DNA from: Actinomortierella ambigua
Lineage: Eukaryota; Mortierellomycota; Mortierellomycetes; Mortierellales; Mortierellaceae
Direction: 5' to 3'
Length of the DNA: 64,000 nucleotides
NCBI GenBank assembly: GCA_016098155.1
Contig: JAAAJB010000002.1
Location: forward strand, 62,001 to 126,000
Shown in pieces: positions 1 through 64,000 of this stretch (the first letter of the stretch is position 1; each line of letters starts with the position of its first letter). The translations under genes and the position numbers were made by a program. The notes beneath the pieces were generated by a model. The model did no database searches, was not told where the DNA came from, and saw only the letters and a list, made by a program, of their open reading frames with translations.

Positions 1-518
1 ACACCACCCCAGCCAAAGTGAGGAAGCCTTTAGCCGTGGAGAGGTCATATGGAGAGTCAAGCAGCGCACGGCTTAACCTATTGCTCTCATGGACCCAAGG
101 AGGACCCTGCTCGCATCTATTCCCGAAATCCGCACACAACGCCATGCTTGTTCTCAGACACTACCATTACCTTGAGCGTACACGATGGGGAGCAAATGAT
201 GTCGAGAGTGAAAGGATTAAAGAAGGTTAAAGATTCAATTTGAGTGGATTAATACGTAGTGGCAAAAAAATCACCATGACGTGTCAGGGGGGGCACCACA
301 CAAGCAAGATTTCCAATAAATACTTACTGAGGCAAAAGCACGTAACATCCGCACATTCCATCTTGCTTGAAGGTATGGATGTTTGTAACATCAGATGAAA
401 GGTGGCGAGCATTCTTGTGGTTGGCAAGATTGCACAAATATATCACCATGGATCAACGCTGGGACTTGACGTTATCTTATCAATTGCATACTTATATGCT
501 TTGCTGTCACTAGTATCA
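1..518. other. Left-edge non-coding stretch
   Basis: I see no convincing gene here. Short open frames exist on the plus strand at the far left and near 400, but none has a recognisable protein pattern or a clean splice link to the downstream gene. The interval probably contains the promoter of the gene starting at 519. Confidence 0.4.
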
Positions 519-2486
519 ATGCTTAAGCGACCTCTTGCAGACAACGACGGGGAACGCCGCAAGTCTAAGCGGTTGACAGCTGAGGGTGCCGATGGGATGA
601 TGGTAGGGGTCTTGAGATGCATATACATGGAAGGATGGTGTGTGTCATCAATCACTTCTTTTTTTTTTTTTTGTAACCTTGTCGTTGTTGCCTCTCGTTA
701 GGATGAGGCCTTTACTGAGACACTGACTTCAAAGGTGTTCGTCCGCCGCCCAACTCGCGTGCAAAAATGCGCAATACAATATATTACTGAAATGCGCCTG
801 AATCCGCGGCCTAGTGTCGAAGGATACCTGTCACATGTCCAGGCCGCCCATCTTCCAAGCAAGGTCAACTTTGGGGCCGCTTGGAATAAGCTCAAGGAGT
901 TTTTCAGCTCCAGTGACCCAGCAACCTACTCGGATATCGAGGACATGACAAACGTTCAAGCGCTTGTGGATGCATTCAAAGCACAGCGATGCATCCAGCC
1001 CACCCAACCTGGCTCAGTCCCCAGCACACGGCCCCAGGCCTCCATGTCCAGCGCAAGTAGCAACAACGTCAGCAGGAGCAGCAGCAGTAGGAGCAGCAAC
1101 AGCAGGAGCAGCAACAGGAGCAGCGGCAGTGGCAGCAGTAGCAAAAGCAGCGGCTTCAGTCTCAACTCCACCTTGTTGGCCCAGTTGCGACTGAACTTTG
1201 AGGCTAACTGGGATGCCTTCAAAGGGGAGCCATGGACCCTTCCATCTGGGGCAGCTTTGGATGACCTACTGCGAGGCCACGTCGTGGCCCTCGACTATGA
1301 GTCGACGATGCATTCGTGCATCATCAGCGACGTCGACGAGGTCCTCCGCCTGACCACCGATCCACGGGACCAACAGGAGTTGGAGCGAATGTTGTGTCAG
1401 CCTCGAGACGACAGTCTCTGGTCCCTGCCCGATGCTGAGTTACAGTATCTACAGCTCTATGACAAGCCGCCTGCTGTCATTGAGACGATGCTGAAGTTTG
1501 GCTACGGTACGGTACTTGAAAGTGCCAAGGCGGCCGCTACCGGACCCAGCGTCGACGCTGACACTAGTGGCAGCGCAGGCCCCAACATTGCCACCTCCGC
1601 CACCTCCGCCGCAATCTCCGCCACTCCTACCATTACCGCCGGAAGCTCCAGCCAAGTTCCTTCGGAAGAGTATTGCGCTCTTGTACATGAGCTTGTGAAT
1701 TGCCTGTACCGGATGTATAGAAGGAATGAATTCACCCTCCCTGGTACCAAATCCAAATCTTGGTATCAAGAGAATGTCTGGATTGTGCTGCACGAGCTCC
1801 TGAATGTAGAGGACACAATCTCTTACACGCCTGGCGAGTACCATTCCCGAGCATCAGGCGAGTACAAGTGGGCAGGGAGGGGGATTCACGGGGTCATTGT
1901 TTCCGTGGCCCCACAATTAGGACTAGGGGCAGTAAAGGCTACCGAAGCAGATCACGCGGGGCCAAATTCGGCCGAGGCTTTGCACGGTCGGCTCAAACTG
2001 GCCAAAACAATGAAGGACCAGTTTGACGAAATCTGCGACGCCAGTGCCGCGAATATCGACAAGATCTTGGCAGCTTCGCCATCCTTGGAGCGACCCAACC
2101 AAACCCCTTTGACCACCTATGGTCTTTTAGTTTCGGGAGGATCAATTTCCTTCTATAGCCTCCAACATCGCCGTGGCCGATTTTACCAGCTTTGTTGCGA
2201 GGGGACAGCGACACCTCCCTCTGTGTGGACGTCCGATGGACGCACTACGGCGAGGATACTCTCCGTAGTCTCATCTCTTTTATGTTTCCGTCGCCAGACG
2301 ATGGCCATGGCCTCCATAATCGACGATCTCATGCATGTGGGATTCCAGCTGCCTCCTGCTTCTGGCACAAACATTCAATCGAGATTGCCCGCCACCATCG
2401 TCACCCCGAATACATCTCCGCGGCTTCGCCCAGCCACAATCTTCACCACGCTCGACGATACGTCCTTCAGTGAATCGAGTTCATAG
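519..2486 (+). CDS. Lineage-specific protein of unknown function (two exons, 622 aa)
   Basis: I modelled two exons, 519-602 and 702-2486, joined by a 99-nt intron (gtaggg donor, ttag acceptor after a T-rich tract). Both sides are phase 0, and the join turns a start at ATG 519 (MLKRPLADND...) into one 622-residue frame. Residues about 110-175 are a Ser/Asn/Arg-rich linker encoded by AGC repeats. A second linker is Ala/Thr/Ser-rich. The C-terminal third has the pattern GPNSAEALHGRLKLAKTMKD followed by GLLVSGGSISFYSL and GRFYQL. From memory this resembles a large family of uncharacterised proteins in Mortierella-like fungi, possibly a degenerate PD-(D/E)XK-like fold; that link is inference. The gene ends convergently with the recombinase gene at 3853. 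No function is assigned. Confidence 0.7.
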
Positions 2487-3192
2487 ACGCCTATGCTCGC
2501 ACTGAAGTCCCGTCCGCCTTCTTCATGGAGTCTTGTTAGGGTGCGTGCAGCCAGCTTGTACATAGTGTATTTGTAGCGTGTAAAAAATATCATTTTCTCT
2601 TCATTTTCCAGTAGTATCACGTTTTCGGAAACATCTGCTCCTGAGTGAAATTCTTTTCAGCTACAAACTTATCCAGCTGAATGGAGTGATTCTTTTGTTG
2701 TCTTTGTGTTGGGGGTCTGGCTGCCATCTATGTTTTGATTGTGTTCCACTCTCCTTGTAGGCTTGTCGGTTGGCAGATGCTGATCCAGTATAAGCAACCC
2801 GGTTTCTTGAAAATCTTTGACTTTTAAGTCCAGCTTAGGCTTGTGTGACCCAGCTATCCAGCATGCCAGCGTTACTCTAGAGGCAGAAAAATAGTAATTT
2901 CGTTTTGTCAAATCATGGAGATGATCCAGGTCTCCATCCATGGACATGGTGATAAATTACTTACTGGCACAAGTGCGACCAGGAACAATTGAGTCAAACG
3001 AGAACTTGATTCTTTGTGTCAGAGCCCCATCTCTAAGCATTGTTTTGCCTGTATGCAGATCTGGAAATCTTTGGTGTAGGTAAGGTCGAGTAGGTTATTG
3101 AGAGGCATCTGATGATGGATTGGCTTATTGTAGCGCGTGCTCGCTTGCCTCCTTTAATTCAAATTTGAAAGAGCATGGAATTAGTGACCCCT

Positions 3193-3255
<63 letters not shown>

Positions 3256-3852
3256 TGTGTGTGTGTCACATATTGTCTCCGTTGCCATCTGTGCTACCAT
3301 CTTCGCTGCCATCTTCGCTGTCGTGCAAGCCAGCGGCGAAGTATTGTACAAACATGACTGCATTATTTTCACGTAGACCAGAGGGCACTTGTGCAGAGAA
3401 CTTGGTCACAGGTACCCAGGACCTCTGTGCATTGAGAAACGAAGGGCAGAACCTGTGCGGACAAAAAAAAACCTCCCTACATTCAGTAACTAGTACCACA
3501 ACAGGAAGCTTGTTCGCTAGAAGAGTGACATCTCTCCCTAGATGAGTTAGAAAGCGCCGCCATATCAGTATCATAATCCTCATCCGACCAAATGCTCCAA
3601 TAGGCCACATTCATTGTTCACCTTCACTCCTTCCAATCTGCTCTTCTATTATCCTAATCTCTCTCTCTTTTTTCTCGCCATCGCTGACAAAGCTACCTCC
3701 CCTTTCTTCATTTCACGCCACAAAATCTTCTGCTTCGTTAACCTCATTCAAGGGAAGAGTGCTTTTCCAGTCTTTAATCCATGTCACAGCTCAGAACACG
3801 CTCTATATCCTCTTGAAGACTCTGTACCGCATCTATGCATCAATGCACCCAT
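2487..3852. other. Convergent intergenic region
   Basis: This is the 3'-to-3' spacer between the unknown gene ending at 2486 and the recombinase gene ending at 3853. It holds a compound GA/GT microsatellite near 3.2 kb. Open frames in it are short or antisense to repeats, and I could not support a gene. Confidence 0.5.
3197..3266. repeat. Compound (GA)n(GT)n microsatellite
   Basis: About 28 GA dinucleotides run directly into about 7 GT dinucleotides. The apparent Arg-Glu and Leu-Ser repeat frames through it are artefacts of the repeat. Confidence 0.95.
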
Positions 3853-6800
3853 TCATTTATTGTTCTCTTTCCCCTCTAGTTCCTCGAGTTTAGTCTGGCA
3901 AACAGCCCAAAATTTAGGCGTGCTGCCCGTGCTGTTGTACAACTCCCTGAGGATCTCCACGGCATCGGGATATGATTTGCCTCTGCACAGGAGAGAGTCG
4001 AGGTATTGCTTGACAAACGACCTGTTGCGTAGCATTCTCTTTGCATTGCTATCCTTTGTGGAGTCGGGATCAAACTTGAAGCGCTTGAGGTGTGCCTTGA
4101 CCTGTGTCCAATTGTGCTGTTCCTCCAGAAGCTCCTCAAGCGAAAGCCTCCGAGCACCTGGATCGTGGTCGTACTTCACCTGAAATCTCCGCAGTTGGGC
4201 AATTTTGGCTTCGTGTGAATGTGGTGGTGGTGGTGGTGGTGATGGCCATGGCGATGTGTTCTCTGACGTAGACGGTGCACGCTCTATCTCTGCGGCGAGT
4301 GTAGGCGGCGTGAGAGCACTGGGAGGTGTGGATGTAGAAGCTGGTAGGATTCGGCGCCCAGGGATGAGCGAATCTGAGCTCCCATGAATGCTGCTGCTGG
4401 CTGCTGAATGCTGTTGCTGCTGCGCAACTAACGACGGAGCATAGGATTGGCTACGCATGAAGGCGGTGTGGAGGCGACTGAGGTTTCTTGTTAGTGACTG
4501 TTGCTCCTCTCGTATCTCCTTGACGGATGACTCGATTGGACGAAGCATCTGCTGCATCGCTCGCGTCTGCAGCCTGTTGGATGATTCTGGGTCAAGGCCT
4601 GCCGATGATGATGATGTCATCGTCGTCTCAGGGGTCTGAGAAGTCTCCTTCATAGCTGCCCACACTTTGTCACGAAAGGCAAGAAACTCATCGCATTTGA
4701 AAACATCGGGGTGGGCGTCCAAAAGCGGCATGGAGACCCCCGCCCATGCCGGTTCCGTCTCTTTAATGTAGAGGTAGGCTGCCGCGTCCTGCAATATCAC
4801 GTGCCGTAGTCGAGCGAGCATCAGCAAGAACTTTTGTTGCGAGGAATATTGAGTGACGGAGCGGTTAGCGTCCTGCTCTCTTGTCTGCTCATGCGGAAAA
4901 ACAGGGTGAGGGAGCAAATCGTTGCTGGCTGCCTCGGCAAGTTTGTTCGTGTCGCGCATCTCTCGATCAACCCCTGCAATCCATGCAATGTGGCTGTTGG
5001 ACTCGGCTATGGGGTCAAACAATGCCTCCTCGATAAAGGGAAAGATCTTGCGTTGTAGGCTGAGATCCGGAAGAACGATATTCCTCGCCAGGAAAAAGCT
5101 GGTATTTTTGAAGCCTGCCATGCCGACGGCAAAGTTTGATGAAATGTCAGAGAGGTGGTTGGGTCGCAACCTTCCAGTTCCTTGAGCCCATCGGCCGCCC
5201 ATTTGGACGTCCTCCTCCCGCAGTCCCATGTTTTGCGCTTCGATTGCTCCGCTGTGCCGCCCTGAATGAGTCACCATGCTAATCGCGAGCCCTTGGCGTT
5301 GGAGGACCTTGGCGGTCGCATCTCGCGTGGTACCGTACGAGATAGGTTTGGTTGGTTTGCTGTCCGCCACCATGACCTTGTGGTCTTTCCACGATCTACT
5401 CTTCCATTGAGGTTGGTTCCTTTCATTCTATGAGATGATAATATTTTTTTAAAGAAAAAAAAATGATGCGTTTTTTAGCATGGGTACCACAGCCTCTCCT
5501 GCCCCACATTTTTTTTTTTTTTTTTTTGCGCATGTGTGTCATGTGTGTGTATAGAAATGTTGACAATGAAAATTTTGAGAGAAAACTTACCTTCCAGATG
5601 TGAAAGAGATAGAATGCGAAAGCGCTGATAGCGCATCGCCTCACGTCTTTGTGCCTGACCGCAGTACCAAATTCTTGCTTGCCCGCGTGGTCTGTCTTGC
5701 TACGGTGGAATTTGAACAACAGCATCGAGAGTGTTTGAGCGCCAGGCTCATCAGTATCGAGCTGATCCATGAAACAGTCGCTGAGGTTGAGGTTGCGGAG
5801 GTCCTCGTCATGGAGAAGCATGCTGTGTCTGATCGCAAGGGCAAAGTGTTCGCGCGCGCGTAGAGCAGGATCGTTCGGCCAGAGAGGCAATGCCGGACGT
5901 GGGTGATTGACCCAGCAGTCAAGTAGCAGCCTCACATGATCAGGGACCGAGTATGCGTCGCATGTGTAATCCCTAGTGGCATTGACCGTGCCCCATACTA
6001 GACCTTGCAGGTAGTTGTCGATCAACGAGGTAACGGTCTTGTCCTGCCTGAGGTTGGGGTGCCCATTTGGGCGCAAGCGACGAGTTCTCTGGCGCGAGTG
6101 CAGGAAAACCAAAGCTTTGAGGCTAATCAGCATAGTTTCTCTGCCAAGCGGTACCTTGAGCGTCTTTCGTCCTAGTCTTTGGCCTTGGTCTGGCTGTAAA
6201 GCGTCTATGACTTTTTTTTTGTGTGTGCGTGTGCGTGTGCGTGTGCGTGTGTGGCAAACCAGTTTAAGAATGTAGGGGAGGATAGTGTCAACATACTTTC
6301 TCCAATACTTGTAGGCCCTCCAATACCACTTCTGCTTCTCCAATATTCCTTCCATTTCTCCAATTAATACCTTCCGTCATGTCGACAACTGTGAGCTTCC
6401 AATTTTGGACAGACGTGGACAATCCGGAGGCACGGGTGTATGGGTTGCGGGGAAGGTTTTCCAGTATGCTTGAAATGGGATTGACTCCTTGGTTGACTTT
6501 CTGGTTGGAGTCATCTCCCACTCGCCGAGAGATAACGCATGCGTTGGGTGGTGCGTCCTGGATAGTGCGATAGACTGGGAATGGTTTGGTGTAATCTTTG
6601 TCTTGGTAGAAGAACTTGTGTTTCATGAGCTTGAACATAACGTCTTGGAAGAACGCCACCACCTTCCCTTCTGTCACTTCGTAACGAGCATCGCCCTCGC
6701 CAGCGTGCTTTTTGTCGCAGTAATTCTAATTTATGCGACAGTAATGAGTGGCGTCAGCATGGCAAGCAGCATCAACATAGAAAATAGAAAAAGCACATCC

Positions 6801-7573
6801 AAGGAAGAGGACATTTGTCTACCTTATAATGAATCAGGTAGGTCCTGTAGTTTCGCGTCGTGTTTTTGCTGCCTGCGTCAAGATTTAACGCCGCCACATG
6901 CTCCTTCATCATGTCTTCTCTGTATCGTTGAATGGCCAGGGCAGCATGCGAGGAGCGCTGCATCTGATTCTGCGGTACAGAGGCCTCGGCAGTAGCCACG
7001 GATTCATTGTCCATCTCCTTCTCTACGGGCTTGAAAACGAGCTCGAACAGTAGCTTCTCGAATGACACGATTCCTTTGGTTTTTGGAGTCGTGGAGCAAG
7101 AAGGCGGGGGTTAGTCTGGCAGCACAACTTCGTACTTTTCCTCTACAAGAAGAAACAGAATGTTACGCACGATTTTTACGGCCTCTTGGTATCATAGTAC
7201 TTTGTCCACCTTGTTCAACGTTCTGCTCTGCCTCAATATCATCCACAGTATCCACATCCTCTTCCTCGCTCTCGCTGGAGGCCTCATCGGTGACTATAGC
7301 CATGCTTATGCTGGATGCAGAGCTCTCGTCTGAGCTGGCTACGGGAGACACGTCACTCAACACCTCATGGGTCTTGTGACGCTTGTACATGCGACCTGAC
7401 CGGCGTCTCTTCTTATTTGTTGTCGTGGTAGGAAGCGGTAGAGCTGGGCGAGCTGCTGTTTCCGACATGAATGTCTGTCTGGCTTCTCCAGGGGCCTGTC
7501 GTGCACGGCCATAGCGCTTGACAGGTGATTGAGAGGAGTCATTCGAGAGGTTGATGACCGTGGTAGAGTCCAT
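3853..7573 (-). CDS. Crypton-type tyrosine recombinase / Ndc10-like protein with GCR1_C-like tail
   Basis: Five exons close in frame: 7573-7180, 7073-6823, 6725-6297, 6193-5591 and 5427-3853, giving 1083 aa. Residues 1-135 are acidic and low-complexity. Residues about 190-250 look like an N-terminal core-binding domain (NTTRNYRTYL, VTEGKVVAFFQD). Residues about 460-670 carry the catalytic-fold region: MLLHDEDLRNLNLSD, then THSGRHSGA (HxxR, H613/R616) and GGRW (W639). The C-terminal about 100 residues (LSLEELLEEQHNW to FWAVCQTKLEEL) look like the GCR1_C DNA-binding domain found in fungal Cryptons and Gcr1. Ndc10 of the yeast CBF3 kinetochore complex derives from this recombinase family. No tyrosine follows GRW for about 100 residues, so the nucleophile appears missing, and the first catalytic Arg position reads His. 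Either a decayed element or a domesticated DNA-binding protein fits; the intact frame favours function. I found no clear element ends. Confidence 0.85.
6221..6253. repeat. (GTGTGC)n/(GT)n microsatellite in recombinase intron 3
   Basis: A GTGTGC-type tract beside a T run lies inside the intron between recombinase exons 3 and 4. On the coding strand it forms a CA-rich stretch just upstream of the acceptor. Reading through it gives a false Thr-Arg repeat. Confidence 0.9.
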
Positions 7574-8895
7574 AGTTGAGCGAGCGAGTGGGTGCGGATG
7601 ATGTGCGATGAGAGAGATGTCCAAGACATTACAATGTGTGCCAAGCATGAACACCAAATCACGCGTTCACGCGCCACTAGAGTGGCAACTTTAATTTGGA
7701 TTGGAATCTGAATGGAGAAAAAACATTGCTCGAGTCATTGGCAACAACGAACATCACCTGGCTCGAAGAGCTCTCCTTTGACTTCGTGACAGAGGCGATG
7801 GAAATGCGCTGCTAGCTCTTGGCGCTTGGCAAGGCTGCACGCCCTGTGCTTCTTTGTCCTGACGACTGAGTCTCGTAGTCTACTAATCAAAGGCACTGTG
7901 CGTTTCTGCCTTTGTTCCCCCCTCGCAACACAATCGATCGGTCCGCACCGAGGTGTTGCCTAACAGCTGGGAACAAGTCGAGGGTTCGAGCGATAACGGA
8001 TGCTGTGTTTCCAGGATCGGCCTGCGGCGGCACATCGCCGATTCCATTCCCTGGCCCGGCACTGGGAAGGTTGCCAGCTTCGTCCCTAGCTTTGGCGTTG
8101 GCGTCTGGCACTTCACCAGCCTCGCCCTCTTGTTAAATCCCTTGAGCGGCGGGTTGAATAATGTATATCTTGAATCCGTGGCGACGGAGCACTCGTTTCA
8201 TTACATACAAGTGCCACCTGCATACATGGTGCGCTATTGGTGGCAAAGTCTGGACATACGCGCGACTTGATCGATTTCCTGACCCTGTCTATGTGAACTC
8301 TCTACTCGATATCGACTTGGCGTGAACGATTTGACAAAGACCTCAAAGTGGTTATTCATTAGTACATATCCTCCTCTTGGATACAGTACAATAGGAAAAT
8401 GGCATATTAAACTATATAAACCTCATCTCTCGTCTACTCTGATCACATCCATGGGTCTTCCCTGCAATAAAGCAACACGGATCCTTTTCTTCATCTCGCT
8501 AATGAAAGTGAAGATATGAGACTTGTCGTTGGTCACACACACACTGTAAGGCTTTATTCTAACCTTGACATACACCAAGCTTAGAATAAAGCCCGACTGT
8601 GTGATCAACGACAAGTCTCATATTTTCATGCTATGGGGAATGAATGGGTCGACAAAAAGGGGGAGTGGCGGGTGTGCGAGAGTGTGTACGAGCGAGTGGA
8701 ATGAGACCAAGTCCTCTCTCACCCGCAACGAGGAATGAGAACCTACACATCAACAATTCTTTAATTCGAAAGCCTTCTTGAAATATATACAAGAAAATGA
8801 TACCAAGGGCCAGCCACAGGGGGCACATGTGAGCTACTTGAAATGGAGCAGCTTCTTGTTTGTTTTTTTTTCTCACACAAATACAAAGTCATCAC
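7574..8895. other. Intergenic region between recombinase 5' end and SOD 3' end
   Basis: The region is upstream of the recombinase start and downstream of the superoxide dismutase stop. 7.88-8.14 kb is more GC-rich and has open frames on both strands (60-105 codons) without a recognisable family; it may be an eroded coding fragment. A long inverted repeat at 8514-8623 is listed separately. Nothing else could be assigned. Confidence 0.45.
8514..8623. repeat. Near-perfect 110-bp inverted repeat (hairpin/foldback)
   Basis: The left arm 8514-8562 pairs with the right arm 8581-8623 around an 18-nt loop. The outer 18 nt (8514-8531 against 8606-8623) are exactly complementary, and so are the inner 13 nt (8550-8562 against 8581-8593). 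The middle is a CA-rich stretch with one mismatch and a short length difference. It lies about 270 bp beyond the SOD stop codon. It could be a foldback/MITE-like relic, or a hairpin in a transcript of either strand. Confidence 0.85.
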
Positions 8896-9019
8896 TTAGG
8901 CATCGATCGGCACAACCTCTCCCTTGGAGGCATAGTCGTCGTAGTATTGAACAACCTTGTCCCAGTTGACCACGTTCCACCAGTTCTCAATATACTCTGG
9001 ACGACGGTTCTGGTACTTG

Positions 9020-9051
<32 letters not shown>

Positions 9052-9841
9052 CAGGATCGGGATCATGGTCTTGTCCACTAAACCTTCCATCAGCGGATTG
9101 TCCTGGTTGGGCGTCGAGCTCACCGCGAGCTTTCCCTGCTCACCCACACCGAGCCACGCCCAGCCAGAGCCGAAGCGCGTGATGGCGGCAGTGGTAAACT
9201 CCTTCTTGAAGGTATCAAACGACCCAAAGTCCTCGTCGATCTTTTTCGCCAACAGGCCAGTCGGCTTCACGTTGCTGGTGCCGATCGGGGCCATCATCTT
9301 CCAGAACAGGGAGTGGTTGTAGTGTCCTCCACCTTTTTTGTTGTTGTTTTTGTTATAGGGGTAAGAATATTACAGGGGGGGGGGTGAGCGCATGAAGGGC
9401 AGGCACATCTTCTCTTTATTCCCCACACTCGCGTCCTTCTGAGTGACAAAATAAAAAAAAAGGGGGGGGGGGCTTCTTACCATTATTGCGGATGGCGGCA
9501 CCGAGTTGACCTGCCTTGGCCACAATCGAATTGAGGTCCAAAGTACACTAAGGTTGGCGACGATATGTAGATAAGAAAAAGGAAAACAGGCCCTTGGTTA
9601 ACATATTCATGTAGACTACTCTACACGACGGTACCGCATACCGCCAGCTCAAGACTCCCACTATCGATCTTTGTCCAACAGATGAGGCGGTCGTGCGTAC
9701 GTTTTGGGCAGTAACTGCATTGTTGAGGTTGGTGACATAGGCGTTGTGGTGAAAGTCGTGGTGCTTCACCATTGTTTCGGTGTCGACATGTGGGTTCAAG
9801 GCCTCGTAGGTGTAAGGCAGGGCAGGGACTGAGAATGTCAT
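8896..9841 (-). CDS. SOD2: Manganese superoxide dismutase
   Basis: Three exons, 9841-9701, 9547-9481 and 9332-8896, join in frame to 214 aa. The enzyme dismutates superoxide to hydrogen peroxide and oxygen. The N-terminal helical domain has the [10 protein letters not shown] metal-ligand segment. The second ligand lies in [10 protein letters not shown], whose GG pair spans intron 2. The C-terminal alpha/beta domain carries the signature DVWEHAYY, which supplies Asp and His ligands, and [10 protein letters not shown] Gln in TPNQD sits where Mn-type enzymes place the active-site Gln, so Mn rather than Fe is likely. The predicted start, [10 protein letters not shown], leaves no mitochondrial presequence. 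A cytosolic isoform is possible, but a CT-rich tract ending in ag just upstream of the ATG could also be the acceptor of an unseen 5' exon. Confidence 0.93.
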
Positions 9842-10496
9842 TTTGGGGAGACGAAGAGGGGGGTCAACGGGCTTTGAAGAGAGAGAGAGAGAGAGAGAGA
9901 GGGTGGAGAGATAGAAGAAAGAAAAAGGTGGTGGTGGAGGGGGAGGGGGGGTGCTTTTAACCTTCCTGGTGCGATGACGCCTTCTCTTCGAAACCCTCTG
10001 TGTGGGTGGGAACAAGGTGCTTGGGATAAGAGGGGTAGTAATAATTGTTTACTTGACAGCGCAGTTGGTATGTGTCTGTCCTCAGCATGAAGGAGGCCCA
10101 GAGCCAGCAGCAATACTGTTCCAAACCTGTTTGTGTAGTGCCCGATCTTTCTACTCGTGGGGTGGTGGACAGGTCTTGAATGAGGCCCTGGGTTGTCCAT
10201 GCTGATGTTGCGACACACAACACTCTCCAGAGAAGAGACAATCGTGTGCGTCCGGTCTGGTCTGGTCCATCCAGCGACAGACCGAGTGAGGTGGGAAGGG
10301 GCAAGATAGATGGAGTTGACAGACAGCGGACTTTGAACGTAAATCTGACGTTTCAAAGCCTCAAAGGTACTCTTTTTTTTCCCATGCAACATGACACGTC
10401 AAAACCAAATTTGTATTTGTGTTTATGGTTGGGAAAAAAAGAACATACTGAACATCTTCGGTGTATTACTATTTACAATCAAAACAAACGTTCCGT
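9842..10496. other. SOD upstream region
   Basis: Between the SOD start and the stop of the methyltransferase gene lies about 650 bp with a GA-rich tract (CT-rich on the SOD coding strand) at 9877-9903. It is likely the SOD promoter and 5' leader. The open frames in it are low-complexity and unrecognised. Confidence 0.5.
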
Positions 10497-11812
10497 TTAC
10501 TCAATCAGAGGATGGCGTCCAGCCGTGTTGATGAAACTGTACTCGGAAAACCAAAGCGGCAACTTCCACATCGTCGTGGCCAACAGGTTGGGCTCGGTCG
10601 AGAACGCGCGCAAGCCAAACGACTCCAGCCGGCGCCAAAAGTCGAGAAACTCGTTGAAGGGCATACCATCTTTGAGATGGAGCTCCAGCTGCAGCTGGGA
10701 GAACGGGAGAACCGGCTTACTGACGTTGTCATCCCCGGGACTACCAGCCACCGCGTCCATGATGCCGTTGAGGACTTCGTATTCGAAACCCTCAACGTCA
10801 ATCTTGAGAAGATCGATCCAGTCGTGACCATTCTCCTTCATGATCGTCTTGAGTGTCTTCCACTCGTTACCATTGTCATCGACCTTGTCTTTAGTGCCGA
10901 CAAATATCTTTTTGAAATGGGCGCGGGGATTGCCATCAAGTCCTGTTGAGAGAGAAAAAAAAAGTGTGTCAAGCAGAGGCACTTGGTCATGTATTGGCAT
11001 TTGTTTTCCTGCGTAGATCGGGGAATCGGTTTCTAATTGGCTTATGCGACTCACCATTGGCCAGTTTGTCGACCGAGGCATCATAGGCGTAAATCTCACA
11101 ATGGGTGCGCGCGAGAATATCCTCTTCAAAGGTACTCTCAGAAGCAACTCCAAACGAGTAGATCACGCACTTATCCACCTTCTTTTCTTCGTACAGCGAG
11201 AGGCCACAGACCCATTTTCCACCATCGGCAAGCGTGCCGACGCGCTGAACCTCGTACGGGCAGTTGAAGGCAGGCTGGAAGTACCACCACCACACCATTG
11301 GGTAGCCCCATGGGTTGAATGACCTGTGAAAGAAAACAAGAAGGAAAATAAATACAGATACAGGAAAAGCAAAAGCAAGAACAAAAAGAAAGGGAGAGAA
11401 AGGGGGTGGAAGTAAGCAAAAAAAAAAAAAAAAAAAATGAAAAGGGCAGGGACTCAACCAAAAGGCGGTACTAGAGTGGAATGCTTATAGATAAGTGGTC
11501 GCATGGGACTTACGACGAGCCAAAGCTCATTTTCTTCAGCATGGCGTCACGCTGCTGGACATGCTTCTGGTAGATCGCTTCATATCGAGTCATGATTTCA
11601 CGCAAGCGGGATGGGGCCCAATTGCTGTCTGTCTGTTGGGACTGATCGTGCTGGCTGTACTGCTGCTGCTGCTGCTGTTGGTACCGTTGATACTGTTGGC
11701 GCATTTCCTTGTTATCGATGATGGTGAAGAGCCATGCGATGGTTCCAAAGATCACCACAATCGGCACTACCTTCCATGCATATAGCTGGATTGTTCCTTT
11801 GCGGAGCGTCAT
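10497..11812 (-). CDS. METTL24-like (Methyltransf_22 / FkbM-type) membrane-anchored methyltransferase
   Basis: Three exons, 11812-11514, 11323-11055 and 10942-10497, close in frame to 337 aa with gtaagt and gtgagt donors. Residues about 14-32 (KVVPIVVIFGTIAWLFTII) form one transmembrane segment behind a short basic N-terminus, giving a type II topology. A Gln-rich stalk follows. The catalytic part starts at NCPYEVQRVGTLADGGKWVC, the typical opening of METTL24-like enzymes. It continues with VIYSFGVASESTFEEDI (the SAM-binding glycine region) and DLLKIDVEGFEYEVL, the usual FkbM-type acidic motif. An O-methyltransferase acting in the secretory lumen is a reasonable inference; the substrate is unknown. 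The stop codon is followed by the SOD promoter region. Confidence 0.88.
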
Positions 11813-12013
11813 GAAGCAAGTGGGCTAAATGGGTAACGTGGATCGTCTGTTTGTGTTGGCTAGAGGAGAAAGGTGTGCGTGCGGGAAAGTGGTTGTCGAT
11901 GCCTTGAAGGTGGGGAAATATGTATTATATTTGAACAAAAATTGCCCCTTTCTCGTCCTCAATATGTATTCATCGCCAAGGGGGCAAAAATGTAGTGTTC
12001 AGTGTATTCCGTC

Positions 12014-13911
12014 CTATGCTATGGTCTCGAGCGCCCCTGTTGGATTACCGTCTAAGGTTGGTTCAGAATTGTCGCCCCCCTTTTCTTCACTCTCATCTTC
12101 TGCAGGGCTAGTCTCAATAAATCTAGCGATTGCCTCGACCTTCTTCCCGCACCGGAGACAGCACCACTCGTCGTCGATCATCATTTTGGTCTTGATACAG
12201 TAATAGCAGTAAACATGCCCACAGCTGGTGACATACGGGTTATGGATCACAGTCGACATCACTGTACCAGGGGTGCCTGCACCGGCAGTTGCGCTGACCG
12301 CATTGTTGTTTTCGTGGCAAATGGCGCAGATATGTTTTGGAAGCATAGCCAAGTCATTGGGCGACTGGAATGCGGCTGGTAGAAGCATGTTCTTCACATT
12401 TCGCTTCAGCTTGGACACGTTGATTAGCGGTACCAAGAACATGAGGAACTCTGTGAAGGCGTGCCACACCATCTGGCGATTCAAAAACTCAAAGCTTGCC
12501 TGACGATTCGACGCCCGCTGAGCGTACACTAGGCGCATCGACAGGACACGCTCCAGAATAGATCGATATCTAGACAGAGATAGGGATAGAGAGGGTATTG
12601 GGTTGGTCAGAATATGTGTTCCTTGATAGTTCCAGCGGAGAGGATGGCCGTTCTCCAACGAGAAAGCACAAAAAGAACATGTCATTCCCAAGTGATCGAC
12701 AACCTACTTTCCAGAGTATAAAAAGGCCAAAAAGTTGAGCAGAGACAGGATCCTGAAAGCACCTCCTGTCTTTTGTAACACAGTCCACACCCTCTTTTTG
12801 ATGTTGTCCTAGAATAGAAGAGAATAGAAGAAGGGAATGGAGAAGAGAGTAGACAAAGAAAGATATGGTGAGTATGATGGTCAGTCCCCGAGTACAATCC
12901 ACCACGTTACATGCTTTTGGTTCTCGCTCCCGATGTCGTCCGCTCTCTCCCTTTCCCTGCTGTATTGACTTTACATCTGGTAGCTCGCCCCAGCCTTGTT
13001 CTGTGACAATGCGGTTGAGTCGCTCGGTGAGATAGCTTCCACCCACTGTCACGACGCCGTAGGCAATCTTTTGGTTTTGAGTCAGTGGCGCGTCTGTTGC
13101 CGTGGATTGCACTTGTAGCGGAAAAGAAAAAAAAAAAAGCGGGGGAAAGGACATTAGCGAATTAGCGTTTGATCCGCGAGCCGACCCCCCCCCCACTCCA
13201 GATCAAAGTATACCTGCTGGTCGCAACACACACACACACACACACACTGCTCTCCACCCACCCTCACATGTTCTTTCTATCTCTCTCTCTCCTCGACTCG
13301 CGACATACATCCTCCTTTGTGTTTCCGTTCATTGCGATAGACGAGGTTCTGTAGTTGTGATCCATAGGTTGCGCCCATGTCGTAGACCGAAAACTTGTAC
13401 ATGACCAAATTGAGTAGCAGTGTCAGCTCGGGCTTGACCCGTTCCTTGATAGTTGGCTATAGGACAAGATAAACCAAGAAAGTGTGCAATAAGGATGAGC
13501 ATGGTAGCATGGATTGAATCCCATTTCATGTCCGATACGGCACTTGGGCGATCCAGGGGAAAATCCTTTTGCAGGGTTGCTGGAAGATGACTCTCCCGTG
13601 TCTCCTTGGCCATCCTTCTCTCTTTCTCTCTCTCACTCCCTCTCTCTCAGCGAAGAAACACTACTTGCCTTGAACAAGGCAAATGCACTCCAGAGCTGGT
13701 CCTTCATGGTCTCGAGAAGCTCGTCGTCGAGGAGCTCGGCGTCCAGCTGACTGACTTTCATGATGCGGAGGGGCGGGGAGGGGAAGGAGGCGAGCTGTCT
13801 CCGCAGAGCGGCGAGCGGGGCCTGGATGCGCTTCCAGTCTGGCTCCCAGAACGGGACAGGGACAGCCGAGGGTGGCTGGACAGCGCGATGGAGTGGTGAT
13901 GGAGTGGCCAT
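12014..13911 (-). CDS. PEX2: Peroxin-2, RING E3 ligase of the peroxisomal membrane
   Basis: Five exons (13911-13669, 13456-13309, 13111-12975, 12808-12708, 12569-12014) give 394 aa. PEX2 works with PEX10 and PEX12 to ubiquitinate the PEX5 import receptor so that it can be recycled. The N-terminal part reads VSQLDAELLDDELLE and GATYGSQLQNLVYRNE, then TDAPLTQNQK and GGSYLTERLN, a typical Pex2/12 membrane domain. It is followed by RLVYAQRASNRQASFEFLNR. The C3HC4 RING lies at residues about 291-355: CAIC, then CGHVYCYYC, then CLRC. An Ala/Thr/Gly-rich insert lengthens the first RING loop, and the tail is acidic. Intron 1 has a GC donor (AAG then gcaagt), the one non-GT donor I found. The gene diverges from KAP120. 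Confidence 0.93.
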
Positions 13912-14179
13912 GCTTGCCGAGGTGGGACGAATGGAGAGAGTAATGGAAGGAGATGCGTGCGGTGGGGTGGGAAAGGGTGGTCGTCCGGAAAATAAAAAAA
14001 AACGGTTCGAGGGGGGGCACATGAAAATCAGTCGATCGCTTCTGGCACTGTATTGGCTGTGTGGCTGATTTTTTTTTCTCTCTCTCTCTCGGCTCCAAGT
14101 TGGTGGTCAAAGAGGGCCGTTGCACCTCATTTAGGGGGAAACCTCACTTGTTTCGACATTTGCCTCTCAACTTTCCAAA
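13912..14179. promoter_or_regulatory. Divergent PEX2/KAP120 promoter
   Basis: Only 268 bp separate the PEX2 start (minus) from the KAP120 start (plus), so this must hold both promoters and 5' leaders. A T9(CT)n tract lies at about 14069-14091. No named factor site could be assigned with confidence. Confidence 0.6.
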
Positions 14180-17100
14180 ATGAGTGATGCACGAGCCGTT
14201 CTCCTGGCTGTGCTCATCGAAGCTGCCTCCCAGGACCAGGATCGCATGCGCAATGCTGTCAGCCAGCTGCAACAGTGGGAGATCACCCCACAGTTCCACG
14301 CCACGCTCCAGGTGCGTGTTGAGTGAGGGCAAGGGGAGAGAGAGGGAGATAGATAGACACACAATTGATAAGTCTGTTGTTCCCACCAGGCTCACACCAT
14401 GTCCTTTTTTTTCTCTCTTCCCACTCATAGGACATCTTCTATGACAAAACACTCGACACCAACGTGCGCTGGCAAGCCATCATCTACCTCAAGAATGGCA
14501 TCGACAAATACTGGCGCAAGACAGCAAAAAAGTAGGCGGCTCCTTCTCCTCTGATAGTCCCACCCATATATTCCCACCACCACAAGGGGTCTCAATCCAT
14601 CGTGCTAACATAATGCGATCCGCTACTCTGTTTTCTTTCCCATTAGTGGCATTGCCCCCGAGGAGAAGGCCGCTATCCGATCGCGCTTGTTGACGGCCCT
14701 GGACGAGGAACAAAAACCAGTATGATATCGGATTATCAAACTATGGCTATCCGGAATCGTCGTTGACCATCACCATCACCATCATCCTCTCCCTTCTTCC
14801 TTCATACGACTCACGCGACATGGTGCCTCTTTCATTTGTATAGCTTGCGACTCAAAACGGCGTGTTGACTGCAAAGATTGCTCGATTCGACTTTCCCACG
14901 GAGTGGTAGGCTATCATTTCATCCGCACCTCCTCTGTCCACCCACTTTTTAACTTGGAGCAAGCATTTGGCCGTGGACTGATCTTTAAGGTTGGCATCTA
15001 TTCCTTCCCAATGATCCCTTCTCTACTTTATTTTCCTTCTCCCTTCTCTCTCTCTTCTCTCTTCTCTCTTCCTTCTTTAGGCCAGAGCTGCTGACAACAC
15101 TGCTCCACATCATCCAGACCTCCGCCGCCAACGAGTCCGATCCCCGATCGCGCCTGATTCTGCAGCGATCACTGTACACGTTGCACTTGGTCGTCAAAGG
15201 ATTGATCTCCAAGACGCTTGCCGCAGGACGACGTCAGTTTGCACAGGTGGCACCAGAACTGTTTTCTAACCTGTCGGCGATCTATCAGCGATACATGGAC
15301 GCCTTCCTCGCATCAATTACATCGAGCATGAACATTGAGCACATGTCGGCCTGTCTGGAGACGTCGCTGTTGGCGCTCAAGTGTTTGCGTCGTGTGATTG
15401 TGCATGGCTTTACGGATGTCCATCTCGCAGAGGGGCCCCGGGCATTTTTGGCACTCGCCTTGAACCATTTGCAACAGTTTGTGGCGTTCAAGGAGAACAT
15501 TCCGGATTCTTGTTCGTTCTTGCAGAGCTCGGTCGAGGCCCATATCAAGCTCTTTGGCAAGTTTTATCTCGACTTTATGGAGTCGCACCCTCGCCAGTTC
15601 ATTCTCACCCCAAGCGCGAGCCGTGTCCTGGGCTATTACTGGAAGCTGCTCTCGGAGAACGGTGAGGCTGGTATTAGCCATGCTCCGACGACGTTGATTC
15701 AGGGCATGCTTCTGATTAAGAAGACATTAAAGGATCCCCAGTTCATTTTGAATGACAGTAAGTTGACTCACCATCTCGTCTTTTGCTGTCGCCCCCATGA
15801 CATTGGTCGACGATCTGACGTTATCAAGCACTGGGTTTCGCACATATTAATGTACTTGTTTCCATGTCAATTTTGATTTTTTTTTAAAAAATATCTCCGA
15901 TAGAGGACCCCGAGCCGGTTGTGGTTCAATGTCGACATATCATCGAGAACGAATTCATGACACCTGAGACGACCGCCAAATTGGCCGAGATCCTGATCAC
16001 CAAATATATGCGTCTGACTGAGGACGACATGGACCAGTGGGACTCGGACCCTGAGGGATGGGCACTGGAAGAAGAAGCTGATTCTTGGCGATACCAGCTG
16101 AGGGTATGTGTGCTATTTGGCATGGAATCTTTTGTCAATCATGAAAAATATGCCTCGGGATAGGACGCTGAAACCACTTGCGATTACCTGGAAAGGGACA
16201 TCATATTTTTTTTCTTGTTTACTAACTTTTTTTGTTCAATTCCGAAATCCTTCCGCTTATTAGCCGTGCGCTGAAAAGGTTTTTATGGATCTGCTTTCCA
16301 GCCACCGCACACAACTCAGCCCACTACTTGTCCAACTGGCAGGCACAACCGCAAGTAAGTCACTATCATTGTTTCCAATCAGGCTGACCATTATCGAATC
16401 ACTGTGGCTATCAGAAGTGTAGAGATTGAAGAAGAAGAAGAAGAAGAAGAAGAAGAAGGAGCGGGCACTCAACACCTTCCTCCTCCCACGTTTCCTTTAC
16501 ATTCCAGCCATGACAGATGTTTTTTTGAAGGACTCGATCTACACTGCCATTGGACTTGGATCTCATGAGCTGTACAACGCCGTGGACTTTGACGGGTGGC
16601 TGGCTGGTCAGTTGACCCAGGAGGTCCAGAATGCCGACCCAAGGTAACGCAAAAAGGAGAGAACGAGAGGGAGGACAGAGTAGGAAAGGATTTTTTTCTT
16701 GGCATTGGATAGCTTGGACGCGCGTTTGAGAAAAAGAGTGGGTAAAGATGCTAGCCCACGCAGGGGTTCGGGATATTTTGGTCCGCATCGCTTGACAGGA
16801 GACATTAACCACCTCCTCCACCACACAACAATGCGTTTTCTATGTTCTTTTTCTCCTCCTCTTCTTAGCAACCGGATTATCCGTCGTCGGATCGCCTGGA
16901 TGATTGGCAGGTGGGTGAACGTGAACATCTCCAAGACGTCGCGGCCAACGGTGTACGGGATGCTGCTGCACCTGATGCGGGCTGAGGAACCCTTGGCGGT
17001 GCGGTTGGCGGCGGCGATGAACCAAAAGGTCTGCATTGATGACTGGGACTTTGAGGCATCGTCTTTTGCACCCTTCTTGGAAGCTTCGGTCCATGCCTTA

Positions 17101-18706
17101 CGACAGCTGATGGGCGAGGTCGAGGAGGCCGACAGTCGGATGAAGATCCTGAGTGCCATGTCGATGATTGTCGAGCGCATGGATGAGCATATCGCCCCCT
17201 TTGCTCAGCAGATCATCGAGTTGTTGCCGCCCTTGTGGGACGCTGCTGGTGACCAAAACTTGCTGCAGTCGGCTATTCTTGTGATCATGACAAAGCTGGT
17301 CGAGGTAAGAAGGACGGAAAAAATGCTTGCTTTGACGACAAAGTTATTGTTCTGGCATGATGAGAGGAGTATATCATCTAACATTACGCAATCTGGTTCT
17401 TGTCGCCCCCCCCCCCTCTCCCCCTTTTTTTTCTTTCTTTCATTCTTTTTCTTTCTTCCTAGTCGCTGAAATCCCAGTCGCTGGGACTCCATGCACTGGT
17501 GATGCCCTTGATCCGGATGAGCGTGGACCCTTCGCAGCCGGCACACGTATACCTGATGGAGGACGGATTAGAGCTCTGGTTGGCGACATTGAAGAGCGCG
17601 CAGCAGGCGACGGAGGAGCTGTTGAGTCTAGCGCCAGCGGCAGTGACGCTGCTTTCACAAGGGATGGACAACATGAAGATGCTGTTAAAGATCCTAAACA
17701 GCTACATGCTTCTGGCACCGGCAGCAACGATGCAGCGGATCCAGGAGCCGTTGTTGCAGAGCCTGACGGCGTTTGTGGGCGAGCTCAAACCAGAGGCGAC
17801 GATGGCGGTGATGCACTTTATGGACGCGATGGCGGTGACGTGTCCGTTAGTGGCGGATACAGCCAATAGCAACCACCACAGCAGCAGTGGAACGCTGATG
17901 ATGGGAGATGCTTATCGAAGATCGGGTCTGTTGCGGAAACTGGTCCAGACCATTTTGGCGAAGAAGGAGCCCAACGTGGTCATGACCCAATACTTGTCGT
18001 TCATGGCGCGTTTGGCTGTTGACAATGCAGAGTACCTTGGCGCGGCCTTGATGGAGATTGGACAGCAGTTTGGACAATCGAATCTGAAGGCTGTGTTTTA
18101 CGACTTTTGGCTGGAAAAGGTAAACCAAAAGAAAAAAAAATCAAAAAGGCCCATACAAATAAGACGTACAGTAGAGCGGTTCATCTGAGCTCAGTTTGCT
18201 AATGACACCAACCCCTCCTCCCTTCTTTCCTTCTCAACGACAAAAAAAAATAGTTTGACAATATCTCCCATCCCAAGTATCGCAAGCTGCACGCCATGGG
18301 TCTGACAGCCTTTATGCAAACGACCGACCCGACGATCCTGGAGAACCTGCCACGGTTGGTGGCGATCTGGGGCGATGTCCTGAACGAGGTCAGTGAATCG
18401 GGGGATGGCGATGCCTTGGTGTATTGGCGCCAAGACGGCGCAGACGACGACGGCGACGATGTTGGTGGCTCGGCCACACTTGGCGAGAACGGCGAGGTGA
18501 TCGAGGAGATTGCAGAGACGTTGCGTCGGCGCGAGCTGTTACGTCGGGACCTTGTGCACACGACCAACCTGGCGACGTACATCAAGAAGGCGATCCAGCA
18601 CTATGGCACGTTGAATGGAGGGCCCGAGGCCTTCCAGCAGCAGTGGTTGGTGAAGGTCGATCCGCTGATGCTGGAGAGCTTACACCCTTTCCTGGCGAAT
18701 GCTTGA
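14180..18706 (+). CDS. KAP120: Karyopherin Kap120 / importin-11 family nuclear transport receptor
   Basis: Eleven exons: 14180-14311, 14431-14531, 14647-14719, 14844-14905, 15081-15757, 15904-16103, 16264-16354, 16508-16643, 16869-17304, 17463-18119 and 18254-18706. They close in frame to 1005 aa, the usual size for this importin-beta group. The N-terminal HEAT region has the importin N-domain pattern (DTNVRWQAIIYLKNGIDKYW), which contacts RanGTP. NGIAPEEKAAIRSRLL and then LSAIYQRYMDAF are typical of Kap120/IPO11. Later repeats include LKDSIYTAIGLGSHELYN and RRRIAWMIGRWV. It imports cargoes such as ribosome-assembly factors in yeast and E2 enzymes in animals; the cargo here is unknown. A His/Ser insert and an Asp/Gly-rich loop near the C-terminus are lineage-specific. 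Confidence 0.94.
16427..16459. repeat. (GAA)n microsatellite in KAP120 intron 7
   Basis: About eleven GAA triplets lie within the intron, ending about 48 nt upstream of the exon 8 acceptor. They are the source of a spurious poly-Lys frame on one strand and poly-Phe on the other. Confidence 0.95.
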
Positions 18707-19164
18707 AAAGAAGAAAAAAGAGCTACAGATTGTACCCAGCAAAAAAAATTATATACACACGCACACTCGCATACACACACACTCACACACACATTCGGCG
18801 GAGCTTGGCAGATGAATTTGGTTTACAATGCTTTGGATAGAAAAATACTTTGCATAGCTTTTCCCTGTTTCATGGCATTCAATTGAGATAGTTCGTCGCC
18901 ACGGACATTTTTTTAATAACACATATGAGAGGGAAGCATTAAGAGGTGTGGCTACTGGCTACTTTTTTTTTGGTTGTTTGAAAAATATACACTGAACGGG
19001 ATTTTTTTTTTTTTGGCTTTTGTAGTTGATGGTTGGGCGGTAGGAAGGATTGGTAAACTTACAATGGGTGCGGATGAATGGAAAGTGAGGTGGGGAGGGG
19101 GGGGAAGTGGGGAAACATACAAACATTGAGGGACAGAAAACGAAAACAAATCAAAGAAAATTTT
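18707..19164. other. KAP120 / transcription factor convergent spacer
   Basis: The two genes converge here. The spacer is A/T-rich, with a short CA-type repeat at about 18753-18793 and several T runs suited to 3' ends. No gene is seen. Confidence 0.6.
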
Positions 19165-22100
19165 TCAGGCCGTGGCAGGTCCAAGGCTATCGGCACTGTC
19201 CATAGGGCCGCTACCATTAGCAGCTGCTGCAGCTGCAGCGGCGGCGACAGTGGACATGAGCGAGTTGGTGACCGGCGTAGGGGGAGGAATGTCCAGGCGG
19301 ATGCCGGCATCGCGGGCTGCCTTTCGGTGCTTATTGTTATGACCGGCGTTCGACCCAAACAGGCTGGCCGCATGGCCGGTCATCTCTGGAAAGGGGTACT
19401 CGCCAAGTCGGTCCATCCCTGCCTTCCAAACCTCTTCGACCTGGGGTTGTTGCGATTGTTGATCCGACGACGGAGAGGATGGCGACGTGAACGTGTTCAT
19501 TCCTGTCCCGCCGCCGTTCTGGGAGGGGTAGTTGGGATCGGTGGAGTAGGTTTGGTACGATGAGTACATGTGCGGATGGTACGCGTGTTGTTGTTGTTGT
19601 TGTGTTTGGTAGTGGTGCTGCTGATGCTGGTGCTGATGTGATGCCTGCTGATGAGGATGCGACGACCAATCGACCCATCCCGCACCAGAAGTGTTATCTC
19701 GGTCCATCATGCTCGAGGTTGTCGACGACGACGATGTATCTCGTGGATGGCTGATGCTCAGGCTGGCCGTCATTGTTTCCATAGAGTCATGAAAGGAATA
19801 CGGCGGTGCGTGTTGTTGTTGTTGCTGTTGGTTTGGGGTCGAGGGATCTGCAAACCCAGAGACTGTAGCGGCCGCGGCAGCGGCAGCGGCGGCTTCGGCT
19901 GCCTTTTGCTGGTGATCCATCAGCACAGAGTGGGTGGAGGTGGTCAAAGCACGACCGTGGTACACGCCTTGGTACAACTCTTGAAGGCGGTTGTCCTGCT
20001 CACTTCCGATGGGCATCGCCAACAGCGCTTGGTGCTGTTGTTGTTGTTGCTGCTGCTGCTGGAACTGCTGTGATGACGAAGAGTAGTACTGGGGCGAGGA
20101 CGACTGCTGCTGGGTGTTGTAGTGCTGGTGATACGGCCCAAATTCGTCGTGTCGAAGGATGTTGCTCGTAGTAGAGCCAGCGCTTCCAGTACCGTCAAAG
20201 GTTGTCGAGCCCGTGGTGGCAGAGGGGTTCACTGTCGTACTGGAGAACCCCGGGAAGAATCCAGTGTTGTCCCATCCACTTTGCATAAAGGCTTTGTTGT
20301 TTTCAGTCGCCGAGCGCTGCTTCCTAGGTCGGCGGACCATAGGATCCTGCTGATAGTACGGAGACTGTTGCTGCTGATAGGGTTGCTTCTTGTAGTCAAC
20401 CATACCACTTCCGTTGCCATTGCTGGTGCCGCTGAAACCTCCAAAGCCGATGCCAAAGTTGTTGCCAAAGGACGAATGCATTGCATTGCTGCCACCACTG
20501 CTACCTTGGCCAAAGAGCTGACTGCCATCGGGTGCCGAGAACCGGCGGTCAGCTGCATGACTTGACAGGAAGGAGTGGGTTGTCATCATGGAAGCGACCG
20601 GCGACTGGACCATGTTGGGTGAGTCGGAGCGGAAGAAACCTGCCGAGCCACCTGATACCATACCACCTGATGTTCCTCCCATGGTCATACTCCTCAATGG
20701 AGTACCGGCAGCAGTCAGTGCTTGACGGGAGCGGCGACGACGAGGACCATTGCTTGTCTTGAGCATCTCAATGAAATTGCGATCGCCTTCAGATGGTCCG
20801 TTGTTGTTACTGCCACTGTTACTGCCTTGTAACTGACCTGCATGACATTGCATGGAAAACCAAAAAAAAAAAAAAGTATGGAGCAGATAGCGGATCAAAG
20901 AAAGAGAGAAAAAAGAAAAGAGACCATTGGCATGAGTTGGCATGAGTTGGCCTGAGCGAGGATGCATGTTACCCGCGATGAGAGAACTATGAAAAGTGAA
21001 TGAAGATGCACTGCATATCCTTACCTCCTGCAGCATCGACGTTCGTTGGCATTGAAGGATCCGAGGAGTTGGCACCATTGTTGTTGTCCTTCCATTCTGT
21101 CTTGCGCGAATGGCGCAGAAGGAGCATGCTCTTGCGCTTCTCGATTTCTGCCTGGATCCAAGCTTCCTTCTCTTCAGAGTCCTCCAGTCCAAACTTGTCC
21201 TTGGCAATCCTGTACACCCGACACCGCATGTCGTTGAATTTATCTATGAATTTATGCAAGGGTTGTACCATGGACGAAAATAGAATCATGTAAGCATGTT
21301 GCACAAAAAAAAAAAGGTGAATTCATTCTTTTGAAGGTTGATCAGAACGAGGCAAACAATCAAATATGTGGTCTTTTCAAACTTACTCTTTTCTCGGTTA
21401 GCTTCTCTCCAGCGACGCATTCGGAGAGTTGTCTCCTCACGACTGGCATGTTTCTTTTCGTGCCCTTGCCAGCGCTTCTGGTCGCGTCGGCGCTCATATG
21501 GAGTACTATAATTTTGTGCCATGTGTACAAAAAGAGAAGAGAAGAGGAGGAGAGAAGAGAGAAGAGAGAGAGAAAGCGAGAGGAGAGAGATGAGTATTTT
21601 GGGATATGAACTATTTAGACGGAGAGAACCACATTGATGCATTTTTTCAAAGTGTGCGTACTTGTGAATGTTGATGTTTTCAAGATGCCGCTTGAGGTTG
21701 GACTTTGTCGTGAACACTGCAGTCATGAGGAGAAGAAGATGAGAGGACAAAGAACAAGAAGAAGCAAAAGGGCATTATTAGCCAACCAGACAAAGGCGTG
21801 TCAGAAACGAAAATTCCCAATGTCATGTAGGGGCATGGTGCAAACATGCGCTATGCATGCAGGAAGGGGGGGGGGAGGGCAATAAAAAAACAGGTGTCTA
21901 TTTTTTGTGTCTCGCCCGGCCCTTTTTTTTTTGTCTTCTTACCCTTCTCGCATTGACCACAGGGGAAGAGCTGTGTTTTGCCATCCTCGCTGAGAATCAT
22001 CTTGGGCTCTGCCTGTGCCTTGGCTGAGAGGGAAGGCGATGCAGCACTGGACTGCATTGCCTGCAAACCCGCACCACTGTGCTGGCTGCCCACAATAGGA

Positions 22101-25100
22101 ACGCCTAAGCAATGCATGGAAAAACAAAAAAATAACAAGAACACCCAAGAAGAGAAACAGCAAAACATTGATGCATGCCAATGGTCAGACTTTTGACTTG
22201 CCTATCCTTTCTGTGGTTGCTCATGCAAAAAAACAAGTAGCACATGTTGCACACCCCGCACTTCGGATCTGCTGGGAGAGGCCGAAAGGAAACCCTATCC
22301 GCAGGTCTCCTCTCTCCCTCTCCTCTACCCCTTTCCCTCCTTCCGCGCGTTCACTCGTTCACTCACGCACAATTCCCCCCCCCCACCCCCACCTCCTATC
22401 TTTTTTTTCCCTAGCGTACACAAGTATGTACACATCGGCCATCTTTTTCTTGAGATGGTTGCCACTCGATTTGGCGGAAGCCTTTTTTTTTTTTTGCTCC
22501 CTGTCCCAGAGAATCCAAACCACCCTTTTCCCCTTTTTCCTCCTCTCTCCCTCTCATGTTTGGTTGGTTTGATGGTTTTTTTTTGTACCTGCCCTTGTTT
22601 TTTTTTTCCTCACACCCCACTCTCACTCACTCTCTTTCTCTCTCTCGCACTCTCCCTCGCCCTCTCTCTCTCTCTCTTTTGTTGTTTTCTATTTTGTGTT
22701 TTTTTTTTACGTTCCCTCTGTTCTCGTGTAACCCAATGCAGCTCATGCATGCTTACCATCTGCACCAGACATCATCACAATGCCTAGCCCAAAATCTGAC
22801 GTCGCTGACGCAGATGAGGTCGTCGTCGTCGCTGGCTTGTGGACAGAGTCGATCGCCATGTATGGCTGGAACCCATCTTGTACTCCCAGGCACATGTCCG
22901 AAGAGCCTGTTGTCGTCGCAGGGGTGGTTGCTGTTCCTGTCACGGCTGCCGCCGCCGCCGCCGCTGCTGCTGCTGCTGCTGCTGCTGCCGGTGAAACCAC
23001 AGCCGATGCTGCTGCTACTGCTGCTGCTGCTTGGGCCTGTGCCTGTGCATGCGGGGTTGCTGGTGGCTGCTGCTGACTACCACCAGTACTGCCTCCCCCA
23101 ACTGCCTGCTCCAACCGCCCGTGCAGCGATGACGCCGCCGTCGCGGACGACGACGAAGGCGATGTAAACTCGAGCTGCTGCAGCAACCGCACCGGGTCCT
23201 GCGTCAGCAGCGAGTGCGTCGCCCCCATGGTCAGCGGCGAGGCCGTGGCCGACGTCACTGAGGGAGGAGGAGGAGGCGGGGATGTTGGGGATGTGTAACC
23301 ATGGGTATGTGGCGCGTGGGACGACGAATAAGTGGTTGTTGCGGTTGTGGATGAGGACGAGGATGATGAGGAAGAGGAGGAGGAGGAAGAGGAGGCGTTG
23401 GAGGCGTTATTGTTGTTGTTGTAGTTGTATGATGATGAGCCAGTGTAGTACGACTGGTTGCCGGCAGTGGCGGCCGCCACCACGGCATTCGCTGCCGTGG
23501 ATGTCGGGGAAGAAAAGGACATGGGTTGCTGATGCTGCAGTGGACTTGTAAAGTGAGCCGGATAAGAAGAGGAGGAACCACCATTGTTGTGTTGGCCAGT
23601 GGCATAGCTTGTTGAGGGGGGTGAGGTACCATAATATGGGGAGCTGGCCCCAGAGTTGTAGCTACCTCCATTTCCACCACCACTGCCACTACCACTACCG
23701 CCAACGCCATTACTGCCATGACCGCTAACACCGAGAGGTGAGGCTTGGTAGACACTCATCGAGGCCATGGCTGGTGTGAGACGAGACAGGCCACTGGTCG
23801 AGCAGGAGGTATTCGACTCTACACTGCTCGTGCTCAAACACCGTGTGCGGTCGCCTCGTGGCGGGTATGGACTGGTCTGCAAGAGGTGGGAAAGTCGGTG
23901 GTTGTTGGCTGCTTGGAAGACGAGACCACTGCTATGGTGACTTGTCGTTCCCATTGACAACTGCTGATGCTGGCTCAAAGGGCTGCCATAGGTGGGTGGA
24001 GGGGAGAAGGCAACGCTGCTACTGCTGGGGGTCGAGTCCCGACGGGACCGACTTCGCAGGCCGTATGCTGTCTTGGAGGTCAAGGTGGGTGAGCGGTACT
24101 GTGTCAGGGACGAGGGCATGGGGGCCATTGGGGTGGACGTGGTTGTGAAAGAAGATGAAGAAGTTGCGGTTGTTGAGAAGGGTGTAGAGAGAGGGCTCAT
24201 GGTCGTCTGGCTCTGAAAGGAATCCAGAGAGGTGGGGGTGTGGGACGTGGAGGGGGTGGGAGGAGGAAGAGGAGGAGGATAAGAGTATGGATTGTGGTAG
24301 GAAGAGTTGTTGAAAGAAATGGAAGAGGCGAGAGGGGAGTGCGAGGAAGTTGTTTGTGGTTCCTCGTCATGTTGTTGTTGACGATGATGTTGCTGTTGTT
24401 GATGTTGGTCAAAAGGCGAGAGGGAGGCAGAGGGCTGTGGCTGCTGCTGGTGTGGTTGCTGCGAGGAGGGTCGAGTCGACAAAGGTGCTGCTTGGGAGTA
24501 GTCCATTATGCCGCTGTTGTTTGGACTTGCGGAGGAAGAGGAGGAAGAGGGAGAAGAGGACACAGGCAGTGCATGCAGGGCCGACAGAGAAGCACTCGAC
24601 GAGGAGGGCGACGAGGATGACAAGCCATTGGCAGGAGGGGCAGCCGATGCACCACCTGCACCCGCACCTGCCGCGGCTGAGGGTGACGACAGCGAATGGG
24701 AGGCCGAGGAGGCGCTGGCTGGGGCCCCCGATTCGTTGTCACCCAAGGACATGGACGAGGGCCGGCTGATCAAGGTGGCATGGGCGTATGCATATGTGGT
24801 GCTGGTGGTGGCGAGTGGGGACGGGGACGAGGACGATGAAGCACCTGCTGCGTCTTTCTTGGCTTCGGGTCCCTTGTCAACGTCATCATGGTCCATGTGG
24901 GGTGCATAGAGGGATGACCGCTTGGACGGAGAGTTCGAGTTGGAGGATAGTGACGGTGCAAGCACCATCGTGGCAGCTGTTCCTTGTAACGTCGAGGAGG
25001 CCAGTGAAACGGCGGAGGGTATGGATGATGAAGTGGACATGGAGGCAGGTGAGTCGAGAAAGCTCTGTTGGTGTTGCTGGTGTGAGTGTGTGTGCTGGGT

Positions 25101-25115
25101 TGAGTGCATTTGCAT
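19165..25115 (-). CDS. C2H2 zinc-finger + DUF3020-like transcription factor, Gln/Ser-rich
   Basis: Six exons (25115-22757, 22104-21943, 21716-21662, 21505-21387, 21243-21025, 20837-19165) join in frame to 1528 aa. The start is the first ATG of the long frame; an upstream exon is possible. Residues 1-786 are a Ser/Ala/Pro/Gln-rich activation-type region with a run of about 15 Ala. A C2H2 finger at about 833-859 is split by an intron: FPCGQCEK joins VFTTKSNLKRHLENINIH, with an unusual six-residue His-His spacing. Residues about 880-950 carry the basic segment RMRRWREANREK followed by NKFNDMRCRVYR and EEKEAWIQAEIEKR, matching my memory of the fungal DUF3020 domain. The last 550 residues are Gln/Ser/Gly-rich with a short basic RRRRSR cluster. 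A nuclear DNA-binding regulator is the natural reading; its targets are unknown. Confidence 0.85.
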
Positions 25116-25443
25116 ATCCTCGTTACTGCCTTGGTGGGCGTGGGCGTCACTCGTTGTGTGGTTGACGAAAATGGAAGCAGACGGACGGACGGACGGACCG
25201 ACGAACACAGACGATGGATGGACTGGAGAGGGTGGAAAAAGGGCGGACAGACCAAGTACCCGCGTGATGATAGTATGGGAGGGCTTCTTCTTTGTTCTCT
25301 TTTCTTCCCTCCTGTTGGTGCTGTTTGGACAGGCCTGCCTGCCGGTGAGGGTTGGATAACGGGAGAGGTGCGGGGGAGATGAGGAGCGGTTTACTGCTCC
25401 ACTGTTTTCTCCAGCTGTGTGCCGGTCCTGCGTCGGGCCCTAC

Positions 25444-25464
25444 AGTATGTATGTATGTATGTAC
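25444..25464. repeat. (TATG)n microsatellite
   Basis: About five tandem TATG units lie upstream of the transcription factor. A separate GGAC/ACGG tetranucleotide tract lies at about 25179-25199. Confidence 0.9.
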
Positions 25465-26704
25465 GTTTCGGGTCTTGTCCCTGGGGTTGGCCTTTGCTCC
25501 AGAAGAGGAAGAAGAAGAGCAGGAGGAAGCAAGAAAAAAAAAGGGCGGCAAGATTAAGTTTTTGAGAAGAGTAAAAGGGGATGGATATACACAAGTGCAA
25601 AAAGAGGCGGTCTGATACGCCGAGGAGAGGATGTAGAGGAGCGGATTATGCGATGAGGGCTAGAAGGATGACAGGGAAGCCGTCCAAGCTCGAATATCGG
25701 CAAAGTGGAAGAAGAGCGAAATAGCACAGGGAAAAGCGCAATAAAAGGTACACGCAGCCAAGATATTGGTACAAAGGACAAACGAAATCAAGGGGAAGTA
25801 GAATAATGGAGATGGTGTGTGTGTATGTGTACAGTACAGGCAAGGGATCAAAAAGAGTACAACAAGGGTTATGCGAACACAGCAAAAGCAGAGCGCAAAA
25901 GTTAATTAATAAAAGGCGGCAGTTGGATTTGCTCCGACCGCGAAACAGATAGAGGGATGGGATGGGCGTCGGTGCGTAAGATGGTGTAATCCGGGTGGAT
26001 GGTGTAGTGGATAATCGCTCGCCCTCGAAAAAAAAGAGGAAAGAAGGATTCGAGATGGATCCGTAGTTTGAAGGGAAAGAGAACGAGACAGAAAGAGAGA
26101 GAGAAAAAAAAAGGGAAAAGACACAACACAGAGAAAAGAGCAGAAAGTCTGTCAACAACAAGGAGAAAACAGATAGAGAGAGAGGGGGGAGGAGGAGGGA
26201 AGGAGGAAGTGTGCAAGATGGCGAGGGGAAATTTAGGGAACAGCGGCAGATAATAAAGGGTCGGGTCGATCCAGCGAGGTCACTGAAAGAGACATGTATA
26301 CTCACACACAAGCGCACGCACACGCGCACAGCGAAAGGGCGATGGATGGATGTGTATGTGTTTGTGTGTGTGTGTTTTTTTTTGTTTTTTGTTTTCTTCA
26401 CAGGGAAAGATGGACAGAGCGCAGGCTGAGAGTGGAAGTGAAGGAAGAGGAGAGAGGAACAGGCAGACACACACAGAGAGAGAGAGGGAAAGACAGAGAG
26501 ACAGACAGACAGAGAGAACAACAAAGAGGAGAGAGAATTCAAGGGGTTTGAGGACGTAGGGGGAGTAGGAAGGGGAAGAGGGGGTGGGCAAAGGGTCGAT
26601 GGATTTATACGGGTTGGTCCAACTTGGCCTTACTTTTTGTCTTCCTTCTTTTGTTGTTGTTCTTGCTGTTGTTGTTGTTGTTTCGTGCAGAGTTCAATGT
26701 TTGA

Positions 26705-26731
26705 TGGAGTGGAGTGGAGTGGAGTGGAGTG
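26705..26731. repeat. (GGAGT)n pentanucleotide repeat
   Basis: Five tandem GGAGT-type units are seen. A TTG-rich stretch (about 26650-26683) lies immediately before it. Confidence 0.9.
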
Positions 26732-27339
26732 AAATAGGGTGGACGTAGTGGTTTTCGTGGATACAGCGCTACTGTATGGTCGAACAACAGGTAACCAACC
26801 AACCAAGCAAGCAGGCTGGCAGGTAGGACTTTCTTGCAGACCTGTAGAGTAGCAAAGAAACACCAGTTATTATCATACTATTGCCCAGGTTATTTTTTTG
26901 TCCAGATAGACTTTTTTGACGTCGGTCAACGATGAATGAAGAGACCCAACAACAGCAGCAGGGTCGGCAATAATAACAATAATGAGAATAATAATAACAA
27001 TATAATACAATTAAAATAACAACAGCAGCATCAACATCGACATCGTCATCATCGTCACCATCGTTGTCGTCGTCGTTCTCCTCGTCCTCAAGCCTCCAAG
27101 GAATGTATACAGCATCATCAAACGAGGGCAGGTGCCCTGCGGTCTGGATTGTGCGCACAGCAAAGAGCCCTTCCATGTCACCCCTCTCAGGAGAACAGAA
27201 CGGAACCTCCAACAAGGCCAAAAAGAAGGGCGGAGGGTGACAGGACAGATCAGGATGCCCACAGCGTGTCCATCTTCTTCTCTCGAATGCTCTCCTGTGA
27301 CACGCCCGCATTAATCCCACATCCCATCTGCCCGACCTT

Positions 27340-27384
27340 CCCTCTCTCTCTCTCTCTCTCTCTCTCGTCCCTCTCTCTCTCTTT

Positions 27385-27416
<32 letters not shown>
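27340..27416. repeat. Interrupted (CT)n microsatellite
   Basis: Nearly continuous CT dinucleotides with a few interruptions. Confidence 0.95.
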
Positions 27417-28664
27417 GACTCGCTCTACTTTGCTCGTTTGTGTGTACACGCAGAGTTCGTTATTTCTCTTGGTCTGTGGCCCAGCGCAAAAAGCCCCCCC
27501 CCCAGGTGGTCGTCCATCTACCCTAACCCCTTCCACAGCACATCCTTCCCTCATGCTCCTCCATGTAGGTATTGGAGAGGGTACTCTATCCCTCTTACAC
27601 GCACATAAAAATACTCCCGTACAAAAAAAATTGGACAATTTGTCCTTGAGTGGTTGTGGGGATGGCGGTGTGCTATCGTTGGACCATGGGGGGGGGGTTA
27701 TCTCTGTAAAGTACAATGTTGGTGTTCGTCACTCACGAGAAAAACAAACACCAAGCAAATTGGCTCAGTTGAGGAAGCTCAGGATGATGGTAGAGGGAGG
27801 TAGTGGTGGTGTGTAGGCGTATGTTTGTCTGAGAGGAAGGGGGGGGGAGGGCGAGGAGGGGTTTGGAAGCAACGCGGGCTGACGCGAAATACGGTCCAAC
27901 CAGTGAAAACTCAAAAGCAAGCCTTGGGCTCAAAATCCCCTCGCGATCCAAGCTCAGCAAAAAAGAACCACTTTTTGTCTCTGATGTTGTGTGTCAGGAT
28001 GGGTGTGTGCGTGTGTGTACCGTATTGTCCACGGCACTGCCGCACATACTTCATTCTCGCCCTCGCCCTCTCTCTCCCTCTCGCACACACTCCCTCACCC
28101 TCTAAATCCCGCTCCCCGCTCTCTGTCCCACGTTGGCAACAGAACAGCCAGATCCAATTCATCTGCACAGAAATGCACAACACAGAGGGCATTCAAATGC
28201 GTGTTGTTTGCTGTCACCTTCCATCATCATATCAGGGAGATGAAATACAGGCACACACACAAAACAACTCAACACTAGAGTACACATAGAAAGAGATAGA
28301 AGAAGAGGACGAAAAAGAAAAGAAGAGAGGGAACAAGGGAGGAGGCCACAGGGTCAAAAAAAATTACCCGAAAACGACACGCGCACCACGTCAAGCCAAG
28401 TAAACAGCATAGAATTCCAATACAGGGAGAGAGAGAAAGAGACGGAGGCACAGGGAACTGCGATGACAGACTCTCGAGGCGCGCGCCAAAAAAATAACAC
28501 AAACGCACGAAACATGACATGACAGAGAAGGAGAGAGAGAGAGAGAGAGCGAAAGACGAGGGGACGAGGGAGGGGACTACATATCCCACCCATGTATGTA
28601 TGCAAAGCAGAGGGCGCCTATCTTTCTTTTCTTTCAAGATGGACGATGGCCACCCTTGTGCATC

Positions 28665-28731
28665 TCCTCCTACTCCTACTCCTTCTCCTACTCCCTCTAC
28701 TCCTACTCCCCCCACTCCTACTCCCCCCACT
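28665..28731. repeat. (CTCCTA)n-type hexanucleotide repeat
   Basis: Imperfect CCTACT/CCCACT units run for about 67 bp. They generate an apparent Pro-Thr repeat on one strand and Gly-Val/Gly-Ser on the other, but the frame is not part of a supported gene. Confidence 0.9.
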
Positions 28732-30000
28732 TCTTCTATCCCCTTCTAGGTTTCTTGTCACCTCTTTCTCCTCATCTTCTTGTGTTTGTTGCGACACATC
28801 AGACCTCTTTTTTTTCCTTTGCTTCTTTGCATCCGTGGATGACCTTCGACGTCGCGACAGGTAAGTGCAGGTTGGCAGCCCAAGACCAAGAAACCAACAA
28901 ACCAAAATCACTAGTAACAAACATCTAAAAACAACAACACAGCAACCACCACAACAATAACAACAGCATCGGCAACACCAAAAAATGCCACAACATAGAA
29001 CCACAACTAAGAGGATAGGGAAAAAAAACCCTAGACAGTGGCAGACGGAGGGAGGGGGGAAGAAGAGGGCACATTGGCCTCGAGTCCAGTTGGTTTGTGT
29101 CCCCCCCCCTCCTCTCTCTTTTCGCCGTCTGGTTGTCGCGCAGAAGACGACGCCGAGACGACGTGAACAACCAACAACCTCTCCAAGCATGAACGCCCTA
29201 AAAAAATAGCCACAGGCCATGGACAGATGGCAAGATTGGGTTCCCTCTCCCTCTCTTTCTCTCTTGCTCTCTCTCCTTTCCCTCCCTTCTGCCCCCCTCC
29301 TCCCTCTCTCTCCTTCCCCTCCCCCCACTCTACATGACATCTTTTCCCCCCCTTTTTTTTTCCTCGTTGCTCTCTGTGCGCAAAGTTGCAGGAATCTGTG
29401 CGAGGCAAAAAAAAAAAACAAAAAGGTCGACATGAAAAGTGCTGAAGGGAAGATTGTTGGATGCTGTTATCATTACGTACCAAGTCCGGCTTATTTTTGG
29501 ATTGTCGACGCGTAAAATAGAACGAAGAATCGCCGTGGGCTGTGGTAGATCGTGGATTAATGAAGACAATAAAGTCTTATGGCGATGTCGACTCTTTTTT
29601 TTGCTTGATGTTGCTGTAGTAGATGCACAGTCTATTGCGTTTGGGCGTGTGAGGTTGTGGCGAAGGCTCTGCCCAGAAAAATAAATGAAAAAGGCGCCAG
29701 ATCAAGTAAAATAGATCGAGTGCGCGGTGAAGGAGACAGAACAAGGAACGTTAAGCAGAAGGGGAGGGTAAGACAGAGAGAGGTAGAGAACAAGGAGTAG
29801 GAAAGGAGGGGGAGAATTCACAATATTCGAATGTTATTGCTGTTGTTGATGTTGATGTTGTTATTCTCCGTGTGAGGCAGGAGGAAGGAAGGAGGGATGG
29901 ATGGAAAGAGGAAGGAGCAGAGCAGGAGGAATGAGCGGCTGTGTACAATAAGAGTCTTCGAAGTGAGAGTGTGTGCTGACAAAGGAGGCAAGATAATGAA

Positions 30001-33000
30001 GCGGATGGACATTAAAAAAAACAAAAAGAGAAATAGGAAAGGCAAGCAATGCGGTGGGGGGTAAGACTCAACTATATATTTCGGGTGGAAGCAACGAGCC
30101 CCGGCTATGACTTTGGTCATCCGGTTACGGAGACAGAGCCCCTCTCCACTGTATACCCTTCGCTGCACGGATGTTATAGAAGAGGTGTTTGCCAAGTAGC
30201 CCTCCAAAAAGTCGTTTTCTGTCCAACACAACACCCATCCCCACAACTATCTTCCCCCCCCCCTTCCAACTCATTTGCTCGTGTATGTTTGTTGCCCAAT
30301 GGGAGTAGATCTGGCGCACCTACCCATCATAGGCACTTCAACGCAGGGATTGATGTGCAATTGGTTCTATGACCCGTGAAAACAAAAAAAGGTGCCTGGC
30401 ATCCGGACACTAAGAAGGACCGAAGGAACCATCTAAACCCTCCCTAGCTCCATTTCCCTCGCTCTGCCTGTCTCTATTCCCACTCTCTTTCTCCTCTTTT
30501 TCTGTTTTTTTTTCTCTTTGATTGTGCTCTGTGATGATACAATCGAGCATTTCGTGAGCATGAGCCATGCTGCATATTGTGCCCTTTGGCTGTCCCTTTT
30601 GGTCGGATATGCACACTCACCAAAGAGAACAGAGAGACAACAAACAGACAGATAGACAGACATAGACTACCAAGAGAAAAACGAGAGGTAATCAAACACA
30701 TACACATACACATACACATACACAGCAAAGGTAGTAACAAGAACAAGTCTACAACGACCCAACTCTCAGCGAACGTTGTCAGTCCAAGGTCAAATAGGGC
30801 GCCCTTTGGCCCTTTTTTCTTCGAAGCACTAACTAATCTGTGAGTTATATTCACATTCTGAAATTTATTGAATCCAAGTCAAAACAGGAGCAGGGGGGGG
30901 GAGGGTGTTGAGAAAAAAGGACCTGAATAGGAGAAGAAATGGAGAGAGACAGAGAAAGAGAGCAAGAGAGAGAAACACACATTTTTTTGGGGGGGAGGGT
31001 AGACGGGTGGGAGGGCGATGGGGACTTCCCTCCATGGCCAACTTGACCTAAGCGGGGAGCTCATTCGAGCGCCGAAAAGACCCAACCCCTTGTTCGCTGT
31101 TGATTTCTTTCAACGTGAGTCGCGAGCAATGAGTGTGGACATCATTTTTTTTTTTTTGCCTTTCGGCGAGAAAAAAAAAAGATAGTGTCTACCTGCCCAG
31201 TCCCTTCAGCCAACATTGTGTGCACAACTCACTTATTCACCTACCCAACTCACTCACTCACTCACTCACTCACTCACTCACTCACTTATTCACTCACTCA
31301 CTCACTCACTCACTCACTTATTCACTCACACGCACAGCTCAAAAGCAGTAACTGACCCCTAGTCCAAGATCTCTCTTGCCTGCTTCGCCCAATGCGACCA
31401 ATGTGCGAGTCTTGTCGCTGTGTTCGATTCCCGTCCGTCCAGTCAATAGTCTTTGCATTTTCACAGGCATTAAACAGCCGAAAGAGAATCCAAACGCAAA
31501 AACAACAATTACTCACTAGGCCTCTCTTTGGAGTACCATTGGTGCAAAGGTTCAGTGTGTATGTGTGTGTGTGCGATTTATCCCTAAAGTGTTCTCTCAA
31601 GGTGCCTAGCAGTTCCGACCCCTCACCACTTGCAAAGGGCCCTTTTTTTAGTTCTCTCTTCACCGCGAGGAGGAAGAGGGGTGCTCCTCATTGCCCAAAA
31701 AAAATCATCGTTGCCTCGATGAGCAAAAGGTACCATGGGGAGAGGAAGCGGGAGACAACAAACAGATAAAGAAACAACACACAAACAGCAAGGCTGCAGG
31801 AGGAGGAGTCAGAGTACTCTCGCACATATTGAGGATAGAGCGATGGTTAGACATGAGGTACTTTTGGAGAAGAGGAATAGATAGATTGCATGCATCCTCT
31901 CCCCTCGGATCCTGAGCTGCTCAGTCTCCATCACCTTCTCCCTCTCTCTCTCTACCCCTCACCCTCATTTGCACACACAGAAGAACGCAAATCTCTCACT
32001 CCATCTCAGGTCCACACGACCCATGGCTGACTCCTATTTTTTTTCCCTCTGTGTCCTTGTGTTCACAGCGACGGGTCCTGAACGGGCCACTTGACCTCAG
32101 CTGTGTGTTGTTGTCAATCGTTGCCAACAGGGCAGCTTTGGTGCCACTGTTCTTTGGACCCATAACCTTATACTCTTTGCGTTCACAATACATTGTGGGC
32201 TGTATTGTTTTTTTTTCTTGGTTGTGTGTGTGTTTTTTTTGTAACAAGACTCTCTCCCCTTCTCCTGCGTTTTGGCCTCCTCTTCCCTTTCATCGAGCTT
32301 GACTCTGATAGGCCGCGGCACGCCCAACCTTAATCGACTTGATTGGCGCACCATCACACAAAATACAGAAAACAAAATACAGTGCCCCCCCCCCTCCAGT
32401 TGCCGCCACTTTGCTTCTCGGCACACTGATGCCTATTGCGTTATTCCCGTTGAGTATGGAGCTTTTTTGCACACCCCGCTGTATGGTTTGTAGTACACCA
32501 AAATAAAGTATTATTCTATGCACCTAAGGCACATCTGACATGAGAGAACGAGAGAGAAAAAAGAAGTAGCAAACTCTTCATCTCACCGATGAGCGCATAG
32601 AGAAAAAAAAACTGTAGGAATGGATGCTCCTGTGCACCACATGAACCGTTGGAACACCGTTGATATCGCTTGGTTTCATCCATTGGCATGTTCTAACAAC
32701 CGTGTTTGTACTAGTTAGGCGTAAAGGGCCTTTGTTTCTTGGTGACAGTAAGAACCGTGTAGGAGGATCTTCCAAGGTGGCCTTTTTTTTCTCTTCTCTT
32801 CACAAAAAAAAAAAAAACACCAACGACCCCTCTTGCCCCCCCCTTTTTGGATGTTTATCGAACAAAACGAGTACCTTCTCTGTTCTTGTTCACGCTGTTC
32901 TGTGCGTGATGCATCTCTGTCATCCAGCTGCATGAACACAAAAGACCTTGGCGCAGGAATTCAAAATGTTCCCGATTCTTCATCACTGCACACAATAATC

Positions 33001-33900
33001 AAACAAACATTATTCTATTCTGTGTAAGAGGATCAACGTTTCGTGTTTCCTGCATACACACTCCCTTCCTTCGATCGGTGAGATTTGACTATAATTTCAA
33101 CCGCTACAATAGAAGAGAACGAGAATGATGGTGGGGGGAAGGGGGAAAGAGCATTGCTGACTGTCCTGAACCACTACTGTAGAGGGAGAGGTACGGGTGA
33201 CAGCAAAGACACGAGTCATTTAAGAAGCAGGGACAAGGGGAGTGTAAGGGTAACGATATTTCCAGATTACAACCCTATTCTTTACCTGATCTTCTCGTGA
33301 ACGGTGTTGTCCATACTCCATGACAAAGGAGATAGGCAACACTCTCCTTGCTGAAGACATACGTACATGGTCCACATCAACCTTGTTGGCAGGGATACTG
33401 AGTCTCTAAATCTAAGAGCGCACCTCTCTCGTTCCATCTCTGACTCTTAGAGAGGGGTAAGGGAAATAGGACTCTGATCTCGGTCTGTCCTCGAATATAC
33501 GTCATTTTCTTCATCAGGGTGGCCCCTCTTTCCTTCCTACATACATCCATACGCAGATTGCCCTTCCATGTAGACGCAAGATACCATCGTGACTCACCTG
33601 AGGAAAGGAGGCCTCTCTCCCTTTCTCTGTCTCTTACACACACACACACTCTCTCTCTCTGTCCAGCGTGACTTCACCAGCAGACCTCAAAAGGCGGGCT
33701 ATGTTGGCGTTCTGACCTCAACGAGACGCCACCGCGGACCCCAACGCGGGACTAATCATGTGGTGCGCAGAAAGCTCCTCTGCGGAGCAGGACGGGATGG
33801 AAGTGAGGGGGTGGGGGCGGGATGTCTCCCCTTCACACTCGCTCCCCGCCCTGGCCTTTTCACTTGGCATTCGTTTGGTTAAGCCTGAGTAAACCGTTGC
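30001..33900. other. Gene desert part 3
   Basis: No supported gene was found. Patches of normal-complexity sequence at about 30.05-30.40 kb and 33.66-33.90 kb contrast with the surrounding repeats and could be exons of an unannotated non-coding RNA or remnants of genes; I recognised neither. The 10-mer GCCCTTTGGC recurs at 30581 and 30801. Confidence 0.4.
31248..31328. repeat. (CACT)n tetranucleotide microsatellite
   Basis: About 18 CACT/ACTC units are interrupted twice by TTATTCAC, suggesting duplication of an interrupted block. Confidence 0.95.
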
Positions 33901-35675
33901 AGTAATCAAGATGAACTCTTTTATTGAACAATGAAAGAAAGAAAGGGAAAAAAAAGGGGGGAGTCAGTTTTGTTTTTTTTCCTATGACTTTCTCAATCTC
34001 TTTGAGTTCAATCATCATGTAAGCTAGAAGGTTGGTACGTACTAGCAGTGAAGGAGGAAAACAAAAAGGTTCGGCCCCATTGGGCTTGCAGTTCCCTACA
34101 ACAACAATAATATGTGGGCTATTTTCTTTCTATGCACACTGCCCTCTCGAGGCCCAGATGATGATCATGCAAAGAATATCCCTCCTCGTATGTTACGGCG
34201 GCATGGGTAAGATGACGCAGCCCTCACCGTGAGTATCGGATGCGAACATTGAAGGCAACAGCTTCTCGTCCTTCCCTCCGTCCTATCCTTCATACAGAAT
34301 GTCAAAAAAAACACACAGAGTTACTCGATATCTGCAGTAGAACCAAAGCAAGGATCGACAGAAAGCTCTCCTCCCTCCCCCTCCCCTTTCGGTGATACTT
34401 GTCAACCCCTCCCTTTAGGGCCGTCTTTCTCGTCTCCCTTGCCCCGTCCCCCCCCCCTTCTCCTTTTCCCACTCTCCTTATGTGACCCGGCATTAGACTT
34501 TTTGTAGGACTGCCGTAAAGAATGGACAGTTTCCCTGCTCGATAGGAGGCCTGAGAAACTGCGGTCGGCAAACCCCGAGCCTCTTTTTTTTTTCTCTCTT
34601 TCCTTGGGTGCTGTTTCCTCATTGTTATCTCACTATGCCCCTTTTCCCGCCACACAACCTCACGTCCACAATTCTGAAACACCCATTTACACCCCCCCTT
34701 TTTCCCTTTTGTAACCCTCCTCGCGCCTCATCTATTCGCGTCTGCGCCTCCCCGCCAAATTGTTATAAACCAGCTGGATAGTGGTTGGTCACGTGTATGT
34801 AGGTCAGTCTTACTTTTGAATGCTGTTTTTTTTATCTTTAAAGCGACGTAGAAGCTCTGTAAAATGCTTTATATGACGGTCATCAAAGATCAAATGATGT
34901 ATTATTGTATGATGAAGCTAGTGACAAGTGGATCTGCAGAGAATCCTCAAGAAGAGGAAAGGAAGCAGAGATCTCGGTATTTTGGGACTTGATATGTGTT
35001 TTAAAACTTTAAGACGGGGAGCAAGAAATAGTGCTGTCGACTACAGATCTCTTTGGCCTTCGACTTTTAATCGAATCATTGATATGCCTTGGTGTACAAT
35101 AAATGAGCCAAGCTACGAATGATGCTACATGCGGATCTGAGAACAAAGCTTTTCGACAGTTGAGCCGGGAACAAAGTATAGTCCTTTTTGTATGTTAGAC
35201 CACCCCGAAAGCGTTTATCGACTCAAAAAAAAGTTGTGTGGAAATGATAGAGAAGGATGGGAAACCCCTGATGTCGCATACATGGGTAGCGTGTACCTTT
35301 CAAAGTCCAATGACGACTAGTTCTTCTGACCAATCCGAAAAGGGGAAAATTCAGTTCGGTTCTGTTTCTAGAATCGACTGATTTTGGGACGAAATTGCGT
35401 ACACCCACCAAATTTGTTTCGTGTTCCTTACCATTCACCATCCCACCCTTCCTTCTCATCATCCTCAGTTATTACCGTCCTCATATCCCCCGTGACAAAG
35501 AGGCATGGAGTAGTCGATTTGCTCTCATATCACTCTCATATCACTCCTTATATCGTGCTATTCTCAAACGGTTCGGAAATCGATACAATTTTAATTAGGA
35601 TAAGAGTATTCTGGCAATAACAAAATTTACACTTTCTTCTAGCACTGTCGCTATGGAGATGGATGGAAGTATGTA
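33901..35675. other. Gene desert part 4, with an AT-richer segment
   Basis: From about 34.75 to 35.25 kb the sequence becomes clearly richer in A/T than its neighbours. One 64-codon plus-strand frame (34928-35122) is non-repetitive but unrecognised and lacks splice partners. It may be a degenerate insertion. The rest has no coding signal. Confidence 0.4.
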
Positions 35676-37337
35676 TCACCTTGCAATCTGGGCAGCTTCG
35701 GCCAACGCAACCTCCCTTGCGAGTCGTTGTTCTGGTGTCATTTGGCGAACCTCTTCGAGCTGAGCCAATTGGATTGGACGCAGCAAAACCTTACAATACT
35801 TCCAGAGCTTGTCCGTGCTATTGGCGACCTCCAGTCGATCACGCATATTTTGCACATAGGCAATGGCAGCTTCCACCGTGGCAACCTTGCCAGAGTAGAC
35901 CAGATGGTCAATGTAGCGAGAAATGTTTCTCCGATTGGTGAATGTCCTCTGAGAGTTGACGGGCCGTCTTCTTTCCCGTGCCCTCCTATACTCTTGTTGC
36001 TCCATCCATAGCTCCTTCACCGTCAGTGGCGCCCTTCTACCTTTTACTTCGATCGTGGGGCTGAGCGGCACGCCCAAGCTATTGCCTCCTATGTTTGGCT
36101 GTAAAGGCAAGGCGGGAATGGGTGCTGGGACTGGTGTGAATGCTGAGGCTGGTACGTCGCGTGGTTCATGCTCAGACTCTCCGTCCTTCTCGTCGTCGCC
36201 GTCGCTATCATTGGACGCGACAACTTGAGCTAGTGCCGCTGTAGCGGGTGCTGGTAGTACCGGTGCAGATGTAGCAGGTGCTGGTGCTGGCAGTACCGGT
36301 GTTGGTGTAGTAGGTGCTGGTGTTGGTAGTACCGGGGCTGATGTAGTAGGTGCTGGTGCTGGTAGTACCGGTGCTGTTATAGTAGGTGCTGGTGCTGGTG
36401 GTATCGGTGCTGTTGTAGTACGTGCTGGTGCAGGTAGTACCGGTGCTGTTGTCGTAGGTGCTGGTGCTGTTGTAGTAGGTACTGGTGCTGGTAGTAGAAG
36501 TGCTGATGTAGTAGGTGTTGGTGCTGGTAGTATCGGTGCTGTTGTAGTAGGTGTTGGTGCTGGTAGTATCGGTGCTGTTGTAGTACGTGCTGATGCTGGC
36601 AGTGGCGGGGCTGATGTAGTAGGTACTGGTGCTGGTAGTATCGGTGCTGATGTGGTACGTGCTGGTGCTGGTAGTACCGGGGCCGATGTAGTGGGTGCTG
36701 GTGCTGTTGTAGCAGGTGCTGGTGCTGTTGTAGTACGTGCTGATGCTGGTAGTACCGGTGCTGATGTAGTACGTGCTGCTGCTGGTACTGGTACTGGTAC
36801 TGGGTAAGGAGCAATGGCTGGTAGGGGCCGGCCAGGGGTAATACGGGGTATCAGCCGCTGCAACTTTTCCATCTCCTGTGCAATCCGCCGCATTTCCTTA
36901 TGTATTTCCCCTACAGCAAACTGGAGCTGTTGGTTTTGTCGAAGAAGGGTTTCAAGAACGGGGTTGTTGTCGGATGGCTGGACTCCTGAAGGAGAGGGAG
37001 TACCTTCTTCTGGGTTGGATGGTGTTTCTACGTAGTGTTGGTAATGTTGATCGCGAACTTGGCCATTCCTCCCCGCCTCGTATCCCGCTTCTTCTACATC
37101 ATCATTTGTGGGCGGGCGCAATGACTGGCACGGGCGCTTTGATAGAGGCGCCAGGTTGGCACCTTCAGATCCTCGGCGTTTGTATCCAGTTGCCTGGATT
37201 GCTTCGATCCTGTCATCTTCGCCTGCTTTAGGGGGACAGCTGGGAACGCGTAAACCTTGGGAGGGCGTGCTTGAAGAGCCACTACCAGTGACAGTGGTAG
37301 TAGAAGTCCCGAGTGATTCCGCGCGAGTCAACGTCAT
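35676..37337 (-). CDS. GCR1_C-like DNA-binding protein with Pro/Ala/Thr repeat domain
   Basis: A single open exon of 553 aa starts at ATG 37337. Residues 1-125 are polar. About 127-165 is a predicted coiled coil (LETLLRQNQQLQFAVGEIHK and on). About 180-365 is a tandem 12-residue Pro/Ala/Thr repeat (units such as APTPTTTAPILP). An acidic spacer follows (DSDGDDEKDGESEHEPRD). The C-terminal about 120 residues (LTVKELWMEQQEYRRARERR, FTNRRNISRYIDHL, DKLWKYCKVLL) resemble the GCR1_C DNA-binding domain and the tail of the recombinase at 3853. No recombinase core is present, so this could be a stand-alone transcription factor, or a Crypton tail that became separate. The function is inferred only as DNA binding. 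Confidence 0.75.
   Translation of the reverse strand: MTLTRAESLGTSTTTVTGSGSSSTPSQGLRVPSCPPKAGEDDRIEAIQATGYKRRGSEGANLAPLSKRPCQSLRPPTNDDVEEAGYEAGRNGQVRDQHYQHYVETPSNPEEGTPSPSGVQPSDNNPVLETLLRQNQQLQFAVGEIHKEMRRIAQEMEKLQRLIPRITPGRPLPAIAPYPVPVPVPAAARTTSAPVLPASARTTTAPAPATTAPAPTTSAPVLPAPARTTSAPILPAPVPTTSAPPLPASARTTTAPILPAPTPTTTAPILPAPTPTTSALLLPAPVPTTTAPAPTTTAPVLPAPARTTTAPIPPAPAPTITAPVLPAPAPTTSAPVLPTPAPTTPTPVLPAPAPATSAPVLPAPATAALAQVVASNDSDGDDEKDGESEHEPRDVPASAFTPVPAPIPALPLQPNIGGNSLGVPLSPTIEVKGRRAPLTVKELWMEQQEYRRARERRRPVNSQRTFTNRRNISRYIDHLVYSGKVATVEAAIAYVQNMRDRLEVANSTDKLWKYCKVLLRPIQLAQLEEVRQMTPEQRLAREVALAEAAQIAR
36240..36795. repeat. 36-bp coding minisatellite
   Basis: About 14 imperfect 36-bp units encode a 12-residue Pro/Ala/Thr repeat in the GCR1_C-like protein. 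Units differ by codon changes and by a few shortened copies, as expected from slippage or unequal exchange. The frame is kept throughout. Confidence 0.93.
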
Positions 37338-39532
37338 TGTAGAGGTGAGGGAAGGGTAAGAAAAACTTGAGAGAATGCGATAATGAAATAACCAAAGCCA
37401 GAAAGATAGAGGACGCGACAGTCACAAAGTTCTGTGGAACAGTGTGCCTTGGAATTCCTGGCCCCCTCGTCGCCTCAAAGCTCCCTCTTCTTCGGGTGGT
37501 GTCTCTTCTTGGCAACACGACGTCAAGATGGCGGATGTCTCTATGAACCAGTTCTCATATGCGATACCAGAAAACTCGCTTTTTTCACATCCTGGTGGCA
37601 TGGGGTACGTCTCATGGTTGATGCATGCCAAACTGATCTCCCTCCTCGCTGGTGGCTTTGACATAATTGATGGTGATATTATTTTCTCCCCCATTGATGC
37701 TGAATTGTAGAGGGGCAGCTATTGCTTGAGGGAAGTGGTAAAGAAGCCAAAGGAGAACCAGAGCGAGAAGATAATGTTGATATGAGGCGCTTTTTACTTG
37801 TGTATGTCGCATTTGTTTAACCAAGCCAATCCACTGCATGCTCCTCGTGGATATGTATCATATCTTTGAACCCCTCCGGTTGTGGTAGCCATCTTTGATG
37901 TTGGGGACCATTTCTCGTGCTGGAACGTAGATCTTGATTTTTGTTCTTGGTATATGATGTTCGTGAATAGCCCAGAGTATGATTGTTGAAACCAAGAGAG
38001 AACATCGAGCAAGGAGGGCAGTGTCAGTTAAAGGCCGGCTCGTCATACTCCATTTCCACTCATGCCACCCAGGCATCATCACAGAACATCACATGTCATT
38101 CATACCATTGAATGCTCGGGATAGGCGAGAATAGTCCCCTGGTCGCATGGTTGAAGGCCACGGAGGATAGGCGCCTGTGCCAAAGAGGCAAGCAGGCCAA
38201 CATTCTTCACTCCAACCAGTTGAGATGGCGGCCTTGGGCCATCCAGGCGAAGAGGGCAGAGTAGTGATTAGTGCTGGTAAGGTAGCATACCGGTACAAGT
38301 TCGCGTACTGTCACTATCGTACCATGGTATACCGATGGGCTTAGAGATCTGTCAGTGATGTATGCCCTGCATCTCTTGGCCGTTTTTATGTGCTTTTGGC
38401 CGTTTTCGCATGATCTAGAGCGTTTTGGTGAGGGTTCTAGGTGGAGTCCAGGCCGAATTCTTGCTTGTTACTATCATCTGAATGGATTTGTTAATCCTTT
38501 AAAAGGTTGAGTTATTAATCCGTGTACACGCGCCCTTTGGGCTTTGGGTTGTGGTTGAAAGCATTTTACGGATCAACACTTCAACTGATGGCAAAGGCAA
38601 AGACGACAAATATGCAAGCAAGGGCAATCGAAATCAAGGATATGTGGATGGCGCGACTTCAGAAGCGAATGGAGTACCAGCAAATCGAAGAAGGCGTGCC
38701 AAAGGAAGATGGGTTGGATCGGTACAGGTTTCGAATATGATACAACGCACTTCACTCTGTCACTCTGTGTGTCGATCTGTTCAATCTGGTCGATCAGCTG
38801 CACTCGCTGCCAACGCGTAGTGTTTCATCAGGATATAAAAAGATCGAGAACCATCCAATCCTATAACCCCCCGTTCCCTCTTGAGAAAAGAAGAAGAACT
38901 AGAAAAAACTCCCTTTCTTTCCACGCTATCTAACGGGGCAAAGAGTGATCTGAGGAAGGGGGGAGTGATACCGACCTTCTATAGCACGAAGGCTTGGTAC
39001 AGTTCCCCTAGATTTCACCAGATACTATGCCGTTAGCTCTTGACATTGGACGGAGGCAGGTGTTTTTGCCACCAAAAATTCTGGTTTCAGTATGGAAAAA
39101 ATGGTCGAGTGGGTCAGGACTGGGGATTTGCTCAATGTAGTCTCACATATTGGGTGCTTATCTTTTTTTTTTATTATGGTGATGTTGCGATGAAGATGAT
39201 GGCAGTACATGGCACCATATTCATCGCCTCTGATATCCCTGCTGCGAATCCTCGGGAGTCTGCAAACTTTCCCCCGACCCCCATCCCCCATCTATGTAGG
39301 AGGTCTGTGCACTCGGGTCGGAGAGAAACTGTTAGAAGAGAAACTAGTAGACACGGCAATAATAAACACCTGAGAATGTGCCAAGCCCTCTCTCTCTTGT
39401 CACACACGCAACCGTCGGGGCGTATATTTATTTGTAATTGCAGAAATGTACGAACGTATTTACAAGGTGTATGACCCTACAGGCGTAGAATCTTTTTGTG
39501 CGACATCAGGCTCCTTTTCTTGTCCTCATCGT
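37338..39532. other. Intergenic region upstream of the GCR1_C-like gene
   Basis: Several non-repetitive open frames of 70-90 codons occur on both strands (for example 37422-37694 minus and 38522-38740 plus). None is recognisable or spliceable into a gene. A short tandem of TTGGCCGTTTT elements lies near 38.38-38.42 kb. The region may contain decayed mobile DNA, but I cannot show that. Confidence 0.4.
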
Positions 39533-40151
39533 TTACTCAATGTAGACGTTGTCGTTACCGCCTGATGGGATCGCTTCCGCTGATGGCGTTTGACCATGGA
39601 CTCCCTACAGATCATTAACAGAGAGAGAAGCCAAAAAAAAAAGAATAGAATAGAGTGTGGGCAATCTCACCCTTTGAATACTTCATATCTCGTCGCTTCA
39701 TCCTTTTTCTTTCCCTTGGTCCGTTGACTACTCGCTATACCTTTTGTTTCGAATCGTCCACCAGCTGGCGCGACTGGCGCACATCCCGGTCTAGCTGGAC
39801 AGCCGAGTTGGCCTGAAGGATATAGGCATCGTTGATGTCAAAGTTCCCCACGACGTCTCCTAGTCCTCTGGTGCGCTGGCCACTGCTGCCAAGATTGGTC
39901 CTCTTTGCACCCCGAGAGTGGGAGGGCGATGCTGCTGCTGCTGCTGCTGACGACGATGATGATGACTGCTGTTCCACCTGTCGATCGTCTTCTTGATCCG
40001 CTCGAGTTCCAGCCGCCGAGGCGGCGGCTTCACGAGTTGCCTGGTCAAACGTCTCGAGTGGTGCGTGCGTCGAATGTGAGTGTCCCAATGGAGTGCGGCC
40101 ATTACTACCGGTGCCCAAGGTGGATGTGTTGCTGTTTTGTAGGCTACTCAT
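39533..40151 (-). CDS. Small low-complexity protein of unknown function
   Basis: Two exons, 40151-39741 and 39604-39533, give 160 aa. The donor follows DDSKQK (gtatag) and the acceptor precedes GVHGQTPSAE; both sides are phase 0, and the frame ends NDNVYIE. The first 90 residues are Ser/Thr/Gln/Ala-rich with short poly-Ser and poly-Ala runs. The best-conserved-looking part is RGLGDVVGNFDINDAYILQ followed by VQLDRDVRQSRQLV, which may form a helix. I do not recognise the family. The gene is tandem with and downstream of the myosin gene, about 700 bp away, and has its own spacer. Confidence 0.6.
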
Positions 40152-40859
40152 GGATTTTATGAATGCGCTTCTCTGGAGATAAGTTGAATGGAAAAGAGTG
40201 GAGGGTGATGTCTCGTGGGAATTTTCTTCCTTTTAACTGCGTTTGTGACTTCCGAAACTGAGATGAAGCGAATTGGGCACCCCCCCCCCTTCATCCTGTA
40301 TGTGAAAACAAGGTGACCCTTCAAGCGCGCCATGTAGAATACAGGTAAACGTTGTAATTTTATTCCAAAAAGAGACAAAAACGACGTGAGGTGGAAGACA
40401 ATAGGATGGATGAATAAAAGTAAACATAGAAGAGAGAGAGAGAGAAACAGGTATGAGTGATAAGAAGGGCGTTGACCAAACAAGACGAAAAGGGAGAGAG
40501 CAGTGGGTGCTAGAGCAGCAACAAGACGCATGAATACAAGAAAAGCTGGAGGCTGTATAGGCTGGCAAGCACAGGATAGAAGGGTCGGAACGAGACTTGG
40601 GCGGATTAGGGTTTGGCGATGGGAGTTTCACCCCATCTTTGAATACAAAGCTGGGAGGAGGAAGACACCCCCCCCCAGCCTTTTGAAGTTGTTGGTTTGA
40701 TTTGTTGAGACAATCCTTCCAGGTTTTCGATCCATGCCTTTGTTCCCATGCCTGCTTGCCTGACTTTTTTTTTCGTTTTTTTGGGGTATCCTGCTCATCC
40801 TGCATGAATCCTGATGCGCCAATGCACTACTACTTCTCACAAGAGCGGCTCTGCTTTCT
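40152..40859. other. Myosin 3' / small gene 5' spacer
   Basis: This stretch holds the myosin 3' untranslated region and the promoter of the small gene. It includes a GA tract near 40.43-40.45 kb and poly-C at 40.28 and 40.67 kb. No gene is supported. Confidence 0.55.
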
Positions 40860-43800
40860 TTAGACAACAACAAGGTGCATCATCAACTTGAGATGGGTGA
40901 GGTTGCTGAGCCAGGTAGGCAGGTAGCGCTCGCCCTCCAGGTCAACGTCGCGGATCTCGGGGGTCTCAAACGAGCCAGCATCCTCGAGCGAGATGGCATC
41001 GAGCATCAGCTGATCGTTCTTCTCGTTGGCAGCCACGCGCTGAGCAATCGCCTTGATCAGGTCCGAGCTGACGGGCACCTCATAGTCGGCAATCATGTAG
41101 TTCTGCACCAGCTTCTGCACCTGTGTGGGCGTCAGCATCCAGCAGACATCGTAAATGATCTCAATGTCGTTCTGCGACGCCTTCTTCAGCTGCAGCAACT
41201 TGGTCGCCTGCATCAGGTGCTCCAGCTGCAGAGTGCCCTCGGGCAGGTCGTGGCCCTTGCACCACTCCTCAATGCGCGTAATGTTGTACTGGATCTGCAT
41301 CGCGCGCTTCCACGTGCAAAAGTTGCGGCGCATCAACAGGTCGTTGAAGCCCGTCACGCCGACCATCTTGAGCAGCTCCGTCATCACCTGACGGACCACC
41401 GAGTGCTCGACATAGTAGCAGCTCATCGCCTTCCAGATCTTGTTGAACAGCATCAGCAGATCGTCCATGCTGAAGGTCGGGCCCGAGCCAATGAGCTTGT
41501 TGAAGAAGCGACCAGAGTCGTTGGTGATGAAACCAGGGAGAGCCTGGCTCTCAATGATCGCGGGAATGATCATCTTGTTCAGTTGCTTCTTGAGCGACTT
41601 CATCCAGACGTGGAAGATGTTGTACTCCAGGCACTCGAGCTCATACTTCACCGTCGCCACCAACTGCTCATACTCGTTCCAGTCGAAATCGCGGCCGCAG
41701 CGCTGAGCAGCATCGTCGCGGTGGATCTCGGCCTCGCTGATGCAGATGAGCGACAGAAGCTCGTGCACGTTCGACAGCCAGTAGGCGCAGGGGATGATGG
41801 TGTCGTCGCCGACAATCGCCATCGACTGCTGCTGGATGGCCTGCATGACGTTGATCATCAGGCGCTCCGACTCCTTGATGAAGCCATACTTCCACATCTG
41901 TGTCGTCAGCAAGCCAATCAGATGGGCCGGGAACATCACCTCCTTGACCAACGGCAGGTTCGACAGGCTGGGCGAGGGGATCTTGATGTTCTTGATGAGA
42001 CCATTGATGACCTCGTCCTGAAGACTATCCTCATCTTCCAAGATGCGGATGATCTCAATCTCGGGCTGCTCAACTACGCTGTGGACGCTAGGGCGAGAGC
42101 GGGGAACACGACGGGCCCAGTCGTCGCTCGACATGGTCTTGATGTTGCGGTTGTTCTCCAAGTTGTCAAAGACGCTGTTGGACGACTTTTGAGGCTTGAA
42201 AATAGCTCCACCTTCCAGAGCAGCGGCATCGGGGGTACTGTTGCTGCGGGTGCGACGGTTGGGGGTCGCGAGCGTGCTGCCAAGCTGGTGAAGGGGTGCG
42301 GGCTTGCCGCTGGAGGCGGGGATCGCAGCGGGGATCGAGGGATGTGCCGTCTTGACGGTATGACCGGCACCCTTGACGTAAGCATAGGTGCCATCGTAAC
42401 CCTCCATGACTTGTTGGTTGACGTTATGACCCTGGGGCGCGTTGCTCGTCGGAGGCGACATCACTCCCGACGACGCTGGGAAGCTGGAAGTGTCCCGACC
42501 AGTAGCCTTTGACAGCTGTGCCAGCTGCTCTTTGACGTACTTGTTTTCGCGGCGCAGGCCCATCACCGTCTCCGAGTCCTCCTGCTTGGCCTTGGCCTGG
42601 GCAGCGAGCTTCTGGATTTCCTCCTTGGTCTTGTTCAGCGACTCGGTGAGCTTGGCGATCTCGAGATCCAAAGTACGGATCTTTTCGATCGATTCGTTGT
42701 ACTTGGACTGCAGCTCGACATTCTCCGCCTTCAAAGTCTCGTACTCCTTCTTGGGCACCGTTGGGTTCTCGGCAGCATGCGCAATCTCCTTCGACCTGGA
42801 TTGTTGTGATAATTCGTACTTTTCTTTCCACAATCGGACCTGACTTTCGAGTGCTGCCACTTGGGAGTCGAAAGACTTGTTCTGCTGATGCGCTAGGTCC
42901 AGGGCTCGCGTCAGCTCCACCACTTTTCCCTCGAGGCGATACGAAATTTCCTTCAGATGGTTGACCGATCGGGCTTCGATCTTCAGCGTCTGCAACTCCT
43001 TCTTGGCCTTGTTGCGACGGATGCACGACTGCACCAGGATGATCGACCGACGATCCTTCTGGTACTGGCGACGGGCCAGGATACCGCGCCACAGCTGCTG
43101 GATCTTGGTGGCACCGTTGTGCTCCCGCATGCGCAGGTACTCTTCGCGCGCCTGCTTGGCGCGGATGGCGCACTGCAAGCGAAGCACGTGGTTGCGGGTC
43201 TCGATAAACTTTTTGCGCTGGACATAACCACGCAAGAAAGTCTGCAGGCGCAGTGCAGAGCGCTCCTCGCGCAGCTGGCGAAGCTCCTTCTGGGCCTTGA
43301 CACGACGAGCAAAGCACTGCAGCTTGACGGCAGTAGAGCGCAGAATCCGGTAGTTCTTCTGGCAGACGAAGCGACGCATGTTCTTTTGGATAAGCGTGGC
43401 AAAGTAGTTGAGCTTCTCGGTACGGAGCTTTTCCATGTGGGCCAGAAGACCAGCGCGGAAGAAGATCTTGGTCAGACCGACTTGGTACTTATCAGCCTCC
43501 TTGATGGTCTCGTTCAGGATAGCCTGGCACATTTGCTGGATATCTGCGCCCCAGTGCTTCGAGTTGGTCAACATGTAGTAGCGCTCAACAAACTCTGCAA
43601 ACGACCAGCGAGATGGGTAACCAGCGCAAGAAATGCGGATCGTCTCGAGGACACCGCAAGCACGCAACTGACCGAGAACCATGGGGGCATCAAAGGCCCA
43701 TGGCTGCTTGGCCTCGTTGGGCTTGAGACAGCGAATGTAGTGCACATTGGTCGAGTTGATCGTGTCCATGAGCTGGATGAGCGAGCTCTTGAAAATGGCA

Positions 43801-46023
43801 CCGAGCGTGGGCTTGCGGTTGATCACACTCTTGCGCTTGTCGCCAGTCATGCTGTCACCGGCGCCGAGAGTGGCACTGGTCATCAAGACCTCCTCCAGGA
43901 ACTCGTTGTCGGAGTTCTTGATCAGGTTGAGCAGCTCATCTGGCAGGGTATCCCTGTTCTTCTCGAGGAAGCCCTCGCACTCGTATGTGACGTCGTGGGC
44001 GTAGTGGGAGATGGTGAAAGCCGAGTTGGAGAAGCGAGGCTTGGTGAACCACTTCTTGTGCTTCTCTGTGCCAAGCTGCTGGAACAACTTGTTGCACCAG
44101 CTCTGGTCAGAGCCGGACGGCAGACGCGATTCTTCGTCCAAGAGGGAAAGAACACCGAGCCTGCCCTCAATCATCTCAATACAGGGCTGGTTGTCGCTGA
44201 ACTCAATGAACTTCCACTCAATCTGCTCACGGACGTACTCCTCCTGCTCGAGCTTGAAGACGTGCTGGTTGAACTCCTGCTGCAGCTTCTCGTTGGCGTA
44301 GTTGATGCAGAACTGCTCGAACGAGTTCTTCTTGAAGTGCTCGAAACCGTAGATATCAAGCACACCGATGAAAGAGTGGATGCTACTGGCAACCGCCTCG
44401 CTCGACAAGCTCGAGTTGATGTTGTGGACAAGCCAGTCGAACAAAGCAGAGTAGATGTACTTGGCGACGGAATCACGGACCACGATCGACTGTTCAGGTT
44501 TGAGAGCAGACACAATCTTTTCAGATCGCGTAGTGATCTGCTTCTTGATGAGCCATCTCTTGAATTCGTCTGGTGAGACGCCGAGGACCTTGCTAGCAAT
44601 GATCAGCGAGGGATCCTCTTCCGAAATCATAGAGTCGTTCCTGCCAGTGATCTGGATGTTACCAATGTGCAACAGAGCGGCCAGCAAACGGAAGATGGAC
44701 CACTGGACCTGGACAGAGATACCAATGGTCGACAAGGCGCGCTGTGTAATCTCAAACTCTGCCGCATCATCGACGCCGTTGATGGTCTTGATACCACCCT
44801 GTCGCAGGTAGTGGAACTGTTCAATCGACTGCAGGTCGAGCTCCTTCTTCTCGGACGGCGGTGCACCGGCGCAGAGCTGATAGAAGATGTGGTAGTTACG
44901 CTCGAGATCTGGCTGGTAGACCAAACGAGACCGCTCGAGGAGGTATGTGCGGATACGGGCACCGACAATGTTGCGATCCTTGTCGAACTGGATCTCGGTA
45001 AACTTGCCAAAACGAGACGAGTTGTCGTTACGAGTTGTCTTGGCGTTACCGAAAGCTTCCATGATAGGGTTGGTGGCCAGAATCTGCTCTTCCGTGTCGC
45101 TCAGAGTCGTCTTGGACTTTGTGGGGATGTCGGCATCGTTGGCAGTGGCAAAGTAACGCATGATGAACTTTGCGCTGACGGTCTTACCGGCACCACTATT
45201 TTGTCAAGTCAATGAAGAAGGACATGATCAGTCAGCATACCTGGGTCACCTTTGCAAAGTAGAGATGTTGCATGCTATGCACATAAAAAGGCTCGCCTAC
45301 CTCTCACCGGAGACAACAATGGTCTGGTTCTTCTCATCTCGAATCATGCACCGGTAGGCATCCTCGGCTGATGCAAGGGGAATATCAAAAGAACGCCATG
45401 TGTTATTAATCAAGCTATGGATGTGAGATCAACACCAAACGATATCCTCGATTCGTAAGACTTACCAATGGCGTACAAGTGGGGCTCGAGCTCACCACGC
45501 TTCTTGCCCGAGTAGGTCTGGACAACCTCGGGGCCATAGATGTTGACACGTGCGAAAGGGTTGGCGGCAATAAGCACAATGCCGGAGTAGGTATAGATGT
45601 TGCAGTGCGAGTAGCGAGTTCTAATGTTGCTCAGGACTTTTTTCGAAGAAGACGGGAGTGGAGGTCAGAGATATGTGGTTATCAGTGGTACTATGTTATG
45701 AAGTCTCCCCTCCCTTTTTTTTTCTTTTCTTTGAATCCCTTCTTACCTGCAGGTTCATTAAGGTATGAGAGGTTCGTCAAGTCTTCAGTGCCTTCCAAAA
45801 GAGGTGGGTTACGAAGCGGAGGCAGGATTTCGCTATTCTCCTGGATCTTGGCGAGTGTGGAGGTGAACACTTGGTCCTTGCCGTTATCATCGGCGAAGGT
45901 CAGAGTGACCTTGCCGTCCGCAGTGACCTCTTTGGTGGTCAAGGTTCCGCTGATCCAGCCCTCCTTGGCATCCGTGAACCAACACTTTGTGTCCTTGATA
46001 TATGCATCCAGCGTTGTCGACAT
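40860..46023 (-). CDS. MYO2: Class V myosin heavy chain
   Basis: Four exons, 46023-45747, 45636-45466, 45367-45301 and 45195-40860, give 1616 aa, close to yeast Myo2. The P-loop GESGAGKT (residues about 170-177) is split by intron 3: GGT GAG AG joins T GGT GCC. Switch I is NDNSSRFGKF and switch II is LDIYGFEHF (about 450). The actin-binding end has YIRCLKPNE. Six IQ motifs (about 780-920, such as ATLIQKNMRRF and LRLQTFLRGYV) bind calmodulin-like light chains. A heptad coiled coil of about 120 residues and a Ser-rich linker follow. The globular DIL cargo-binding tail runs from about 1220 to the end (HLIGLLTTQMWKYGF, GVTGFNDLLMRRNFCTW). The protein moves vesicles and organelles along actin toward growing tips. 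The last exon is uninterrupted for 4.3 kb, while introns cluster at the 5' end. Confidence 0.97.
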
Positions 46024-47522
46024 GTCTGGTCCTGTCTAAATAACAAAAGTACAAAAAAAACAACAAAATAGGCGATCCTATTCAGGCAGGGGAGAGAATA
46101 GGGAGGAGACGAGAGATGAGACTATTAGGGTTTGCAAAGGAAGGGATGGTCAGGATTGGATAGGAATGAGCGCGAGGAAGGTCAAGAGTGCCAAGGACTC
46201 TTTTTTAGTCAAGGGGGCGCTGGGCGAAAACACGCAGAACTAGCGATACACAAAGGAGCGAGGGGTGAAAGGGACACGCGCACAACACGCAGAAGAGGAA
46301 GAACCCAAAAAAAAGAAGGGGGTGAAGTGGAGGCGGCACAAATGCCTGTTGAAAGATTCGCGTCGTCGACAGGAGGTAATAGCAAGGGACAGCGTGCCAC
46401 AAAAAGCTCAGGAACGAAGAGAGATGAATACGAGAAGGTTGAGGGTAGGGTCGGTCGTTTGTCATGTCAACCGGGGAATTGGAGAAGGCTCCAGAAAAAA
46501 ACGCACAAAGGATCGGCAGGTGGTGGAGAAGATGGAGTAGAGAGACAGATAGAGTGAGAGAGGGAGAGAGGCAATGAGACCGGTGGAGCGCAGGATGGCA
46601 GGGGAGAGAAGTATAGGCGAGCAAGGGGGTCAGAGGCGAGGGCGAGGAGAGGGGGACAGAAGAAGTAGCAGAGATGCGATGGATGGATGGTAGCAACGGG
46701 AGACGGGGGGTGGGGAGGGAAGAGGAGAGAACGAAAAAAAAATGGGGAGAGGGGAGAACGATTTATCAGAGGAAGAGAGATATAGCCACGCGTAAAAGGA
46801 CAGGGCATAAAGATGCCTGTGCTCCTGGCAACATTGGGGTTGGACATGGGGGTTGTTGTTGTTGTTGTTGTCTTTGTACCCAATGTTGGTATTGTTGATG
46901 CTGTATATTGGGAGGAGGTCGAGTCTGTAGCGCGCACACACATTTTCAGCATCGATCAAAAAGCACCCGCGGCGAGTCAGGCAACAAGGGAGAGAAGGGG
47001 AGAGGACAAGAGGAGAGGGGAGGAGAGGAGCGAGCGAACAAACGAACCGAACAAACGAACGAATGAAAGCGAGCAGCAACAGGATGAAGTCCCCGTACAG
47101 AATGGGAATAAGGTAGGTGTTTGCAACGCTGTCCTTCCTCCAGGAGGGGCGGGAGGGGAGGGAGGAAGTGAGTGAGTGAATGAATGAGGGAGAGATGTTT
47201 GTGTAGTGGACCAAAAGAAGGCACAGCAAAGCAAGTAGGAGGGCAGGCAGGAAGGCAGGCAGGCAGGCAGACCAGAACAGAGCAGAGCAGGGCAAGCAGG
47301 CCAACGCATGGCCAGCAGATATTGGGATGGGATAAACAATACAATGGCGTCCTCATATCCATCCGTCCGTCCGTCCCTTCTTTCTCTCGATCCTCCTCGT
47401 GACATCATGGTCATGGAAGGAATGCGACCGTAATAGAATCCCCACTTCGTCTGAAAGCGCGTGGCAGTGATGATGGACGCTTTCGTTGGCGTGTTTGCCT
47501 TTTCCCAAGTTTGTAGACAGCG

Positions 47523-47573
<51 letters not shown>

Positions 47574-49422
47574 TCAACTACTTGACAGCACAAAAACTAG
47601 CCCCCAATCTATGCACAGCTGCCTGCACATGGTACAAGCAAGTCTCCAAAAGATAGGGTTTGGGTCGTTACATTGTTCGGGTAGAAAGGGGAGGGGGGAT
47701 AGGAGCATCGTCGCCATTCGCGGAACATTGTAACGAACACAAGAACACAAACTTTTTCTCTCTCTTGTTTTTTGAGCAAACCACCCACTCCTTCCCCCTC
47801 CCCCCTCCCCCCAATTTCCTACTGGGAGAGCAATAGTGAATTGTATGTCGATGGTTCGACTGTACCTCCCTCTCTTCTCACCAGTGGGTCCTCTGATTGG
47901 AATGGGAATGACAAAAAGTCGTCTGATGAGGTGCTCCCTCACCGCCAAACGCTTTGTCGCGTGTTACTCAGCCCTTCACCGTGGTTACCCTATTCCTCCC
48001 TTTTCCCACCAAACACCAAGACCACAACAACACCAAAGACATCCGTAGGCAGTAAAGAGAACGTCAAGAGAAGGGAACAGTGGGCGACTATTGAGATGGT
48101 TCCAGTGTTCGAGGAACAGCCCTCGGCCTCGGGTTGCACGCCAACTAATTGCTTGACTCAGCGAGCAGTGCTATGTGAGGAAGTAGACCCCTCCCTCAGC
48201 CAGAGGGGAGGGTACGTTGCAGATCCAAATGTCTCATCCGGTCAATAGCATTGAAGATGCATCCCAGCCCAGGTCCAGGAACGCCTCAATCGTCCACGAG
48301 TCCATCTCTTTTGCTGGTGTGGCTCATTCCCGAAGGGAGGGGGAAGGGATATGTATGTGTTCACTTTCAATGCCACGTTAGATTGGATGAGAGCATTTGC
48401 TGCTGCACCCCAAGACAAAAGAATCTCCATCTGACTGTGACATGGGGGGGGGTGTGCTCAAGAAAAATACTACGCAAGTGCTCATTCCCCTTTCCTCTCT
48501 GCCATCTTGGTTCACATTACGCAGGTGTGCAGGCTCAATAATTACCTTTTTGGCTCGATTGCGTCCGAGTAGAAGGGATCAGATGGATAGAAGGAGGGGA
48601 ATGGAGAGGAGAGAGAGAGAGCGAGGAAGGGGGGGGGGAGGAAAGAGGTGGGTGGAAGAGAGAAAGAGAGAAAAAGAGAGAGGGGGAGAGAAAGAGAGAA
48701 AAAAAAAGGTTCCCGTCCAATGGTCGACGGGAAATATTCCTGTGTACAGTGGGTGGGGGGGTAGGGGAAGAGGGAGGGTTTGGACAGGGTCAGGTAAAAA
48801 GGGTCGGTGAGCGCGGACTCTGCACGGTTGGAGCTTGTTTCGTAGTCAGTCCCCTTTATTCGCTCCACCTAGCCCTACAAAAACTGAGTTTCTGGAGGGG
48901 CACAGGCAATGAACTGCTTCGATGCCGTGGAGAGAATGGAGAAGAGGGTGGTGGTGGGAGGGAGATGAATGAGAAGAAAGAGAAGAGAGGCGCGATGAGA
49001 GAAAGAAGGAATGAAGAAAAGAAGAAAAGAAAAGAGGGAGTGTGGTGCCCCTCCCCCTCGTTGGGTGTGTCTAAATCTCGTCACTTTTCTCTATCTCACA
49101 CTCTCTCTTCTCTCTCTCTACTCTCTCTCTCTCTTCTCTCTTCTTCTTCTCTCTTGGTTGTGGGCACCACATCTGTGGGACATAGAAAGACGGAGATCAT
49201 CATCTTTTTCAGAAGGAGGAGGAGGAGAAGGAAAGGAGAGGGGGGGAAGGGCAGCAGCAGCAACAGCAGCAGCCAGAGAGAGGGGACGAGGAAAGGGGGA
49301 CCTGATCGATTCGTTGTCCAATCAAATTTGCCTGGGACCTCTATCGCCACCAATTCCAACTGAAGATCGATCTCATTTACTCTGCTCGAATCATGCAACA
49401 CCCACTTTTTTATACTGCTTGG
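46024..49422. other. Myosin upstream region / BTB gene 3' spacer
   Basis: This is a 3.4 kb stretch rich in GA/CT tracts and tandem repeats. It likely holds the myosin promoter and long leader. A 150-codon non-repetitive plus frame near 47.77-48.25 kb is unrecognised and begins without ATG, so I did not call it. No RNA gene was recognised. Confidence 0.45.
47522..47573. repeat. (CAA)n trinucleotide repeat
   Basis: About 17 CAA/ACA units lie outside any supported coding region. A shorter run of seven GTT units lies at about 46852-46872. Confidence 0.95.
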
Positions 49423-52400
49423 CTACACATCTTCCTGCTTGCGGTCTGACCATCCAACCTGCACCACAAAATAAATCCAAAGACCGTCGTTAACGTCGCC
49501 TTCGTTGTGGTCGACATCCATCGCAGACCGTCCTGTGTTGCTACTATCGTTTTGAGAAGAAGAAGCTTGACTGTGCTGTTGTTGGTGGGCCATCTGTGGA
49601 TGCCCATGGTGGCCACCCATATGCATCTGAAGACCTGGCTGTGCTGGCTGCATTGGTGGTTGCTGTTGCCCCTGTTGCTGCTGCTGTAGCTGTTGCGGCT
49701 GTTGCTGTTGTTGCTGTTGTTGTTGTTGCTGTTGCTGCTGCTGTTGGTGCTGTTGGTGCTGCTGGTGCTGCTGACCCTGTTGTTGCACACCTGGCTGCTG
49801 TTGCGGAGCAAGCATCGGTACATGTAGAGTGGCCAATTGCGGTGCCGACTGAGCCATCATTGGATGCTGCATCAGTGAAGGTCGAACATGCGACGGTACT
49901 GAGGCATTCGAGTGCGATTGACCCCCATTCGCGCTGCCCGAACGTGGGTGCTCTCGAACATACTTGGCCACCCGTGTCAGATAGTTGGACTTGCTATACC
50001 CCCAGCCTTCATTCAAGCGAAACACATCCTCACCACTCATCTCGTCTTCAGACATGACCCGCGACGAACGACCAAACGTGCCAGACAATAGCTCAGGCGA
50101 GGTCGGCAGAGATGACGTCGAACCTGAAAACCCGGGTGAAAACTTGGATGTTCCCAAAAAACTGTTGAAGCTTGCGCCACGAACAAGCTCCGCGCCACTA
50201 CCCCCTATGACTCCCCTACGTGCCGCTGAGGTGGCAGAGGTGCTGTGGGTCACGAATGGCTCTACAACGCTCGACGTCATGGAGATATGATAGCTGCATG
50301 TCAGATCGCGCTGACGGCTGTAGACACTCGAGCAATCACCTCCATCAGCAGAAGACGGGCCGGACCGTGAGTTTCGTGAGTTCTGCTGATGCTGTTGACC
50401 CTGTGGAAGCTGATTGCCTTGCTGTAGGAATAAGGATCCAGGCGCTCCACCGCTCCCGCCTACGCCAACGTCGGCCGATGAATGTGTACTCGATCGCGGG
50501 CCCAGTCGGCCACGCCAGCTATTCGAGCCAGACATGTTGCTGTTGGGGATCACACGCGGCACAGGGGCTGCGCTCAGGAACACACCGACACAGCCTTTCG
50601 CGTCGAGATTGTTACCAACCTGGATGCTCCACCAGCTGCCTGCATAAAAGACAGAGCTGGTAAAGTGCTTGCCGTCCGTCAGCAAATCACGACGACTGAT
50701 GAACAGTGATGTACTAAATCGAATCGGGAGCAGACCATGAGGGTTGGGGTTCGAATCGAAATAGGCCGGCGACGGATGGCATGACCCTGTCATCTTCGCC
50801 TTGGACGTGAAGGAGCCATGGTGATGTGGGTGAAGCATACCGCCACTGCCGATGCTACTCCTGTGCTCTGCAGACTTTTGGGCCGAAGGGGAGCATTGCG
50901 AAGGCTGCTGCAGACCCTCACGCGTAAACTTGGCTCTCGTGAGGAAGCTAAGGTTTGGCGAGGTGCTCACAGCAATCCGTCGCAAGAGATGCTGTCGCCA
51001 GAAGGAGTCCTTGATCCTCGTCGGTAGGACCAGTCCCTCGTCCAGGATCAGGTGCAGGTGTTCGAACGAAACGTGCGTATAGTGGACGCTATGATGGAGC
51101 ACATACATGAGAATGAGGAGATCGCGCACTTTGTGCTTTGGCAGAGCTGCCGCTGAAAGAGACATGGTGGACATCTCGGGCGATGAAACAGGGGTGTCCA
51201 ATATTGGTGGATGCCGTCCTTCCTCGATCTCAAAGGAGGCCTCTGCCTCTGCCTCTGCTGCAGTGTTTGTCCTGGTATCACCCTGTGCAATTGTTGGTGT
51301 GGATGCCGAATCGTCATGGGTGGTCGTGTTTGTGTTGTCTGTGCTACCCTCGCCGCCGCCGCCACCACCACCCTCACTCTGATCTTCCTGCTTCAAATTC
51401 GATGACCCATGCAGCGTCAGGCTGCTCACAGCATGCAGCATACCTCCACTTGAAAAAGCGGAACTTCGCCTGCGCTCTTTAGCCGCTGAGGACCATTCTG
51501 GGTCCGTGTCGACTGCATCAACATAGCTGTCAGTCGACGTGGCCTCCCAGTCCTGAATCAAGTGCAAGAAATCTTCCGGACTAAGATCGCTGGCCCATGC
51601 GCCCTTGTTGTCAAGGTCCTGCAGGATACAAAGCCAGTCGTCTTCTTGGTACGCAAAGACCCACTCTAATAACTGGGACTGATCGATAGCAAGCCGCTTG
51701 AGCATGATGGCCTTGACAAACTGGTAGCGCTCGTACTCGTTGGGGACCCAGAGTGTCTCGGCAACTAGACACTTTACCAGTCCAGCGAGTGGCATCTCAG
51801 GCGACACCAGCATCTCTTGGAGGATAGGTGATCGATAGGCATTCCAAAAGAACTGGTGTAGGCATTGGGCGAGGATTGTATCCCAGACTTCCCCGTTGTT
51901 TCGTTTCCAGGCGTACTCCATGTAATGAATCAGGCCTCGGTTGTCACGGATACGGCGAGCGATATCGGTGCAGATCTCATCCATCAAGCCAGCAACATTG
52001 AGATATGACGCGCCAGCATACATGGAGATGAGCAGCTCATCGACAGCAGGGGAGGGATCGTAAAGCATGTTGTAATGCCTGTTGTACTGCGACTCTGACT
52101 CTCCAGCAGCGGAGGGTAGCGGCAGAAGACCAAGCCCAGTTCCTGATGAAAAGGATTGCTGCTGTTGTGGCTGTTGTTGCTGTTGCTGCTGCTGTTGCTG
52201 CTGGAACGCTGGTTGCTGAGAGACTATAAAAGGCTGCTGATACTTGACAGTAATGCCAGGGTCAGCTCCATGGAAGTCTGTCCCATAAAGCCACTGCAGG
52301 ATCTTTTGAAAGGCCTGCAACGTGACATGTGGGTCGTCAAACTTGATGTGAACTGTACTGCGAGTCTTTTCGACCCACTCGCCTTGGCTGAGGATCATCG

Positions 52401-52551
52401 AGCGGAAGTACCCCGAACGAAGGAGAATGAGCCTGTGCAGGTGAAAGGTCTTTTCGAACGCTGTAACAGCGATGTCCGAGAGCTGGTGGTCACGCAAGGC
52501 AAAAAGCATGTCCTGCGCGAGCGAAGCAGCGGCAGAGCTGGAGAGTGACAT
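49423..52551 (-). CDS. BTB/POZ-domain protein, germ cell-less-like, Gln-rich
   Basis: One uninterrupted frame of 1042 aa starts at ATG 52551 (MSLSSSAAAS). Residues about 18-105 are a BTB/POZ domain (LRDHQLSDIAVTAFEKTFHL, LLRSGYFRSMI, LQAFQKILQWLYGTDF), a dimerisation fold often serving as a CUL3 adaptor. A Gln run interrupts at about 116-140. The next about 200 residues (AGASYLNVAGLMDEICTDIA and on) fit a BACK-like helical extension. Further on, residues such as DGKHFTSSVFYAGSWWSIQV look like a beta-rich module. The C-terminal about 100 residues include long Gln/His runs. The overall plan recalls germ cell-less-like BTB proteins; substrate-adaptor function is inference. The start codon faces RINT1 across 543 bp. 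Confidence 0.85.
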   Translation of the reverse strand: MSLSSSAAASLAQDMLFALRDHQLSDIAVTAFEKTFHLHRLILLRSGYFRSMILSQGEWVEKTRSTVHIKFDDPHVTLQAFQKILQWLYGTDFHGADPGITVKYQQPFIVSQQPAFQQQQQQQQQQQPQQQQSFSSGTGLGLLPLPSAAGESESQYNRHYNMLYDPSPAVDELLISMYAGASYLNVAGLMDEICTDIARRIRDNRGLIHYMEYAWKRNNGEVWDTILAQCLHQFFWNAYRSPILQEMLVSPEMPLAGLVKCLVAETLWVPNEYERYQFVKAIMLKRLAIDQSQLLEWVFAYQEDDWLCILQDLDNKGAWASDLSPEDFLHLIQDWEATSTDSYVDAVDTDPEWSSAAKERRRSSAFSSGGMLHAVSSLTLHGSSNLKQEDQSEGGGGGGGEGSTDNTNTTTHDDSASTPTIAQGDTRTNTAAEAEAEASFEIEEGRHPPILDTPVSSPEMSTMSLSAAALPKHKVRDLLILMYVLHHSVHYTHVSFEHLHLILDEGLVLPTRIKDSFWRQHLLRRIAVSTSPNLSFLTRAKFTREGLQQPSQCSPSAQKSAEHRSSIGSGGMLHPHHHGSFTSKAKMTGSCHPSPAYFDSNPNPHGLLPIRFSTSLFISRRDLLTDGKHFTSSVFYAGSWWSIQVGNNLDAKGCVGVFLSAAPVPRVIPNSNMSGSNSWRGRLGPRSSTHSSADVGVGGSGGAPGSLFLQQGNQLPQGQQHQQNSRNSRSGPSSADGGDCSSVYSRQRDLTCSYHISMTSSVVEPFVTHSTSATSAARRGVIGGSGAELVRGASFNSFLGTSKFSPGFSGSTSSLPTSPELLSGTFGRSSRVMSEDEMSGEDVFRLNEGWGYSKSNYLTRVAKYVREHPRSGSANGGQSHSNASVPSHVRPSLMQHPMMAQSAPQLATLHVPMLAPQQQPGVQQQGQQHQQHQQHQQQQQQQQQQQQQQQQPQQLQQQQQGQQQPPMQPAQPGLQMHMGGHHGHPQMAHQQQHSQASSSQNDSSNTGRSAMDVDHNEGDVNDGLWIYFVVQVGWSDRKQEDV

Positions 52552-53094
52552 GACTGAATATATACGACTACCGACTGGACGTCTGTATGTGTTGCTGTTG
52601 CTGTGTAGGGATGGAGTGCGTGTGTGTGTGTGTGTGTAAAGAGAGAGAGAGAGGTATGGAGCGAAAAAGAGAGCGCAAAGGGGGGATATGGTCGGTTGGA
52701 TGGGGTGCCAAAAAATCCCAGGTTTCACAGGACTAACCCCACTTCAAACGCCGGTTGTGGAACAGTCACTTGGGCAGCAAGAAAAGGCGAAGGAGGAAGC
52801 AGGATGCAATGAATGAAGAACGTGAGTGAATTGCGTATGTGAGTGGGAGCGAGTACAAGAGAGGATGGACGAGTTTGAGAGGATGATGGTTTGTGCAAAG
52901 ACAATGAGTAAGAAAAAGGAGAGAACTACTTGTTCTGTTTCTCACTCTCTTTCCCGGCCCCCCCTTCCCTTCTGTTCATCCTCGAACAATGCATCCTCGC
53001 ACCAACAAAACACGTGACGTGTTGGGTGTTAGGTGTGACAAAAAAGCACATGGTCCAGATGAAGACACACTGACACGCCTTCTAGCATCGCACC
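52552..53094. promoter_or_regulatory. Divergent BTB / RINT1 promoter
   Basis: 543 bp separate the two start codons, so both promoters must lie here. The part near the BTB gene has GT and GA tracts. An overlapping E-box/CRE-like site near the RINT1 end is listed separately. Confidence 0.6.
53011..53022. promoter_or_regulatory. Overlapping E-box and CRE-like site
   Basis: The string CACGTGACGTGT joins a CACGTG E-box to a TGACGT half-CRE, 73 bp before the RINT1 ATG. Basic helix-loop-helix and bZIP factors bind these cores in fungi; occupancy here is unknown. Confidence 0.4.
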
Positions 53095-56000
53095 ATGGAT
53101 GCCCTTGCCCCGCCACCACCGTCCATGGGACTCTATCCTCAAGCTACATCACCTACCGCAAGCAACAATGTTGTCGTCTTTGAAAAAACCATCAATGTCG
53201 ACGAGGACGTAGCTCTCTTTTTCGACACGCGCTTTGCCTCGCGCCAGGACCTCACACATGTTCGCAAGACCCTCAAAGAACAAACGGCAGCATCGCATGA
53301 GCTATCAAAGAAAGTATGATCAATTCCATCCTCAAGCCTTGCCATCAAGTCTATCTTTGGATATAAACATACAAAGACTTCTCTACTCAATGTCATTTTT
53401 GTGCATCGCGAACTTCTTCCTTGATAGCTTGACCAGAGTCAGCAGGCTGCAGCAAAGGTGTTACAGGACTCACAGGCAACATCCAAGACATTGCTAGATG
53501 GGCTACGCCGCTTGGAATCATCGGTACTAGATATGGAGGAGCAGATGGAGACTTCAGAGACGTTCCTGACTGCAAAAGGCAACTTTGGACAGCGATCGGT
53601 GCTGGATGATTTGACAGAACTCAGGGCTAAGGTGCAGGCGTTGGAGGATGCCAAGAAATACATACTTCTTCTTGCAACAGCACAAAGGCTAGTGTATGTA
53701 TATGGTCGGTTGAGGAGTGCAGGTCCCACTTTCTGTTACTTTTTTTTTCGTGTGGGACAAAACCTAACTTTCTCTTCGACACTATAGATCTGAATCGCGT
53801 CAAAACTTGGGTGCCTCGGCCGAGAAGGCGCTTGTACCATACGGATCACTTGTGGAGCTATCGAAAAAGATCAAGGAAATTACTGCAGGAAACCAGACCA
53901 ACCTGGACGCCTATGTTTCTGCAAGTGCTAATAGCTTGCTCCAAGAGTTTAAGACTAGGCTGTCCAAGTAAGGCACTGACATATGAGGCGGATGACGGGA
54001 TTCTGGTGCAGAATCCATCCGTTACTGATATATATCTCTTGTTACCACCACGTAGGAAGTTTCAGTTGGCTCTGGATGCGATTGGATGGCCAAAGCCTAT
54101 CCCTCAGCCAGCGACCATCCCGGAGGAGAAGCAACAAGAACTTCAGAGAGCTTTTCGCGAGCTTTTGCTACTGCAGAGACCGTATGTTGTTTAGCATGTT
54201 GGAATGGAGTCCATTTATCAACGACCTGGAATCATAGATGCTCATATGACTTGCAATCGCCTTTGGAAACATTTTAGCACGTTTGGGGACCTGGATCGAA
54301 CGGTGGATAGGCCATACCCACCCCTTTTGCCACTTGAGATCCTGGTGGCACCACTTATCCTTCGATTTCGTTTTCATTTCGAGGGCAAACGACCTACCAA
54401 CCGTATCGACAAGGTTAGCTCTTCTTTAGGACGCTTCATGAGAATTTTTTGTGAGTACATGATACTAACACATTGAATTTCCGCCTATCATAGCCAGAGT
54501 GGTATCTGACACATATCCAAGGCTTGATCAAAGAGCACTCGGCATTCTTACAAGATTTTATGCAGGGGATCCTGGACGGCACGGAATATCAAGACTACGA
54601 TGTCAAGGTATTTTTCTTTCTTTTTTTTTCTTTGGACGTCACTGACATCATGCTACCGATGTTCACTAATGTTAATACTCGCACACATTATATGCACTGG
54701 TTTCCCAGAATGGGTTCATTAGCTTACTACTTGATGCAGTAGAACACAAGATCCGTGCCAGTGTCCCACAGATGCTGGAGACTCCAGAGCTGTTGTCACA
54801 TGCGATCCACGAGACGATCAAATTCGACACCAAACTGCGGGAGGAGGAGTATTATGTACCACCAGGACAGATTCACGAATGGCAAGGATGTGTGCAAGTT
54901 TATCTCGGCAAGAAGGCATGGCTCATGGCCTGGCTTCAGGTTGAGAGGGATTGTAAGTAATGACTTTTTCAAGAGATGTGCTTTCTTGTGACACGTGAAG
55001 TTTGCATACCTGACATTTCTATACTTTGTGTCTAGTTGCGGTGGCGAGATACACCAGTATTATTGAAGAACCTGGCGCCTGGGATCCCGCCTATGACGAT
55101 CTTGGAAAGAGCGAGTATATTATACCAACAAAATCGGCAGAAAAAGTGAAGGATTTGCTTGACATCATCACAGGTACTGTCCAAGTTATTCATGATGAAC
55201 GACAGATCAAGCATCAGCTTTGGGGCCTGTTTCTCAAACGACACATTTATTTTACGGATTTTTGATAGACCGCTACCGACCACTTTCTGTCTTGGAGCAG
55301 CGCACATTCTTACTCGACATCCAGCTGGACATTCTGAACATTTACTACCGCCACATCCGAGGGCTGATTGATCAATACGAATCCATGGCATATTCGTTTG
55401 TTCGTAACCTCCCAGGTGCAGCATCCCAGATTGAGATCGATACAACAGGCATAGACGGGCTTCGAAAGCTGTGTCGCTGGATGTCGAGCGTCGAGTATAT
55501 CAAGACTTCCCTTAAGGAGTGGTCTGATGACGTTGTACGTGCTAAAGGAAGAATGAATAGAGGAGAAAGCAGCACAATCACCCCTTCTTTGCTCACTCCG
55601 GCTCCTATGCATCACTTTTCTCGTGTTCTTTCTCGTAGTTCTTCCTTGAACTCCAACGCGACATCAAAAATTCGGCGGAAAAGACGAATCCAACGGCCAC
55701 GGCAGGTTCGGGTATGCAAGTCTCGGGAGAGGAGATTGCCAAGGAGCTCTCAGTAGATGGGAGTCTCTTTGACGACGCCATCAAAGCCTACGATAGGCTA
55801 TCGGTGCGCATTCAGGAGTTGATTGTTCGACAAGTCACCAAAGAGGTTTTCGCTCACTTGAAAGCCTATCTCTCACTGTAAGTTCTGCATGCAATACATT
55901 TATATTGGAAGGACATTATCATTTGATCGATGCTCTGTCAATGTCGAAGTAACATGCATTGTTCACCTTGTCTTCCAATAGTCGATCATGGCCTCAAATT

Positions 56001-56627
56001 GAAATGTCGACGCCTGATGAGCTTGCTAGGCTTCAGTCCCAGAACTCTTCTTCCCCTCGACACCCCTATGAAGGGCTGGGCGGTGGCATCAAGGAAAGTG
56101 ATGACGTCTCTCCAGAGCTGTACATTCCTCTCTCCATGCTCACTCACTCCCTCACCTTCCTTGCAGAGTCACTACCGCTACGCTATTTCACGACCATTTA
56201 CCGCCAACTCTCGCTTGACATTCAGGAGCACCTCTGGACTCGCCTGATTTTCAAAAATCAGTTCTCTGAGCTAGGTGGACGTCAGTTTGCGCGCGACATC
56301 TGGCAGGGTATCTTTGGTTGTGGGCGCCGTTGGATCAAGAAACCCGAGAACTACCATCGCAAGCTGCGCGATGCCTCGATCTTGCTCTCTCTACAGAGCG
56401 CCAAGGCCAACTCGCCGCAACCACAACCACCCTCACTACAGTCGATGGCCCAGGACCCATGGGCGCCGCATGTGAAGCACTCTTTAGCGCAAATGATGGC
56501 AGTGCTGTTCGATGAAGACCAGGAGCTGGCGCTGATCCAAAAGAGGCTCGAAGACATTGGAGTTACTCATCTGAGTGTCCAGGAGGCACGTGAGGTCGTC
56601 CGACAACGAGTCGAATGTTGGAGGTGA
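53095..56627 (+). CDS. RINT1: RINT1/Tip20 family tether (Dsl1/NRZ complex subunit)
   Basis: Eleven exons: 53095-53313, 53428-53693, 53788-53967, 54056-54181, 54278-54413, 54494-54607, 54709-54952, 55036-55173, 55269-55534, 55639-55877 and 55982-56627. They close in frame to 857 aa. The family tethers Golgi-derived COPI vesicles at the ER together with Dsl1/ZW10 and Sec39/NAG. The N-terminal part is coiled coil (residues about 55-160). The diagnostic RINT1/TIP1 core begins PLLPLEILVAPLILRFRFHF, then GKRPTNRIDKPEWYLTHIQ, with the second junction spanning an intron exactly. Later blocks are EEPGAWDPAYDDL, SVLEQRTFLLDIQLDILNIY and FFLELQRDIKNSA. The C-terminus has SRHPYEGL-type linker sequence and a final helical block ending VRQRVECWR. 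The exon 5 acceptor is the least certain junction. Confidence 0.93.
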
Positions 56628-59600
56628 AGAGCAACAAGGGGCGAAAGGGGGTCAGCAAAAAATAATACACCTGGTTGTAATGAAGAATTTCTCCAGGCCT
56701 TTCATCACTGCAGGGTGAATCGTCTGCATGACAGAAAAAGTGCTGTCAGTGCCAATGTAAAACAACCCTCCTCCTTTCCTGCATGGGCGGACACACAAGC
56801 ATGTTAGTAAACCCTGTTCTCATCCCACAACAAACATTAGTGCAATAGGAATAGGGGTTTGATCGAGGCCAACGGTTGACAACGAGGGGGTGGTGGGAAA
56901 GGGGTGTGGGACATTTGCGTGGTTTCATCACGGTGAACGTCGTGTAACGAAGCTAGCAACCACAAGAGAATTGTCTATCGAGCCAGAATCGCTCCTGCTC
57001 CACGATGCTCTGGGTCCATTTATGGTTCGCTTGAGCTCATGCTATCCGCTCTCTTCCTCCCACACTTGCTCACCTCTCACTTACTCTCGGCACATGTGCA
57101 CACACACTCCCTCCCTCCCGCTCTCATTCTGCCCTTTTCCTCGTCATACCCCCTCTCCGTAATTTGCTCCCGGGTCTGTTAGCAAACCCAAGGGAGACCT
57201 GGGAGGCGACAATACTGTGTCGTTACTCGACGAATCCACCTAGTCCATCCATCTCTCGTCGCAATCCACCCCGACATGGTGTCGATTGACCTCTCTCCTG
57301 ACCACAGTCTCTTTGTGGCTGCCTTTTCCACTAACAAGAGGGAGTTATCAGGCTCGACCAGCAGAGCTCGGCAGAAAAGCCCTATCCGACACTGGTCACC
57401 GAATGCCGCAGGCCGAAAATCGGCCGAACAAGCATAGCAAGGCTGCTTCAAGACGATGAATGGAGGAACAACCCTCTCATTGAGTGGCAAAGAAAGATAC
57501 ATGGATTCCTTGTCCTCCGCCTTTGTCGCACCTTACCCCGTCTCTCTATCGGCCTCCACCTCCACTGCAAAGCACCTTCCCGCACTTGTCTTCCACGGCA
57601 TGTTGAAGTACCCATTGGGATCACTAAGCCCAAGCTTTGTCACTTCACATGAAGAGCCAGTGAATGAAGAAAGAAAGAAGTGTGTGATGGATGTCTGCGT
57701 GTGCGTGTGCGCGTGCGTGTGTGTCTGTTTCTGTGCGTTCAAGAGAGAAAGAATGGGTGCATACTTCATGTTCGATATCATCCTTGTCGGAATACATTGC
57801 TAATGTATTCCAGCATTTGACGCATTGTCCACCCTTTTCTCTCGTTGTGTATGTTTTGGTCAAGTTGTACATGCTCCAAGAAAATGGCTTTTGCGCGTGT
57901 GTGTCATTTGTGGGAGAGGAGAGTGCAGGATAGCCTTCCTTCCCCCCACTGCCACGACCACCATGTTACGCTTGAATGCATGAAGGATGGAAAGTGTGTT
58001 TAGGAGGGGATGGTTCGAAGTGAACCTCCGGCAAAGGATGCAACTGCTGGTGCCTTGCTGACGAGACCCAAGTACCACCTCCTGATTAGTCTCCTGAAGT
58101 TGTTTCTTCCGTACTGTTCTCTTTTCGTTCACTGTCCAGTGTCATGCCCACCTAGCAACCCCTTGAAAACCAAATATTGACGCTCAAGAGCAAAAAGAAA
58201 AAAAAATACTGGACACAAGCAGCTAGTTGGTGCAGACACGATGCTCTCCTTTGTCTCACGAGCGATTGGGCGGGCCACCTGTTTAATATCGGCTGTATAC
58301 AACCAGATGTTCACGGCCAAGAATTCGTGCCAGGCTTCAATGGCCTCTGCATCGTCATGTAGCGTGGTCAATGGACTGTGCTACTCCTGCAAGCTCACTC
58401 CGCCTCCCTTCCCAGCAGCCTATTCACTCTTTGGATTTTTTTTCCTATTATCTGTGGAGACAATTGTTTTCTCTGTGCCTCTCACACACTCTTTCCTCTT
58501 CTTCTGTTCGTTCAGTGACAGGACAGAGGGGCCCAAGGGAATCCAGCACACATGATCATCGCCCCCTTCACATCCAGGACAAACCGAAAGGGCAAAAAGG
58601 ACCAAAAAAGCTGTTGAACGACCTCATGCTGCCTCTTTCTTTATCCCCCGGGGTCCGCCTCATGTCCCACCCCCCCAATTAACTTGCCTCATCCCGCCTT
58701 TTTTTGATTTTCGCATAGTTCTTCTCCCTGTCTTCTTTGTCATGCTGTTCCTCTTCTCTTGTCTTCTCCCGTTTCTTCTCCTCACCTCGACGATCAGATC
58801 CCCTTTTCCCCCCTCACTGCTGTCCTTCTTCGTCTTCCATAGTCTGTTGTTTGCTGCAGCTTCCTGCTCGCATTTCGTCTGTTAAGCGAAATTTGCGTCT
58901 CCTTTGTAAAAAAAAAAGGTCCCTTTGTATGGTTCCTCATTTGCTTCTGCTGCGTGTGTTGTTGCTCTCTCATCCCTTTCTCTTTAAACTACCATTCATC
59001 TCTCTCTCATTCTCTCACTTCCTCTTGTTTTTTTCCTGCACCTCTCCGGCCCATTTCTCGTCGCGATTCTGCCTTTCTTGCTCTTCTTTCTGTTCTTTTT
59101 CTTCTCTCTTCTCTTCTCTCTTCTCCTCTCTCTTCTCTCTCTTCTCTCTCTTTTCTTCTCTTTCTCTCTTTCTCTCTTCCTTCTTTCTCTCGCTCTCCCT
59201 CCTTTCTTGCTTCTCACTTGCGCAACTTCCCCATCTCTCCCTTATTCTTTCTCCCCTTTCCTTCGCTCCCGCTCCGTCTTACTCGCTTCTCTCATCCCCT
59301 CCTTCCCTCGTTTCTCAGCATTTGCGACCTTGATAAAATCGATACCACCCATTTTTCTGCAACATTGTACGTCTCTTGAATACCACCCTATTCACATTGT
59401 TCTTTGTCTCTGCCCTACCCCAGGCCACGACTTTGACAAACACGCTGCAGAAGAAGAATCCTACCCTCAGGCAGTCCCTTTTTCCCTTCCTCCATGCCCC
59501 CCTCTTCCCTTCACCCCTCATGAACAACTAGGAGCAATACGAACCCCTTCTTCTCTTGCCCCTTTTGTAACTATTTCATGTAACGCTTTCTGCAGGTTTC

Positions 59601-59824
59601 CCACCCACCACAATCCCGCCACTACACCACAAGAGAGGGGGGACACTCTAAGACACCTTTTTAGTCTTGGAAGAAACCCTATCTATTACCACTCCCTAAC
59701 ACACCAAAGAGTATCAAGAAAAGAAAAAGTAACAACCTCCCTATCCTTCTGCTATCACTTTTCTTGTGGCCCAAGTAGTAACCAACAACCAAAGGCGCCA
59801 ACCTAACAGCAATATCCTCAAACA
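56628..59824. other. Intergenic region with a long pyrimidine-rich leader
   Basis: No gene is supported. At 57.18-57.75 kb several non-repetitive frames overlap. One reads MVSIDLSPDHSLFVAAFS, faintly like a WD40 strand, but it stops soon after and could not be spliced onward. From about 58.69 to 59.33 kb the plus strand is extremely C/T-rich, probably the promoter or leader of the gene at 59825. Confidence 0.45.
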
Positions 59825-62767
59825 ATGGCCTCTACTCTACCCCCCACTGGGATGTCATCATCGCCCATACTGCCACGCAGTAACAACAATACATTTCCAC
59901 TGTCGGCAGCCCGCAAACTCAACCTCCAACCACGTGCAGCCGCAGCGATTGATTTTAACGACTCTGATGACGATGATGAGAACGGGCTTCTCTCAGCCGA
60001 TTATAAAGCCCAACGGCGCACAACACAAGATTTAGTGGACTTCTTCAAGACGGCACCTCCACCGCCATCCAGCACTCCAATCCCACTATTTACGCCACCA
60101 GAGGAGGAAAAGAAGAAACGGTCCCTCTTACAGCGCCTGCGAACCCGAAAGTCTGGGTCCAGTGGCAACAGTTCAAAGTCTTCCAACATCAGAGCATCGT
60201 CCATCATCTCATCAACGACCATGGGCAATGCAACAGTTGGACTCGCCAGCAATAGAAGTAGCGTCCTTGTCCCTGGTCAGAATGGATATGGCGGCGGAAG
60301 TTCATCGACATTGACTGCCGTCTATGCCAACTCCAAGGTACCCGGAACGAGTAGCTCGATCAGCGCGACGAGCGGGCTGACAATCTCTAAATCCAAGATT
60401 GATAATTCAGACAAGCGCTCGACCATGTCATCCACGAAGAAGTATGTCATGATCTCGATCGACTATGCTGGCGAGGGAACAGGCCCTGGCTACCCACCCT
60501 CCATCACGTCGAGCACATTAGGCGGCGGTGCCTATGGTGGCTCCAACACACGACCTTCAAGTATTGGCGCCGGTGTCGGCGTCGGAGGCGCAACATCTGC
60601 TGGTTCAGAAGGTCTCTTGGGAAGCTCGAGGAGGCAGTCGCAGCTGACGGAGCGCGGCATCGACGACTTTGCAAACCTCTTCTCATCTAATAACCGCCTG
60701 TCACTGCTCTCAAGCGGAACGGGCATCGGTCTCGGCACATCCTTCAACCCTACGACGACCACGACGCCTCCGGTTTTGACACACTCCGTTAGTGCTGCAT
60801 CTGGTCTCTCGAGTAGTTCAGGACAGTTAGGAGGAGGAGGAGTAGCACCTTTGGCGTCACAGCCAATGTCGATCCAAGAGACGGCCGAGCGGCGCTCGAT
60901 GTTGCTTCAGACAGCTGGTCTGGACGCCACGCCGTTCTTACTGGATAACTTTGGTCTGGGATCGGATTTCCTCAATGGCATCAGTATTAGCAGCCTATCG
61001 CCGACGTGTGACAATAACAACAGCAGCACAACCACAACTTCGCCCACAACGGCGCTGGCGGTCAACATGGGCTCGACCTCGATGGTCGGCGGAGGCAACG
61101 GCGGCAGCAGCAGTGGCAGCGTTGGTGCTGGCTTGTCGCCCACAACAAACTCACCTACATCTGCAACAGCGAGCGACACAGTGGTGAGCCGACAGTCGAT
61201 CAATGGCGGGTTCTACGGAGGCTCCAACACCTTGGCGAGCACCACCCCTGTAGGCACTCACCAGCGTACGCTCTCGGTCCTCTCGACCCAGACATCCAAG
61301 ACCGCCAAGCCCTTCACGCCTGAGGAGATGGCCAAGTCGGACACAAACTCGGCACCAGTGACAACGAGCAACAACTCTCAACGAAACAGCCGGGTCACCT
61401 TCAATGCCATGCAACATATCTTTGCCGCGGGCTCGGACGGCATTGGACACCACGCACAACTGTTGCTGGACGAAGACATTGTCACCGAGGCGCTCCTGCA
61501 GCGGATTGAATCCCACAAGGCACGAAAGCTTAGCCATCAATCGACGACGACATCCTCTTCCGAAGGAGCAACCCTAGACACGGGCACGTCAACAGCAGCA
61601 GACACACGGGAGGCAGAGGCTGGACTCGAGTCCTCAGAAGAGGCCGAGATCACTCTGCCCAAGCCCGTGTCGCGCAAAAAGGTGCGCCATGTTCAGATCC
61701 AGACCATGCACTGCGTGACTCGGCCCATGTACACTCAAACCGAGCCCTCCGAGGTGGACTCGCTGGACGATCTCGAGATCAAGGCCTGGAGAGACCATAC
61801 ACATCCCCATCACCAGCATCATCGTCATCACTCTGCAGGCCAGAGTGGTGGAGAGCGACGCGGCTCGGCCTGCTCCCTATCATCCCAGACGGAGCACAAG
61901 TACCACAACCCCCAATACCGGTCGAACGGTCTACGACCCAGTGGGCTCATCACCTCCTCATTGGGACAGCCCACCACGTCGTCCACCTCTGTCACCTCCA
62001 CAACGACGGCCACGTCGACTTTGATCTCGACCACAACCACCACGACCACGACCGACTACATGTCGGCGTTTGACCACTGTCACAACAACAACAACGATAA
62101 CAACAATACAATGTCGACCCAGACCTCGAACGCCTCCATGTCCTTGTCCTCGCCATCGACGGCCACGCTCTCGACGGCCACCATGACGAACCACTCGACG
62201 ATGACCTCGGCCTGCTCCTCGCCATCCTCCCCCTGTACTGCCGCTGGTAAATCTGGCGCCGGTGGCACTGGCCCATCCGCGACGACAGCAGAGCTTCCGC
62301 TCGAGCAAGAGCTCGCCTTGATGCAGCAACAAAACCTGCAGCTGCAGCAACAAGTGATCCGGCTCGAGCGCGAGCTGGCCTCAGAGATCCGAGCACGCGC
62401 ACGGTCAGCGGTGGCGATGCAGGATACGAGGGACAAGTTTGAGATGTTGTCGGCCCTCGCGTACAAGAAGCTCAAGGAGATGATCTTCCAACGCCATCTG
62501 CTGGAGATGGAGGTCCGTGAACTCAAGACGCAACCGCAACAAGGCGCGACGACGACAATGACGACCACGACGGCGATGGCGGGCGAGAGCTGTATTGTTG
62601 GAAAGGAAGTCAGTTTTGGTATGGGTAGTACTCCTGCAGTTGGTACTAGTATGTCGAACGCTTTGGTAATGGCTGCAACGGCTGCCGCAGCACCGAATGC
62701 AATGGTCACGACCATCGAGGGCGATGATGCCAACAAGGCAGCGTTGATGGTTGCATGCGCCGACTAG
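59825..62767 (+). CDS. Large disordered Ser/Thr-rich protein with C-terminal coiled coil and TQT motifs
   Basis: A single exon of 980 aa starts at ATG 59825. The N-terminal 110 residues include an acidic patch (DFNDSDDDDENG), the segment RRTTQDLVDFFKTAPPPP, and a basic cluster (EEEKKKRSLLQRLRTRKS). Most of the remainder is Ser/Thr/Gly/Asn-rich and likely disordered. At about 615-650 a denser block reads SRKKVRHVQIQTMHCVTRP and then MYTQTEPSEVDSLDDLEIKA. A coiled coil lies at about 820-900 (LEQELALMQQQNLQLQQQ and RLERELASEIRARARS). TQT tripeptides near residues 487, 636 and 763, with an SQT near 686, match the anchor of dynein light chain LC8 ligands. I do not recognise a named family; a scaffold is plausible but inferred. 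Confidence 0.75.
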   Translation: MASTLPPTGMSSSPILPRSNNNTFPLSAARKLNLQPRAAAAIDFNDSDDDDENGLLSADYKAQRRTTQDLVDFFKTAPPPPSSTPIPLFTPPEEEKKKRSLLQRLRTRKSGSSGNSSKSSNIRASSIISSTTMGNATVGLASNRSSVLVPGQNGYGGGSSSTLTAVYANSKVPGTSSSISATSGLTISKSKIDNSDKRSTMSSTKKYVMISIDYAGEGTGPGYPPSITSSTLGGGAYGGSNTRPSSIGAGVGVGGATSAGSEGLLGSSRRQSQLTERGIDDFANLFSSNNRLSLLSSGTGIGLGTSFNPTTTTTPPVLTHSVSAASGLSSSSGQLGGGGVAPLASQPMSIQETAERRSMLLQTAGLDATPFLLDNFGLGSDFLNGISISSLSPTCDNNNSSTTTTSPTTALAVNMGSTSMVGGGNGGSSSGSVGAGLSPTTNSPTSATASDTVVSRQSINGGFYGGSNTLASTTPVGTHQRTLSVLSTQTSKTAKPFTPEEMAKSDTNSAPVTTSNNSQRNSRVTFNAMQHIFAAGSDGIGHHAQLLLDEDIVTEALLQRIESHKARKLSHQSTTTSSSEGATLDTGTSTAADTREAEAGLESSEEAEITLPKPVSRKKVRHVQIQTMHCVTRPMYTQTEPSEVDSLDDLEIKAWRDHTHPHHQHHRHHSAGQSGGERRGSACSLSSQTEHKYHNPQYRSNGLRPSGLITSSLGQPTTSSTSVTSTTTATSTLISTTTTTTTTDYMSAFDHCHNNNNDNNNTMSTQTSNASMSLSSPSTATLSTATMTNHSTMTSACSSPSSPCTAAGKSGAGGTGPSATTAELPLEQELALMQQQNLQLQQQVIRLERELASEIRARARSAVAMQDTRDKFEMLSALAYKKLKEMIFQRHLLEMEVRELKTQPQQGATTTMTTTTAMAGESCIVGKEVSFGMGSTPAVGTSMSNALVMAATAAAAPNAMVTTIEGDDANKAALMVACAD

Positions 62768-64000
62768 AGAGAGAGTGTGTAAATGGTTTTTATTTCTTTA
62801 TTACTACTATTATTTCTTTTCCGTTCTATTCAGCTGGCAGCATCTAAGAGATCTCCGAAATCATGGTCCCTCATCCCATCTTTTGTTCCAATCCTACTCC
62901 CTCTCCTCGTCTCCTTTCCCCCCCTTCTTGTCTAGATGCTCCTGCCTCCTCTCACTCTCTCCCTGTGTAACCCTCCCCCCCCCTTGTCTTTATTATTTGC
63001 TAATATAAACCGGCCATCGTGCTCTAAGCAGAAACGGCACCCGCTACAACCTGATCTGCATGCGTTGTTACCAAAGAGATGCAAGCGTAAAGGGAGGAAA
63101 GGGAAGAAAAGTGTAGGCGAACACCAAGGGGACACGTTTTTACATGTGGTATGCTGATGAAACCTTCTCCGACCAATCAAAGGGAGAAAACTCTCTATGC
63201 TTTGCAGAATTTGGATGCTCACTATCATGAACAAAAAAAAATAAGGCGCTGGCTCAGCAACCCTCTCTAGAACCATACGCTCCTCAGCCCTAGAAGACAA
63301 CGCACCATGGACAACGACTTTTCCTCCTCTTTGAGCCTTTTATTTTCAATGAACGGATGAGCTTCAACTCCTGAAATCATAGGTCTACCAGGCAAAAATA
63401 GAAACGTGGAACGGGTTACTGCCTGCTTAACAAATGGTGCAGTACAAAGTTCAGTTTTCATTGAAGCCAACTCCACCTATAATCCATTCTACAAGCATGG
63501 TACTGGTGTGGCCCTACGAGCGCATTGGCGACAGCAGTGTGGTGCATCCCGCGGACCTTTTTTTTTTTAGCAGAATAGCCGCTCTTGACTGATGGGCAAT
63601 GTCTGGGTTGATACACTACAAAAACCGTAGCATGCTCATCAGCTTTCACCTTGCCCTTTGACCAATCCGACGAATGCCGGGCTAAGCGAAACCTGCTGAA
63701 AAAAAAAAAACAAAAGACAACATGTCTTGGACGTCCGGGTAACTCGTCCGTCATTCCAAAATGTGCAAAATAGCGGACGTGCTCTGCTCGCATGTTTTTT
63801 TCCCGCCACCTAGAGTTATCTTGCGGAGCAGAATTGTGGTTTACATAATTTTTTTTGATGGATAGGGGTTCATTTTGGGTGGAGGGCTCAGTTAGGGCCC
63901 TACTATGTAGGGCTTCATAGGCTACTTACAAACAGTCACAGTCGGCGTCTATGGAAGAATCTATGTGGCTGCTTGTAAACCACTTTGAAATATGGTCCAC
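62768..64000. other. Right-edge non-coding stretch
   Basis: The first about 240 bp, with T-rich and CT-rich runs, are probably the 3' end of the gene at 59825. A non-repetitive minus-strand frame at 63458-63793 is unrecognised and is not called. Nothing else is seen. Confidence 0.45.

Follow-up and report, generated by a model that had tools for sequence, protein, structure and literature searches.

What becomes of a transposon recombinase gene that keeps an open reading frame when key catalytic residues are gone? The question is raised by a gene in a 64,000-nucleotide stretch of the Actinomortierella ambigua genome (contig C112:62001-126000, hereafter the window; the assembly comprises 33.8 Mb in 846 contigs). 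The gene lies on the minus strand from position 7573 to 3853, has a superoxide dismutase gene beside it (window 8896 on), is divided into several exons and encodes a CryptonF-type tyrosine recombinase of the Pfam NDC10_II kind. We consider it probable that this is a CryptonF-derived gene that the host has domesticated, and the evidence comes from its reading frame, its active site, its relatives and a set of broken fragments beside it.

The reading frame is open over most of the gene. The minus-strand stop-to-stop ORFs are 3853-5427 (524 aa), 5423-6376, 6288-6725, 6772-7110 and 7163-7666, and enumeration of GT-AG introns near the proposed ones yields 60 models with an uninterrupted frame of over 1000 aa, which include the 1083-aa length given in the preliminary description. 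Homology backs the last three exons, and the exon preceding them is backed by its motif only. The last exon (3853..5427; 524 codons plus stop) is open throughout, finds a match in 13 of 14 other loci, and contains the C-terminal half of the recombinase domain, a QDAA region, a low-complexity linker and a C-terminal tail. NDC10_II (PF16787) scores 24.5 bits in this exon alone, below the curated cut-off of 26.3, and 29.2 bits when its neighbours are added in frame. A predicted intron with a GTAAGT donor (5428..5590) precedes the last exon, and breaks of frame at about the same place in relatives such as C146, C303, C337 and the database protein P0001 suggest that this intron is common to them. 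The next exon upstream (5591..6210), which carries the Arg I region and the beta-hairpin Lys, is defined by splice enumeration and by homology to C303, C146, C135 and others; its ORF (5423-6376) matches NDC10_II at 31.5 bits, above the cut-off, and its 5' boundary varies between models, those listed placing it at 6210, 6204, 6193 or 6189. The exon beginning NYCDKKH (6293..6725) rests on homology to the same three copies and on splice enumeration, with donors from 6370 to 6292 in the listed models leaving its 3' boundary uncertain.

Toward the 5' end the gene model becomes less certain. The paralogues match at most a few residues 5' of the NYCDKKH exon, and none matches at E<=1 on the 5' side of the TxRNYRTYLIHYK motif. 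Open frame and splice enumeration define both the exon bearing this motif (6823..7073, with an uncertain 5' boundary) and a putative first exon (7201..7573), which is acidic, of low complexity and ambiguously joined to the next. Were the second exon to begin at 7142, behind the acceptor that looks strongest (TTCTTGTAG), the frame would meet a TAA after EEKYEVVLPD. Because the open models bypass this acceptor and use those at 7073, 7056 or 7053, the 5' end of the gene is uncertain. The open frame described earlier thus stands at its full length as one of the 60 models, and its 5' exon is ambiguous. The possible TAA also speaks for another reading, in which the gene is a dead CryptonF copy that decays slowly: chance removed its catalytic residues once it had inserted, and stops and frameshifts have yet to accumulate. 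We regard this reading as a real competitor, although on balance it is unlikely.

Does the encoded protein retain the active site of a tyrosine recombinase? The catalytic columns were judged from an alignment of 11 genome copies, the window copy included, with the database proteins P0001, P0002 and P0003; P0004 was aligned separately. The window copy carries the tetrad H-H-R-H instead of the R-H-R-Y that is expected of a CryptonF transposon. The Arg I position (5810..5812, minus strand) is a CAT codon for His, since MLLHDEDLR of the window copy aligns with MLLRDEDLR of P0001, C303 and C387. The position of the nucleophile Tyr (5155..5157, minus strand) is a CAC codon, also for His, and here RLRPNHLSD aligns with RMESFYLSS of P0001. 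This His stands at +11 from the Trp of GGRW; the first Tyr beyond that Trp follows at a distance of 114 residues, so that none occurs for 113 residues after GGRW. The HxxR motif (THSGR, 5257..5271), GGRW with its Trp (5188..5199) and the hairpin Lys (RSKT) are kept on the same strand. The residue assignments of the preliminary description are therefore borne out by alignment with relatives: both His replacements, the two kept motifs and a stretch of about 100 residues past GRW that is free of Tyr. Phosphodiester cleavage is not expected of a tyrosine recombinase without Arg I and Tyr. Among the 53 other positions that are identical in four tetrad-bearing members, the window copy retains 42, compared with 2 of 4 in the tetrad, a difference that is not significant (p=0.22); when the window copy is pooled with C146 and C303, 120 of 159 such positions and 6 of 12 tetrad positions are kept (p=0.061).

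The genome holds about 15 other diverged loci related to this gene, and none is near-identical. Sequence of this kind is found on 16 contigs, namely that of the window, those of 10 tabulated copies, and C66, C222, C333, C118 and C283, whose copies are broken or partial and were left unscored; C195 was excluded, its match being probably due to low complexity. In the order Arg I, Lys, His, Arg II, Trp and Tyr, the window copy and C146 both read H K H R W H. C303 reads R K V R F P, C387 R K H R C Y, C337 R D H R W Y, C578 R K H R W Y, C28 R K N R W Y, C131 R K H Y W Y and C99 R T H R N P. C492 reads R K V R S Y in an alignment that is poor around HxxR, and the broken C135 reads R N H stop W Y. 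Thus, R-H-R-Y is kept in 3 of the 11 aligned genome copies (C387, C337 and C578), and all six residues are kept in one (C578).

A profile search of the protein database returned four proteins from 7986 scored candidates, two of them named proteins of Linnemannia zychae and of Mortierella sp. AM989; the four are 23-40% identical, and none is an evident orthologue. The two names point to Mortierellomycotina or a neighbouring group as the source, and a scan for Chloroa_b-bind, the single family by which an algal host was tested, gave no chlorophyll-binding match. P0001 reads R K H R W Y. P0002 has H, R, W and Y where its letters exist and is without the part that would hold Arg I and Lys. P0003 (L. 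zychae EC991_007797) reads R N D R W Q, with His changed to Asp and Tyr to Gln, and P0004 (Mortierella sp. AM989 BGX27_004131) has Cys in place of Tyr. Loss of catalytic residues together with an open frame is therefore also seen in P0003 and in the paralogues C146 and C303, whose last exons are long and open. The same survey lends weight to slow decay: the catalytic losses are not the same in all copies (H/H, V/F/P, Y at Arg II, deletion), the tetrad survives in just 3 of the 11 aligned, and broken copies lie on C66, C135, C222, C333 and C118.

The tree of these copies places C146 and C135 as sisters with full support. The window copy is nearest to C303 by path, and no starred branch resolves its placement; copies labelled as having lost residues do not cluster, a point against domestication (301 of 500 shuffles were as low). 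C146 (locus L010: 4071-4721 and 4785-6533) has an open last exon of 583 codons and carries the same Arg-to-His and Tyr-to-His pair as the window copy. Because its sister C135 has Arg and Tyr, the pair in C146 would most simply have arisen apart from that in the window copy, that is, twice. Could the window protein then be an active recombinase that uses His as its nucleophile? The double origin of the pair in separate branches is what such a protein might leave behind, but Arg-to-His and Tyr-to-His are each a single transition, Arg I is gone as well, and C303 and P0003 have other residues at the Tyr position. To our knowledge, no tyrosine recombinase with a His nucleophile has been described, and we find this reading scarcely credible.

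Three broken pieces of the gene, just outside the window at C112:55921-60896, provide the closest comparison. The first, f56 (C112:55921-56285), is a collinear, internally deleted derivative that lacks the Arg site and includes the 3' flank, the counterpart of window positions 3703..3840 (minus strand) being found at C112:55921-56058. At the Arg site, f58 (C112:58145-58312) has His (CAT) and f60 (C112:60629-60896) has Tyr (TAT, one step from CAT); the nucleophile Tyr site is covered by none of the three. Because neither f58 nor f60 has Arg, Arg I would most simply have been lost before the local duplication. A degenerate repeat array occupies C112:55921-64748, spanning the window's left edge and extending beyond it, and contains the broken pieces of the gene together with repeats of neighbouring sequence, among them the region of ORF 702-2486.

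Has the frame been maintained since that duplication? At sites where the window copy stands alone against concordant fragments, 7 synonymous and 4 nonsynonymous changes are counted (P=0.007 versus an opportunity of 0.247; dN/dS about 0.19), whereas the differences among the fragments themselves comprise 8 synonymous and 20 nonsynonymous changes (P=0.39; dN/dS about 0.82). The two ratios differ at p=0.049 in a one-sided Fisher test, with 11 changes in the first class and 28 in the second, all within about 190 bases from which codons beside length differences were excluded. Furthermore, the window copy and f56 differ at 23 of 220 coding bases and at 32 of 138 bases of the 3' flank (Fisher p=0.0015). 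Both contrasts weigh against slow decay, as does the number of stops. In a neutral simulation of the 918 codons that are supported by homology or by a motif, run with substitutions only and without indels, a mean of 5.5 stops arose at K=0.057 and the probability of none was 0.005, a value that supposes the divergence to be split equally between the window copy and the fragment. No stop has appeared since a loss of Arg that seems to predate the duplication, when about 5 are expected at a K of about 0.057. The probability of no stop is 0.134 at K=0.02, 0.053 at K=0.03 and 0.016 at K=0.04, and no run in 3000 stayed open at K=0.1, so an open frame would not be unusual at K=0.02-0.03. The distance between the window copy and f56 is 0.117, and a three-point estimate from 139 columns gives a branch of 0.067 to the window copy and 0.049 to f56. 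Because the window branch is not shorter than that of the fragment, strong constraint is disfavoured, and on this point slow decay gains. The pairwise dN/dS values with paralogues are useless for this gene because synonymous sites are saturated in all six pairs that contain the window copy. Taken together, modest signs favour a frame that was maintained after the chemistry was lost.

The gene could instead belong to a non-autonomous element that is still mobile, its ends being served by a tetrad-bearing relative. Suitable relatives exist, since C578 has all six residues and C387 and C337 have R-H-R-Y. Moreover, f56 is an internally deleted derivative, and the first 20 kb of the window has no neighbour gene in common with 17 other loci of at most 9.9 kb each (ORFs of at least 90 aa, E<=1e-6). 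However, a search with 4101 bases around the gene found no DNA copy outside C112 except a 38-base stretch on C725. The protein relatives are 26-51% identical to the window gene over matched stretches, which makes shared ends unlikely, and the fragments share their degenerate array with copies of adjacent sequence, as fits local duplication. We therefore rate continued mobility as highly improbable. The preliminary description had held that many near-identical intact copies would mark the gene as one decayed copy among others, and none was found in the genome at the DNA or protein level. Related ORFs adjoin several of the loci (L012:7492-9735, L037:1018-3213, L017:2-667 and L047:3-743); of the two that were scanned, both contain Sel1 repeats and one contains a protein kinase domain. 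A search for Starship-type DUF3435 gave no match, and its controls were silent as well.

The C-terminal tail (3856..4195, minus strand) had been described as GCR1_C-like, and its sequence does not bear this out. Pfam GCR1_C has no match in the last exon at E<=0.1, and hhalign gives the tail a probability of 0.5% against four GCR1_C-bearing tails and 2.1% against a profile of five. GCR1_C scores above its cut-off in C492, C28, C278 and P0002, of which the first two are also NDC10_II members, and below it in C387 and C303. The window tail shows a relationship to that of C303 (z 5.4) and a weak one to that of C387 (z 2.3; 15 of 400 shuffles), and this resemblance to two copies with sub-threshold matches is the only, and indirect, link to GCR1_C. 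The tails of C146 (z 0.3), C492 (0.6) and C28 (-0.5) do not match. The clearest relationship, clearer than that with C303, is to the C-terminus of the ORF at 35676-37421 (z 9.9; 0 of 400 shuffles), and a genome search with that C-terminus at E<=0.1 found just that ORF and C303. This ORF (minus strand, 581 aa) is rich in Pro/Thr repeats and has no tyrosine recombinase domain and no Pfam match. A second kind of relative without the recombinase domain is the 1071-aa ORF on C278 (L047:4773-7985, minus strand), which has GCR1_C above the cut-off and no NDC10_II. The earlier proposal of a domesticated Crypton thus keeps its open frame, both His residues and the lack of a near-identical copy, gains a modest signal of constraint, and finds no support for the GCR1_C identity of the tail.

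Structure prediction adds little to the sequence comparisons, since the AlphaFold models are too poor to confirm the fold (mean pLDDT 50.5 from 5 rows for the window exon and 43.7 from 6 rows for P0003). A Foldseek search of the PDB with the P0003 model alone gave no match at E<=0.001; the Cre structure 7rhy, considered as a fold match to that model, was set aside because an E value of 3.9 has no evidential value. In PDB sequence searches, the best 60 of 126 matches to the profile are all confined to the linker (from profile position 238), and those to P0001, 6 in number, fall at residues 502-575; no match among those listed therefore touches the recombinase domain.

How might such a gene have come to serve its host? 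We propose as its ancestor an ancient CryptonF element, belonging to a varied family in this fungus, from which Arg I was lost and, earlier or later, the nucleophile Tyr. From the chemistry of tyrosine recombinases, the element would no longer have been able to cleave or rejoin DNA. Binding to a DNA site and self-association of the protein have most likely been retained, because most conserved domain residues, the HxxR motif, the hairpin Lys and the C-terminal tail are kept. By analogy with yeast Gcr1 and Cbf2/Ndc10, its role may be that of a sequence-specific chromatin or transcription protein. We infer the order of events, the fold, DNA binding, self-association and host function alike. PMC3212892 derives Cbf2/Ndc10 and Gcr1 from CryptonF, with a catalytic site that is not preserved, and PMC6077249 assigns the main DNA-binding interface of Ndc10 to domain 2 and a contribution to dimerization to domain 3. 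A far broader and more speculative idea, which we think doubtful, is that early-diverging fungi harbour a whole gene family of CryptonF recombinases that are catalytically inactive and have been retained either as regulators that bind DNA or as chromosome organizers, a family in which the active site has been dismantled repeatedly and independently, the His-His pair has arisen twice, and tail proteins without the recombinase, such as ORF 35676-37421, have been spawned.

Domesticated Cryptons are already known from budding yeasts and animals (PMC3212892). For Mortierellomycotina-like fungi, no report of such a gene turned up among the papers listed in literature searches. The window gene would add another instance of an established phenomenon in this lineage, and family-wide loss is the more interesting prospect. 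If the window gene is indeed dead but kept, it and its many relatives at different stages of active-site loss would form a natural series for the passage from recombinase to DNA-binding host protein, from which it could be learned when and how often this passage occurred.

The known systems resemble the window gene to different degrees. CryptonF transposons of fungi and oomycetes share its NDC10_II-kind recombinase, but the window copy is without Arg I and Tyr and no second copy of it was found at the DNA level beyond the local fragments; the transposons have terminal direct repeats, 6 bp long in most, according to PMC3212892. Animal DUF3504 proteins (KCTD1, KIAA1958, ZMYM2-4, QRICH1 and WOC) likewise contain a recombinase domain without most of the tetrad, as noted in the same source, but they originate from animal Cryptons, contain other domains and have lost other residues. 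The yeast genes Gcr1, Msn1 and Hot1 are CryptonF-derived, their Crypton origin being given in PMC3212892, and the ORF at 35676-37421, with its related tail, recalls genes that have only the C-terminal part of a Crypton in common; the window tail differs in having no GCR1_C match by Pfam or hhalign. Cbf2/Ndc10, the CBF3 subunit of budding yeast, belongs to another fungal lineage. It combines an NDC10_II domain, a CryptonF origin and a catalytic site that is not preserved (PMC3212892), and the window gene, if domesticated, bears on whether an Ndc10-like recruitment also occurred outside yeasts.
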